A stretch of 49,761 bases of DNA from NCBI GenBank assembly GCA_017405865.1, contig JAFQZN010000035.1:1-49761 (forward strand), read 5' to 3'. This stretch comes from Oscillospiraceae bacterium. Lineage in GTDB: Bacteria; Bacillota; Clostridia; Oscillospirales; Oscillospiraceae. Shown piece by piece: positions 1 through 49,761 of the stretch; positions within the stretch are counted from its first letter, which is position 1, and every line of letters begins with the position of its first letter. The notes under the pieces are model-generated. The model searched no databases and was not told the origin of the DNA. It was given only the letters and a program-made list of their open reading frames with translations. A program made the translations under genes and the position numbers.

Positions 1-143
1 CAATTAAAATATTTAATTGAATTTTGCTGTGCTATGCACAGCCTTTTCAGCGCAACGCGCTGAAAAGCCGTCTCATGCAGACTTCGACGCGCCCCCGGCG
101 CTATAAAATGCTTTTTGAAGCATTTTATCGAAGTCTAGTATAA
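1..143 (-). mobile_element. MITE-like hairpin element, copy 1 (left end cut by window edge)
   Basis: This stretch matches 36005-36147 over all 143 bases with four substitutions (positions 7, 34, 35, 95). It holds an AT-rich arm (20s), a GCTGTGC/GCACAGC hairpin, an 11-bp CTTTTCAGCGC hairpin, and an AGACTTCGA/TCGAAGTCT stem that encloses two further hairpins. Every substitution lies in a hairpin loop. It sits downstream of the ribosomal operon end. The first 13 bases of the complete element are missing because the window starts here. No protein is encoded. Confidence 0.8.
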
Positions 144-303
144 AGCCTTCCCCTGGGAGGGGAAGGTGGCTCCGGTGCATGCACCGGAGCCGGATGAGGT
201 GGTCGCAGCAGTTTCGTTTCTATTTAAGCAGCCATCCGCACGGAAGGTTTTCCACCTCATCAGTCTGCTTCGCAGACAGCTTCCCCTCCAAGGGGAAGCC
301 TTT
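143..303. repeat. Inverted pair of GC-rich dispersed hairpin repeats
   Basis: Two related units face each other. Unit 1 (143-202) has CCTTCCCC/GGGGAAGG arms, a perfect 24-bp palindrome at 168-191 and the tail GATGAGGTGG. Unit 2 (252-302, opposite strand) has AAGGCTTCCCCT/AGGGGAAGC arms, a GTCTG/CAGAC hairpin and the tail GATGAGGTGG. Units of this style are scattered through many Clostridia genomes; related ones occur here near 29115 and 38970. Positions 304-365 hold nothing recognisable. Confidence 0.7.
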
Positions 304-365
304 GGCTGCGCAGCCCGAGCAAGTCGGGCAGTGACAGGAACGGGGACTTCACTGCTCCTGTGAAG

Positions 366-410
366 AAAAAACGACCCCCGAAGCGCGATGCGCTTCCGGG
401 GTCGTTTTTT
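366..410 (-). terminator. Intrinsic terminator of the S10-spc-alpha operon
   Basis: Strong near-perfect hairpin (cgacccc arms closed around gcgcgatgcgc) flanked by A6 on the left and T6 on the right, directly 3' of rplQ. Read on the minus strand it ends in a U tract, so it is the operon terminator. Confidence 0.9.
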
Positions 411-413
411 GTA

Positions 414-755
414 TTACACCAGCTCGATGATCGCCATCTCTGCTGCATCGCCGCGACGCGGCCCGATGCGGGTAACTCTGGTGTAGCCGCCGTTACGGTC
501 GGCATACTTCGGAGCTACTTCCTTGAACAGCTTATGTGCAACGTCTTCCTTGGTGATGAAAGCCAGCGCTCTGCGATAGTTCGCCAGATCGCCCTTCTTG
601 CCGAGGGTGATCATCTTTTCGACCACGGGCTGCACTTCCTTTGCTCTGCAGAAAGTCGTTTCGAGCTTGCCGTTCTCCAGCAGGTCGGTGGTCAGCTGGC
701 GGAGCATCGCCTTGCGCTGATCGCTCGTTCTGCCGAGCTTACGGGTTCCAAACAT
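414..755 (-). CDS. rplQ: Ribosomal protein L17
   Basis: L17 of the large subunit, 113 residues, the usual compact length for Firmicutes. The protein opens [20 protein letters not shown], the diagnostic L17 start, and contains the conserved [20 protein letters not shown] near the C terminus. It is the last gene of the operon, 42 bp after rpoA, and is followed directly by a strong terminator. The ATG is preceded by AAGGAGG. Confidence 0.97.
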
Positions 756-797
756 TCGTATATCCTCCTTCTTGAAAGGTAAAACGGGTTGCGTTTG

Positions 798-1754
798 TTA
801 ATTGTTTCCGGACTCTTCCGTGGCGAGGGACAGGCCCATCATTGCCAGCTTGTTCTGCACTTCGTCCAGGGACTTCTTGCCCATGTTGCGCACCTTCATC
901 ATTTCCTCCGGCGTTCTGGAGATCAGATCGCGGACGGTGTTGATGTTCGCGCGCTTCAGGCAGTTGAAGCTGCGGACGGACAGGTCGAGCTCTTCGATGG
1001 TCAGCTTCAGGGCTGCCGGCTCTGCCGTTTCCTTATTTTCGCGCACCAGCGTCTGACCGGCTACCGTTTCGGACAGCTCGGTGAAGAGCGACAGATGCTC
1101 GGTCAGGATCTTCGCCGCGATGGACACGGCGTCCTTCGCGGTGGTCGTGGCGTCGGTCCAGACCTCAAGCGTCAGCTTGTCGAAGTCTGTCATGTTGCCC
1201 ACACGGGTGTTTTCCACCGTGTAGTTGACCTTATAAACCGGCGAATACAGGGAATCGACGGGGATGACGCCGATGGGCGTCTGCGGCGTTTTGTTGCGCT
1301 CGGCCGGGACGTAGCCGCGGCCGCGGCTCATGGTGATCGCCATATTGATCGAGGCATCCGGGCCGAGCGAGCAGATGTGCAGATCCTTGTTGATGATCTC
1401 CACCTCGTCGTCGGTCTTGATGTCGCCGGCGGTCACTTCGCACTCGCCGGTCGCGTCGATATAGACGGTCTTTTCGCCGTCGCAGTTCATCTTCGAGATG
1501 ATCCTCTTGACATTCAGAACGATCTCGGTGACGTCTTCCTTGACGCCGGGGATCGTGGAGAACTCGTGCTGGATACCGGCGATCTTGATGGAGGTCGCGG
1601 CGGTACCGGGCAGCGAGGACAGCAGGATCCTTCTCAAAGAGTTACCCAGCGTCGTGCCATAGCCTCTTTCCAGCGGCTCAACGATAAACACGCCATGGGA
1701 CGGATCTTCGGGAGAGTCAATACACTCAATACGCGGCTTGTCAATTTCTACCAT
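798..1754 (-). CDS. rpoA: RNA polymerase alpha subunit
   Basis: Alpha subunit, 318 residues from [10 protein letters not shown]. The N-terminal domain assembles the polymerase (conserved [20 protein letters not shown] near residues 30-50), and the C-terminal domain ([21 protein letters not shown] and the following GKKSLDEV) binds UP elements and activators. An upstream in-frame ATG at 1784 would add ten unconserved residues; I chose 1754 because AAGGAGGG lies about 10 nt before it and alpha subunits begin M(I/V)EI. Gene order rpsD-rpoA-rplQ is standard. Confidence 0.97.
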
Positions 1755-1835
1755 ATAACAGATACCCTCCTTATGAAATTGCAAAACACTTGTTCTGCGG
1801 TGGAATTCAGCTTACCAATTAACGAGGGTGAAGCA

Positions 1836-2432
1836 TTACTTGGAGTACAACTCGACGATGAGGTGTTCTGCAATCTCGAAGTCGATATCGTCTCTTGCCG
1901 GCAGAGCAAGAACCTTGCCCGTCAGGGTGTTCTTGTCGCGGTCAAGCCACTTCGGTGCGGCGATGAATGCATCGTCTTCCTTGAGCTTCTTGAAACGGTT
2001 GTTGGAGCTGCTCTTCTCGGAAACAGCGATCACATCGCCGGTCTTTACGAGGTAAGACGGGATGTTGACGCGCTTGCCGTTGACGGTGTAGTGGCCGTGG
2101 TTGACAAGCTGACGCGCCTCGCGGCGGGTCGCGGCAAAGCCGAGACGGTAGACGACGTTGTCCAGACGGCGCTCAATCAGGCTGAGCAGGACTTCGCCGG
2201 TGTTGCCTTCTGCACGGGCAGCCTTTTCATAGTACATACGGAACTGCTTTTCAAGAATACCGTATACGAATTTAACCTTCTGCTTCTCCGTCAGCTGCAT
2301 TGCATATTCGGACTTCTTTGCTCTTCTCTGACCGCCGGGGTTCTTGTTGGAAGTCTTGGAATAACCCATAACGGCAGGAGAAACGCCGAGCGTACGGCAG
2401 CGCTTGAGAACGGGTTGCGTATTTTTCGCCAT
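1836..2432 (-). CDS. rpsD: Ribosomal protein S4
   Basis: Primary 16S rRNA-binding protein S4, 198 residues. It has the N-terminal helical part (MAKNTQPVLKRCRTLGV), lacks the zinc-binding cysteine cluster of C+ S4 proteins, and carries the S4 RNA-binding domain around RLDNVVYRLGFAATRREARQ (about residues 88-110). It lies between rpsK and rpoA, the Clostridia arrangement; in Bacillus subtilis rpsD is elsewhere. S4 is a translational repressor in other bacteria; I see no clear S4 target structure here. Confidence 0.97.
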   Translation of the reverse strand: MAKNTQPVLKRCRTLGVSPAVMGYSKTSNKNPGGQRRAKKSEYAMQLTEKQKVKFVYGILEKQFRMYYEKAARAEGNTGEVLLSLIERRLDNVVYRLGFAATRREARQLVNHGHYTVNGKRVNIPSYLVKTGDVIAVSEKSSSNNRFKKLKEDDAFIAAPKWLDRDKNTLTGKVLALPARDDIDFEIAEHLIVELYSK

Positions 2433-2455
2433 TCTAACTTTTCCTCCTTAACGTA

Positions 2456-2857
2456 TTAGACGCGACGTCTCTTCGGGGGACGGCAGCCATTGTGCGCAAT
2501 GGGGGTGACGTCCTTGATGGAGACGACTTCCAGACCGGCGGACTGCAGCGCACGGATCGCTGCCTCACGTCCCTGGCCGGGGCCCTTGACGTAGACTTCC
2601 ACGGTCTTCAGACCGCAGCTGTCGATGGCAGCCTTCGCAGCAGTCTCTGCGCACATCTGCGCAGCGTACGGGGTGGACTTACGGGAACCGCGGAAGCCGA
2701 GGCCGCCGGAGGACGCCCAGGACAGAGCATTGCCCTGCAGATCGGTAACGGTTACCATGGTGTTGTTAAAGGAAGCACGGATATGAACGGCGCCCTTTTC
2801 AATGTTCTTGCGCTCGCGACGGCGCTTGACGACTTTCTTTGCATTAGCCTTTGCCAT
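2456..2857 (-). CDS. rpsK: Ribosomal protein S11
   Basis: S11 of the small-subunit platform, 133 residues. Family hallmarks are [33 protein letters not shown], the [15 protein letters not shown] motif and the C-terminal [18 protein letters not shown]. It follows rpsM by 15 nt with its own AGGGAGGG ribosome-binding site. Confidence 0.97.
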
Positions 2858-2872
2858 TTACATATCCCTCCC

Positions 2873-3241
2873 TTACTTCTTCTTGTTCGCGATGGTCTTC
2901 TTCGGGCCCTTGCGGGTGCGCGCGTTGGTCTTGGTACGCTGTCCGCGAACGGGCAGGCCGCGACGATGACGCAGACCGCGATAGCAGCCGATTTCAGTCA
3001 AACGCTTGATGTTCAGAGCGACTTCACGGCGGAGGTCGCCTTCGATGGTGTAGTTCTTGTCGATGACATCACGCAGCGCAGCTTCCTGATCTTCCGTCAG
3101 GTCCTTCACGCGGATGTCGGGATCAACGCCGGCCATCGCGAGGATGTCCTTGGCGCTCTTTCTGCCGATGCCGAAGATATAAGTGAGTCCGATCTCAATT
3201 CTCTTCTCGCGGGGCAGGTCAATACCAGCAATACGTGCCAT
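2873..3241 (-). CDS. rpsM: Ribosomal protein S13
   Basis: S13 of the small-subunit head, contacting L5 in bridge B1b. It has 122 residues, opens [20 protein letters not shown] and ends in the basic [20 protein letters not shown] tail that reaches the decoding region. It is 19 nt after rpmJ, and AGGAGGTG precedes the ATG. Confidence 0.97.
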
Positions 3242-3260
3242 TTACTTCCAGCACCTCCTA

Positions 3261-3374
3261 TTAGCCTTGTCTCTGCTTATGCTTGGGATTTTCGCAAATT
3301 ACCATGACGCGGCCCTTGCGCTTGATGATCTTGCATTTTTCGCACATGGGCTTCACGGACGGTCTAACCTTCAT
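3261..3374 (-). CDS. rpmJ: Ribosomal protein L36, zinc-binding form
   Basis: Very small (37 residues) L36 of the large subunit: [20 protein letters not shown], then [17 protein letters not shown]. The C-x2-C-x12-C-x4-H zinc ligands are all present, so this is the C+ (zinc) paralogue rather than the zinc-free form. It lies between infA and rpsM as in most Firmicutes. The start is fixed by the invariant MKVRPSVK. Confidence 0.95.
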
Positions 3375-3411
3375 ACTGTTTAACCTCCATATGAGAACAA
3401 TGTCTCTTGAA

Positions 3412-3630
3412 TTACTTGCTTCTCCACGTGATCCGGCCCTGGGTCAGATCATACGGAGACATCTGAACAGTTACCTTGTCACCGGGCAAGATCTTGATAT
3501 AGTTCATTCTGAGCTTGCCGGAAATGTGTGCCAGAATCACGTGTTCGCCGCCGATTTTGACTTTGAACATCGCGTTCGGCAATGCATCGGTTACGATGCC
3601 CTCAAGTTCGATTACGTCGTCCTTTGCCAA
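3412..3630 (-). CDS. infA: Translation initiation factor IF-1
   Basis: IF-1, a 72-residue OB-fold factor that occupies the A site during initiation. The sequence opens [20 protein letters not shown] after the start and contains [16 protein letters not shown] at the end. The start codon is TTG, not ATG; AGGAGGG sits 10 nt upstream and no ATG alternative preserves the conserved N terminus. The upstream KOW gene ends 6 nt earlier, so translation is probably coupled. Confidence 0.96.
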
Positions 3631-3636
3631 GTTTTT

Positions 3637-3924
3637 TCAACCCTCCTTGGTTAAAACGCTGATTTCCTGGCGAATCTTCGCCAGTTCCCTTCGTAATTCG
3701 CTGTTGAGTAGCGGCTCACCGGAACGGATCTTCGCGGCGAGCGACGAATTTTCCCGAGGGAGTTTGCGGACGTGTTTCAGTTTTTTGCGTTTGGGCTTTT
3801 CCACCGTTCTTTCCTTGCCGTTCGCGAGGGAAACGTACACACCGTCTGTGTCGATCACATAGAACAGCATTCCCTTGTCGTGACCGGCGACGGAAAGAAC
3901 AACATCCGATTTGGAAATATCCAT
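3637..3924 (-). CDS. KOW-domain RNA-binding protein (YbzG-like)
   Basis: Small basic protein of 95 residues from MDISKSDVVL. Residues about 4-40 look like a KOW/L14e-type RNA-binding fold (GHDKGMLFYVIDTDGVYVSL), followed by a lysine-rich stretch (KPKRKKLKHVRKLP) and a charged helical C terminus. In B. subtilis an equivalent small ORF lies between map and infA, exactly as here. I chose the ATG at 3924, two bases after the map stop, because GAGGGG is well spaced for it; the in-frame TTG at 3930 is too close to that site. A ribosome-associated role is inferred from fold and position. Confidence 0.85.
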   Translation of the reverse strand: MDISKSDVVLSVAGHDKGMLFYVIDTDGVYVSLANGKERTVEKPKRKKLKHVRKLPRENSSLAAKIRSGEPLLNSELRRELAKIRQEISVLTKEG

Positions 3925-3926
3925 TG

Positions 3927-4682
3927 TCAAAGCCCCTCGGTGACGGTGAGAATTTCCGGCTCGCCGTCTGTGATGAGGACAGTATTTTCGTAGTGGGCCG
4001 AGAGCTTGCCGTCCGCAGTGACCGTCGTCCAGCCGTCCTTCAAGACCCGCACCTCGTAGGTGCCGGCGTTGACCATCGGCTCGATCGCGATCGTCATCCC
4101 GCGAACCAGTCTCGGACCTCTACCGGGCTGACCGTAGTTCGGAACCTCCGGCTCCTCGTGCAGATGCTCGCCGACACCGTGACCGATGAAGGCTCGCACC
4201 ACCGAAAAACCGTTCGCCTCGGCATGCGTCTGTACGGCATGGCCGATGTCGGAAATACGGCAGCCTTGGCGTGCAAATTTCACGCCCTCGAAAAAGCTCT
4301 GCCTCGTGACATCAATGAGCTTTTGTGCCTCCGGAGAGATCTCTCCGCAAGCGAAGGTTGCGGCGCAGTCGCCATGAAACCCGCCCCAGAAGGCGCCGAC
4401 GTCAACGGAGACGATGTCGCCCTCTTTCAGCACTCTGCCGTCCGGTATGCCGTGAATGACGGTATTGTTCACGGAAATACAGGCGCTTGCAGGATAGCCG
4501 GAATAGTTGAGGAAGGAAGGTGTTGCGCCTTGCGACACGATAAAATCGTGGACCGCTTTGTCAATCTCCCTGGTTGTTACGCCGGGTCTTACCATCTCCC
4601 CTGCCAAGGCACGGGCTGCCGCGGTAATTTTACAGGCACGGCGCATCACGGAGATTTCGCGTTCATTTTTGATTGGGATCAT
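3927..4682 (-). CDS. map: Methionine aminopeptidase, type I
   Basis: Removes the initiator methionine from nascent proteins in the cytosol. The 251 residues begin directly at the catalytic domain without the N-terminal zinc-finger extension. Visible features are HGIPDGRVLKEGDIVSVDVG, GFHGDCAATF, FIGHGVGEHLHEEPEVPNYG and GMTIAIEPM, carrying the two-metal ligands Asp, Asp, His, Glu, Glu. It starts 3 nt after the adk stop and ends 2 nt before the KOW gene ATG, typical of tight coupling. Confidence 0.96.
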   Translation of the reverse strand: MIPIKNEREISVMRRACKITAAARALAGEMVRPGVTTREIDKAVHDFIVSQGATPSFLNYSGYPASACISVNNTVIHGIPDGRVLKEGDIVSVDVGAFWGGFHGDCAATFACGEISPEAQKLIDVTRQSFFEGVKFARQGCRISDIGHAVQTHAEANGFSVVRAFIGHGVGEHLHEEPEVPNYGQPGRGPRLVRGMTIAIEPMVNAGTYEVRVLKDGWTTVTADGKLSAHYENTVLITDGEPEILTVTEGL

Positions 4683-4685
4683 AAA

Positions 4686-5318
4686 TCAGTCACCCAATGC
4701 CGCCAGGATATCACGAGTTGCATCCTCGATGGGCTGATTTCCCTCGACAAGCCGCAGCTTTCCGAGCTTTTCATAGAAGCCCTTGAGTGCTTCGGTTTCG
4801 CTGTGATAGACAGCAAGGCGATGACGCACCGTTTCCGGCTTGTCGTCCTTGCGGATCGTCAGCTCGCCGCCGCACGCATTGCAGATGCCCTCCGTTTTGG
4901 GCGGGTTTGCCGTGACGTGATAGCTCGCGCCGCAGGCGCCGCAAACGCGGCGACCCGTCATGCGGGCTTCGATCACTTCATCGGCAATTTCGATGGATAC
5001 GACACGGTCGATTTCAACGCCCTGGTCCAGCAGAGCCTGCGCCTGCGGGATCGTGCGCGGCATTCCGTCAAGAATATAGCCGTTGGCACAATCCGGCTGC
5101 GCCAGCCGCTCCCGGACGATGCCGATGATGACATCGTCGGGAACAAGCATGCCCTGATCCATGAAGCTCTTGGCCTTCAAACCGGTTTCCGTACCGTTTT
5201 TGATTGCTTCCCGAAGGATGTTCCCGGTGGAAATGGTCGGGATGTGCAGCTTGGCTGCGATGATCTCAGCCTGCGTGCCTTTGCCCGCACCGGGGGCTCC
5301 CAAAAGAATCAGTCTCAT
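4686..5318 (-). CDS. adk: Adenylate kinase, zinc-lid form
   Basis: Interconverts ATP, AMP and ADP. The 210 residues show the P-loop GAPGAGKGTQ near residue 7, the AMP-binding STGNILREA, and a lid domain containing CGACGASYHV and CNACGG, a pair of CxxC motifs that binds structural zinc as in Gram-positive enzymes. The RHRLAVYH segment carries the catalytic arginines. It lies between secY and map, its usual place in Firmicutes. Confidence 0.97.
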   Translation of the reverse strand: MRLILLGAPGAGKGTQAEIIAAKLHIPTISTGNILREAIKNGTETGLKAKSFMDQGMLVPDDVIIGIVRERLAQPDCANGYILDGMPRTIPQAQALLDQGVEIDRVVSIEIADEVIEARMTGRRVCGACGASYHVTANPPKTEGICNACGGELTIRKDDKPETVRHRLAVYHSETEALKGFYEKLGKLRLVEGNQPIEDATRDILAALGD

Positions 5319-5332
5319 AATTTGGCCTCCGA

Positions 5333-6631
5333 TTACTTCTCGAGGAATCCGGAGTAGTTGCGCATCATCATCTGCGCCTCGATCGCCGCGACCGTTTCAA
5401 GTGCAACGGAGACGATAATGATGACAGACGTGCCGCCGAAGGAGAAGGTGGTGTCCTTCATCACGATGCCGAGGATGATCGGAAGCACCGCAACGATACC
5501 AAGGTAGATCGCGCCGAAGAGGGTGATCTTGTTGATGACCTTGTGGATGAAATCCGAAGTCGGACGTCCCGGACGGAAGCCGGGGATGAAGCCGCCGTTC
5601 TTCTTGAGGTTGTTGGCAACCTCGACGGGGTTATACTGGATGGTCGCGTAGAAGTAGCTGAAGCCGATGATGAGCAGCAGATAGATGATCGCGTAGATCA
5701 CGCTGGTGCTGCTGAACACGTTGTCGTACCACCAGCCGCTGCGTACGCCGATGAAGGCGCAGATCGTAGCGGGCAGAGAGGCGATCGACTGTGCAAAGAT
5801 GATCGGCAAAACGCCGGACATATTGACCTTGATCGGCAGATGCGTGTTCTGGCCGCCGTAGACCTTCCGTCCGACCACTCTCTTGGCATACTGCACGGGG
5901 ATTCTGCGTTCCGCCTGCGAGACGAAGATGATGAACACGATGATCGCCAGCATCGCAACGATGAGAGCGAGCACCCAGTACCACTTCTCCCAGAGCATGT
6001 TGATGAGCGGCATGATGATACCGCCGGGGATCCGGGCGATGATGTTCGCGAACAGGATCATGGAGATACCGTTGCCGATACCGTACTGCGTGATCTGGTC
6101 GCCCAACCACATGACCAGCGTTGCGCCGGCAGTAAAGGAGAGGATGATGACGATGGCAGGCAGAACGCCCGTCTCCGTCAGCAGCGCCAGACCCTGTGCG
6201 GCATACTGATCGTTGTAGTTGACAAGCATGACATAGTAGGCAAAGCCCATTAGCAGGCCGAGCGCTACCGTCGTCAGCTGGGTGATCTTGTTGATCTTCT
6301 TCTTGCCTTCCTCGCCGCCTTCCTTGCTCAGGCGTTCCAGAGCAGGGATTGCGATGGTGAGGAGCTGGATGATGATGGATGCGTTGATATACGGCTGGAT
6401 GCTCAATGCGAAAATCGTCGCCATGGAGAACGCGTTGCCGGACATCATGTTGAACAGACCGAAGATGGTGTTGCTCAACTGCTCGTTGAACATCGTCGAC
6501 ATGTTATCGACGTTGACGAACGGAACGGGGATCACGTTACCGATGCGGTAAAGCAGAACGATCAGGAGCGTGAAAAGGATCTTCTTGCGAAGGTCGGCAA
6601 TTTTCCACGCGTTGCGAAGTGTCGTAAACAA
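5333..6631 (-). CDS. secY: Protein translocase subunit SecY
   Basis: Channel subunit of the Sec translocon in the cytoplasmic membrane, 432 residues with about ten hydrophobic segments. Recognisable stretches are FTTLRNAWKIADLRKKILFT, a plug/TM2 region (NAFSMATIFALSIQPYINAS), the cytoplasmic ERRIPVQYAKRVVGRKVYGG loop, and NPVEVANNLKKNGGFIPGFR near TM8-9. The start codon is TTG immediately after the rplO stop (TAATTG), with GAGGTGG 6 nt upstream; the conserved N terminus leaves no alternative ATG. Confidence 0.96.
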   Translation of the reverse strand: MFTTLRNAWKIADLRKKILFTLLIVLLYRIGNVIPVPFVNVDNMSTMFNEQLSNTIFGLFNMMSGNAFSMATIFALSIQPYINASIIIQLLTIAIPALERLSKEGGEEGKKKINKITQLTTVALGLLMGFAYYVMLVNYNDQYAAQGLALLTETGVLPAIVIILSFTAGATLVMWLGDQITQYGIGNGISMILFANIIARIPGGIIMPLINMLWEKWYWVLALIVAMLAIIVFIIFVSQAERRIPVQYAKRVVGRKVYGGQNTHLPIKVNMSGVLPIIFAQSIASLPATICAFIGVRSGWWYDNVFSSTSVIYAIIYLLLIIGFSYFYATIQYNPVEVANNLKKNGGFIPGFRPGRPTSDFIHKVINKITLFGAIYLGIVAVLPIILGIVMKDTTFSFGGTSVIIIVSVALETVAAIEAQMMMRNYSGFLEK

Positions 6632-7072
6632 TTACACCACCTCAGCCTTTCCGCCTGCCTCCTCGATCTTTGCTTTGGCAGACTCGGAGAACGCAGCCGC
6701 CTTGACGGTCAGCTTCTTCGTGAGAGTGCCGTTGGACAGGACCTTCAAGCCGTACTTGCAGTCACGGATAATGCCCTTTTCTTCCAGAACCGCCGCGTCA
6801 ACAACTGCGCCGTCCTCGAACACCTCAAGGGCGCCGAGATTGACTGCCGTCAGGGGCTTTGCGAAGATGTTGTTGAAGCCGCGCTTCGGAATGCGGCGTG
6901 CCAGAGGCATCTGGCCGCCTTCAAAGCCGACGCGGACCTTGCCGCCGGAGCGAGCCTTCTGACCCTTGTGACCGCGGCCTGCGGTCTTGCCGTTGCCGGT
7001 GCCGCAGCCGCGGCCCTTGCGCTTTGCTACCTGGGTAGAACCCAGAACGGGAGCAAGTTCATGTAATTCCAT
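6632..7072 (-). CDS. rplO: Ribosomal protein L15
   Basis: L15 of the large subunit, 146 residues. The N terminus [20 protein letters not shown] and the glycine/arginine-rich [20 protein letters not shown] are diagnostic, followed by [19 protein letters not shown]. Its TAA stop abuts the TTG start of secY, so secY expression is probably translationally coupled to it. Confidence 0.97.
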
Positions 7073-7085
7073 TCTTGTCTCCTCC

Positions 7086-7268
7086 TTATTCTACTTCGGT
7101 GACCTCAAGCAGATAGCCGATCTTGGCGATCTTGCCGCGAGTCTGTTCATTGTCGGGCTGGATGGTCTCCTGGCCGATCTTGCGAAGGCCGAGGGATTCC
7201 GCCGTGGCAATGTGCTTCTGGATACGACCGTTGAGGCTCTTGACGAGCTTGATCTTTAACTGTGCCAT
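7086..7268 (-). CDS. rpmD: Ribosomal protein L30
   Basis: L30 of the large subunit, 60 residues: [20 protein letters not shown], then an LGLRKIGQ motif and a C-terminal strand ending LLEVTEVE. The length and the rpsE-rpmD-rplO position are canonical. Confidence 0.96.
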
Positions 7269-7282
7269 TGTTCGTATCCTCC

Positions 7283-7795
7283 TTAACCGATGATTTCTTC
7301 CACGCTCTTGCCGCGGATACGTGCGACCTCGGAAGGTCCGCGCAGGCTCAGCAGGCCCTGCATCGTTGCCTTGACAACGTTCTGCGGGTTATTGGAGCGC
7401 AGGCACTTGGTACGAATGTTGCTGATGCCGACTGCTTCCATGACAGCGCGGACTGCGCCGCCGGCAATAACGCCGGTACCGACGGAGGCCGGCTTCATCA
7501 GGACGGAGCCTGCACCGTAGATGCCGATGACCTCATGGGGGATCGTAGTGCCGGAGAGGGTGACCTTATGCAGGTTCTTCTTCGCGTTTGCGATGCCCTT
7601 GAGGATGGCTTCGGAAACCTCCGCTGCCTTGCCGAGACCGTAGCCCACGGTGCCGTTGCCGTCGCCGACGACGACCAGCGCGGAGAACTTCATGACGCGA
7701 CCGCCCTTGACCGTCTTGCTGACACGGTTGAGGTAAACGACGCGTTCGATCATTTCAGGAGCATTGTCCTTTTCAGGCGCTCTGTTATAAGCCAT
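7283..7795 (-). CDS. rpsE: Ribosomal protein S5
   Basis: S5, 170 residues, part of the mRNA entry channel and important for decoding accuracy. It has the double-stranded-RNA-binding-like N domain ([37 protein letters not shown]) and the C-terminal domain ([19 protein letters not shown]). It lies between rplR and rpmD with 14-16 nt spacers carrying ribosome-binding sites. Confidence 0.97.
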
Positions 7796-7811
7796 TCTTC
7801 AGTTCCTCCTC

Positions 7812-8171
7812 TTAGAATTTGAGTCCGCCTTCGCGGGCGCCGTCAGCCAGAGCTGCGATGCGGCCGTGATAGACATAACCGCCGCGGTCGAAAACGACCT
7901 CTTCGATCTCCTTGGCCTTTGCGCGTTCGGCGATCAGCTGGCCAACCTTCTTGGCAGCTTCGCAGTTGCCGGTTGCGCCTTCGAACTCTTTTTCCACGGT
8001 GGAAGCGGAAACCAGAGTGACTCCGTTGACATCATCAATGATCTGAGCATAGATGTTAGCGTTGCTTCTGAATACATTCAGGCGGGGTCTGGCCGGTGTG
8101 CCGGAGATCTTACCGCGAACGCGAACGTGGCGCTTCATGCGCATTGCTTTCTTATCGGTTCTTTTAATCAT
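7812..8171 (-). CDS. rplR: Ribosomal protein L18
   Basis: L18, 119 residues, binds 5S rRNA. Features are the basic N terminus ([20 protein letters not shown]), [20 protein letters not shown], and the C-terminal [20 protein letters not shown] ending AREGGLKF. Confidence 0.97.
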
Positions 8172-8187
8172 TTACGCACACCTCCTG

Positions 8188-8733
8188 TTACTTCTTGCCG
8201 CCGGCCTTGCCCTCTTTGAGGTGCAAAACTTCGGTGGAATACTTGATGCCCTTGCCCTTATAGGGTTCGGGAGGCCGCTTGCCTCTGACGTTCGCAGCGA
8301 ACTGACCGACCTTCTGCTTGTCGATGCCGCTGATCACGATCTTGTTGGGAGCGGGAACCTCGATCGTGATGCCGTCGATCTCTTCCATTGCAACAGGATG
8401 GGAGTAGCCGACATTCAGGATGAGCTTCTTGTCTTCTTTTGCCGCACGGTAGCCGACGCCATTGACCTCGAGCTCCTTGGTGAAGCCCTTGTCCACGCCG
8501 ACGATCATGTTGTGCAGCAGAGTGCGGGTCAGACCATGCAGGCTCTTGTGTGCATGCTCTTCGTCAGGACGGGACACAGTGATGACTGCGCCTTCCTGCT
8601 TGATGATCATATCATGATGGAATGTGCTGGTCAGTGTACCCTTCGGGCCCTTGACGGTAACGACGTTGCCGTCTTCGATCGTCACTTCGACGCCCGCCGG
8701 TACAGTGATAGGCATTTTGCCGATTCTGGACAT
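8188..8733 (-). CDS. rplF: Ribosomal protein L6
   Basis: L6, 181 residues with two related domains near the sarcin-ricin loop. It opens [20 protein letters not shown] and contains LVNGVGYR-like [20 protein letters not shown] and the C-terminal [16 protein letters not shown], the family signature. The C-terminal tail is lysine/glycine rich (KEGKAGGKK). Confidence 0.97.
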
Positions 8734-8745
8734 AATGTTACCTCC

Positions 8746-9144
8746 TTACCAGACGAACGCAAGGACTTCGCCGCCGACGTGCGCCGCGCGAGCAGCCTTG
8801 TCGGTCATAACGCCCTTGGATGTGGAAATGATGGCAATACCCAGGCCGCGCAGGACCTTCGGCAGCTCCTCGGCGCCGGCGTAGACACGCAGACCGGGCT
8901 TGGAGACGCGGCGAAGACCGGAAATGACCTTTTCCTTATTGCCGAGATACTTCAGGGTGATGTGGATCATGCCCTGCTTGCCGTCCTCTTCGACTTCGTA
9001 GGCTGCGATGTAGCCCTCGTCGAGCAGGATCTTGGCGATGTCCTTCTTCAGATTGGAAGCGGGGACATCAACGGTGTCGTGCTTTGCAGAGTTAGCGTTA
9101 CGGATTCTGGTAAGCATATCTGCTACGGGATCGGTGATTTGCAT
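8746..9144 (-). CDS. rpsH: Ribosomal protein S8
   Basis: S8, 132 residues, binds 16S helix 21. It begins [20 protein letters not shown] and ends with the conserved [29 protein letters not shown] precedes the ATG. The gene is separated from rpsN by an unusually long structured gap (9145-9330). In Escherichia coli S8 represses the spc operon by binding mRNA; a similar role for the gap here is conjecture. Confidence 0.97.
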
Positions 9145-9330
9145 GTGATGTTACCTCCTTTAGAAGTTACGGGCTGTACCCGTTAAGACGCCAGAGTATC
9201 AGGAGAATGTGAGCCGTGAGCGGCTCCATCTTCCCCTGACTTCTGATGCCTGTTTTACATTTGGATCACACTGTACGGTGTGGTTTTGCTCGTTCCGGGC
9301 GGCAATGCCGCCCATAGAGCATCTTGGTTT
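9145..9330 (-). promoter_or_regulatory. Structured 186-nt intercistronic element between rpsN and rpsH
   Basis: Nearly every other spacer in this operon is under 45 nt. This one contains four hairpins: GGGCGGC/GCCGCCC at 9297-9313, CACAC/GTGTG at 9268-9283, GAGCCG/CGGCTC at 9211-9226 inside a longer imperfect stem 9199-9241, and ACGGG/CCCGT at 9169-9183. There is no open reading frame or convincing promoter. The normal AAAGGAGGT of rpsH follows the last hairpin. Function unknown; autoregulation, RNA processing or a decayed insertion are possible. Confidence 0.6.
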
Positions 9331-9516
9331 TTACCAGCTTGCCTTCTTGACGCCGGGGATCTCGCCCTTGTACGCCAGCTCGCGGAAGCAGATGCGGCAT
9401 ACGCCGAAATCGCGCAGGTAAGCATGGGGTCTGCCGCAGATCTTGCAGCGGTTGTAGCGGCGGGTGGAGAACTTGTTTCCAGCCTGCTGCTTCAGGATCA
9501 TAGCTTTACGTGCCAT
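9331..9516 (-). CDS. rpsN: Ribosomal protein S14, zinc-binding type Z
   Basis: Short S14 of 61 residues with the zinc ribbon [20 protein letters not shown] (C-x2-C-x12-C-x2-C). This is the C+ short form typical of Firmicutes, as opposed to the long zinc-free paralogue. It begins [13 protein letters not shown] and ends [11 protein letters not shown]. It lies in the standard rplE-rpsN-rpsH position, but with a long structured gap before rpsH. Confidence 0.97.
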
Positions 9517-9534
9517 ATTGTTCTTCCTCCCAAA

Positions 9535-10074
9535 TTAAGCGTGGAACGGTGCGCCGACCAGGGTCAGCAGTTCCTTGGCTTCTTCGTCGGTATTCGCGGT
9601 GGTGCAGATGCAGATGTCCATGCCGCGGATCTTGTCGACCTTATCGTACTCGATTTCCGGGAAGATGAGCTGTTCCTTCAGGCCGAGGGCGTAGTTGCCG
9701 CGGCCGTCGAAGGCGTTGGGGTTGATGCCGCGGAAGTCGCGGACACGGGGCAGCGCCACGTTGAACAGGCGGTCGATGAATTCCCACATCTTTGCGCCGC
9801 GAAGGGTGACCTTCACGCCGACGGTCTCGCCTTCACGAACCTTGAAGTTCGCAACGGACTTACGGGCCTTGGTGGTGATGGGCTTCTGGCCGGTGATGGT
9901 GGCGATGTCCTTGCAGATCGCTTCGATCTCCTTCGCATTGTTCTTGCTTTCGCCGCAGCCGACGTTCACAATGACCTTTGCGATCTGGGGGATCTGCATG
10001 ACGCTCTTGTACTGGAACTTCTTCATCAGAGCAGGAGCGATTTCTTCTTTGTACTTCACTTGCAGTCTTGCCAT
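9535..10074 (-). CDS. rplE: Ribosomal protein L5
   Basis: L5, 179 residues, binds 5S rRNA and contacts the P-site tRNA. It begins [20 protein letters not shown] and shows [11 protein letters not shown]-like [40 protein letters not shown] and [19 protein letters not shown]. An in-frame upstream start at 10110 would add 12 unconserved residues; AAGGAGGAGG lies suitably before 10074. Confidence 0.97.
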
Positions 10075-10091
10075 TATCTCGTTCCTCCTCC

Positions 10092-10397
10092 TTAGATTTC
10101 CTTGCCGCACTTCTTGCAGACGCGGATCTTCTTGTCGCCGTCGACGTTGAAGCCGACGCGGACGCCCTTCTTGCAGTTGGAGCAGTAGAGCTGGACCTTG
10201 TCCACACGAATGGGGATCTCACGCTTGACAATGCCGCTGGTCTCATTCTGCTTGCGCGCCTTCACGTGGCAGGTCGCAATGTTGACGCCCTCGACAATGA
10301 CTTTGCCTTCGCTGGGCATGGCGGTGAGGACCTTGCCCTTCTTGCCCTTGGACTTGCCGGACAAGACGATAACGGTATCGTTTTTCTTAATGTTCAT
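10092..10397 (-). CDS. rplX: Ribosomal protein L24 with zinc-ribbon tail
   Basis: L24, an early-assembly KOW protein of the large subunit, 101 residues. The KOW motif is [20 protein letters not shown] at residues 4-23. The C terminus carries CSNCKKGV and VCKKCGKEI, two CxxC pairs that could bind zinc; this ribbon occurs in many Clostridia L24 proteins but not in E. coli. Confidence 0.96.
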
Positions 10398-10412
10398 TCT
10401 TTGCTCCCCCTA

Positions 10413-10781
10413 TTAAATGACTTCCGGCGCCAGGGAGAGGATCTTCATGTATTCCTTGTCACGAAGCTCTCTTGCGACCGGCCCAAAAATACGGGTACCG
10501 CAGGGATTCTTGTCCTCCTTGATCAGGACTGCGGCATTCTCATCGAAACGAACATAGGTGCCGTCTGCACGGCGCACGCCCTTCGCGGTACGGACGATGA
10601 CAGCGCGAACAACTTCGCCCTTCTTCACGGTGCCGCCGGGAGCTGCCTTGCGGACGGAGGCGATGATGACATCGCCGATATTGCCGAACTTGCGTCTGGA
10701 GCCGCCAAGCACACGGATGCACTTGATCTCCTTGGCGCCGGTGTTGTCAGCAACTTTCAGATAAGATTCTTCTTGGATCAT
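10413..10781 (-). CDS. rplN: Ribosomal protein L14
   Basis: L14, 122 residues. [20 protein letters not shown] and the family signature [20 protein letters not shown] are clear, and the C terminus [20 protein letters not shown] is typical. L14 contacts 16S h14 in bridge B8 and is the docking site for the silencing factor RsfS. Confidence 0.97.
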
Positions 10782-10796
10782 GAGTTGTCGACCTCC

Positions 10797-11060
10797 TTAT
10801 TCAGCCTTCTTGATGATTTCAACGAGACGCCATCTCTTGTCCTTGGACAGGGGGCGGCACTCCATCACCTTCACGGTATCGCCGACGCCGCACTCGTTAT
10901 TCTCGTCGTGCGCCTTCAGCTTATAGGTTCTTTTTACGATTTTCTTGTACAGCTTGTGCTGCACGCTGTCCTCAATAGCAACCACGATGGTCTTGTCCAT
11001 CTTATCGGAGACGACCTGACCAACTCTGGTTTTGCGGAAAGCTCTTGTAGTTTCACTCAT
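10797..11060 (-). CDS. rpsQ: Ribosomal protein S17
   Basis: S17, 87 residues, an OB-fold protein that binds 16S early in assembly. Visible motifs are [20 protein letters not shown] and the C-terminal [20 protein letters not shown]. It lies in the normal rpmC-rpsQ-rplN order. Confidence 0.97.
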
Positions 11061-11074
11061 TTTCGCTTACCTCC

Positions 11075-11272
11075 TCAGATTGCGGTCTCTTTCTCACGAA
11101 TAATTGTTTTGATGCGGGCAATGTCTTTCTTGACAGCGGCGATTTTGATCGGATTATCGAGCTGGTTCGTTGCGTGCTGCATGCGCAGGAAGAACAGGTC
11201 CTTCTTCAGGTCCTTTGCCTTTGCTTCCAGATCAGCCACGGACATGGCTCTGAGTTCTTTAGCCTTCATCAT
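11075..11272 (-). CDS. rpmC: Ribosomal protein L29
   Basis: L29, 65 residues, a helical hairpin at the peptide-exit tunnel. The sequence [20 protein letters not shown] and [19 protein letters not shown] are characteristic. The first ATG overlaps the rplP stop (TAATG), and a second ATG follows directly; either could be used. Confidence 0.96.
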
Positions 11273-11706
11273 TATTCACCACCATTCTCAGATACTGCTT
11301 CCTCGCGGGCAACGATCCTGGTCTTGATGGGCAGCTTGTGCTGTGCCAGACGAAGCGCTTCACGAGCGTCTTCTTCGGACACGCCGCCGATCTCGAACAT
11401 GACCTTCTGTGCCTTCACGACTGCAACCCAGTATTCGGGAGCGCCCTTACCGGAGCCCATACGGACGCCGAGAGCCTTCTTAGAAACAGGCTTGTCGGGG
11501 AAGATTTTGATCCAGACCTGACCGCTGCGCTTGGTGTAGCGGGTCATCGCGATACGAGCCGCTTCGATCTGGTTGCCGGTGATCCAGCCGGGCTCTACGG
11601 CCTGAATGCCGTACTCGCCGTAGGATACCTTATTGCCGCGAGAAGCCGCGCCCTTCATACGGCCGCGCTGTACTCGACGGAACTTTGTTCTCTTGGGCAT
11701 TAACAT
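11272..11706 (-). CDS. rplP: Ribosomal protein L16
   Basis: L16, 144 residues, next to the A-site tRNA elbow. It starts [20 protein letters not shown], matching the usual MLxPKR beginning, so the ATG overlapping the rpsC stop is preferred over the one two codons later; AGGAGG lies 10 nt upstream of it. [20 protein letters not shown] and [16 protein letters not shown] are family signatures. Confidence 0.96.
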
Positions 11707-12491
11707 TAGCGGTTGCCTCCTTCTCTGCGGTCGTCACGACGACGCTCGCCATTGAAAGGCTTCCGGTCACCGCGGCGCTCGCCACCCTGGCGACGGTCGT
11801 CACGGCGACGGTCGTTGCGGCGGTCACGACGGGGCGCTTCCGGAGCGGACTGACGCAGCGTGGAATTCAGGACTTCGCCCTTGTAGATCCACACCTTGCA
11901 GCCGATCTTGCCATAGGTGGTGTTCGCTTCCGCAAAGCCGTACTCGATGTCCGCACGGAGGGTCTGCAGGGGGATGGTGCCCTCGTGATAGGACTCGCTG
12001 CGGGCGATTTCCGCGCCGCCGAGACGGCCGCCGCAGGAGCACTTGATGCCCTTCGCGCCCAGACGGGTCGCTCTCTGCATCGCCTGCTTCATGGCACGGC
12101 GGAAGGAAATTCTCTTCTCCAGCTGCGCAGCAATGTTCTCTGCGACGAGCTGTGCGTTCAGGTCCGGGCTGCGAACTTCAACGATGTTCAGAGCGACGGA
12201 CTTGCCGATCTTCTGCTCGAGCTCCAGACGGAGCTTTTCGATCTCCTGACCGCCCTTGCCGATAACGACGCCGGGACGGGAGCAGTGCAGATTGATCTTA
12301 ACGCGGGCGTTGCTGCGCTCGATCTCGATCTTCGCAATGCCTGCGGCAAAGAGTCTCTTCTTGAGATCCTTGCGGATGTTGTAGTCCTCAACGAGCAGGT
12401 CGCCGACCTTGTCGTTGCGGGCATACCAGCGGGAATCCCAGTCCTTGATTACGCCAACGCGCAAACCGTGAGGATTAACTTTCTGTCCCAT
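11706..12491 (-). CDS. rpsC: Ribosomal protein S3 with arginine/aspartate-rich C-terminal extension
   Basis: S3, 261 residues, longer than the roughly 215-220 usual in Firmicutes. Residues 1-220 are normal: [20 protein letters not shown], the KH motif [20 protein letters not shown], and the C domain with [20 protein letters not shown]. The last 40 residues are low complexity, repeats of [14 protein letters not shown] and [17 protein letters not shown], ending in EGGNR. S3 forms the mRNA entry tunnel, so such a tail could reach mRNA; this is inference. Its TAA overlaps the rplP start. Confidence 0.96.
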
Positions 12492-12501
12492 AGTAACCTC
12501 C

Positions 12502-12837
12502 TTAAGCCTTCTCGCTCACGCCGATGGTGAGGTGAGTCGTTCTCTTGAGAATGCGATTGTATCTGCCCTTTGCTCTCGGTCTGCCGCGCTTGAGCGTGGG
12601 ACCGGGATTTGCAACTGCGGTGGAGACGTAGAGCTTGTCCGCGTCCATGCCGTGGTTGTTCTCGGCGTTTGCGATCGCACTCTTGAGGAGCTTGAGCATG
12701 GGCTCAGAAGCTGCCTTCGGGGTCTGCATGATATATGCGCATGCGGTCTTCGCGTCCTTGCCGCGAATCAGGTCGCAGAGGATCGAAACCTTGCGCGGAG
12801 AAATACGCAGGTATTTCAGATGTGCTTTTGCTTCCAT
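12502..12837 (-). CDS. rplV: Ribosomal protein L22
   Basis: L22, 111 residues, lining the exit tunnel. [20 protein letters not shown], then [20 protein letters not shown] and the hairpin [20 protein letters not shown] are diagnostic. The macrolide-relevant loop appears intact. Confidence 0.97.
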
Positions 12838-12851
12838 GTCTTTCTCCTTCC

Positions 12852-13130
12852 TTACTTCGCATTGGAGGTCTTGGAGCCGGAGTGACCGCGGAACGTTCTG
12901 GTGGGAACGAACTCGCCCAGCTTATGACCAACCATGTCTTCTGTCACGTAGACGGGAACGTGCTTGCGGCCGTCATGGACAGCGATTGTGTGACCGACAA
13001 AGGAGGGGAAAATGGTGGAAGATCTGGACCAGGTCTTCAGCACTTTCTTTTCACCGGTTTTGTTGAGCTCTTCAACGCGCTTATACAGCTCAGGAGCAAC
13101 AAACGGGCCTTTCTTAATGCTTCTGCTCAT
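12852..13130 (-). CDS. rpsS: Ribosomal protein S19
   Basis: S19 of the 30S head, 92 residues. [20 protein letters not shown] and [20 protein letters not shown] give the assignment. It lies between rplB and rplV with its own GGAGG site. Confidence 0.97.
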
Positions 13131-13144
13131 TATTCAATTCCTCC

Positions 13145-13987
13145 TTACTTACTGTTTCTGCGCTTGATGATGAACTTGTTGGTACGGTTCTTCGTCTTGC
13201 GGGTCTTGTAACCCATCGCCGGCTTGCCCCACGGGGTGACAGGGCCGGGACGGCCGACCGGAGCGCGGCCTTCGCCGCCGCCGTGCGGGTGGTCGTTCGG
13301 GTTCATAACAGAGCCACGGACGGTCGGGCGGATACCCATGTGACGGGTGCGGCCGGCCTTGCCGATGTGGATGTTGCCGTGGTCGATGTTACCGACCTGA
13401 CCGATGCACGCGCTGCAGTTCAGTGGGATATAACGGACTTCGCCGGAGGGCATTCTGACCTGTGCCAGACCCTTTTCAGGCTCCTTCGCCAGCAACTGTG
13501 CCGCAACGCCTGCGCTGCGGACGAGCTGTGCGCCGGCGCCGGGCTGAAGCTCGATATTGTGGATGACGGTACCAACGGGGATGTTCGCGATCGGCAGGCA
13601 GTTGCCGGGCTTGATGTCGGCAGTTGCGGACGCCAGAACGGTTGCGCCGGGCTTCAGACCGACCGGAGCCAGAATGTAGCGGAGCTCGCCGTCTTCGTAC
13701 TTGACCAGTGCGATGAACGCGCTGCGGTTGGGATCGTACTCGATGCGCTCAACGACCGCCGGCATATCCAGCTTGCTGCGCTTGAAGTCGATGATGCGGT
13801 ACTTTTTCTTGTTGCCGCCGCCGCGATGACGGACGGTGATTCTGCCGTAGCTGTTGCGACCGGAATGCTTCTTCAGGGTCTCAACCAGGCTACGCTCGGG
13901 CTTTGCCTTCTTATCTACGCCCTCGAACGCGGACACGGTCATGCCGCGGCGCGCGGGGGTATAAGGCTTGTAAGATTTAATCGCCAT
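13145..13987 (-). CDS. rplB: Ribosomal protein L2
   Basis: L2, 280 residues, needed for subunit association and the peptidyl-transferase centre. [20 protein letters not shown] opens the protein, followed by [20 protein letters not shown]. The C terminus has [17 protein letters not shown]-like [20 protein letters not shown] with the conserved histidine near the catalytic centre, and [20 protein letters not shown]. Confidence 0.97.
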
Positions 13988-14017
13988 ATTGCGTTACACT
14001 CCTTTAATTGAGATGGT

Positions 14018-14314
14018 TTAGACCATACCCTCGAAGAATTCGATGGTCTTGGAATCGGCAGTCAGCTTCACGACAGCCTTCTTGTAGGACGCGCTGCGGC
14101 CTTCCGGGTAGCTGCCCTGACGGCGCTTCTTGCCGTCCATGCGGATGGTGGTGACCTTGTCGACCTTCACGCCGAAGATCTCGGAAACAGCCTTCTTGAT
14201 CTCGGTCTTGTTCGCATCGTTCGCAACGATGAAAACGTACTTCTTCAGATCGGTCGCTTCCATGGACTGTTCGGTGATGACCGGGCGGATGATAATATCG
14301 TATGCAGTCTTCAT
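14018..14314 (-). CDS. rplW: Ribosomal protein L23
   Basis: L23, 98 residues, docking site at the tunnel exit for trigger factor and SRP. MKTAYDIIIRPVITEQSMEA and VFIVANDANKTEIKKAVSEI are typical, with the extended loop TTIRMDGKKRRQGSYPEGRS. Its ATG overlaps the rplD stop by 4 nt (ATGA), so translation is coupled. Confidence 0.97.
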   Translation of the reverse strand: MKTAYDIIIRPVITEQSMEATDLKKYVFIVANDANKTEIKKAVSEIFGVKVDKVTTIRMDGKKRRQGSYPEGRSASYKKAVVKLTADSKTIEFFEGMV

Positions 14315-14931
14315 GCGAACACCTCCTCAATCTTCGCAAGCGCAGCCTTATCCAGAACGAGCTTCTTTGCATTCAGAATGTCGTAGACGTTGATAAGGTT
14401 TGCAAACGTGGTCTGAACGCCGGGCAGGTTGCGTGCCGAGAGGACTACGTTCTCGTTGACCTCTGCGGTGACGACCAGCGCCTTGCAGTCAGCGTTGACT
14501 GCGTTCAGGAAACCGGCGAACTTCTTGGTCTTGATCTCGTCCATCTTGATCTCGTCGATCACGACGATGTTCTCGGACTGTGCCTTTGCGCTCAAAACGG
14601 ACTTCAGCGCCAGACGGCGAACCTTCTTGTTCAGCGTGTAGCTGTAGCTGCGGGGCTTCGGTGCAAACACGATGCCGCCATGCGTCCACTGCGGTGCGCG
14701 GGTGCTGCCCTGACGGGCGTGGCCGGTACCCTTCTGACGCCACGGCTTCTTGCCGCCGCCGGAGACCTCTGCACGGGTCAGAGCGGACTGTGTGCCCTGA
14801 CGGCAGTTGGCCAGATGGTTCTTCACGACATCATGGACGACGGATTCGTTCGGCTCGATGCCGAAAACGGCCTCGGAAAGTTCAACTTCGCCGACCTGCT
14901 TGCCGTTCATATCATAAACGTTAGTCTTCAT
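14311..14931 (-). CDS. rplD: Ribosomal protein L4
   Basis: L4, 206 residues. MKTNVYDMNGKQVGEVELSE, then the tunnel loop GGGKKPWRQKGTGHARQGST and APQWTHGGIVFAPKPRSY are diagnostic. In Gammaproteobacteria L4 attenuates S10-operon transcription; whether it acts on the attenuator-like hairpin in the rpsJ leader here is unknown. Confidence 0.97.
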   Translation of the reverse strand: MKTNVYDMNGKQVGEVELSEAVFGIEPNESVVHDVVKNHLANCRQGTQSALTRAEVSGGGKKPWRQKGTGHARQGSTRAPQWTHGGIVFAPKPRSYSYTLNKKVRRLALKSVLSAKAQSENIVVIDEIKMDEIKTKKFAGFLNAVNADCKALVVTAEVNENVVLSARNLPGVQTTFANLINVYDILNAKKLVLDKAALAKIEEVFA

Positions 14932-14950
14932 CAGTCAACTCTCCTTTCTA

Positions 14951-15673
14951 TTAGCCGTTTCTCGCGGAAGCCTTCTGCGGGTTACGGCCAGAAGCCTTCT
15001 GCGGGTTCTTGCTGATGCCTGCAGCGCCGGTGCTGACCTTGATGGTCTTGACGGTGCTCTTGATATACACGACGCCGCCCTTCGGGCCGGGGATCGCGCC
15101 GCGGATGACGATCATGTTGAGGTCGGGATCGACCTTCACGACGTCGAGGTTCTGCACAGTGACCTGCTCAACGCCCATCTGGCCCGCGCCGATGTGACCC
15201 TTGAAGATACGGGAGGGATCGGAGGAGGAGCCCATGGAGCCTGCATGACGGTGGACCGGGCCGCCGCCGTGGCTGGTCGGGGTGCGCTGTGCGTTCCATC
15301 TCTTGATAACGCCCTGGTAGCCATGACCCTTGGAGATGCCGGTCACGTCGACGTGATCGCCTGCGGCGAACAGGTCAGCCTTGATCTCGGCGCCGACTTC
15401 GAGGTCAGCAGCATTGTCGAGCTTGAATTCCTTGAGATGCTTCTTGGCAGAAACGCCTGCCTTCTTGAGATGACCGAGCTCCGGCTTGGACAGCTTCTTT
15501 TCGGCGACGTCGCCGAAAGCCAGCTGCACGGAAACATAGCCATCGTTTTCGAGGGTCTTCTTCTGAGCGACGACACAGGGGCCCGCCTCAACAACGGTGA
15601 CGGGGATCACGTGGCCGTTCTCATCGAAGATCTGGGTCATGCCCACTTTCTTGCCGATGATTGCTTTCTGCAT
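14951..15673 (-). CDS. rplC: Ribosomal protein L3 with short repeat tail
   Basis: L3, 240 residues, about 25-30 longer than common. The body is ordinary: [40 protein letters not shown] and [20 protein letters not shown], including the glutamine-bearing central loop. After GAAGISK the C terminus is [18 protein letters not shown], an imperfect duplication of NPQKASxRN encoded by an almost identical 18-bp DNA repeat at 14970-15007. The tail would protrude from the ribosome surface. Confidence 0.96.
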
Positions 15674-15690
15674 GTTTCTTACTCCTTAAT

Positions 15691-15799
15691 TTTAGGTTAT
15701 TGGTTGGCAAACTTGACCATTGGGCAGCCATTGGTTTACCAACGTGACCCGGGACCGTCTCGGCAGACGGTCGGGGTGCGCTGTTATTTATAATGTATA
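15691..15799 (-). promoter_or_regulatory. Structured spacer between rpsJ and rplC
   Basis: The 130-nt spacer carries two minus-strand hairpins: GACCGTCT/AGACGGTC with loop GCCG (15753-15772), and TTGGTAAAC/GTTTGCCAA (9 bp with one G-U pair, about 15703-15742). A direct repeat CCATTGG occurs between the arms of the second. An AT-rich stretch with a possible weak promoter (TTGAGA, 17 nt, TACATT) lies nearest rpsJ. No U tract follows either hairpin, so simple termination is unlikely. Confidence 0.5.
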
Positions 15800-15803
15800 T
15801 AAA

Positions 15804-16112
15804 TTACAGCTTTATCTCAATCTCAACGCCGGCGGGAAGGTCGAGGCCCTGCAGAGCTTCGATGCACTTCGGGTTCGGGTTAAGAATATCGATCAGTCTT
15901 TTATGGGTTCTGCGCTCGAACTGCTCACGGGAATCCTTGTACTTGTGAACAGCGCGAAGGATGGTGACGATTTCCTTCCGGGTGGGAAGAGGGATCGGAC
16001 CGGAGACGGAAGCGCCGTTGCGCTTTGCGGACTCAACGATTTTCTCCGCAGTGGAGTCGATGAGCTGATGATCATAAGCCTTCAGGCGAATTCTGATCAT
16101 GTTGTTTGCCAT
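15804..16112 (-). CDS. rpsJ: Ribosomal protein S10 (NusE)
   Basis: S10, 102 residues, a 30S head protein and also the NusB partner in antitermination. [40 protein letters not shown] and the terminal [16 protein letters not shown] are diagnostic. It is the first gene of the superoperon, followed by a 138-nt structured gap before rplC. AAGGAGGAAA precedes the ATG. Confidence 0.97.
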
Positions 16113-16221
16113 TGTTGTGTTTCCTCCTTGTTAACGTACTCAGTTTTTTCGTTGTCTCGCTGGGTACGGTCGAGGTGAATTTTGGTGTACGCTTAACCGT
16201 GCGTATCACTCCGCGTTCATG

Positions 16222-16245
16222 AAAAATGGCCGACGTTTGCCGGCC
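16222..16245 (-). terminator. Attenuator-like hairpin in the rpsJ leader
   Basis: On the minus strand GGCCGGC and GTCGGCC form a 7-bp stem (one G-U pair) with an AAAC loop, followed at once by ATTTTTC. It lies about 150 nt after the predicted transcription start and 110 nt before rpsJ. The shape is that of an intrinsic terminator with a short U tract, suggesting controlled read-through into the operon. Alternative antiterminator pairings were not resolved by eye. Confidence 0.55.
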
Positions 16246-16399
16246 GTGTACTCCATTCGCAGCGATATACGCCACATACACAGATTACCTCAGCCGCCCG
16301 ATGACCGGACATACTCCGCAGAAGTTACCGCCGTTCGGCGCAATCTCCTGCTTCATCGCAGTGCAGGCGCAGAATATCCCTACCCGCGCATGCCACAAT

Positions 16400-16428
16400 A
16401 TAATAATACACCGTCGTTCCTTTGTCAA
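16400..16428 (-). promoter_or_regulatory. Promoter of the S10-spc-alpha superoperon
   Basis: Minus-strand TTGACA, 17-nt spacer, TATTAT. Directly upstream is an A/T-tract-rich segment (16429-16470) that resembles an UP element. The predicted start near 16393 gives a leader of about 280 nt. The proB promoter diverges from the same intergenic region. Confidence 0.8.
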
Positions 16429-16550
16429 GCAAAATTTTCTTTTTTTGCAAAAAAATATTTGCTGCGCTCTTTGAAATCGGAAAATTTCCTGTTTTTTATG
16501 CAAACAGCTCTCGGAATTCGATTTTTTCGTGGATATTTATTCAAATCAGC

Positions 16551-16579
16551 TTGCAATTTCTGGAAATCCTTGCTACAAT
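16551..16579 (+). promoter_or_regulatory. Promoter of proBAC
   Basis: TTGCAA, 17-nt spacer, TACAAT. The predicted start lies only about 16 nt before the proB ATG, so GGAGGT is in a minimal leader and no attenuator is possible. Confidence 0.75.
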
Positions 16580-16601
16580 ATGGCAAATCGGAGGTATAAA
16601 T

Positions 16602-17369
16602 ATGAGAATCGTTGTGAAGGTCGGCACTTCCACCCTCGCCCACGAGACGGGCAACCTGAATATCCGCCGCGTGGAGCAGCTGTGCAAGGTGTTGAGTGAT
16701 TTGAAAAATGCGGGACACGAGATCGTCCTCGTCTCCTCGGGCGCGATCGGCATGGGCGTCGGCAAGCTCGGTCTGCGGGAGCGTCCTTCCGATATGCCGA
16801 CGAAGCAGGCTGCCGCAGCGGTCGGTCAGTGCGAGCTGATGTACACCTACGACAAGCTGTTTTCCGAATACCACCACACGGTCGGTCAGATCCTGCTGAC
16901 CGGCAGCGACATTCAGGATCCGCAGCGGCGGGAAAACTTTCATAATACGCTCTTCCGTCTGCTCGCCCTCGGCGCGCTGCCGATCATCAACGAAAACGAC
17001 ACCGTGGCGACCGAGGAGATCGTGATCGGCGACAACGACACCCTCGCCGCCGTCGTCGCGCAGAGCGTCCGGGCGGAGCTGCTGATCCTGCTGTCGGATA
17101 TCGAAGGGCTGTACACCGCAGACCCCAAGTCAGACCCTGCGGCCGAGCTGATCCACACCGTCCGGGAGATTACGCCGGAGCTTCTTGCGCTGGCAGGGGG
17201 CAGCGGCTCCGCTCTCGGCACGGGCGGCATGGCCACGAAGCTGCGCGCCGCGCAGGCCGCATGCGCCGCCGGGATCGACACGGTGATTGCAAACGGCGGC
17301 AAGCCGGAGCGCTTATACGCCATCGTTGCCGGAGAGGCCGTTGGCACACGTTTTATCGGGAGGGAATAA
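16602..17369 (+). CDS. proB: Glutamate 5-kinase lacking the PUA domain
   Basis: First step of proline synthesis: phosphorylates glutamate to gamma-glutamyl phosphate. The 255 residues contain the amino-acid-kinase fold only: [10 protein letters not shown] (residue 4 on), [34 protein letters not shown] and a nucleotide-binding [15 protein letters not shown]. The C-terminal RNA-binding-like PUA domain of the roughly 370-residue E. coli type is absent. The ATG follows GGAGGT; an upstream in-frame extension is not conserved. proA begins one base after its stop. Confidence 0.95.
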
Positions 17370-17370
17370 T

Positions 17371-18624
17371 ATGACGACGTTGGAACAGATGGAAGCGGCA
17401 AAGCAGGCCGCTCCCCTGCTTGCCCGCGCCGATACGAAGCTGAAAAACGAGGCGCTGTTCGCCATGGCAGAGCAGCTAACGGCGCAGGCGCCGTCCATTC
17501 TGCAGGCAAACGCGGCCGATCTGGCAGCGGCGCAGGGACGTATCTCTCCCGTCATGCTTGACCGTCTGGCGCTGAACGAATACCGCATTGCCGACATGTC
17601 GGAGGGCGTCCGGCAGGTCGCCGCCCTGCCAGACCCGGTCGGAGAGGTGCTTGCCAGAGTCATTCGTCCCAACGGTCTGCTGATCGAAAAGACCGCCGCT
17701 CCGCTCGGCGTGATCGCAATCATCTACGAAAGCCGTCCGAACGTGACCTCGGACGCTGCCGCCCTCTGCGTCAAGAGCGGCAACGCCTGCATTCTGCGCG
17801 GCGGCAAGGAGGCGTTCCAAAGCGCCTCGGCGATCGCGGCGGCGCTGCAGAACGGGCTTGCTGCGGTCGGTCTGCCGAGAGAGCTGGTGCAGCTCGTGCA
17901 GGATACCACGCGCGCCAGCGCGGCGGAGCTGATGCAGGGCGTCGGCTACATTGACCTTCTGATCCCGCGCGGCGGAGCGGGCCTGATCCGCGCCTGCACG
18001 GAAAACGCCAGAGTCCCCTGCATCCAGACCGGCACAGGGATCTGCCATATCTACGTCGACCGTGCCGCCGATCTTGCCATGGCGCTTTCCATCGTCGAAA
18101 ACGCGAAAACGAGCCGACCTTCCGTCTGCAACGCAGCCGAGGTCTGCCTCGTCCACCGTGACATCGTGGCGGACTTCCTGCCGATGCTGCACGATCGGCT
18201 CGTCACGCAGCGCGCCGAAAAGGGCGCGGTTCCCGTGGAATTCCGCGCAGATGTGGAGGCCGTCGCCTATCTCGGCGTCCCAGCGCAGGCGCAGGATTTC
18301 GACACAGAATTTCTGGACTATATCATGGCGGTGAAGACCGTCTCCTCTGTGGACGAGGCGATCGCACACATTGCGGCGCACTCCACGGGACACAGTGAAG
18401 CGATCGTCACTGCAGATGCAGAAACAGCCGAATACTTCGTCCGCCTCGTCGACAGCGCGGCCGTCTATGTCAACGCCTCCACCCGCTTTACCGACGGCGG
18501 AGAATTCGGCCTCGGCTGCGAAATGGGAATCTCTACGCAAAAGCTCCACGCAAGAGGTCCGATGGGGCTGCGGGAGCTGACGACTTACAAATATATCGTC
18601 CGGGGAAACGGACAGATTCGTTGA
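17371..18624 (+). CDS. proA: Gamma-glutamyl phosphate reductase
   Basis: NADPH-dependent reduction of glutamyl phosphate to glutamate semialdehyde, second step of proline synthesis. The 417 residues include [20 protein letters not shown], the nucleotide-binding [11 protein letters not shown], a catalytic cysteine in [12 protein letters not shown]-like context ([10 protein letters not shown]), and the C-terminal [19 protein letters not shown]-like [27 protein letters not shown] inside the end of proB is its ribosome-binding site. Confidence 0.96.
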
Positions 18625-18633
18625 GGTGATCGT

Positions 18634-19437
18634 ATGGATAAGATTGGATTCATCGGCGTCGGCAACATGGGCGGCACGCTGGCAAGGATCGCCGTCGACG
18701 CCTGCGGCGGGCAGAACGTATACGTCAGCAGCCGCACGGTAGAAAAGGCGCGGCAGTTTGCCGAGGAAACCGGCTGCACCGCGCTGCGCACCGGCTCGCT
18801 CGCGGAGCGGACAGTCATGATCTTCCTCGGCGTGAAACCGCAGATGATGGAGGAGCTGTTTGCGCAGATCGCGCCGATCCTGGCGCAGCGCGCCGACCGC
18901 TTCGTTCTGGTAACGATGGCGGCGGGGCTGACCTGCGAGAGGATCGCGCAGATGGCGGGCGGCGATTATCCCGTCATTCGCATCATGCCCAACACGCCCG
19001 CGCTGGTCGGGCAGGGTGTGATTCCCTACTGCGGCAATGACAAGGTCACGCAGAACGACTTCGACGCTTTGGAGCAGGTGCTTGCGGGCGCGGGGCTGGT
19101 CACGCCGCTGTCCGAGAGCATGATCGACGCGGCAAGCGCCGTTTCCGGCTGCGGTCCCGCCTTCGTCTATATCTTCATCGAAGCGCTCACCGACGCCGCC
19201 GTCTCGTGCGGACTGCCGCGCAGCACCGCGCTGGAGTTTGCCGCCCAGACCGTCCTCGGCGCCGGGAAGATGGTCCTCGAGACAGGGCAGCACCCCGGCG
19301 CACTCAAGGACGCGGTCTGCTCCCCCGCCGGAAGCACCATTGCAGGCGTCAAGGCGCTGGAGAGCGGCGGCTTCCGCGCTGTCGCGCAGAACGCCGTAAT
19401 CGCCTCCTTCCAGCGCGCAAAGGAGCTTGGGAAATAG
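18634..19437 (+). CDS. proC: Pyrroline-5-carboxylate reductase
   Basis: Last step of proline synthesis, NAD(P)H reduction of pyrroline-5-carboxylate. The 267 residues start with the dinucleotide-binding MDKIGFIGVGNMGGTLARIA and include VIRIMPNTPALVGQGV and the C-terminal signature AVCSPAGSTIAGVKALESGG. It lies 9 nt after proA, completing a proBAC operon closed by a terminator. Confidence 0.96.
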   Translation: MDKIGFIGVGNMGGTLARIAVDACGGQNVYVSSRTVEKARQFAEETGCTALRTGSLAERTVMIFLGVKPQMMEELFAQIAPILAQRADRFVLVTMAAGLTCERIAQMAGGDYPVIRIMPNTPALVGQGVIPYCGNDKVTQNDFDALEQVLAGAGLVTPLSESMIDAASAVSGCGPAFVYIFIEALTDAAVSCGLPRSTALEFAAQTVLGAGKMVLETGQHPGALKDAVCSPAGSTIAGVKALESGGFRAVAQNAVIASFQRAKELGK

Positions 19438-19438
19438 C

Positions 19439-19476
19439 AAAAAACACGGGTTGCAGAACGGTGCAGCCCGTGTTTT
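19439..19476. terminator. Bidirectional terminator between proC and ridA
   Basis: Stem AAACACGGGTTGCA / TGCAGCCCGTGTTT (one bulge), A6 on the left and T5 on the right, between two convergent genes; works for both strands. Confidence 0.85.
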
Positions 19477-19483
19477 TAACCTC

Positions 19484-19855
19484 CTATATCTCCGCGACGA
19501 CCTCGACCTCGACCAGCGCGCCCTTCGGCAGAGCGGCAACGGCGACGCAGCTTCTGGCGGGATTGCCGGGGAAGTACTTCGCATAGACCGCGTTGAAGGC
19601 GGCAAAGTCGCCCATGTCCTTGAGGAAGCAGAGTGTCTTGACCGCTTTTTCAAGGGAGCTTCCCGCTGCGGTCAGCACGGCGTCCAGGTTTTTCATCACC
19701 TGCTCGGTCTGTCCCGTGATGTCCTGCGCGGCGAACTCGCCCGTCTTCGGGTCGATGGGGATCTGCCCGGACGTGTAGACGAGATTGCCGACCTTCATCG
19801 CCTGTGAATAAGGACCGATCGCCGCCGGCGCGTTTTCCGTAAAGATTTTTTCCAT
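19484..19855 (-). CDS. ridA: RidA-family enamine/imine deaminase
   Basis: Hydrolyses reactive 2-aminoacrylate-type enamines released by PLP enzymes. The 123 residues match the family throughout: AAIGPYSQAMKVGNLVYTSG, QTEQVMKNLDAVLTAAGSSL, and ARSCVAVAALPKGALVEVEV, with the catalytic arginine in the last. It faces proC across a shared terminator. Its ribosome-binding site GGAGGG lies within the right arm of an inverted repeat spanning its promoter (19863-19904), so translation from long read-through transcripts could be occluded. Confidence 0.95.
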   Translation of the reverse strand: MEKIFTENAPAAIGPYSQAMKVGNLVYTSGQIPIDPKTGEFAAQDITGQTEQVMKNLDAVLTAAGSSLEKAVKTLCFLKDMGDFAAFNAVYAKYFPGNPARSCVAVAALPKGALVEVEVVAEI

Positions 19856-19883
19856 GATAAAGCCCTCCGTTTGCGTTTTCTAT

Positions 19884-19912
19884 ATCATAACGCAAAGCGG
19901 AGGGTTTGTCAA
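19884..19912 (-). promoter_or_regulatory. ridA promoter overlapped by an inverted repeat
   Basis: Minus-strand TTGACA, 17-nt spacer, TATGAT. The inverted repeat (arms about 19863-19878 and 19889-19904, CCCTCCG/CGGAGGG plus TTTGCGTT/AACGCAAA) places one arm in the spacer and the other over the start site and the Shine-Dalgarno, with the -10 box largely in the loop. It may be an operator or an RNA hairpin. Confidence 0.7.
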
Positions 19913-19920
19913 TTTTTCTG

Positions 19921-20421
19921 TCAGTCGCGCAGCCTGCCGTGGATGTACTCCGGCACCTCGCGCGGCTTGATCCCGAGCACAACGGCAAATTCATCGGCAA
20001 GGAGCTTTTCCGCGTCGCGCAGCATCTGCTCGTCGTTCGTGCGCAGGCGCTTGCCGCAGGTCTGGAGATTCCGGCGGCGCAGGTGCAGCAGCCGCACCAT
20101 GGAAAGGAGGTCGCGGCGATCCGCGCCGATCAGGATCTGCTGGAACGCCGTCTTGCGCTCCGAAGCGTCGTCGATCCAGTCCTCGTCCGCCCGGTTGACC
20201 TCGTCGATCATCTTTTCGATCTGCTTTTTCGTCAGAAGCGGGCGCATCCGCGCCGTCAAAAGCTCGTTTTTCACCGGAACGAAGACAGTGGAGCCTTCCC
20301 GGAAGACCGGGCGCAGAACGTAGTACTCCGCATTTTCCCGGTTCACTCTCATTTCGCGTATTTCTTCGACGCGGCAAACGCCTTCCGTGCCGTAGAACAC
20401 GGTTTCACCGATCTGATACAT
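19921..20421 (-). CDS. CarD/CdnL-type RNA polymerase-binding regulator
   Basis: A 166-residue member of the CarD_CdnL_TRCF family, which binds the RNA polymerase beta subunit and stabilises promoter open complexes. Residues 1-60 form the RNAP-interacting Tudor-like domain (MYQIGETVFYGTEGVCRVEE, YYVLRPVFREGSTVFVPVKN). Residues 65-160 are a helical DNA-binding part with LLSMVRLLHLRRRNLQTCGK and DEQMLRDAEKLLADEFAVVL. It has its own strong promoter and is monocistronic apart from possible read-through to ridA. Confidence 0.92.
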   Translation of the reverse strand: MYQIGETVFYGTEGVCRVEEIREMRVNRENAEYYVLRPVFREGSTVFVPVKNELLTARMRPLLTKKQIEKMIDEVNRADEDWIDDASERKTAFQQILIGADRRDLLSMVRLLHLRRRNLQTCGKRLRTNDEQMLRDAEKLLADEFAVVLGIKPREVPEYIHGRLRD

Positions 20422-20453
20422 GCTCCGCTCTCCTTCCGTATATCTTTTTCTCT

Positions 20454-20483
20454 ATTATAGCAGATTTTCGGAAGATTTGTCAA
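20454..20483 (-). promoter_or_regulatory. Promoter of the CarD-like gene
   Basis: Minus-strand TTGACA, 18-nt spacer, TATAAT; AAGGAGAG lies before the ATG at 20421. Confidence 0.8.
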
Positions 20484-20505
20484 AGCAAAATTGCGCTGTT
20501 TTTAG

Positions 20506-20550
20506 AAAAAATATCCCTCTGCGCAACATTTTCTGCGCAGAGGGAATATT
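20506..20550 (-). terminator. Terminator of copA
   Basis: Stem CCCTCTGCGCA/TGCGCAGAGGG with flanking AT pairs, followed on the minus strand by T6. It lies directly 3' of copA and upstream of the CarD-gene promoter. Confidence 0.85.
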
Positions 20551-20560
20551 TATACGCCCT

Positions 20561-20752
20561 TCAGTCAACGACCTGATAGCCGGCGTCGGTCACTGCCTTG
20601 CGGAGCGCCTCGAAATCGGCGGTTCCGGTGACGGTCGCGCATTTGTTCTCCAGGCTGACCTCGACGGCTTCCACGCCGTCCACCGCCTGCAGCGCCTTCT
20701 CCACTGCTGCCTTGCAGTGCATGCACATCATGCCTTCGATTTTGATCGTCAT
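20561..20752 (-). CDS. Possible CopZ-like copper chaperone from an internal in-frame start in copA
   Basis: Met731 of copA (ATG at 20750-20752) is preceded by AAAGGAG with an 8-nt spacer, as good a ribosome-binding site as those of the flanking genes. Translation from it would give a free 63-residue HMA protein, [20 protein letters not shown] onward, the size and fold of CopZ metallochaperones with an MxCxxC motif. E. coli copA makes a free metal-binding domain by another route (programmed frameshifting of the N-terminal domain). Whether this start is used is inference from sequence only. Confidence 0.5.
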
Positions 20753-22942
20753 TGCTTCTTCTCCTTTCGGGATAATCTGATATTTCGGTCGGAATGAGCG
20801 CAGGCGCAGGGCGTTGCTGACCACGCAGACGGAGCTGAAGCTCATGGCAGCGGCTCCGATCATCGGATTGAGCAGACCCAGCGCGGCTACGGGGATTCCG
20901 ACGCTGTTGTAGAAAAATGCCCAGAACAGGTTCATCTTGATGTTGCGGATGGTCGCACGGCTCAGGGCGATCGCCGCCGCAACGTCGGTCGGGTCGCTGC
21001 GCATGAGCACAACGTCCGCCGCCTCGATGGCGATGTCCGTTCCCGCGCCGATGGCGATGCCGACGTCGGCGCGCACCAAAGCGGGCGCGTCGTTGATGCC
21101 GTCGCCGACCATGGCGACCCTGCGTCCGCTTGCCTGCAGGGCGGCGATCTCCTTTTCCTTGTTGGCAGGCAGGATCTCCGCGCTGATCTCGTCAACGCCG
21201 AGCCGGTCGGCGATCGTCTGCGCGGCGGTGCGGCTGTCTCCGGTCAGCATCTTGACCTTCAGCCCCATCCCGTGCAGCGTCTGCACAGCGGTCTTCGCCG
21301 TCTTCTTCTCCGTGTCCGCCATGACGAGCAGGCCGAGGTATTCGTCCTTCGCGCCGCAGTACAGCAGCGTTCCGGCGGGAAGCGCTTCTTCCGGGACAGG
21401 GACGCCGTTTTCCTCCAGATAGGCACGGTTGCCGCAGAACCAGTCCCTGCCGTCCAAGAAGCAGGTCACGCCTCTGCCCGGCACCGCCTCAAAGCGCTCC
21501 GGCGTCGGCAGCTCGATCCCGCGCCGTTTGCACTCGGCAACGGCTGCCGCCGCGATCGGATGCTCCGAATACTGCTCCATCGCGCCGACCGTCGCAAGCA
21601 GGCGCTCCGGCTGCGCGGCGCGCACTTTCGTGACGAACAGTCTGCCCTCCGTCAGGGTGCCGGTCTTGTCCATTGCGACCGTATCGACGTGGTGCAGCGT
21701 CTCCAGCGCCTCCGCAGAGCGGATCAGGATGCCGAGCTTCGCGCCGCGTCCCGTGGCGACCATGATGGCGACCGGCGTTGCCAGTCCCAGAGCGCACGGG
21801 CAGGAGATTACCAGAACGGAGATCGCCGCAGAAAGCGCGAAGGAAAGCTCCTTGCCCAGCAGCATCCAGACGGCGAAGGTCAGGATCGCAATGCCGATGA
21901 CGATGGGCACGAAAACGCCCGCGACCTTGTCTGCCAACCGCGAGATCGGCGCCTTGGAGCTGCCAGCCTCCTCGACCAGACGGATCATCTGCGCGAGGGT
22001 CGTGTCCTCGCCGACCTTGTCGGCGCGGAAGGTCAGAGCGCCGGTCTGGTTGACCGTCGCGGCGGCAAGCGCGTCGCCCGCAGTCTTATGCACGGGCAGG
22101 CTTTCTCCCGTCAGCGCGCTCTCGTCCACGTCGGACTCGCCCTCCAGCACCGTCCCGTCCACCGGGATCCTCGCGCCGGGACGCACCTGCACGGTATCGC
22201 CCTGCCGCACCTCGGCAGTCGGCACCTCGATCCACTGCCCGTTGCGCTCGACCAGCGCCGTCTGCGGGGACAGATCCATCAGCGCGGCGATCGCCTCGCC
22301 GGTCTTGCCCTTTGAACGCGTCTCGAAGTACTTGCCGAGGGTCACGAGGGTCAGGATCATGGCGGCGGACTCATAGTAAAGATCGTCAGCGGGCTTTCCG
22401 AGCAGGAGCTGCACGGTCACGATCAGCCCGTAAATCAGCGCCGCGCCCGAGCCGACCGCGATCAGCGTGTCCATGTTCGGACCGCCGTGCAGGAGGGTCT
22501 TCACGCCCTTGATAAAATAGGTGCGGTTGACAATTACCACGGGCAGCGTCAGCGCAAGCTGGATGAGCGCGCCGAGCGCCGTGCCGTGAAGCTCGTGCGT
22601 CAGCGGCAGGCCGAGCATGTGTCCCATGGAGAAATACATTAGAATAATCAGGAGCGGAATCGAAACAAAGAGGCGCACCTTCATGTGCCGCAGGGCTTCG
22701 TTCTGCGCCTTGTTTTCACGCGGCGCGTTCCTGGTTTGCCGCTCCGCGCCGTAGCCCGCCGCAGTCACGGCGGCAATGATTTGCTCCGGGGAAAGCCTCG
22801 TTTCGTCATATTCGATCTCCATGGTTCCCGTGAGCAAATTGACCTCGGAGGACCTCACGCCCTCCAGCTTCTCCGTTGCCCGCTGCACTCTGGCAGAACA
22901 GGCGGCGCAGCTCATGCCCGTCACGTTGTAACGCTCCTTCAT
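20561..22942 (-). CDS. copA: Copper-transporting P1B-type ATPase with HMA domains at both ends
   Basis: Exports Cu(I) across the cytoplasmic membrane. The 793 residues contain an N-terminal HMA domain with [10 protein letters not shown] (CxxC at 12-15), about eight membrane segments, the TGES actuator loop at 278, the ion-selective CPC at 381-383, phosphorylated Asp425 in [14 protein letters not shown] at 459 and GDGINDAP near 613. A second HMA domain ([15 protein letters not shown], Met731 to the end) follows the last membrane segment. The start at 22942 has GGAGG upstream; an extension to 22993 is not conserved. It is divergent from the rluA-like gene. Confidence 0.95.
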
Positions 22943-22973
22943 TCGATCGCCTCCGCATTGGTTTCTGTTTGAA

Positions 22974-23002
22974 ATCATAGCATTTTCCGGCAATTATGGC
23001 AA
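22974..23002 (-). promoter_or_regulatory. Promoter of copA
   Basis: Minus-strand TTGCCA, 17-nt spacer, TATGAT. No CopY box (TACAnnTGTA) or clear CsoR-type palindrome is visible around it. Confidence 0.6.
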
Positions 23003-23010
23003 GCCTTTTC

Positions 23011-23039
23011 TTGCATTTTGGCGTATCCTTCGCTATGAT
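23011..23039 (+). promoter_or_regulatory. Promoter of the rluA-like operon
   Basis: TTGCAT, 17-nt spacer, TATGAT, then AAAGGAGG before the ATG at 23060. It diverges from the copA promoter 10 bp away. Confidence 0.6.
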
Positions 23040-23059
23040 AAGGAAAAGGAGGCGATCCG

Positions 23060-23674
23060 ATGGACGGCATACCGATTCTGTATGAAGACGATCAGCTGCT
23101 CGTCTGCGTCAAGCCGCGCGGGGTGCTGTCGGCAAAGGACGCGTCCGGCAAGCCCGCCGTTACGGACGGGCTGCCGTGCGCCGTATTTCCCGTGCATCGG
23201 CTCGACCGCGAAGCAACCGGTCTGATGGTGTTTGCGAAAACCGCCGCCTGCGCGGCGTTTCTGTCCGAGGCGATGGGAAAGACCGTCCGCAAGGAATATC
23301 TTGCCGTCTGCGAAGGGCGACCCGACGAATCCGGCGAACTGACGGACTTATTGTACCACGACCGAGGAAAGAATAAAACCTACGTCGTCAAACGTAAGCG
23401 AAACGGTGTCCGCGAGGCGCGGCTTTCCTACGAAGTCCTGCGCAGCGAAAGCGGGACTTCCCTGCTCCATGTGCTTTTGCACACGGGACGCACACATCAG
23501 ATCCGCGTGCAGCTCGCCTCGCGCGGCTTCCCCCTCTGCGGCGACCGCAAATACGGCGCGAAAACCGGCGGTGACCTCCAGCTCTACGCCTGGCGGCTGA
23601 CCTTCCCTCACCCCGACGGCAGAAGGCTGTCGTTCACGCTCCCGGAGCCGTTCTGTCCCGGAAAGGAGTTCTGA
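23060..23674 (+). CDS. RluA-family pseudouridine synthase, short form
   Basis: Converts uridine to pseudouridine in RNA (rRNA or tRNA target not predictable). The 204 residues cover the catalytic domain only, without an N-terminal S4 domain. Motif II HRLDREATG places the catalytic aspartate at residue 49, and GRTHQIRVQLASRGFPLCGD is the second family signature. The first line, IPILYEDDQLLVCVKPRGVL, is typical. It ends 1 bp before the phosphoesterase gene, so the two are cotranscribed. Confidence 0.92.
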   Translation: MDGIPILYEDDQLLVCVKPRGVLSAKDASGKPAVTDGLPCAVFPVHRLDREATGLMVFAKTAACAAFLSEAMGKTVRKEYLAVCEGRPDESGELTDLLYHDRGKNKTYVVKRKRNGVREARLSYEVLRSESGTSLLHVLLHTGRTHQIRVQLASRGFPLCGDRKYGAKTGGDLQLYAWRLTFPHPDGRRLSFTLPEPFCPGKEF

Positions 23675-23675
23675 T

Positions 23676-24758
23676 ATGTCCGCTGCTTTGTTTTCCATAC
23701 GGCCGATTCCGACCCTGCTGGTAGCGGTCTATTATTTCTTCTTTCTGCGTCGCGCCGCGAAATTCTGGGGCGCGCCGACAGAAAAGCGGCCTGTTCTTAT
23801 CCTGATCGGCATCGTTTCCCTGCTGATCGGCTGCGTGATGCTGCGCCTGCGCGGGTCGTTCGTGCTGTTCGTCCTGTACGTGATGCTGTTCGGCCTGCTG
23901 CTGGACTTCGTCCACCTGCTGCTGCATCGCCCGCTGCGGAAGACGAAATGGAGCGCCGTGTGGCGCTGTGGGCTGATCCCCGTGCTGATCGCCGCCATTT
24001 TGCTGCCTTACGGCTATTATCACATGCGCGACGTGCGCCGGACAACCTACACCCTCGTCAGCGGCAAGCTCGATGCGCCGTACCGGATTCTCTTCGTCTC
24101 CGACCTGCACTTCGGCACCGCCATGGACGCAGAGCGCCTGCAGGCGTACTGCGATGAAATGGAGGAAACGAAGCCCGATCTCGTCCTTTTGGGCGGCGAC
24201 ATCGTGGACGAGGCGACGGAAAAAGAGGAAATGGAGGCGGCCTTTGCCGCCCTCGGCGGAATCGAAAGCACATACGGGACGTACTTCGTCTACGGCAACC
24301 ACGACCGCACAGGCGACGGCTTTTCACAGCAGGAGCTGGAAGCAGCGATCACCGGCAGCGGCGTCACGATCCTGTGCGACGTAAGCATTCGGATCGGCGA
24401 GCTGACCCTCTACGGCGCGGAGGACGCCTCCCGCAGCCGCCTGCCTGCAGCAGAGCTGCTGAAGAATGCGGAAAACGGCCGTTTTTCTCTTTTGCTCTCC
24501 CATCAGCCGACGGACGCGGAGGACTATGCAGGAGCAGGCGCAGATCTGATGCTCTCCGGTCACACGCACGGCGGTCAGCTCTGGCCGCTCGGCTGGGCCG
24601 CCGCGCTGCTCGGTCCGAGCTGCGGCAAGTATCAGCTCAACGACATGATGCTGATCGTCTCCTCCGGCATCTGCGGCTGGGGCTACCCGATCCGCACGCA
24701 GAGCGTGAGCGAATACGTCGTCATCGAGTTGTTGCCTGCCGCACGATTTCCCTTGTAA
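23676..24758 (+). CDS. Membrane-anchored metallophosphoesterase (YkuE/YaeI-like)
   Basis: The 360 residues start with three or four hydrophobic segments (about 8-25, 41-58, 63-85, 100-120), then a calcineurin-like phosphoesterase domain. Metal-binding motifs are in order: SDLHFG (D-x-H), LLGGDIVDE (GGD), YGNHDRTGDG (GNHD), LSHQP, and SGHTHGGQLWPLGW (GHTHGGQ). The active site probably faces outward. Relatives hydrolyse UDP-sugar or lipid phosphates; the substrate here is unknown. GGAAAGGAG within the rluA end is its ribosome-binding site. Confidence 0.9.
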   Translation: MSAALFSIRPIPTLLVAVYYFFFLRRAAKFWGAPTEKRPVLILIGIVSLLIGCVMLRLRGSFVLFVLYVMLFGLLLDFVHLLLHRPLRKTKWSAVWRCGLIPVLIAAILLPYGYYHMRDVRRTTYTLVSGKLDAPYRILFVSDLHFGTAMDAERLQAYCDEMEETKPDLVLLGGDIVDEATEKEEMEAAFAALGGIESTYGTYFVYGNHDRTGDGFSQQELEAAITGSGVTILCDVSIRIGELTLYGAEDASRSRLPAAELLKNAENGRFSLLLSHQPTDAEDYAGAGADLMLSGHTHGGQLWPLGWAAALLGPSCGKYQLNDMMLIVSSGICGWGYPIRTQSVSEYVVIELLPAARFPL

Positions 24759-24781
24759 AGACGCGTACAATGCGGTATAAT
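24753..24781 (+). promoter_or_regulatory. Promoter of murC
   Basis: TTGTAA, 17-nt spacer, TATAAT. The -35 box overlaps the stop codon of the upstream phosphoesterase gene. Confidence 0.7.
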
Positions 24782-24811
24782 ATAGGTCGAAACTCACATA
24801 GGAGGTATTCT

Positions 24812-26173
24812 ATGGCTACACAGAAACGACTGGACGCCTATCTGGTGCCCGGAAAACATATTCATCTGGTCGGCATCGGCGGCGTCTCCATGCGCCCGCT
24901 CGGGCTCGTTCTGCGCGGGATGGGAATGGTCGTGACCGGCTCGGACATGAACTCCTCCGTCTCGACCGACGAGCTGAAGGAAAAGGGGATCGACGTGCAG
25001 ATCGGTCACAAGGCGGAAAATATTGCGGGCGCGGACTGTATCATTCGCACCGCAGCGGCGCATAATGATAACCCGGAGATCGCCGCCGCCCGCGCGGCGG
25101 GTATCCCGGTCTTTGAGCGCGCGCAGGCCTGGGGCGTGATCATGCGCGAATACAAAAACGCCATCTGCATTTCCGGCACGCACGGCAAGACGACGACCAC
25201 CGCCATGATCACCCATATCTTCATGGAAGCGCAGCGCGATCCGACCGTTATGCTCGGAGGCTATCTGCCGCTCCTGCACGCGGGGCATCGGGTCGGCTCC
25301 GGCGACACCGTGATCATGGAGAGCTGCGAATACTGCGACTCATTCTTGAACTTCTACCCGACCGTCGCCATCGTCAACAACATTGAGGCCGATCATCTGG
25401 ATTATTTCAAGGATCTGGAGGCGGTCGAGCGTTCGTTCCGCAAGTTTGCCGGTCTCGTGCCGCGCACCGGCTGCGTCATTGCCAACGGCGACGATAAGAA
25501 CACCGTTGCCACCCTTGCCGATCTGAATTACCTCTCCTTCGGCATCGACCCGAAGAACGATATTCACGCCGAAAACCTCTCCGAGGATTATCGCTCCTTC
25601 GACGTGATCTGCAAGGGAAAGCTCTACTGCCGCGTGCAGCTGAACGTCTACGGCAGGCACAACGTCTACAACGCGCTCGCAGCGGCGGCTTCGGCCTACG
25701 TGATGGGTCTGGACGGCGAGGCGGTCACGCGCGGGCTTGCCTCGTTCTACGGCGCAGGCCGCCGCATGGAGCATAAGGGCAGCTATCACGGCGCGGAGAT
25801 CTATGACGATTACGCCCACCATCCGGGCGAATTGAAGTCTCTGATCGACGCGGTGCAGACGATGGGTTACCAGCGCATCATCATTGCCTTCCAGCCGCAC
25901 ACCTATACGCGCACCAAGGCGCTCTTCGACGACTTCGTCGAGCAGCTGAGGCGCGTGGACGTGGCGGTGCTGGCGGAGATCTACGCCGCAAGAGAAAGCA
26001 ACAAGACAGGCATTTCCTCCGCAGACCTCGCCGCGAAGATCGACGGCTCCGTTTTCTTTGAAACGCTGCCGGAGGTTGCCGCGTATCTGAAGTCCATTGC
26101 CCGCGACGGAGACATCATCCTCACGGTCGGCGCAGGCGACATCTACAAGGCCGGAGAAATGCTTTTGAAATAA
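24812..26173 (+). CDS. murC: UDP-N-acetylmuramate--L-alanine ligase
   Basis: ATP-dependent addition of L-alanine to UDP-MurNAc in peptidoglycan synthesis. The 453 residues begin MATQKRLDAYLVPGKHIHLV with a Rossmann GIGGVSMRPL, and carry the P-loop GTHGKTTTT at 122-130, DEADxxDYF-like EADHLDYFKDL and the central GRHNVYNALAAAASA and DYAHHPGELKSLIDAVQTMG. The start follows GGAGGT. It lies 10 nt before a D-lactate-dehydrogenase-like gene, an unusual partner. Confidence 0.95.
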   Translation: MATQKRLDAYLVPGKHIHLVGIGGVSMRPLGLVLRGMGMVVTGSDMNSSVSTDELKEKGIDVQIGHKAENIAGADCIIRTAAAHNDNPEIAAARAAGIPVFERAQAWGVIMREYKNAICISGTHGKTTTTAMITHIFMEAQRDPTVMLGGYLPLLHAGHRVGSGDTVIMESCEYCDSFLNFYPTVAIVNNIEADHLDYFKDLEAVERSFRKFAGLVPRTGCVIANGDDKNTVATLADLNYLSFGIDPKNDIHAENLSEDYRSFDVICKGKLYCRVQLNVYGRHNVYNALAAAASAYVMGLDGEAVTRGLASFYGAGRRMEHKGSYHGAEIYDDYAHHPGELKSLIDAVQTMGYQRIIIAFQPHTYTRTKALFDDFVEQLRRVDVAVLAEIYAARESNKTGISSADLAAKIDGSVFFETLPEVAAYLKSIARDGDIILTVGAGDIYKAGEMLLK

Positions 26174-26183
26174 GGATGAACCT

Positions 26184-27215
26184 ATGAAAATTGCTGTTTT
26201 TGACGCCAAGAGCTACGATATTCCCTGCTTTGAACAAAGCGGTGCGGCGCACGGCGTCACCTTCAAGTTTTTTGAAACAAAGCTCACCGAGGATACGGCA
26301 AAGCTGGCAAAGGGCTTTGACGGTGTCTGCGTGTTCGTCAACGACACGGTGAACGCCGCCGTGATCGACATGCTCTACGGCTACGGCATCCGGCTGATCG
26401 CCCTGCGCTGCGCGGGCTTCAACAACGTCGATCTGAAGCACTGCTTCGGCAGGATCCACGTCGTCCGCGTGCCCGCCTACTCGCCGTACGCAGTCGCGGA
26501 GCATGCGATGGCGCTGCTGCTGACCTCCAACCGCCGCATCCACAAGGCATATATCCGCACAAAGGACTTCAATTTCCGTCTGGACGGGCTGACGGGCGTG
26601 GATCTGCACGGCAAAACGGTCGGCGTGATCGGCACGGGCAAGATCGGCAGGGTCTTCATCAACATCTGCCGGGGCTTCGGAATGCACGTGATCGCCTACG
26701 ATAAATTCCCGGCGCAGGACGCGGGGCTCGAATATGTTTCCCTGCCGGAGCTGTTCGAGCGCAGCGATTTTATCTCGCTGCACTGCCCGCTGACGGAGGA
26801 AACCTACCACCTCATCAACGCCGACGCCATCGCGCAGATGAAAAAGGGCGTGTATATCATCAACACCTCGCGCGGCGCGCTGATCGACGCCGAGGCGCTG
26901 CTCGAGGGCATCAAGGCGCGGAAGGTCGGCGCTGCCTGTCTGGACGTGTACGAGGAGGAATCCGACCTCTTTTTTGAGGATTTCTCCGGTCACATCGTCG
27001 AGGACGACACACTGGCGCGGCTGATCTCCATGCCGAACGTGATCCTCACCTCCCATCAGGCGTTTTTGACGCAGGAGGCGCTGCAGAACATCGCCGACAC
27101 CACGGCGAACAATATCGTCTCGTTCTTCCGTGACGGGATCTGCGACAACGAGGTCTGCTACAAATGCAGCGACCTCGGCGCCTGCAGAAAGCAGCGAAAG
27201 GAAAAATGCTTCTAA
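26184..27215 (+). CDS. D-lactate dehydrogenase-like 2-hydroxyacid dehydrogenase
   Basis: NADH-dependent reduction of a 2-keto acid, most likely pyruvate to D-lactate. The 343 residues have the dinucleotide fold GVIGTGKIGRVF (about 147-158) and catalytic Arg230 (NTSRGALID), Glu259 and His291 (SHQAFLTQEAL). YSPYAVAEHAMALLL is typical of the D-LDH branch. The last 24 residues are odd: cysteines at 320, 325, 328, 334 and 342, absent from classical enzymes and possibly metal binding. Cotranscribed with murC, which could link it to D-lactate-containing wall precursors; this is speculative. Confidence 0.9.
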   Translation: MKIAVFDAKSYDIPCFEQSGAAHGVTFKFFETKLTEDTAKLAKGFDGVCVFVNDTVNAAVIDMLYGYGIRLIALRCAGFNNVDLKHCFGRIHVVRVPAYSPYAVAEHAMALLLTSNRRIHKAYIRTKDFNFRLDGLTGVDLHGKTVGVIGTGKIGRVFINICRGFGMHVIAYDKFPAQDAGLEYVSLPELFERSDFISLHCPLTEETYHLINADAIAQMKKGVYIINTSRGALIDAEALLEGIKARKVGAACLDVYEEESDLFFEDFSGHIVEDDTLARLISMPNVILTSHQAFLTQEALQNIADTTANNIVSFFRDGICDNEVCYKCSDLGACRKQRKEKCF

Positions 27216-27216
27216 C

Positions 27217-27256
27217 AAAAAATACGGCTGTTGCGAACGCAACAGCCGTATTTTTT
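27217..27256. terminator. Bidirectional terminator between the D-LDH-like gene and trpB
   Basis: Perfect stem AAAAAATACGGCTGTTGCG / CGCAACAGCCGTATTTTTT with a short loop, between two convergent genes. Confidence 0.9.
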
Positions 27257-27266
27257 ATTTGCTGAT

Positions 27267-28628
27267 TCAGATCTTCGGCAGCAGGGCGAGGCTCTTTGCG
27301 ATGTCCTCGTCCGTGGGGATATAATCCTGCATCTCGCCGTCGTTGTACTTCTGATAGGCGACCAGATCGAAATAGCCCGTGCCGGTCAGGCCGAAGACGA
27401 TGTTCTTTTCTTCACCCGTTTCCTTGCACTTGAGCGCCTCGTCGATCGCAACGCGGATAGCGTGGCTGCTCTCCGGTGCGGGCAGGATGCCCTCGACGCG
27501 GGCAAATTCTGTCGCTGCATCGAAGACCGCCGTCTGCTCCACGCTTCTTGCCTCAACAAGACCGTCGTCGTAGAGCTGGGAGACGATGCTGCTCATGCCG
27601 TGGTAGCGCAGACCGCCGGCGTGGTTGGCGGACGGAATGAAGGAGCTGCCGAGCGTATACATCTTGGCAAGCGGGCAGACCATGCCGGTGTCGCAGAAGT
27701 CATAGGCGTACTTGCCGCGCGTCAGACTCGGGCAGGAGGCGGGTTCCACCGCGATGATGCGCATGTCCGCTTCGCCGCGCAGCTTCTGACCGACGAAGGG
27801 AGCGATCAGACCGCCCAGATTGGAGCCGCCGCCTGCGCAGCCGATGATGACGTCCGGTTTGATGCCGTATTTATCCATCGCAGCCTTGGTCTCCAGACCG
27901 ATGACCGACTGATGAAGCAGGACCTGCGACAGGACGCTGCCGAGCACATAGCGGTAGCCATCGCTCTTGACCGCCATTTCGACCGCCTCGGAGATCGCAC
28001 AGCCGAGGGAGCCGGTCGTGCCGGGGAATTCGGCGTTGATCTTCTTGCCGATCTCCGTCGTCATGGACGGCGACGGCGTGACCGTGGCGCCGTAGGTGCG
28101 CATGACCTCGCGGCGGAAGGGCTTCTGCTCGTAGGACACCTTGACCATGTAGACCTTGCAGTCCAGCTCAAAATAGGAGCATGCCATGGAAAGCGCCGTG
28201 CCCCACTGGCCCGCGCCCGTCTCCGTCGTCACGCCCTTCAGCCCCTGCTTTTTCGCGTAATACGCCTGCGCGATCGCGGAATTCAGCTTATGGCTGCCGG
28301 AGGTGTTGTTGCCCTCGAATTTGTAGTAGATGTGCGCCGGGGTGCCGAGCTTCTTTTCCAGGCAGTACGCCCGCACCAGCGGCGACGGACGGTACATCTT
28401 GTAGAAGTCGCGGATCTCCTGCGGGATGGGGATATAGGGAGTCTCACAGTCCAGCTCCTGCTCGGCAAGCTCGCGGCAGAACACCTGCGACAGCTCCTCG
28501 AGCGTCATAGGGTTGCCCGTGCCCGGATTCAGCAGCGGGACGGGCTTGTTCTTCATGTCGGCACGGACGTTGTACCATGCCTTCGGCATCTCCGATTCTT
28601 CCAGATAGATCTTGTACGGGATTTCCAT
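27267..28628 (-). CDS. trpB: Tryptophan synthase beta-like protein (TrpB2 type)
   Basis: PLP enzyme of 453 residues, longer than ordinary TrpB (about 400) and matching the TrpB2 branch, which makes tryptophan from indole and serine largely without TrpA. The PLP lysine is in NNTSGSHKLNSAIA at residue 114; GAGQWGTALSMACSYF, CAGGGSNLGGLIAPF and the C-terminal GILPAPESSHAI are conserved. No other trp gene is adjacent. It has its own tryptophan T-box leader, so expression responds to uncharged tRNA-Trp. Role: scavenging indole or salvage tryptophan synthesis (inference). Confidence 0.93.
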   Translation of the reverse strand: MEIPYKIYLEESEMPKAWYNVRADMKNKPVPLLNPGTGNPMTLEELSQVFCRELAEQELDCETPYIPIPQEIRDFYKMYRPSPLVRAYCLEKKLGTPAHIYYKFEGNNTSGSHKLNSAIAQAYYAKKQGLKGVTTETGAGQWGTALSMACSYFELDCKVYMVKVSYEQKPFRREVMRTYGATVTPSPSMTTEIGKKINAEFPGTTGSLGCAISEAVEMAVKSDGYRYVLGSVLSQVLLHQSVIGLETKAAMDKYGIKPDVIIGCAGGGSNLGGLIAPFVGQKLRGEADMRIIAVEPASCPSLTRGKYAYDFCDTGMVCPLAKMYTLGSSFIPSANHAGGLRYHGMSSIVSQLYDDGLVEARSVEQTAVFDAATEFARVEGILPAPESSHAIRVAIDEALKCKETGEEKNIVFGLTGTGYFDLVAYQKYNDGEMQDYIPTDEDIAKSLALLPKI

Positions 28629-28663
28629 GGTTTGTTCTCCTTCTTATTCTCGGGAGAGGATAC

Positions 28664-28699
28664 AAAAATCCTGTCCCAGTTTTGTTTGCTGGGACAGGA
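28664..28699 (-). terminator. T-box-controlled terminator upstream of trpB
   Basis: Minus-strand stem TCCTGTCCCAG / CTGGGACAGGA followed by T5. It competes with the antiterminator formed with the T-box sequence just 5' of it. Confidence 0.9.
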
Positions 28700-28918
28700 C
28701 GTTAAAATATCCTGCGGTGCCACCCGGCTTGGCGCAATGCGCCCACTTATGCGTACTTGCATACGCCGACTTTGCTAACGGAGAGTCACTCCGTCTCGCC
28801 TACTGAAGTTCAGCTCGCCCTCCGACGCCCATTCCGTCCGTACTTCCCTGCCGCGTTCCCACCATCGGCGGCTCTCTGTGCGTTCCGCTGCGGACATACT
28901 CACTCGTCATCTGCGGTT
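28664..28918 (-). promoter_or_regulatory. Tryptophan-specific T-box riboswitch leader
   Basis: The minus-strand T-box motif GGGTGGCACCGC is at 28714-28725. Upstream, Stem I features are visible: AGAGAG in the distal part near 28890, the GGTGGGAACGCGGC segment, and the specifier region GGAATGGGC with codon UGG at 28829-28831 (read on the minus strand). Uncharged tRNA-Trp would pair with UGG and its CCA end with the T-box bulge, allowing read-through into trpB. Promoter and terminator flank it correctly. Confidence 0.92.
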
Positions 28919-28924
28919 TTCTGT

Positions 28925-28954
28925 ATTATACGCACATTGCGTCCGATTTGTCAA
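28925..28954 (-). promoter_or_regulatory. Promoter of the T-box/trpB transcript
   Basis: Minus-strand TTGACA, 18-nt spacer, TATAAT; start expected near 28918, giving a leader of about 290 nt. Confidence 0.8.
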
Positions 28955-28959
28955 GACCA

Positions 28960-29516
28960 AATTTTGGAAATTTGTTGGCGCAAAGATTCGGTAGAATCTG
29001 CGTGCAGAAATTGGTCTCAATATTTCGCGAAATCTCCCTTTTTGTCATTGCGAGGTCGCGAATGCGGCCGTGGCAATCTGTCCGTCTCGACGTGGGACGC
29101 TTTAACGAATGAGGTGCGCGAAGGCTCCCCTGTGTAAGGGGAGCTGGATTTGCCGAAGGCAAAGACTGAGGGGTTGTCAACGCTGAAGATAAGCGCAATA
29201 CTGCGAGGAGCGGTAACAATCCCTCCGTCAAAACCTGCGGTTTTGCCACCTCCCTCAAGGTGAATTGCCCCGAAGGGGCAAGAGGGTGGCCTGGGGCCAC
29301 TGCATGAGGGAGGCTTTGGCTCCAACCGTAATATGATGTCCGTGCCATACCTGCCACGGACAGATTCCCTTGCAGCCTTCGGCTGCGGGAATGACACGGT
29401 TGGTGGGATAGTCGTGAAAAGCGACGCATCTTTCAGCAACTCTGCAATGGCATGGACGGGAGAGCGCTCATAATTGAGCATTGAACACTGCGCATTGAGT
29501 ATTGCGCACAGAAGGC
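28960..29516. repeat. Gene-free repeat island
   Basis: No plausible gene lies here. It contains a dispersed repeat at 29071-29184 (see separate entry), a second hairpin-rich stretch 29220-29322 with AAAACC/GGTTTT, TTGCCCC/GGGGCAA and TGGCC/GGCCA stems, GTCCGTG/CACGGAC at 29339-29362, and a short array of GCATTGA-like units at 29473-29506. The mix resembles a landing site for several small repeat families. Confidence 0.65.
29071..29184 (-). repeat. Dispersed repeat, copy A
   Basis: The reverse complement of this segment aligns along its whole length with 38940-39054, roughly four fifths identical by eye. It contains GGCAATCTGTCC at one end, a CTCCCCT/AGGGGAG hairpin, TTGCCTTCGGCAA, and GGGGTTGTCAACGC at the other end. 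TTGTCA is followed after 17 nt by AATACT (29174-29202), a possible outward promoter. Confidence 0.7.
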
Positions 29517-29545
29517 TTGACTTGCCCGCCTGCTCGCGGTAAGAT
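29517..29545 (+). promoter_or_regulatory. Promoter of the AEC-family permease gene
   Basis: TTGACT, 17-nt spacer, TAAGAT, ending 31 bp before the ATG. Confidence 0.6.
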
Positions 29546-29576
29546 AAACGGGAAGAAAGAAACAGGTGGTTTTCTT

Positions 29577-30503
29577 ATGCAATTCAACGGTTTACTGTTT
29601 TTTGTCATCGTGATCTGCGTGGGGTATCTGTCCGTCAAAAGCAGGCTCGTCCCGGAGAGTGCGACGGACGTGCTGCCGCCGCTGCTGCTCAACGTCTGCT
29701 TCCCCGCGATGCTGTTTATGAACTTTGCGCAGACGGAGATACAGGAGCTGATCGGCGTCGGCGTTCCGACCGTGATCGCCACGCTGGTATTCAGCCTGCT
29801 GCCGTTTCTCGTTTCCATCCCTCTGTTTCGCAGGGCGGACGCCGCCCGGCGTCCCCTTCTGCGCTACTTGAGCGGCGTCGGCAATACCTCCTTCGTCTGC
29901 ATTCCTCTTATGAGCCTGTTTCTGACGAAGAGCGAGATGTCCATCGTTTTTATCCACGGCGCGGTCATGGATTTCCTGATCTGGGGTGTGCATCATCAGG
30001 TCTTTCTCGGCACGACCGAGGGAAGCCGCAGGCAGATCGTCAAAAAAGTCCTGCTCACGCCGAATCTGATCGCCGTGGCCGCAGGTGTGCTTTGCTCCGT
30101 GTTTTCGGTACGGCTGCCGGCGTTTCTGACCTACACGCTCGACGGCATTGCCGCCGCCGTTTCGCCGATCGCGCTGCTGTTTATCGGCATGCTGATCTGC
30201 CGCTACGGGCTGTTCGGCTGGGTCAAAAGCAAGACGGCGATCCTCTACTCTCTTTGGAAGGTGCTGGCCCTGCCGTGCGTCGTCTTCGCCGTGCTGTACT
30301 TCCTCCTGCCGTTCAAAACCGCCTGCATTCTCGCCATTCTGCTCGGTTCACCCGCGCCGGTCACCGCCGTCCTCTGGGCAAAGCAGTACGGCAAGGACAC
30401 GAAGCTGGCGGTGGACTGTCTGATCCCGTCGACCCTCCTCTATTTCGCCGTCATGGGCACGATACTGGCGATCCTGCTGAAATCCGGCGTGATCGGCGTA
30501 TAA
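29577..30503 (+). CDS. AEC-family (auxin efflux carrier-like) permease
   Basis: Membrane protein of 308 residues with about ten hydrophobic segments in two halves, the layout of AEC transporters. It begins MQFNGLLFFVIVICVGYLSV and contains NVCFPAMLFMNFAQTE and VGNTSFVCIPLMSLFL in the first half, and LDGIAAAVSPIALLFIGMLI and GSPAPVTAVLWAKQYGKDTK in the second. Bacterial relatives carry malate, malonate or other organic anions; the substrate is not deducible. I placed the start at 29577 because the upstream 25 residues are polar and lie over the promoter. Confidence 0.88.
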   Translation: MQFNGLLFFVIVICVGYLSVKSRLVPESATDVLPPLLLNVCFPAMLFMNFAQTEIQELIGVGVPTVIATLVFSLLPFLVSIPLFRRADAARRPLLRYLSGVGNTSFVCIPLMSLFLTKSEMSIVFIHGAVMDFLIWGVHHQVFLGTTEGSRRQIVKKVLLTPNLIAVAAGVLCSVFSVRLPAFLTYTLDGIAAAVSPIALLFIGMLICRYGLFGWVKSKTAILYSLWKVLALPCVVFAVLYFLLPFKTACILAILLGSPAPVTAVLWAKQYGKDTKLAVDCLIPSTLLYFAVMGTILAILLKSGVIGV

Positions 30504-30505
30504 CG

Positions 30506-30537
30506 AAACGCCTCCGGTCGGTATCGGAGGCGTTTTT
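30506..30537 (+). terminator. Terminator of the AEC permease gene
   Basis: AAACGCCTCCG / CGGAGGCGTTT stem followed by TTT, directly after the stop codon. Confidence 0.8.
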
Positions 30538-30577
30538 GCCATCTTTCGGGAAATACCGTAAAAAATGGAAAATTTTC

Positions 30578-30606
30578 TTGCTATTTCGGTAAATCCGTTG
30601 TAGAAT
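30578..30606 (+). promoter_or_regulatory. Promoter of the fused kinase gene
   Basis: TTGCTA, 17-nt spacer, TAGAAT. Some 20 bp further on, GAACG-AAAA-CGTTC forms a small inverted repeat in the leader that could be an operator for a sugar-responsive repressor. Confidence 0.5.
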
Positions 30607-30672
30607 AATTCATAATGTGCATTCAGGAACGAAAACGTTCTGCCGTCATAGAATGAATAAACCTTTGAGAGG

Positions 30673-33156
30673 ATGATCTCGTTGAAGAATAAGCTGTCTC
30701 CGGAGATTGCGATCAGGCATTTCAGCATCAGCGGAACGCCTGTGATCATCAGTGAATTCGGCTCCGGTCACATCAACAGCACCTACCGCGTGCAGACAGA
30801 CGATAAGCACGTCTACATCCTGCAGCGCATCAATAAGTACGTCTTTTCCGACCCGAAGGCGGTTATGGAGAACGTCGGCGCGGTGACGGAATATCTGCGC
30901 GACCGCGTCAGCGACCCGAGCGAAACGCTGAATTTCATGCTTTCCGACGAAGGTACATACTATCACGTGGACGAGGACGGTGAATTCTGGCGCTGCTACG
31001 AATTCGCCGACGGCATCTGTCTGGAAGCGCCGGAATCCGACAAGGACTTCTACGAGAGCGCGATCGCCTTCGGCCGTTTTCAGGAGCTGCTGGGCGATTT
31101 CCCCGCGCAGACCCTGCACGAGACGATCCCCATGTTCCACAATACCGTCAACCGCTACCGCCTCTTCCGCGAGGCGCTGAATGCCGACCGCGTCCACCGG
31201 GCGCTCTCGGTTCGGGACGAGATCGCCTTCATTGAGGCGCGCGAGCAGGAGGCCGGCACCCTTGTCCGTCTTCTGGAGAGCGGCGAGCTTCCCCTTCGCG
31301 TCACGCACAATGATACCAAGCTCAACAACGTCCTTTTGGACGCGAAGACCCGCAAGGCGATGTGCGTCCTCGATCTGGACACCGTCATGCCCGGCTCTTC
31401 TCTGTACGACTTCGGCGACTCCATCCGCTTCGGCGCAGCGACGGCTGCAGAGGACGAGCCGGATCTGGACAAGATGGAGCTCAATCTGGAGCTGTTCCGC
31501 GTCTATACGCGCGGCTATCTGACCGCCTGCCGCAGCCTGACCGACAAGGAGACGGAGCTTCTGCCGCTCGGCGCGAAGATCATCACGCTGGAGCTTGCAG
31601 TCCGCTTCCTGACGGACTATCTCGACGGCGACCGCTATTTCAAGGTCGCCTACCCAGATCACAATCTTGTCCGCGCCCGCACGCAGCTCAAGCTGGTCGC
31701 CGACATGGAGAAGAAATGGGACCAGATGCAGCGCATCGTCGCGGAGGAAGCGGCAGAGGCAAAGAAGCAGACGAGAAGCTATTTGGGCGTCAGCTATCAG
31801 GTCAAGAACATGCCGGTGCTGGATGGGGATTTCATTCCCTTCGGCGTTTGGATCGACGCCTACGAAAAGGGCGCTTCCCAGCCGCTGACCATCGCCATAG
31901 AGCGCGACAAGGGCAAGATCTCCGTTCATCATACCAAAATCCACGGCACGGCCGAGCTTGCCGAGGCGGACTACCGCTTTGTCGAGCGCTATGTGAAGTT
32001 CCTGCTGTGGTCGATCGGCGGCTTCCGCATCTATATCTGCGGCAACAGCGCGCTGGCGCAGCGCCTGCAAAAGGCGTACACGCTCGAGGGCGAACGCAAA
32101 TTCGACGTCCAGTTTATGCAGGACGTGTACGAAGTTCCCTTTGAGGTCATTGACTGCAAGGCAGAGGATTGCCCCGCAGCGAACGAGGCTGCCGTCCACA
32201 TCGGCGGCCATATGGAGGGCTGCCGCATCGGCTTCGACGCGGGCGGCTCCGACCGCAAGGTTTCCGCCGTGATCGACGGCAAGACCGTCTATTCCGAGGA
32301 GGTCGTCTGGCATCCGAAGACGGAGTCCGATCCGCAGTACCACTTTGACGGCATCGTTGCGGCCTTCAAGACCGCAGCCTCCAAAATGCCGCGCGTGGAC
32401 GGTATCGGCGTCTCCTCCGCCGGGGTTTTCATCGGCAACAGCCCGATGGTGTCCTCTCTGTTCATCAAGGTTCCCAGAGAAAAGCGCGAGCTGGTCAAGT
32501 CGATCTATGACCGCGCCGCATTGGAGCTGGGCGACGTTCCCATCGTCGTTGCAAACGACGGCGACGTGACTGCCCTCGCCGGCGCGATGGGCATGGAGGT
32601 CGGCTCCGTCATGGGCATGGCGATGGGCACGAGCGAGGCCGTCGGCTATGTCGACGCGGACGGCAACGTGCTCGGCTGGCTCAACGAGCTTGCCTTTGCT
32701 CCCGTCGATCTTTTCGAGGGCGCGATGGCGGACGAATGGTCCACGGACATCGGCGTCGGCTGCAAGTACTTCTCGCAGGACGCTGTCATCAAGCTCGCTC
32801 CGAGGGCGGGCATCGAGCTGGACGCGAGCCTGACCCCCGCCGAAAAGCTTAAGGCGGTGCAGTCGCTCGTGGAAAAGGGCGACGAGCGCGCCAAAAAGAT
32901 TTTCGCTTCGATCGGCGCGTATCTTGCCCACACGATGAAGCTCTATTGCCGCTTCTACGACGTTCATCACATGATCGTCCTCGGACGGGTCATGTCCGGC
33001 GTCGGCGGCAGCATCGTGCTCAACAGCTGCCTTGCGATCCTGCGGGACGAATATCCCGAGCTTGCCGAAAAGGTGCGCGTCATGCTGCCGGATGAAAAGA
33101 CCCGCCGCGTCGGCCAATCCGTTGCCGCAGCGAGCCTGCCCGAGGCAAGAAAATAA
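30673..33156 (+). CDS. Fusion of NahK/APH-type kinase and ROK-like sugar kinase
   Basis: One 827-residue protein joins two unrelated kinase folds. Residues about 8-350 look like N-acetylhexosamine 1-kinase (NahK): ILQRINKYVFSDPKAVMENV at 49-68, catalytic HNDTKLNN at 212-219, and VLDLDTVMPGSSLYDFGD for the metal-binding aspartate. A linker domain (380-510) follows. Residues 517-827 are ROK/hexokinase-like: DAGGSDRK at 522, ANDGDVTALAGA at 627, and MGTSEAVGYVDADGNVLG at 651, but no CxCGxxGC zinc motif. With nagA next, GlcNAc or a related amino sugar is the likely substrate. The ATG at 30673 lies right after GAGAGG; the in-frame TTG at 30682 is better spaced and may be the real start. Confidence 0.85.
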   Translation: MISLKNKLSPEIAIRHFSISGTPVIISEFGSGHINSTYRVQTDDKHVYILQRINKYVFSDPKAVMENVGAVTEYLRDRVSDPSETLNFMLSDEGTYYHVDEDGEFWRCYEFADGICLEAPESDKDFYESAIAFGRFQELLGDFPAQTLHETIPMFHNTVNRYRLFREALNADRVHRALSVRDEIAFIEAREQEAGTLVRLLESGELPLRVTHNDTKLNNVLLDAKTRKAMCVLDLDTVMPGSSLYDFGDSIRFGAATAAEDEPDLDKMELNLELFRVYTRGYLTACRSLTDKETELLPLGAKIITLELAVRFLTDYLDGDRYFKVAYPDHNLVRARTQLKLVADMEKKWDQMQRIVAEEAAEAKKQTRSYLGVSYQVKNMPVLDGDFIPFGVWIDAYEKGASQPLTIAIERDKGKISVHHTKIHGTAELAEADYRFVERYVKFLLWSIGGFRIYICGNSALAQRLQKAYTLEGERKFDVQFMQDVYEVPFEVIDCKAEDCPAANEAAVHIGGHMEGCRIGFDAGGSDRKVSAVIDGKTVYSEEVVWHPKTESDPQYHFDGIVAAFKTAASKMPRVDGIGVSSAGVFIGNSPMVSSLFIKVPREKRELVKSIYDRAALELGDVPIVVANDGDVTALAGAMGMEVGSVMGMAMGTSEAVGYVDADGNVLGWLNELAFAPVDLFEGAMADEWSTDIGVGCKYFSQDAVIKLAPRAGIELDASLTPAEKLKAVQSLVEKGDERAKKIFASIGAYLAHTMKLYCRFYDVHHMIVLGRVMSGVGGSIVLNSCLAILRDEYPELAEKVRVMLPDEKTRRVGQSVAAASLPEARK

Positions 33157-33162
33157 ACAAAC

Positions 33163-33197
33163 AAAATGGCATTTCGAGTGTTCGGAATGCCATTTTT
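33163..33197 (+). terminator. Hairpin terminator between the fused kinase and nagA
   Basis: Stem AAAATGGCATT / AATGCCATTTT plus central pairs, then a T tract. It lies inside what looks like one operon, so it may lower nagA expression rather than separate units; no promoter is evident between it and nagA. Confidence 0.75.
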
Positions 33198-33212
33198 CAG
33201 AAAAGAGGAAAG

Positions 33213-34340
33213 ATGATGAATTTCAAAAATGCATGGATCTACACCGAGCAGTTCCGCTTTGAGCGCGGCGCGTTCTCCGTGGAAAACGGAAGATTTTGCA
33301 ACGTGCTCGGAGAGGCCTCGCCCGACGCGATTGATCTCGGCGGCGCATACGTCATTCCCGGCCTGATCGACGTACACACCCACGGCAACTCCGGCGCGGA
33401 CTTCTCCGACGGAAAGCTCGACGGTGTTTTCGCCATGGCGCGGTATCTGGCGAAAAACGGCGTGACCTCCTTTGCGCCCGCCTCAATGACCCTCCCCTAT
33501 GAAACGCTCGCCGCCGCCTTTGCCACGGCGCGCGCCTACGCGGACGACCGCCCCGACGACGGCGCCGCCCTGCGCGGCATTCAGATGGAGGGTCCCTTCT
33601 TCTCCGAGAAGAAAAAGGGCGCGCAAAACGGCGCGTATCTCCGCAAGCCCGATTTTGAGGCGTTCAAACAGCTCTTTGACGGCTGCGGCGGTCTGGTCAG
33701 GATCGTGGACGTCGCGCCGGAGCTGGATGGCGCGGAGGACTTCATCCGCAGGGCGAAGGAGCTCTGCACCGTCTCGATCGCCCACACTGACGCGGACTAC
33801 GACGCCGCCCGCAAGGGTATCGCCGCCGGCGTCACGCACCTGACGCATCTTTATAACGCCATGCCCTCCATCCACCACCGCAAGCCCGGCGTGATTGCCG
33901 CCGCTGCAGAGGCCGAGACGGTCAGCGCGGAGCTGATCTCCGACGGCCAACACGTCCACCCCGCTTCCGTGCGGCTGGCGTTCCGCATCTTCGGCGCGGC
34001 GCGCATGGTGCTGATCTCCGACTCGCTGCGCTGCTGCGGCATGCCCGACGGCGAATATGAGCTGGGCGGCCAGCAGGTCTTCCTGAAGGGCGGCGTTGCC
34101 CGCCTCGAAGACGGCACGATCGCAGGCTCCGCGACCAACCTCTTCGAGTGCATGCAGCGCGCGATCTCCTTCGGCATTCCGCGCGAGGACGCCATCCGCG
34201 CCGCGACCTACAACCCCGCCCGTCAGCTCGGCTGCCTTTCCGAGGTCGGCTCGATTTCGGACGGCAAGATCGCGGACTTCGTGCTCTGCGACGCAGAGCT
34301 CAACCGCAAGACGGTCTACCTCGCGGGCAAGAAGCTCTAA
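33213..34340 (+). CDS. nagA: N-acetylglucosamine-6-phosphate deacetylase
   Basis: Deacetylates GlcNAc-6-phosphate to glucosamine-6-phosphate, feeding glycolysis or wall synthesis. The 375 residues show the amidohydrolase HTHG at 55-58, metal-binding Glu126 in QMEGPFF, HLTHLYNAMPSIHHRKPGVI, and the catalytic aspartate in VLISDSLRCCGMPDGEYELG. The start is ATGATG after AGAGG; the second ATG (33216) is better spaced. Placed 57 bp after the fused kinase gene, it supports an amino-sugar role for that protein. Confidence 0.94.
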   Translation: MMNFKNAWIYTEQFRFERGAFSVENGRFCNVLGEASPDAIDLGGAYVIPGLIDVHTHGNSGADFSDGKLDGVFAMARYLAKNGVTSFAPASMTLPYETLAAAFATARAYADDRPDDGAALRGIQMEGPFFSEKKKGAQNGAYLRKPDFEAFKQLFDGCGGLVRIVDVAPELDGAEDFIRRAKELCTVSIAHTDADYDAARKGIAAGVTHLTHLYNAMPSIHHRKPGVIAAAAEAETVSAELISDGQHVHPASVRLAFRIFGAARMVLISDSLRCCGMPDGEYELGGQQVFLKGGVARLEDGTIAGSATNLFECMQRAISFGIPREDAIRAATYNPARQLGCLSEVGSISDGKIADFVLCDAELNRKTVYLAGKKL

Positions 34341-34348
34341 AACGACAC

Positions 34349-34375
34349 AAAAAGGGACGCGATTGCGTCCCTTTT
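34349..34375. terminator. Bidirectional terminator between nagA and the 5-formyl-THF cyclo-ligase gene
   Basis: AAAAGGGACGC / GCGTCCCTTTT stem with GATT loop, A tract on one side and T tract on the other, between convergent genes. Confidence 0.85.
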
Positions 34376-34383
34376 ATTTTCAT

Positions 34384-34917
34384 TTATTTTGCCACCAGCA
34401 CTGCGTCGGCGGGAACGTCGTGCGGTTCTGCCTCTATCGCAGCAAGCAGCTGAAAGCCGTAGCACAGCGCGACGGTCGGGTGGTCTTTTTCCCGTGCGAG
34501 GAAACGGTCGTAGTAGCCGCCGCCGTAGCCGAGGCGGTGTCCCGTGCGGTCAAACGCCAGCCCGGGCAGCAGGACAAGCGCGGTCGGATCGTCCGCCTCC
34601 TGCCCGTTCACCGGCTCCAAAATGCCGAATGCGCCCGTCCGCAGCTTTGTATTATCATCGAGGGAGAAAAAGCGCAGCTCGCTTCCGCACACCCTCGGCG
34701 CGCACACGCGCTTGCCGTCCTTTCTTGCCTGGGCGACGATGCCGTCCGTCCGCACCTCCCGATTCGCGCTCAGGTAGACGTAGAGCGTCTTTGCCGCGCG
34801 GTAGAGCGGATGGGCAAAGAGCTGCCTTGCCAACTCGTCCGACGCTGCGGTGATCTTTTCCTCCCGCATTTCGCGTCTTCTCCCCAGCATTTCCTGCCGA
34901 AGGCTGTCCTTATCCAT
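34384..34917 (-). CDS. 5-formyltetrahydrofolate cyclo-ligase
   Basis: ATP-dependent conversion of 5-formyl-THF to 5,10-methenyl-THF in one-carbon metabolism. The 177 residues include [10 protein letters not shown] (substrate region), [20 protein letters not shown] and [20 protein letters not shown], the family core, and a C-terminal [10 protein letters not shown]. Start chosen at 34917 because GAGGT lies 7 nt upstream. The gene has its own promoter and is monocistronic. Confidence 0.93.
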
Positions 34918-34935
34918 TCCCCTCACCTCATTGAC

Positions 34936-34964
34936 AGTATAGCGATATGCCCGTTCTCTGTCAA
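34936..34964 (-). promoter_or_regulatory. Promoter of the 5-formyl-THF cyclo-ligase gene
   Basis: Minus-strand TTGACA, 17-nt spacer, TATACT. Confidence 0.75.
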
Positions 34965-34978
34965 TTCAAAAATACATA

Positions 34979-35007
34979 TTGCGACATAATGCGACATAGT
35001 GTATAAT
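34979..35007 (+). promoter_or_regulatory. Promoter of the lipid-kinase-like gene
   Basis: TTGCGA, 17-nt spacer, TATAAT. GCGACATA occurs twice, 10 bp apart, across the -35 and spacer, possibly a binding site for a regulator. Confidence 0.65.
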
Positions 35008-35036
35008 AGAGAAAACCAAAAAGGAAGGTGCATAGA

Positions 35037-35900
35037 ATGACCTATCACGTTCTGTTCAATCCCCTTGCCGGAAACGGCGCAGGCGCGGAGGTGGCGAAGC
35101 AGCTGAAAATGGAAAACGCCGAGGTCAAATTCCACGACGTGACGAAGCTCGACGGCTACGCTTCTTTCCTGCGTTCGATCGCTCCCGACGACGGCGTGAT
35201 CCTGACCGGCGGCGACGGCACGATCAACCGCTTCGTCAACGAGACGGAGGGAATGGACATTCCAAACGACATCCTCTATTATGCCGTCGGCACGGGCAAC
35301 GATTTCCTGAACGATCTGGGGAAAAAGGTCGGCGAGCCGCCCTTCTCCATCAAGAAATACCTTCGCGATCTGCCGACCGTGACGGTCAAGGGCAAGACCT
35401 GCCGCTTCCTCAACGGCATCGGCTACGGCATCGACGGCTACTGCTGCGAGGTCGGAGATCAGCTGCGCGAGAAGTCGGACAAGCCCGTCAACTACGCCGC
35501 GATCGCCATCAAGGGTCTGCTCTTCCACTTCAAGCCCGCCGACGCGATCATCACTGTGGACGGCAGGGAGTACAAGTTCAGAAAGGTCTGGCTTGCGCCG
35601 ACGATGCACGGCCGTTTCTACGGCGGCGGCATGATGATCGCCCCGCAGCAGGACCGCCTGAACGCCGAGCGCACGGTCACGGTGTCCGTCCTCTGCGGCT
35701 CTGGCAAGCTCAAGACGCTGATGGTCTTCCCGTCCATTTTCAAGGGCGAGCACGTGAAGCACACCGAGATGTGCAAAACGCTGACCGGGCACGAGATCAC
35801 GGTGAAGTTCAACCGTCCGACCGCCCTGCAGATCGACGGCGAGACGGTGCGCGGCGTGACGGAATACTCGGTCACAAGCAAGGCGCCGATCCACGTATAA
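35037..35900 (+). CDS. Diacylglycerol/lipid kinase-family protein
   Basis: A 287-residue DagK_cat-family protein, relatives of which phosphorylate diacylglycerol or other lipids. It has MTYHVLFNPLAGNGAGAEVA (phosphate-binding NPxAGxG), the GGDGT motif at 58-62 (LTGGDGTINRFVNE) and VGTGNDFLNDLG. The C-terminal beta domain has FRKVWLAPTMHGRFYGGGMM and ends in RPTALQIDGETVRG, a conserved family ending. AAGGAAGG precedes the ATG. Confidence 0.9.
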   Translation: MTYHVLFNPLAGNGAGAEVAKQLKMENAEVKFHDVTKLDGYASFLRSIAPDDGVILTGGDGTINRFVNETEGMDIPNDILYYAVGTGNDFLNDLGKKVGEPPFSIKKYLRDLPTVTVKGKTCRFLNGIGYGIDGYCCEVGDQLREKSDKPVNYAAIAIKGLLFHFKPADAIITVDGREYKFRKVWLAPTMHGRFYGGGMMIAPQQDRLNAERTVTVSVLCGSGKLKTLMVFPSIFKGEHVKHTEMCKTLTGHEITVKFNRPTALQIDGETVRGVTEYSVTSKAPIHV

Positions 35901-35910
35901 TCAAGAACAG

Positions 35911-35969
35911 AAAAAGGCTGTGAAGAACGGGAGCGGATCTGCTCCCGTTCTTCACAGCCTCATTATTTT
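35911..35969 (+). terminator. Long hairpin terminator after the lipid-kinase-like gene
   Basis: A perfect 20-bp stem (35915-35934 with 35941-35960, opening AGGCTGTGAAG) closed by GGATCT, followed by an AT-rich run. Confidence 0.8.
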
Positions 35970-35991
35970 ATTCTTCCGGCTCTTTTTCCGC

Positions 35992-36147
35992 TAATACTAA
36001 AATTCAATTAGAATATTTAATTGAATTTTGCTGTGCTGCGCACAGCCTTTTCAGCGCAACGCGCTGAAAAGCCGTCTCATGCAGACTTCGACGCGCCCTC
36101 GGCGCTATAAAATGCTTTTTGAAGCATTTTATCGAAGTCTAGTATAA
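35992..36147 (-). mobile_element. MITE-like hairpin element, copy 2 (complete)
   Basis: A 156-bp element without coding capacity. Its ends form an imperfect terminal inverted repeat: TAATACTAAAATTCAATTA (35992-36010) against the reverse of 36129-36147, 14 of 19 matching. Internal stems: 36001-36010/36018-36027, 36030-36036/36040-36046, 36047-36057/36061-36071, and 36083-36091/36132-36140 enclosing 36093-36097/36101-36105 and 36107-36117/36122-36132 as a three-way junction. Copy 1 is at 1-143 and a fragment at 49477-49502. The right end overlaps the last codons and stop of the YfhO gene. Confidence 0.85.
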
Positions 36148-38895
36148 ACCCTCCGGTTTCTCCTTCGGCGGGTCGGGGAAGAGAACGAATTCCTTCTTCC
36201 GATGCAGCCAAAGCAGCGCGATGAAGGTGAGCAGCGCAGCGGCGGAGATCAGGCAGCCGAGGGTCAGTCCCGGCGCGGTATAGCGCAGGGTGATCGAATG
36301 CATCCCCGCCGTGAGCGGGAAGGCGATCACCGCGTCGGTCAGCTTGACGGATTTGTTCGACGGATCGAAGGTCGCCGCAAGCTCCACTTCTTCTCCGTCC
36401 ACCGTTGCCGTCCAGCCCGGCTCGTACGGCACCGAGGTATAGAACAGGCCGTCGCGCCGCGCGTTGATGATGCCGGACAGCTTGGTGTCCGACGCGTCGG
36501 TCAGCTCCCACGCCTCGTCTGCAAGCTCCGCCCAGCCGCGGCGGAAGGCGTAGTCGTCCATCAGCTCGACGTCCGCCGAGAAGACGCCCGATTCGCCCTG
36601 ATCGACGAAGTAGACCAGCGTAATTTCGTCGCCCGCCGAGATCCAGCCGAGGCTGAACATGCTGCGCGCCTTGATATTGCGGTCAAAGAGGTACACGCCG
36701 TTGTGGTAGCAGGACACCGAGCTGACGTTGGTGAAATTCGTCGTCGCGCAGTAAAGGCCGTCCGCTTCCGCACGGTAGACCACGCTCAAGCTGGAGCGTC
36801 CCGCCGCACGGGTGCAGTTGAAGGAATACTGTGTGCCGGACGTGCCGCCCGCCTCCAGCGTGACGTTTTCATCCGAATGGCGCAGCTCCGAATGCTGCAC
36901 GGGAACGTACAGCGGCTCGTGGACCCCGGTCGCCAGCGCGAACATCTCGTTCTGTTCCCAGATTGGATTGTATTTATCCTCCAGCGCGGAAAAATCCGCC
37001 AGCGCCGAATCGGTCATAAAGCCGACCGAGATGAAATAGTCGTTGCGCAGAAGGTTTGTGCTGCCCTCGGTGGCGATCAGGCTGTTGTACTGCGTGTCGC
37101 GATACTGTCCGTCGCGGTCGAGCAGGTATTTGATGCCGCACATCGCGTTGATAAACGGCGAGGACTCATAGTAGAGGAAGCGGTTGCTCCCCGGCCACGA
37201 CGAGGTGCCGAGCGAGCGCGAGAAGCGATTGAAATTGACATTCGCCGACGAGGTGAAGATCGTCACGCCGTTGTAATTGTTGAGCGCGCCGTCGTTGAGC
37301 GTGTGGGTGTTGGTCGCCTCCGTGCGCCAGAAGAGGGTCTTCCCCTCCTCCAGCTGATTTGCCTTCTCCAGCAGGGTCTGCACCGCCGCGCCGTCCTTCG
37401 GGTAGCCGCTGCGCGAGGTGAACGCGACCTTGTTCGAGCCGACGACAAAGCAGAGGATCATTTCGCAGGAAATGATCGCCGCCAGCAGCGTCAGCGCGAC
37501 GGTGCGGCGCCATTTGCGCTTGCCGTAGATCAGGAAGAAGGCGATCATGCCGGCAAGCACGACAAGCCCCAGAATCACGGATCTCTGTCCGGGCTCCTCC
37601 GCGCCCCAGGCATTCCAGATCAGCAGCCCCGCGAGCGGCACGATGAAAAACAGATACCACTTTTTGAAGCTGTCCATCAGCGTAAAGGCGCGGAAGGCCA
37701 TGCAGATCGTCACGAAGCTGAACAGGAAGCTGAAGCGGTACGGCAGCATATTCGGGAAGTGGAAGCCGTGCCAGACGTAGTCCAGATAGCGGAAGATAAA
37801 GCTCAAAAACAGGAACAGCAGCAGAAAGACGCTGCAGAGCTTTTCGCGCAGGCGGATCTTGCCGCTGCAGCAGAAGCAGATCGCCAGAATGAGCGCGGAT
37901 AAGCCGCAGTATACGTTCGGCAGCCCCTCCATCTTGGTGACGTTGGGCGCGGGCATCAGATTGGTAAAGATCTGCTTTGCCGCATCCCACACCCCGGGCA
38001 GGGTCTGCGTCCAGAGGAAGTGCAGCAGGCTCTCGCCCTCCGGTACGGTGCTGCTGACGCCGCTGGCGATATTCAGGCCAAAAATCGAGACGTCCTTGCT
38101 CTTGGCGGAATTGGTGATTCCCATTGCCTTGAGCGTCGGGATCAGAAGCGCCGCCGCAAGCGCGACGCCGATCAGCGTACAAACGCCGATGCGCAGGAAG
38201 CGCCGCAGGAAGTTCTTCCACCCCTGCCAGCAGACGATGCAGTAGACGATGAAAGTCAGCAACACGAAGATGCAGCAGAAATATGCGATATAGTAGTTGC
38301 ACCACAAAGACAGCGCCAGCGTGATCACGTACAGGCGGAATTTCCCGTCCCGCAGGAGGCAGACCGTCCCCGCGACCAGCAGCGGCAGGAGCGCGAAGGT
38401 GTCCAGCCAGATATTGTTCCAGTAGTAGCCGCAGACCCACGAGCAGAAGGCATACATCAGTCCGAAGAACGCGATGGAAAGATCGTTTCTGCGATAGACG
38501 ATCCGCAGGAAGAGCGCCATGAACAGCCCGGCGCAGGCAATCTTAACAACCGTCAGCAGGGCGAAAAACTCCGTCAGAAGCGAGGCAGGCACCAAAACGC
38601 AAAGCCAGTTTAAGGGGCTTGCCAGATAGTAGGCAAAGAGGGAGGCGTAGCCCGTGCCCATGCCGACGTTCCACGTATACTGCATAGAGCCGCCGGACAG
38701 GAGCTTCTCGCGGAACGCGGAGAAGAACGGATAATACTGGTGCCATTCGTCATGTGCGAGGATCATATTGTCGCCGCACGGATAGACGCCGTCGACGGTA
38801 AATACGATGCACACGATCGCGAAGGGCATCAGAAACGCCAGCAGCAGCGGCAGACGATCTAACCATTTTTTCTTTTTCAACGGGGAAGATTTCAT
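36139..38895 (-). CDS. YfhO-family multispanning membrane protein, first of a tandem pair
   Basis: A 918-residue integral membrane protein of the YfhO family, linked in Firmicutes to glycosylation of wall or lipoteichoic polymers with lipid-linked sugars. The N-terminal half has about a dozen membrane segments and the outward motif HQYYPFFSAFREKLLSGG followed by NVGMGTGYASLFAYYLASPL. The C-terminal 400 residues are an extracellular beta-rich domain (PYEPGWTATVDGEEVELAAT), then one last membrane segment. The start at 38895 follows AGGAGGT. Its stop codon and last two residues are supplied by the MITE-like element. It is paralogous to the next gene. Confidence 0.88.
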   Translation of the reverse strand: MKSSPLKKKKWLDRLPLLLAFLMPFAIVCIVFTVDGVYPCGDNMILAHDEWHQYYPFFSAFREKLLSGGSMQYTWNVGMGTGYASLFAYYLASPLNWLCVLVPASLLTEFFALLTVVKIACAGLFMALFLRIVYRRNDLSIAFFGLMYAFCSWVCGYYWNNIWLDTFALLPLLVAGTVCLLRDGKFRLYVITLALSLWCNYYIAYFCCIFVLLTFIVYCIVCWQGWKNFLRRFLRIGVCTLIGVALAAALLIPTLKAMGITNSAKSKDVSIFGLNIASGVSSTVPEGESLLHFLWTQTLPGVWDAAKQIFTNLMPAPNVTKMEGLPNVYCGLSALILAICFCCSGKIRLREKLCSVFLLLFLFLSFIFRYLDYVWHGFHFPNMLPYRFSFLFSFVTICMAFRAFTLMDSFKKWYLFFIVPLAGLLIWNAWGAEEPGQRSVILGLVVLAGMIAFFLIYGKRKWRRTVALTLLAAIISCEMILCFVVGSNKVAFTSRSGYPKDGAAVQTLLEKANQLEEGKTLFWRTEATNTHTLNDGALNNYNGVTIFTSSANVNFNRFSRSLGTSSWPGSNRFLYYESSPFINAMCGIKYLLDRDGQYRDTQYNSLIATEGSTNLLRNDYFISVGFMTDSALADFSALEDKYNPIWEQNEMFALATGVHEPLYVPVQHSELRHSDENVTLEAGGTSGTQYSFNCTRAAGRSSLSVVYRAEADGLYCATTNFTNVSSVSCYHNGVYLFDRNIKARSMFSLGWISAGDEITLVYFVDQGESGVFSADVELMDDYAFRRGWAELADEAWELTDASDTKLSGIINARRDGLFYTSVPYEPGWTATVDGEEVELAATFDPSNKSVKLTDAVIAFPLTAGMHSITLRYTAPGLTLGCLISAAALLTFIALLWLHRKKEFVLFPDPPKEKPEGLY

Positions 38896-38920
38896 TCTCT
38901 TACCTCCTCTGGGTTTATGG

Positions 38921-38949
38921 AGTATGATTTGCGTCCTTGGCGTTGACAA
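38921..38949 (-). promoter_or_regulatory. Possible promoter carried by a dispersed repeat, upstream of the first yfhO-like gene
   Basis: Minus-strand TTGTCA (inside the repeat), 17-nt spacer, CATACT. The same TTGTCA with AATACT at the same distance occurs at the other copy (29174-29202). Weak -10 box; activity uncertain. Confidence 0.35.
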
Positions 38950-39054
38950 CCCCTCAGTCCTTGCCTTCGGCAAAGCCAGTTCCCCTTGCACAGGGGAGCC
39001 TATCGTGCGGGTCATTCGATAAAGTGTCCCGCATCGAAAGGGACAGATTGCCAC
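38940..39054. repeat. Dispersed repeat, copy B, between the yfhO-like genes
   Basis: Matches the reverse complement of 29071-29184 over its full length. Contains AACCCCTCAGTC, TTGCCTTCGGCAA, a CCCCTTGCACAGGGG hairpin and GGGACAGATTGCCAC. It begins 6 bp after the stop of the upstream yfhO-like gene (minus strand) and fills most of the spacer. Confidence 0.75.
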
Positions 39055-39059
39055 GGTCA

Positions 39060-41828
39060 TCAGCGGGGCTCGGAAGCTGCAGGCGGGTCCGGGAAGAGCG
39101 ATTTTTCCTTCCGGCGCAGGTACAGCAGCGCGCAGAAGACAAACAGGGATACCGCCGAGATCAGCGCGCCGGCAGTCAGTCCCGGCGTCCGGTAGCGCAG
39201 GGTGACCTCGTGCGTTCCCGCGCCGAGCGGGAAGGAGATCACTGCGTCCGTCAGATTGACGGTTTCCGCAGCGGGATCGAAGGTCTGCGCGAGCGCGACC
39301 TCCTCGCCGTCCACGGTTGCCGTCCATCCGGGCTCGTATGGCACAGAGGTGTAAAACAGCCCGTCGTGCAGCGCCGTGACCGTGCCGGAAAGCTCGGTGT
39401 CAGACGCTTTTGTCAGCACCCACGGCTCGTCGGCCAGCGCATGCCAGCCTTGCCAAAGCGCATTTTCGTCCAGCTGCACAACGTCAGCATACAAATATCC
39501 GTACCAGCCGGGATCGACGAAATAGACAAGCTGGATCTCGTCGCCCTCCGACAGCCTGCCGAGGCTGAACGAGCCGCGAGATGAGATATATCGGTCAAAC
39601 CGGAACTGTCCGTTAATATAGACGTAAACCGTGGAGAGATTCGGCAGTCGCGTCGTCGCGTAGCAGAGGCCGTCGGACGGCGCGCGGTAGAACACACTGA
39701 ACGTAGAGCGCCCGGACGCATTGACACAGCTATAGGAGTAATATCGATCCAGCCCTTCATACGGCACGAGCGAGCTTCCCTCGTTCCATGAGAGCAGTTG
39801 CTCACAGGGCAGAGAGACGTACAGCGGTTCCTGTACGCCTGTTGCAAGGCGGAACAGCTCGTTCTGGTCGCGAATCGGATCGTCCGTATTTGCACTCTCG
39901 GAAAATGCGGACAAAGCCGAATCCGCCATGAAGCCGGCGGAAATATAGTAGCTATTGCGCAGCAGATTGACGTTCTCCTCGGTCGCAAGGAGGGTGTTGT
40001 GTACCGGGTCGCGGTACAGCCCTTCGCAGTCGAGCAGATACTGAACGCCGCAGAGCGTATTGGCAAACGGAGAATTCTCCCAATAGAGATACCAGTTGAA
40101 GACCGGCAGGGACGACAAACCGAGCACGGGAGAGAACCGGTTGAAATTCGCGTTGGCGGAGGACGTGAAGATCGAGGCGCCGCGATAGCCGTAGAGCGCG
40201 CCGTCGTTGCGCGACTGCGGGACGGTCAGCTCCGTGCGTCCGAAGCCGTCCGGCGTCTGCGCTGTTTCCAGCAGGGCTTGGATTTCCTTCTCGTCCTTCA
40301 GATATTCGGTTTTTGAGAGATAGTCCGCCTGCTCCACGCCGAAGTGGAAGCAGGAGATCGCCTCGGCGGCGATCACCGCAAACACGATCACAGAGGCAGT
40401 GATCCGGCGCGCCTTCTGCCTGCCGTGGATCAGGAAGGCGGCAACAAGCGCGCAGACGACGGCGATCGCAGCGGTCACGGAGCCAAACTCCGCGTCCCAT
40501 GCGTTCCAGATCAGCAAGCCCGCAACGGGAACGATGATCAAAAGATACCATTTCTTGAAGCTGTCCATCAGCGTGTAGGCGCGGTACGCCATGGCGATCG
40601 TCACAAAGCTGAAGAGGAAGCTGAAGCGGTACGGCAGGCCGTTCGGGAAGTGCAGGCCGTGCCAGAGATAGTCCAGTCTGCGGAAGATGAAGCTCATCAG
40701 CAGGAAAAGCAGCAGGAACACGCTGCACAGCTTCTCGCGCAGACTGACCTTGCCGCAGCAGCAGAAATAGATCGCCAGCACCACGGCGCAGAAGCCGCAG
40801 TAGATATTCGGCAGACCCGCCGGCAGGATCTCGGTGACGGATGGGTCGGGCATGAGGTTGGAGAGGATCGTCCGCGAAGCGCTCCATACGCCGGCAAGAC
40901 CGGTCTCGCCGCCTGCGAGATTTAAGCCCCACTCTCCGTACATCGCTCCGGCGGAGGCATAGGAGTTCTGCATTGCCTTGAGCGTCGGCAGCAGCAGGAC
41001 TGCCGTCAGTCCGAAGGCAAGCAGGGTACACACGCCGATGCGCAGGAAGCGCCGCAGGAGGTTCCTCCACCCCTGCCAGAAGGTAATGCAGTAAGCAAGG
41101 AAGGTCAGCAGGACGAAGATGCAGCTGAAATACGCCAGATAGTAGTTACACCACAGGGACAGCGCCAGCGCGATCACATAAAGGCGATACTTTCCCTCGC
41201 GCAGCAGGCAGACCGTGCCTGCCACCAAAAGCGGCAGCAGGGCGAAGGTGTCCAGCCACATCAGATTCCAGTAGTAGCCCGCCGTCCACGAGCAGAAGGC
41301 GTACAGCAGCGCAAAGAACGCAATGGACAGATCGTTCCTGCGGTAGACGGTTTTGAGGAACAGCGCAAAGAACAGCCCCGCGCAGGCGATCTTCACAACG
41401 GTCAGCAGGGCGTAAAACTCCAAAAGCGCGGAGGACGGCACCAGAACGCAAAGCCAGTTCAGCGGGCTTGCAAGATAGTAGGCGTAGAGGGAGGCGTAGC
41501 CCGTCCCCATGCCGACGTCCCGCGTATACTGCAGGGAGCCGCCGGTCATCAGCTTTTCGCGGAACGCCTTGAAAAACGGATAATACTGCTTCCAGCCGTC
41601 CTGTACCAGGATCGTCTTATCGCCGAAGGGAGAGATCTCCGCAAGCGCAAAGATCACGAGCGCCGCAGCGAACGGCAGGAAAAACGCCAGCAGCAGCGGC
41701 AGCCGACTGCTGTACCGCTTTGCTAACGGCGATCCGGTTTCCGGCGACGGCGCGGCAGCGCTTCTGTTTTTTTCCCTGCCGCTGCCTTTCCTGTATTGTG
41801 ATCTCTTTTTCGATGAGGAAGTTTTCAT
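39060..41828 (-). CDS. YfhO-family multispanning membrane protein, second of a tandem pair
   Basis: A 922-residue paralogue of the neighbouring gene with the same order: basic N terminus (MKTSSSKKRSQYRKGSGREK), membrane bundle with KQYYPFFKAFREKLMTGG and DVGMGTGYASLYAYYLASPL, extracellular C-terminal domain with PYEPGWTATVDGEEVALAQT, and a terminal membrane helix. Membrane segments are nearly identical between the two while the middle of the extracellular domain differs more. Its ATG overlaps the stop of the pyridoxamine kinase gene (ATGA), so the two are cotranslated. Confidence 0.88.
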   Translation of the reverse strand: MKTSSSKKRSQYRKGSGREKNRSAAAPSPETGSPLAKRYSSRLPLLLAFFLPFAAALVIFALAEISPFGDKTILVQDGWKQYYPFFKAFREKLMTGGSLQYTRDVGMGTGYASLYAYYLASPLNWLCVLVPSSALLEFYALLTVVKIACAGLFFALFLKTVYRRNDLSIAFFALLYAFCSWTAGYYWNLMWLDTFALLPLLVAGTVCLLREGKYRLYVIALALSLWCNYYLAYFSCIFVLLTFLAYCITFWQGWRNLLRRFLRIGVCTLLAFGLTAVLLLPTLKAMQNSYASAGAMYGEWGLNLAGGETGLAGVWSASRTILSNLMPDPSVTEILPAGLPNIYCGFCAVVLAIYFCCCGKVSLREKLCSVFLLLFLLMSFIFRRLDYLWHGLHFPNGLPYRFSFLFSFVTIAMAYRAYTLMDSFKKWYLLIIVPVAGLLIWNAWDAEFGSVTAAIAVVCALVAAFLIHGRQKARRITASVIVFAVIAAEAISCFHFGVEQADYLSKTEYLKDEKEIQALLETAQTPDGFGRTELTVPQSRNDGALYGYRGASIFTSSANANFNRFSPVLGLSSLPVFNWYLYWENSPFANTLCGVQYLLDCEGLYRDPVHNTLLATEENVNLLRNSYYISAGFMADSALSAFSESANTDDPIRDQNELFRLATGVQEPLYVSLPCEQLLSWNEGSSLVPYEGLDRYYSYSCVNASGRSTFSVFYRAPSDGLCYATTRLPNLSTVYVYINGQFRFDRYISSRGSFSLGRLSEGDEIQLVYFVDPGWYGYLYADVVQLDENALWQGWHALADEPWVLTKASDTELSGTVTALHDGLFYTSVPYEPGWTATVDGEEVALAQTFDPAAETVNLTDAVISFPLGAGTHEVTLRYRTPGLTAGALISAVSLFVFCALLYLRRKEKSLFPDPPAASEPR

Positions 41829-42667
41829 TTCATATTCTCCTCTACCATTCCGAGCCGCGCCATCAGATACGGCAGGGTCTGCTCAAAATTCACGCCGTAC
41901 CAGCGCGCGTCGCTGTCCTGCGCGGTCACGCGGATGGTCTTGACGACGTAGTCCGCCGCCAGCGCGATCGCCGCAGGCGCGGGCATGCCGAGCGTCAGCG
42001 CGCCTGCGCAGGTCGATGCGAACAGGTCGCCCGTGCCGTAGAAGACGGACGGGATAAACTCCGTATTGTGCAGGCTGAAGCGCCCCGCCGCGTCCATCGC
42101 CGCGACGCCCATATGGTTTTCGTCCATGCGGATGCCCGTCACGATGGCGGTCTTCGCGCCGAGGAGCAGCAGCTTTTCCAGAAGCGCGCGCACGAAGCCC
42201 TCCCCGTGCCGCTCGCAGTAATTCTCCCCTGTCAGCAGGCACGCCTCGGTCACGTTCGGCGTGATCACGTCCGCGCGGCGGCAAAGCTCCTTCATCCGCG
42301 CCGGGAAGTCGGGCGCAAAACCGGGATAGAGCTTGCCGTGATCCGCCATGACCGGGTCGACGAAAACCAGTGCGGCGGCAAAGTCCGCAATCACCTGCTC
42401 CACCAGCGCGACCTGCGCCTCCGAGCCGAGATAGCCCGTGTAGACCGTGTCAAAGCGGACGCCCAGTCTTTTCCAATGCCCGGTGATCGGCTCGATGCTG
42501 TCGGTCAGCTCGCGGCTGTAAAAGCCGTCGAACGCCGTGTGCGCCGAGAGCAGCACCGTCGGCAGGGCGGCGCACTCCAAGCCCATTGCCGACAGCACCG
42601 GCAGCGCGATGCTCTGCGAGCATTTTCCGATGCAGGAAAAGTCCTGAATACTGACAATTCGTTTCAT
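41825..42667 (-). CDS. Pyridoxamine/pyridoxal kinase (PdxK/PdxY type)
   Basis: Phosphorylates B6 vitamers to the 5'-phosphates. The 280 residues follow the ribokinase-like fold: MKRIVSIQDFSCIGKCSQSI, TVLLSAHTAFDGFYSRELTD, FVDPVMADHGKLYPGF, ITPNVTEACLLTGENY, and the anion hole/catalytic base in FYGTGDLFASTCAGAL with the aspartate of GTGD. It leads an operon with the two YfhO-like genes, with no obvious functional link. A TATAAT lies upstream (near 42700) with GAGG 7 nt before the ATG. Confidence 0.92.
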   Translation of the reverse strand: MKRIVSIQDFSCIGKCSQSIALPVLSAMGLECAALPTVLLSAHTAFDGFYSRELTDSIEPITGHWKRLGVRFDTVYTGYLGSEAQVALVEQVIADFAAALVFVDPVMADHGKLYPGFAPDFPARMKELCRRADVITPNVTEACLLTGENYCERHGEGFVRALLEKLLLLGAKTAIVTGIRMDENHMGVAAMDAAGRFSLHNTEFIPSVFYGTGDLFASTCAGALTLGMPAPAAIALAADYVVKTIRVTAQDSDARWYGVNFEQTLPYLMARLGMVEENMK

Positions 42668-42759
42668 ATTTTTTCCTCAATTAACAGATTAGAACTATTA
42701 TACCTCATTTCCGGGAGAAAGAAAAGAGAAATTCTCGCAGTTTTCTTGCCAAACAGCGG

Positions 42760-42788
42760 TTTCAAAACGGGAAATTCTATTGTATAAT
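42760..42788 (+). promoter_or_regulatory. Promoter of the SLC13-like permease gene
   Basis: Weak TTTCAA, 17-nt spacer, good TATAAT; AAAAGGAG follows before the ATG at 42809. Confidence 0.5.
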
Positions 42789-42808
42789 GGGGAAAAGGAG
42801 TTTTCGCC

Positions 42809-43948
42809 ATGAAAAAGATTTTCCGCGCTGCCCGGTCTTTTCTGAAAAAAGAGCCGATGCTCGTCGCCGCCGTACTGGCGGCTGTCGCGGCGCTGTTCAT
42901 CACGCCGCCGCGCAAGGAGCTTCTGACGAGCATCGACTGGAAGACGCTTGCCACGCTGTTTATGCTTTTGAGCGTTCTGGACGGCTTCAAGCATGAAAAT
43001 CTGTTCCGTCCCGTCATCCGCGCCGTCGGCTCGATCCGTTCCCTGCTGGGCGTGAGCTTTTTCCTCGTCTTCGGCGTGTTCTTTTCGTCGATGTTCGTCA
43101 CGAACGACGTCTCGCTCATCATCTTCGTGCCGCTGACCATCCTCCTCTTCCGCGAATACGGCAAGGAGCAGTACATTCTTCCCATTCTGACGATGGAAAA
43201 CATCGCCGCGATCCGCGGCAGCCTTCTGACCCCCTTCGGCAGTCCGCAGAATCTCTTCCTGTTCTCCAACAGCGGCACGGACACCGGCTCATTTTTGTGG
43301 ATGATGCTGCCGCTGTGGCTGGGCAGCGCCGTGCTGATCTCCCTGTTTCTTTTGTTCCTCTATCGCAGGGATCTCAAGCAGCCCGCTGCGGACACCGGCT
43401 TTGCGCCGGAGCCGTGGAAGCCGGAGGGCAGAGTGCGGCGCATTGTCTATCTTGTTCTCTTTGCGATCATCATCGCCTGCATCGTCACGCGGACGGCATA
43501 CTGGCCCTATGTGACCGCCTTCGTCACGGTCGTTCTGCTGATTTTCGACCGTAAGGTCTTCCTGCGGGTCGATTATGTCCTTCTTCTGACCTTCCTGTGC
43601 TTTTTTATCTTCTCGTCCTCCATTGCGGCGAACGAGACGATCGCGCTGTTTTTGAAATCCGCCGTCGCCGGACGCGAATACTGGTGGAGCATCGGCGTCA
43701 GCCAGGTCATCTCCAATGTTCCCGCCGCCATCGTCCTGTGGCCGTTCACGACCGATCTGAAGGCGCTGATCTACGGGCTGGACACGGCAGGGCTCGTCTC
43801 TGTCATCGGCTCGCTCGCAAGCGTCATCAACCTGCGGCTCTACACCCGCGAATACCCCGGGCAGGGCAGGCGGTTCCTGCTCGTTTTTGAGAAGATCTCG
43901 CTGTGCTTCTTCGCCGTTGTCGTCCTTTTGCAGCTGTTGCTGCTGTAA
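42809..43948 (+). CDS. SLC13/CitM/ArsB-type anion permease
   Basis: A 379-residue membrane protein with roughly ten segments. TNDVSLIIFVPLTILLFREY in the first half and SQVISNVPAAIVLWPFTTDL in the second are the paired substrate-binding hairpin motifs of the ion-transporter superfamily, and GSLLTPFGSPQNLFLF matches the re-entrant loop. It is shorter than typical family members (about 420-480). Substrate unknown; dicarboxylate, citrate or another anion are possible. It is convergent with larC. Confidence 0.87.
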   Translation: MKKIFRAARSFLKKEPMLVAAVLAAVAALFITPPRKELLTSIDWKTLATLFMLLSVLDGFKHENLFRPVIRAVGSIRSLLGVSFFLVFGVFFSSMFVTNDVSLIIFVPLTILLFREYGKEQYILPILTMENIAAIRGSLLTPFGSPQNLFLFSNSGTDTGSFLWMMLPLWLGSAVLISLFLLFLYRRDLKQPAADTGFAPEPWKPEGRVRRIVYLVLFAIIIACIVTRTAYWPYVTAFVTVVLLIFDRKVFLRVDYVLLLTFLCFFIFSSSIAANETIALFLKSAVAGREYWWSIGVSQVISNVPAAIVLWPFTTDLKALIYGLDTAGLVSVIGSLASVINLRLYTREYPGQGRRFLLVFEKISLCFFAVVVLLQLLLL

Positions 43949-43949
43949 C

Positions 43950-43983
43950 AAAAAATCGCCGCTAGATTTGCGGCGATTTTTTA
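43950..43983. terminator. Bidirectional terminator between the permease gene and larC
   Basis: AAAAAATCGCCGC / GCGGCGATTTTTT stem between convergent genes. Confidence 0.85.
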
Positions 43984-43986
43984 GGA

Positions 43987-45168
43987 TCATTCGGAGCAGG
44001 ACGCTTCGAGCTGCGCCTTGACCTCCTCCAGGCTCATGCCGGTTTCCCGCGCAATGCGGGCGAGGTCCTCGTATTCGTACTTCGTTTTCGTTACGCCGCA
44101 GCCCTCCGACACCTTTCTGCGCACGGTGCCGTAGGCGGTCGCCGCCGTTTCGACGGTGCGCCGGAGCGTATAGCGGCGGCTGATATTCTCCCGTACGCCG
44201 AGGGTCGACGTGTGGCGGAAGAGCAGCCGGAGCATCTCGTCCCTGTCCTTCTCACGGCAAATGACCGAAAGCAGGACGCCCGGGCGGGATTTTTTCATCT
44301 GTGCAGGCAGCGTATAGACCTCCAGGGCTCCCGCCGCAAAGAAGCGCTCCTCGGCAAAGCCGATCGCCTCGGGCGTCATATCGTCGAGGTTGCAGGAAAG
44401 CTCGCAGACCATATCTCCGGAATCGTCAGTCTCCCCGAGCAGCGCGCGCACGCAGTTGGCAGCGGGAAAGTCCTTGCTGCCCATGCCGTAACCGATCGCC
44501 GCCGTCCGCATCACGGGCATTTCCCCGAATCGCGTCGCAAAGTGCTTCAGCAGCGCAGCGCCGGTCGGCGTACACAGCTCGCCTCTTACGCTGCCGCCGT
44601 AAATCGGCACGTCGCGCAGCAGAAAAGCAGTGGCGGGCGCGGGGACCGGAAGGATCCCGTGCGCACATCGTACCTGACCGCTGCCCACATGGATCGGCGA
44701 AACGACGACCTGCTCTGCGCCGATGCGCTCCATCAGCATGCAGACCGCCGTGACGTCCGCGACGGCGTCCATCGTACCGACCTCATGGAAATGGATCTCC
44801 GTCACGGGAACGCCGTGGGCGTGGCTTTCGGCCTCGGCGATCAGCGTATAGACGGCAAGAACGTCCGCCTTTACCTTTTCGGAAACCGGCAGCTCCCCGA
44901 CGATATGCCCGATCTCGTGCATGCCGCTGTGATGGTGCTCGTGGTCGTGCATATGCTCGGACTCTTCCACGCCGTTGACCTTGACGGTGACGTGTGTGCC
45001 TGTGATGCCGCATTTGACGGAAGGCGCAGCGCTAACGGCAACGCCGGGAAGGCCGACGCCGTTCAGCTCGGCAAGGAACGCTTCCCTGTCCGGCAGAAGC
45101 TCCAGCAGCGCAGCGGTCAGCATATCGCCTGCCGCGCCCATTGCGCAGTCGAAATAGAGTGTTTTCAT
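43987..45168 (-). CDS. larC: Nickel-pincer cofactor nickel insertase LarC, single ORF
   Basis: CTP-dependent nickel insertion to complete the nickel-pincer nucleotide (NPN) of lactate racemase-type enzymes. The 393 residues are one uninterrupted frame, whereas in Lactiplantibacillus plantarum LarC is made by a frameshift between larC1 and larC2. The N terminus MKTLYFDCAMGAAGDMLTAA is characteristic; residues 72-84 are histidine-rich (HMHDHEHHHSGMHE), as expected for nickel handling. GYGMGSKDFPAANCVRALLG and LSCNLDDMTPEAIGFAEERF are further signatures. It starts 1 nt before the larB stop on the same transcript. Confidence 0.94.
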   Translation of the reverse strand: MKTLYFDCAMGAAGDMLTAALLELLPDREAFLAELNGVGLPGVAVSAAPSVKCGITGTHVTVKVNGVEESEHMHDHEHHHSGMHEIGHIVGELPVSEKVKADVLAVYTLIAEAESHAHGVPVTEIHFHEVGTMDAVADVTAVCMLMERIGAEQVVVSPIHVGSGQVRCAHGILPVPAPATAFLLRDVPIYGGSVRGELCTPTGAALLKHFATRFGEMPVMRTAAIGYGMGSKDFPAANCVRALLGETDDSGDMVCELSCNLDDMTPEAIGFAEERFFAAGALEVYTLPAQMKKSRPGVLLSVICREKDRDEMLRLLFRHTSTLGVRENISRRYTLRRTVETAATAYGTVRRKVSEGCGVTKTKYEYEDLARIARETGMSLEEVKAQLEASCSE

Positions 45169-45169
45169 C

Positions 45170-45922
45170 TCATTTTGCCTCCATGTGGTTGATCATGCTG
45201 GCCAGATACCCCGCGCCGAAGCCGTTGTCGATGTTTACCGCCGCAACGCCGCTGGCGCACGAGTTCAGCATGGACAGAAGCGCGGACAGTCCTTCAAAGG
45301 ACGCGCCGTAGCCGACGCTGGTCGGAACGGCGATCACGGGGCAGTCGACAAGCCCGCCGATCACGCTGGCGAGCGCGCCCTCCATGCCGGCGACGGCAAT
45401 GATCACGCTGGCGCGCATGAGCTCGTCCAGATGGGCAAGCAGGCGGTGCAGCCCGGCAACGCCGACGTCATAGAGCCGGACGACCTCGTTTCCGTAGACC
45501 TCGGCAGTGACGGCGGCCTCCTCCGCAACCGGGATGTCGCTGGTGCCGCCGGTCGCCACGACGATCGTTCCGATCCCGTTCGGCGCGGCAGCCGCTCCGA
45601 TGATCCCGATGCGGGCGTCTGCACGGTAATCCAAATCAAGCACCGTCCCGATGCGCTCTGCCGCCTCTGCGCCGAGCCGCGTAATCAGGATCGTCTTCTG
45701 GCCGCTCTGCTGCAGCTGCGCCGCGATGCCGAGGATCTGCGCCACGGTTTTCCCCGCGCCGTAGATGACCTCCGGCTGCCCCTGACGAATGCTGCGGTGC
45801 AGATCGACCTTGGCATACCCCAGCTCCGCAAACGGTTCCTTTTTGAGCGCGAGAACTGCGTCGTCCACGCTCATTCTTCCCGCCCGGACGGCCTGCAGGA
45901 TCGTCTTGATCTCCGTCTTCAT
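45170..45922 (-). CDS. larB: NPN cofactor biosynthesis carboxylase/hydrolase LarB
   Basis: Carboxylates nicotinic acid adenine dinucleotide and hydrolyses it to the dicarboxylated mononucleotide that is then sulfurated by LarE. The 250 residues show the AIR-carboxylase-like fold: [57 protein letters not shown] and [20 protein letters not shown]. Its start overlaps the larE stop by 4 nt and larC follows immediately. Confidence 0.94.
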
Positions 45923-46665
45923 TCTCTGACCTCCAAATCCAGCAGTACGCCCGCGTAATCGCGCTTCAGCGCAGCAAGAACGTCCTGCCGATGCCGCAGC
46001 AGCGTCTCAATCTGATCTGCCGGGAGCTGAATCCGCGCCGCGCCTGCCATGCGGCGAACGCGGAAGTCGCGCAGACCGATGGAAAACAGGCAGTTTTCCG
46101 CTCTCTCGGTCGCCGCGAGCTTTTCCTCGGTGATCACCTCTCCCGTTGGGATGCGCGTGGCGAGGCAGGCGTAAGCGGGCTTGTCCCACGTAAACAGCCC
46201 GGCCTCGCGCGACAGCCGCCGCACGTCGGCCTTGGTCAGGCCGCACAGCCGCAGCGGCGAAAGAACCGACAGCTCCCGCAGCGCCTTCATGCCGGGACGG
46301 TCGCCTGCGTCGTCGGAGGCGTTCGTTCCGTCCAGCAGGACGGAAAAGCCGTCCGCCTCGGCTTGGGCTTTGATCGCCGTGAAGATCGTTCGTTTGCAGT
46401 AATAGCAGCGGTCGGCGGGGTTGGACGCAACCCGCTCGTCTGCAAGAACGTCCGGGCACAGGAGCTGCATCGGAACGCCGAGCGCATTTGCCAGACGCAG
46501 CGCGTCCTCCAGCTCAAACTGCGGCTGGAAGGCGGATTTCACGAAATACGCCCGCACCTGTGCGCCGCACTGCTTCGCAGCGTACAGCAGGTAGGCAGAA
46601 TCGACGCCGCCGGAGAACGCAACGGCAACCTTCGGGTGCTCTGCAAAAAAGTCGTTCAGTTTCAT
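45919..46665 (-). CDS. larE: NPN cofactor sulfur transferase LarE
   Basis: ATP-dependent sulfur insertion for the nickel-pincer cofactor. The 248 residues begin [20 protein letters not shown] with the PP-loop SGGVDS at 18-23. Cysteines 87 and 90 (CYYC) and Cys167 ([11 protein letters not shown]) are present. Cys167 aligns with the sulfur-sacrificing cysteine of L. plantarum LarE; the additional pair hints at a [4Fe-4S]-type catalytic LarE (moderate-to-low certainty). No good ribosome-binding site lies before the ATG, and a 12-bp hairpin at 46677-46709 sits 11 nt upstream. A GTG at 46698 in the hairpin is an alternative. Confidence 0.92.
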
Positions 46666-46676
46666 AAGATACCATA

Positions 46677-46709
46677 ACGGCGGCTCTGAAAGAAGCACAG
46701 AGCCGCCGT
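46677..46709 (-). promoter_or_regulatory. Hairpin between a small membrane-protein gene and larE
   Basis: A 12-bp stem ACGGCGGCTCTG / CAGAGCCGCCGT with a 9-nt loop, without a U tract. It ends 11 nt before larE, so it could modulate read-through, mRNA stability or larE initiation. Confidence 0.6.
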
Positions 46710-46719
46710 CTGTCAGTGT

Positions 46720-47034
46720 TTATTTTTTCTTGAACAGCGCGGACTTGATCACGCCCTTCGGATCTGTTACGAGCAGAATGACGAGCCATATGATCAAACC
46801 GAGCGCCACGACGGACAGCCCGAGGAAGAGATCGTTGAGCATGTCTGCCGGGGCAGGAGTGAAGTACGCCGCGCCAAGCTCCGCGTACTCAAAGATCGCG
46901 TCGATCAGCCACATGAGAGAAGCGCCCCAGAACAGCCAGCAGAGAATGCCGACCTTCATCTCGCTTTTCGGAGCGTTCTTATACCAGACGACCGTACAGA
47001 TGATCGCCGCGAAAACGGTCGTCAGCAGCGTCAT
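46720..47034 (-). CDS. Small membrane protein of unknown function, B of a pair
   Basis: A 104-residue protein with three predicted membrane helices (about 2-17, 28-46, 65-88): MTLLTTVFAAIICTVVWYKN, LCWLFWGASLMWLIDAIFEY, DLFLGLSVVALGLIIWLVIL. It ends in DPKGVIKSALFKKK. I do not recognise the family. The start at 47034 overlaps the stop of the partner gene (ATGA). Its conserved-looking aspartate and glutamate in WLIDAIFEY lie in a membrane segment. The pair precedes larEBC on the same strand. Confidence 0.8.
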   Translation of the reverse strand: MTLLTTVFAAIICTVVWYKNAPKSEMKVGILCWLFWGASLMWLIDAIFEYAELGAAYFTPAPADMLNDLFLGLSVVALGLIIWLVILLVTDPKGVIKSALFKKK

Positions 47035-47447
47035 ACCGCACTCTCCTTCGCCGACGCGGTCGCGCGGAGCGATTTCCGCTCGATCACGGCGGACACGCCG
47101 AGCATACCCGCCCATACGGCGGTGACGATCGCAGCCATCATAACGCCGGCGCTGCTCATTTCCGCGAGCATTTCGGAGGTTTCTCCGGTTTTCACCGCCG
47201 TCAGGAACGGGAAGTAGGGTACGACCTCACCGTGCCACACGTGCTCAAAGGCGAGCAGCGCGGAGCCGCCCCAAAGCAGCTTGTTCAGCCAGCCCAGCTT
47301 CGTAGAGAACGGCGTCTTGACCGCTTCTGCCACCGTGCCGTCGGGCATGCAGACGCTGACGGTTTCTTCCTTTTCTCCGGACTTGATCATTTTTGCTGCA
47401 ACCGTGGTGATGACCGCTTCAGCAGCGGGAACGAGAAAACATGCCAT
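47031..47447 (-). CDS. Small membrane protein of unknown function, A of a pair
   Basis: A 138-residue protein, not recognised. It opens MACFLVPAAEAVITTVAAKM, has a soluble-looking 25-60 segment (SVCMPDGTVAEAVKTPFSTK), and two or three membrane segments, one containing histidines (LLAFEHVWHGEVVPYFPF) and another at the end (AAIVTAVWAGMLGVSAVIER). CAGGAGGT precedes the ATG at 47447. It is translationally coupled to the following small membrane gene and likely part of the lar operon, so a transport or maturation role is possible but unproven. Confidence 0.8.
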   Translation of the reverse strand: MACFLVPAAEAVITTVAAKMIKSGEKEETVSVCMPDGTVAEAVKTPFSTKLGWLNKLLWGGSALLAFEHVWHGEVVPYFPFLTAVKTGETSEMLAEMSSAGVMMAAIVTAVWAGMLGVSAVIERKSLRATASAKESAV

Positions 47448-47529
47448 GAATCTTACCTCCTGAAAATGGTTCAACAGGTGCTCTGCGCCGGCGTTCTGCA
47501 AGCGCCCACCCTTCTATTGTAACGAGTAT

Positions 47530-47558
47530 AGTATACAATCATTTTCCCGCTCCGTCAA
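47530..47558 (-). promoter_or_regulatory. Promoter of the small membrane pair/lar operon
   Basis: Minus-strand TTGACG, 17-nt spacer, TATACT. The leader is about 75 nt. No other promoter is evident between here and larC. Confidence 0.75.
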
Positions 47559-47619
47559 TATGCAGATGCAAAAACAGGGCGAATATTTCCTGCTTATGGA
47601 AGCAGCTTCACGCAAGATA

Positions 47620-47648
47620 TTGACAGATCGGCAAAGCAGCCGTACAAT
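47620..47648 (+). promoter_or_regulatory. Promoter of the flavodiiron protein gene
   Basis: TTGACA, 17-nt spacer, TACAAT, with AAGGAG before the ATG at 47685. Confidence 0.8.
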
Positions 47649-47684
47649 AGTATTTGTAAAAAATTGTGTAAGGAGCATGAACAC

Positions 47685-49475
47685 ATGAAGATCACGAACG
47701 ATATCCGCTACGTCGGCGTCAACGATCACAAGCTCGACCTCTTTGAAGGGCAGTATGTGGTTCCCAACGGCATGGCATACAATTCCTACGTCATTCTCGA
47801 CGACAAGATCGCCGTCATGGACACGGTGGATCGGAATTTCACCCACGAATGGCTGGACAATCTCGCCGGTGTGCTCGGCAGCCGGAAGCCGGACTATCTG
47901 ATCGTCCAGCACATGGAGCCGGATCACAGCGCAAACATTGCCAATTTCATGAGCACCTATCCCGACGCCGTCGTCGTCGCCTCGGACAAGGCGTTCAAAA
48001 TGATGCGCAACTTCTTCGGAACTGACTTTGAAGACAGAAAACGGATTGTCGGCGAGGGCGACACTCTCTGCCTCGGCAGGCACACCCTCACCTTCTTCAC
48101 CGCACCGATGGTCCACTGGCCGGAGGTCATCGTGACCTATGACAACGCGGACAAGGTGCTCTTCTCCGCCGACGGCTTCGGCAAATTCGGCGCGCTGGAC
48201 GCGGACGAGGACTGGGCGTGTGAGGCGCGCAGATACTATTTCGGCATCGTCGGCAAGTACGGCGCGCAGGTGCAGGCGCTTCTGAAGAAGGCGTCCGCGC
48301 TGGACATTCAGACGATCTGTCCGCTGCACGGCCCGGTGCTGACGGAAAACCTCGGCTACTATCTCAATCTTTACAACATCTGGTCGTCCTACGGCGTGGA
48401 GAGCGATGGCATCTGCATTGCCTACACCTCCGTCTACGGCAACACGAAGAAGGCCGTCGAGCTGTTAGCGGATAAGCTGAAGGCCTACGGCTGCCCGAAG
48501 GTTGCCGTGACCGACCTTGCCCGCGAGGACATGGCAGAGGCTGTCGAGGACGCGTTCCGCTACGGGAAGCTCGTTCTTGCGACCACGACCTACAACGCGG
48601 ATATTTTCCCGTTTATGCGGGAGTTCATTCAGCACCTCGTCGAGCGCGGCTTTAAGAACCGCACCGTCGGCCTGATCGAAAACGGCTCCTGGGCGCCGCT
48701 TGCGGCAAAGACCATGCAGAAGCTGCTCGAGCCGTGCAAAGATCTCACCTTTACCACCACGACCGTCAGGCTCACATCCGCCCTGAACGACGAGAGCAAG
48801 GCGCAGGTCGACGAGCTGGCGAAGGAGCTGACGAAGGACTACGTCGCGCAGAACGGCGACACCGCCGACAAGAGCGACATGACCGCTCTGTTCAAGATCG
48901 GCTACGGCCTGTACGTCCTGACCTCCAACGACGGCAAGCGCGACAACGGCATGATCATCAACACGGTCACGCAGGTGACGAATTCGCCGAACCGCATCGC
49001 CGTGTGCATCAACAAGCAGAACTATTCGCACCACGTCGTCAAGCAGACCGGCATTATGAACATCAACTGTCTGTCCACGGACGCGCCGTTCTCCGTGTTT
49101 GAGTGCTTCGGCTTCCGCAGCGGCCGTTCGGTCGATAAATTCGAGGGCATTCACGCGCTGCGCTCGGACAACGGCCTTGCCTTCCTGCCGCAGTATATCA
49201 ACGCCATGCTCTCTTTGAAGGTCGAGCAGTACGTCGACCTCGACACCCATGGCATGTTTATCTGCTCGGTCACGGAGGCGCGCGTGATGTCCGACCGCGA
49301 GACGATGACCTACACCTACTATCAGCAGAACGTGAAGCCGAAGCCCCAGACCGAGGGCAAGAAGGGCTACGTCTGCAAGGTCTGCGGCTACGTCTATGAG
49401 GGCGACACCCTGCCCGAGGACTACGTCTGCCCGCTGTGCAAGCACGGCGCCGCCGATTTCGAGCCGATCGCATGA
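47685..49475 (+). CDS. Multidomain flavodiiron protein (FDP + flavin reductase + rubredoxin)
   Basis: Reduces O2 to water or NO to N2O to protect anaerobes. The 596 residues contain a diiron beta-lactamase-like domain with intact ligands His76, Glu78, Asp80, His81, His144, Asp163 and His215; a flavodoxin domain from about 243 (YTSVYGNTKKAVELL); a flavin-reductase-like split-barrel from about 395 (LFKIGYGLYVLTSNDGKRDN, NSPNRIAVCINKQNYSHHVV); and a C-terminal rubredoxin with CKVCGYVYEG and CPLCKHG. The reductase-rubredoxin part resembles clostridial Hrb, so electron donor and terminal oxidase are in one chain. Start at 47685 follows AAGGAG. Confidence 0.94.
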   Translation: MKITNDIRYVGVNDHKLDLFEGQYVVPNGMAYNSYVILDDKIAVMDTVDRNFTHEWLDNLAGVLGSRKPDYLIVQHMEPDHSANIANFMSTYPDAVVVASDKAFKMMRNFFGTDFEDRKRIVGEGDTLCLGRHTLTFFTAPMVHWPEVIVTYDNADKVLFSADGFGKFGALDADEDWACEARRYYFGIVGKYGAQVQALLKKASALDIQTICPLHGPVLTENLGYYLNLYNIWSSYGVESDGICIAYTSVYGNTKKAVELLADKLKAYGCPKVAVTDLAREDMAEAVEDAFRYGKLVLATTTYNADIFPFMREFIQHLVERGFKNRTVGLIENGSWAPLAAKTMQKLLEPCKDLTFTTTTVRLTSALNDESKAQVDELAKELTKDYVAQNGDTADKSDMTALFKIGYGLYVLTSNDGKRDNGMIINTVTQVTNSPNRIAVCINKQNYSHHVVKQTGIMNINCLSTDAPFSVFECFGFRSGRSVDKFEGIHALRSDNGLAFLPQYINAMLSLKVEQYVDLDTHGMFICSVTEARVMSDRETMTYTYYQQNVKPKPQTEGKKGYVCKVCGYVYEGDTLPEDYVCPLCKHGAADFEPIA

Positions 49476-49476
49476 C

Positions 49477-49502
49477 TTATACCAGACTTCGATAAAATGC
49501 TT
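49477..49502 (+). mobile_element. MITE-like element fragment, copy 3
   Basis: TTATACCAGACTTCGATAAA followed by ATGCTT is the reverse complement of the right end of copies 1 and 2 (36122-36147) with one mismatch. It begins 1 bp after the stop of the flavodiiron gene and breaks off at TCCTG. Only the terminal repeat, one arm of the closing stem and one hairpin arm survive. Confidence 0.75.
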
Positions 49503-49541
49503 TCCTGATTTTGACGGTTACGGACTTTTTGGACAGTCTGA

Positions 49542-49573
49542 CGCCCCCGGTCGATTCTCTTCGACCGGGGGCG
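49542..49573. terminator. Strong GC-rich hairpin (terminator-like, no U tract)
   Basis: A perfect 13-bp stem CGCCCCCGGTCGA / TCGACCGGGGGCG with a TTCTCT loop. It may end flavodiiron transcription, but no T run follows on either strand; it also lies just upstream of the transposase fragment. Confidence 0.5.
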
Positions 49574-49585
49574 TAAATTCATGCA

Positions 49586-49761
49586 ATGCGTGATCGGAAT
49601 GTGCATTCATTCTATGAGCAGGATCTGCGGGACTATTCCCCGGAAGATGAAACACGGCAGATGCTGAAAATTCAGAGCCGTCTGTATGAGCGAACGCTCA
49701 ACTCCAGCGTTTCACTTCGCAACGGATTAATCTCTCTGCTGGATCAAACCTTTCCCGGCGC
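49586..49761 (+). pseudogene. IS110-family transposase fragment, 5'-truncated, runs off the window
   Basis: An open frame from ATG 49586 with an in-frame stop (TAA at 49574) just before it encodes HSFYEQDLRDYSPEDETRQ, then LYERTLNSSVSLRNGLISLL and DQTFPG. The spacing of YSPEDExRQxLK and LxxLLDQTFPG matches the middle of IS110-family transposases, around 110 residues after the normal start. The DEDD catalytic N-terminal part is absent, so the copy is probably a remnant; the 3' part is not visible. Confidence 0.6.

Follow-up and report, generated by a model that had tools for sequence, protein, structure and literature searches.

A hairpin-built, MITE-like element with a duplicated TNA target in genomes of uncultured Clostridia

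What is a 150-bp stretch that recurs nearly unchanged within one contig and folds into six stems: a mobile element, a structured RNA, or a mobile element whose structure is required as DNA? This question is raised by the window, the whole stretch of 49,761 nucleotides analyzed here, which represents contig 37 of a metagenome-assembled genome (MAG) of an Oscillospiraceae bacterium comprising 83 contigs and 2.08 Mb. A preliminary description, made from the letters of the window, had noted a MITE-like element with terminal inverted repeats and proposed that selection acts on a DNA or RNA structure. Our analysis favors, with a probability of about 0.72, a non-autonomous MITE-like transposon that is moved in trans and whose hairpins are needed in DNA, the element being part of a superfamily within one family of uncultured Clostridia (Oscillospiraceae/Ruminococcaceae according to record titles). 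The existence of a superfamily of hairpin-built, MITE-like elements, for which we found no description, is well-supported.

The element, its copies and its target site

The complete element, TACTA...TAGTA, spans positions 35995..36144 (plus strand, 150 bp) and is flanked by a duplicated TAA, the left and right copies of this target-site duplication being located at 35992..35994 and 36145..36147. It reaches 171 bits against the covariance model R1, a match that is not independent since the R1 training set includes this copy. The left end (35995..36012, plus strand) agrees with the signature TACTR-N6-RWTNAAA except at element position 17, where G replaces A, and likewise shows one mismatch to the related end pattern; the right end (36127..36144) carries the same signature on the minus strand. 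A second copy is located at 1..140 (plus strand, TAA at 141-143), with its first ten bases lost to the contig start, and a right-end fragment of a third copy at 49477..49502 (minus strand) is identical in 25 of 26 bases. Thus, all three copies named in the preliminary description were recovered, and the two long ones indeed differ exactly at positions 7, 34, 35, and 95. Its imperfect terminal inverted repeat is real as well, but the figure of 19 bp with 14 matches included the 3-bp target duplication; the own ends of the element agree at 13 of 18 positions. Being short (150 bp), devoid of coding capacity and bounded by terminal inverted repeats, the element displays the traits of a MITE. The repetition holds beyond the window, although a frequency of three times in 50 kb does not describe it: the MAG contains in total 24 copies of 140-156 bp each, plus fragments. 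Contig ends cut into seven of these 24 copies, as expected because repeats break the assembly.

Mobility was evaluated on 124 listed copies from the own genome and from relatives, which reduced to 107 distinct copies, 106 of them with both flanks. The flanking triplets are identical in 74 of these 106, and all 74 are TNA (TGA 32, TAA 29, TCA 9, TTA 4). The 32 copies without matching triplets, some of which look mis-bounded or decayed, count against the preferred reading. Within the own genome, 16 of the 17 both-ended copies have matching TNA flanks, the exception (L006) having TAA on one side and TCA on the other. The middle base of TNA differs among near-identical copies, yet left equals right copy by copy; this is therefore a true duplication. 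Comparison with an empty site, as suggested in the preliminary description, became possible through a nested insertion in genome G014, where another small repeat is filled in copy L055 (CGTTTTAT-TAA-[element]-TAA-GAATTAG) and intact at the same point in copy L275 (CGTTTTAT-TAA-GAATTAG). The converse pair, an insertion in L275 that is absent from L055, is less exact, with TTA duplicated and TTG in the intact copy; L275 holds two tandem copies with one common TTA. The MITE-like character is thus borne out by 3-bp TNA duplications, conserved ends, one clean filled/empty pair, dispersed copies, and many relatives.

The insertion sites share more than the triplet. Counted in the frame of the element, 65 of the 74 copies with duplicated triplets have T or A at base -5, and base -4 is C in 40, T in 19, G in 13, and A in 2, with no comparable base preference on the right side of the same 74 copies. 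The same pattern at -5 and -4 persists when only the 48 copies are considered in which the TNA does not terminate an open frame of at least 70 codons. This one-sided preference therefore defines a directional target, 5'-WYTRA-3'. On the evidence of the aligned sites, the element inserts at 5'-WYTNA-3' (usually TRA), duplicates TNA, and takes one orientation relative to the target. The GC skew of the own genome, considered with regard to a replication-strand bias of the copies, is weak.

The signature TACTR-N6-RWTNAAA is present at both ends, each of which forms a hairpin arm. Together with the preceding TNA, it is matched in 34 of 36 element-bearing genomes with up to 126 matches per genome. 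The generic end pattern TNATACTRNNNNNNRWTNAAA yielded 37 matches in the own genome, 126 in G014, and 103 in G209, compared with 0-2 control matches per genome and strand; the 36 genomes scanned with it had been chosen for carrying the element, and two of them gave no match. Left and right ends of 17 family representatives showed no resemblance beyond the shared consensus (permutation p 0.24), and a co-evolution of both ends was dropped as not significant. A single DDE enzyme that binds both ends is therefore a hypothesis only, and this counts against the preferred reading.

A search with R1, corresponding to the covariance-model search proposed in the preliminary description, detected relatives in 30 out of 200 genomes of the family and in eight out of 394 genomes of the order, two of the eight being outside the family. 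Owing to strict filters in both searches, these numbers represent minima. Scanning the genome collection with a pattern retrieved 88 stretches: 78 in MAGs labelled Oscillospiraceae, Ruminococcaceae, Clostridia, Clostridiales, Eubacteriales or Bacillota (some of these labels name goat or reindeer), seven in a MAG labelled Pyramidobacter, and three from other phyla. R1 confirms 83 of the 88 (76 of the first 80 and seven of the other eight); L138, L145, L162, L163, and L189, without an R1 match, were discarded as chance pattern matches. In the MAG of Pyramidobacter sp. RGIG8893, by name a member of another phylum, the element is found at L109, L128, L157, L173, L188, L190, and L194; horizontal transfer, mislabelling, and a mixed bin are three options to account for these loci. 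Plasmids and phages (blastn with the window copy) and viral contigs (exact core pattern) gave no match. Rfam and the open-licence literature on MITEs, TNA duplications, structured repeats, and ruminococci provided no name for the element, which the preliminary description had not recognized either.

Further repeats were observed in the vicinity of the element and its relatives. A second repeat (49494-49541), ending in ...TTTTGACGGTTACGGACTTTTTTGACAGTCTGA, recurs elsewhere in the genome with ~39 matches. Of the 40 matches listed, at least 21 have a contig end within 260 bases, and the repeat is therefore probably part of a longer, assembly-breaking one. A related end, TTTTTTGACAGTCTG, lies inside an element copy in G209 (L269). 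An open frame at 49586-49759, adjoining the contig end, weakly matches the IS110 transposase family (E 7e-4, below the cut-off), and the DNA of this region recurs at the end of contig 43. A palindrome-rich intergenic repeat (CTTCCCCTGGGAGGGGAAGG ... GGATGAGGTGG ... CCACCTCATC) at 144-300 adjoins copy 1, and a similar stretch adjoins the fragment L025. L047, L222, and L275 (in G010, G094, and G014, respectively) represent another type of element that shares the ends but not the body, in some cases with a GTTGTACAATACTTTTCTTG region; well over ten of its paired ends are among the G014 matches listed, and the 150-bp element nests within it. Moreover, L273, L081, and L028 (G014, own genome) are palindromic elements of ~40-50 bp with TACTA-like ends on both sides, resembling the left-end hairpin alone. 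The sole Rfam match above the gathering score within the window is an S10-Clostridia ribosomal protein leader (16291-16364, minus strand).

The fold and the level at which it is kept

According to the predicted folds and the aligned relatives, the element body is built as P1-P2-P3-CGTCTCAT-(P4,P5,P6), all parts being given here for the plus strand of the 36-kb copy. The AT-rich hairpin P1 (35999..36029), whose 5' arm is the left end, is followed by P2 (36030..36046) and P3 (36047..36071). The linker CGTCTCAT (36073..36080), of which the last base is paired and the rest unpaired, leads into a three-way junction (36080..36144), in which stem P4, its 3' arm being the right end, surrounds P5 (36093-36105) and P6 (36108-36131). 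P1 is assigned by the fold; P2, P3, and the junction with P4, P5, and P6 by fold and covariation, with P3 including a compensated T-A/A-T change tied to the loop sequence; and the linker by conservation over 28 rows. Compared with shuffles, the 36-kb copy folds with z-scores of -8.8 as RNA, -8.9 on the other strand, and -9.7 as DNA. In each of these three tests, none of 200 shuffled sequences folds as well, which confirms the six stems with a three-way junction of the preliminary description. P1, at least two middle hairpins, and the right junction occur together in the minimum free energy folds of 74 out of 106 copies that are 120-200 bases long; that both numbers equal those of the triplet count is a coincidence.

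Covariation was determined in an alignment of 28 rows (27 distinct), in which the inner part of P1 through to P6 was set by hand. Paired cells amount to 94.4% of this alignment, with slid control structures reaching at most 41%, and both sides have changed in 23 of 52 pairs. The covariation score of 0.297 compares with 0.122 for shuffled and at most 0.068 for slid structures. The only such measure not above shuffles was the number of further pair types (39 vs. 42). RNAalifold alone found double changes in 21 of 39 pairs. Distant relatives follow the same plan with quite different stem sequences, while P5 is absent or an extra hairpin present in L220, L223, and similar loci. Between P3 and P4, the linker CGTCTCAT is nearly invariant: C79, G80, T81, and T86 are invariant over the 28 rows, C82, T83, and C84 reach at least 90%, and A85 is sometimes G. 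Taken together, a constrained fold is strongly supported by covariation across genera.

Among the 24 copies of the MAG, variation affects 18 of 118 positions in stems and 21 of 32 outside them (Fisher p 7e-8). Of the cells departing from the commonest stem pair, 12 are compensated, 11 of which represent one shared change; the mismatched ones are G·T in four cases, A·C in three, and of other kinds in nine. The counting script also scored as broken two A-T cells, located at a foot pair where G·T is otherwise found. The earlier notion that every stem base is unchanged survives insofar as variation is concentrated outside the stems, which are nevertheless not invariant. Similarly, where the two long copies differ, positions 34, 35, and 95 are located in loops as proposed, but position 7, corresponding to element position 17, is part of the P1 stem, and the change there converts an A-T pair into G·T. 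Private changes are rarer in stems (0.12 per site) than in unpaired positions (0.53). Since they are not equally dense, the explanation of stem changes as mere post-insertion decay was dropped. A purely transposition-level constraint alone does not predict this rarity, which is a point against the preferred reading.

A count of mismatches bears on the molecule in which the stems are kept: a transcript under selection would be expected to tolerate G·U, but not A·C. In three overlapping alignments, G·T and A·C in the stems numbered 13:14, 28:40, and 20:17; these alignments have copies in common and are thus not independent, and identical rows were counted once. Alignments A2 and A3 retained 74 of 113 and 40 of 50 rows, respectively, after removal of rows that had under 30 cells or a Watson-Crick share below 80%. 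Foot pairs of P4 were excluded as well, including the one in A4 that is G·T in 19 of 27 sequences. The acceptor and T stems of tRNAs from the same loci gave 20:2, a control built from 19 of 44 predicted tRNAs after exclusion of repeats and of those without clean acceptor/T stems; its filter treats G·T as paired and thereby slightly favors G·T. With G·T about as frequent as A·C in the element and ten times as frequent in tRNAs, the stems are therefore best read as being held as DNA palindromes rather than as RNA. Of the selection on a DNA or RNA structure proposed earlier, the constrained fold stands, and a DNA-level constraint or a DNA-level self-correction of palindromes would fit; the RNA half finds no support in this count or in Rfam, where no family matched.

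Such self-correction leads to an alternative that we consider unlikely as the whole explanation, though it has to be taken seriously: template switching between the arms could keep the palindromes, so that no selection on structure is needed and the element is an ordinary MITE. The strict Watson-Crick compensation without wobble agrees with it, and so does pair 54/76 of P3. Within the own genome, the 11 copies with T-A have the loop AAC (9) or AGC (2), and the 13 copies with A-T all have GTT, the reverse complement of AAC. Homogenization of hairpin arms and inversion of the spacer are described in PMC8604942, and compensation tied to loop inversion is, following the account in PMC8794818, the strongest possible support for template switching. 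The single linked stem/loop event in P3 is thus suggestive of such a switch. As a general rule, loop inversion was dropped, with reverse-complement loop pairs in 3 of 273 cases and controls giving 4 (reverse) and 4 (complement). Homogenization alone, moreover, leaves the cross-genus stem order, the three-way junction, and CGTCTCAT unexplained. It is likely that both causes act, a need for hairpins in the DNA during transposition and arm homogenization by template switching.

Candidate enzymes and mode of movement

In our preferred reading of a MITE-like transposon moved in trans, a transposase supplied in trans would bind both ends and would need the hairpins in DNA, as extruded cruciform or as single strand, to move the element. 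Because hairpins would be needed for movement, stems would be kept while loops drift, and arm homogenization by template switching would probably help to keep the arms identical. A search for an autonomous partner across loci totalling 1.0 Mb, with some overlap, revealed no pair of ends separated by 230-3500 bp, which counts against this reading; the scan was strict and insensitive, recovering only 23 short pairs. The generic end pattern, applied to 36 genomes and then to four again, gave no partner with matching ends among the matches listed, and the regions around unpaired ends held no autonomous partner. In G014, two ends 1.3 kb apart and flanked by matching triplets turned out to belong to two separate small elements. 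Several unpaired ends are located within ~160 bases of a contig end, and draft MAGs may lack the partner.

A DDE transposase of the IS5 family (IS1031 type) is one candidate, with the element as its MITE. DUF4096, a mark of the IS1031 type, was detected in none of 16 element-bearing genomes. The Pfam family DDE_Tnp_1 is missing from the own genome and present in 7 of 17 genus genomes, its 12 loci showing no paired TACTR ends, and DDE_Tnp_4 gave nothing above the cut-off in 16 genomes. The target speaks for this candidate, as IS1031 members prefer TNA and generate an exact 3-bp duplication according to the description in PMC12016507. The TACTR ends, in turn, are unlike the one IS1031 end compared, GAACCTG... 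(PMC12016507), and we infer that a directional target would be unusual for a symmetric DDE complex. We thus regard an IS1031-type origin as rather unlikely.

The one-sided target draws attention to a different class, since a directional target of this kind is a mark of IS200/IS605. These elements are not known to create a target duplication, and a 3-bp duplication with a middle base matching left and right is not expected of them. A REP-like element mobilized in single-stranded form by a RAYT-type Y1/HUH transposase would account for hairpin ends with short tags and for the directional flanking target. The own genome encodes a RAYT-like protein scoring 67 bits with NCBIfam REP_Tyr_transpos (cut-off 80), and REPs located behind genes, with stop codons supplied by the repeat end, are reported in PMC3733652. 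The gene of the RAYT-like protein (L286, contig 22, 12029-12277) is situated ~3.5 kb from one element copy. All this is opposed by the duplicated TNA with its copy-specific middle base, which is at odds with an IS200/IS605 derivative, and by the distribution of Y1_Tnp, which was detected in eight of 16 element-bearing genomes and not found in the other eight, among them the near-complete carriers G118 (100% complete) and G142 (99%). In addition, at the 10 loci with Y1 genes that were inspected, the ~1.5 kb around these genes contained no end signature and, in one case (L280), an isolated CGTCTCAT. A RAYT-driven movement is accordingly improbable in our estimation.

As a whole, the element matches neither the IS1031 nor the IS200/IS605 family, and how it moves, given hairpin ends together with a one-sided target and a 3-bp duplication, is a puzzle. 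One may speculate, with little expectation of being right, on a transposition outside the known classes that uses folded single-strand or cruciform DNA and a one-sided WYTRA target, yet leaves a DDE-like 3-bp duplication. If this were true, stop codons would constitute a natural landing site that spares the gene.

Gene context and comparison with known systems

Genes were called with a home-made codon model trained on the own genome (coding fraction of the window 0.90). Exactly on the stop codon of a gene are 7 of 17 insertions in the own genome, compared with 225 stop codons among 2330 non-coding TNA sites in the stretches examined (binomial p 4e-4 for the 16 non-coding insertions). Spacers between divergent genes received no insertion though holding 795 of the 2330 sites (p 1e-3, same 16 insertions). 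The others are distributed over co-directional spacers (7), a convergent spacer (1), a contig edge (1), and a coding region (1). This single coding insertion is the 36-kb copy, whose right end supplies the TAG (36139..36141, minus strand) of a YfhO-type gene (36139-39327, minus strand); without the element, the minus-strand frame would be ~24 bases longer. In the wider set, TNA ends an open frame of at least 70 codons in 26 of 74 copies and in 53 of 296 off-frame controls. Part of the 26 is therefore due to chance, and the smaller excess in the wider set was counted against the preferred reading. The earlier statement that the right end of each copy faces the 3' end of a gene describes a tendency (16 of 21 callable right neighbors) rather than a rule; among the left neighbors of the 24 copies, 14 of 19 callable ones have their 3' end toward the element. 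For a MITE-like transposon, insertion on a stop codon would leave the protein intact, copies may survive mainly behind genes because TNA coincides with the stops TAA and TGA, and insertions between divergent genes would be lost.

It is most unlikely that the element is a structured non-coding RNA gene or a 3'-UTR motif (terminator, mRNA stabilizer) of incidental dispersal: strong fold and covariation, a linker CGTCTCAT conserved though unpaired, and a location behind genes would suit it, as would the about half of Bacillus cereus bcr repeats placed within transcripts by PMC3446304, but G·T does not exceed A·C on either strand, unlike in tRNA, the orientation to the gene is not fixed (5 along and 2 opposite among the 7 stop-codon insertions), the element has its own target duplication, and Rfam 15 gives no element match above the gathering score, its only nearby hits being sub-threshold miRNA families on the neighboring hairpin at 35908-35972.

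For genomics, the data show that uncultured Clostridia harbor an extensive set of structured mobile repeats, with copies often at contig ends (7 of 24 in this MAG). They also urge caution: a repeat with strong covariation is not necessarily an RNA, and a count of G·T versus A·C separates both cases.

Among known systems, bcr1 is about 155 bp long and folds in a conserved manner. The repeats bcr1-bcr3 of the Bacillus cereus group are, as characterized in PMC3446304, intergenic, multi-copy, called MITE-like, and often found in UTRs, a likeness by description and not by sequence comparison. The present element differs by its host group, its TNA duplication, its directional target, and the evidence against an RNA-level constraint. 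MITEs of the IS5/IS1031 type share the 3-bp TNA duplication (PMC12016507); here, the transposase was not found in the genomes tested, the ends are different, the target is directional, and the body is a conserved multi-hairpin. GTAG and CGTC REPs are palindromes behind genes, between convergent or co-directional ones; GTAG ends supply stop codons, and the CGTC kind has a CGTC tag and no dedicated transposase in the account of PMC3733652. Compared with these single palindromes of 20-40 bp, the element is larger (~150 bp), comprises six stems between two matching ends, and duplicates its target, and it shares neither the 20-40 bp tagged palindrome nor, judged from the 10 Y1 loci, a RAYT flanked by the repeat. 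QMITE2 of Coxiella and BOX, RUP, and SPRITE of Streptococcus pneumoniae resemble it as small structured mobile repeats (PMC10969869). By description, QMITE2 is set apart through direct repeats of 7-9 bp and inverted repeats of 23-29 bp (PMC10969869). BOX, RUP, and SPRITE nest in one another (PMC10969869).
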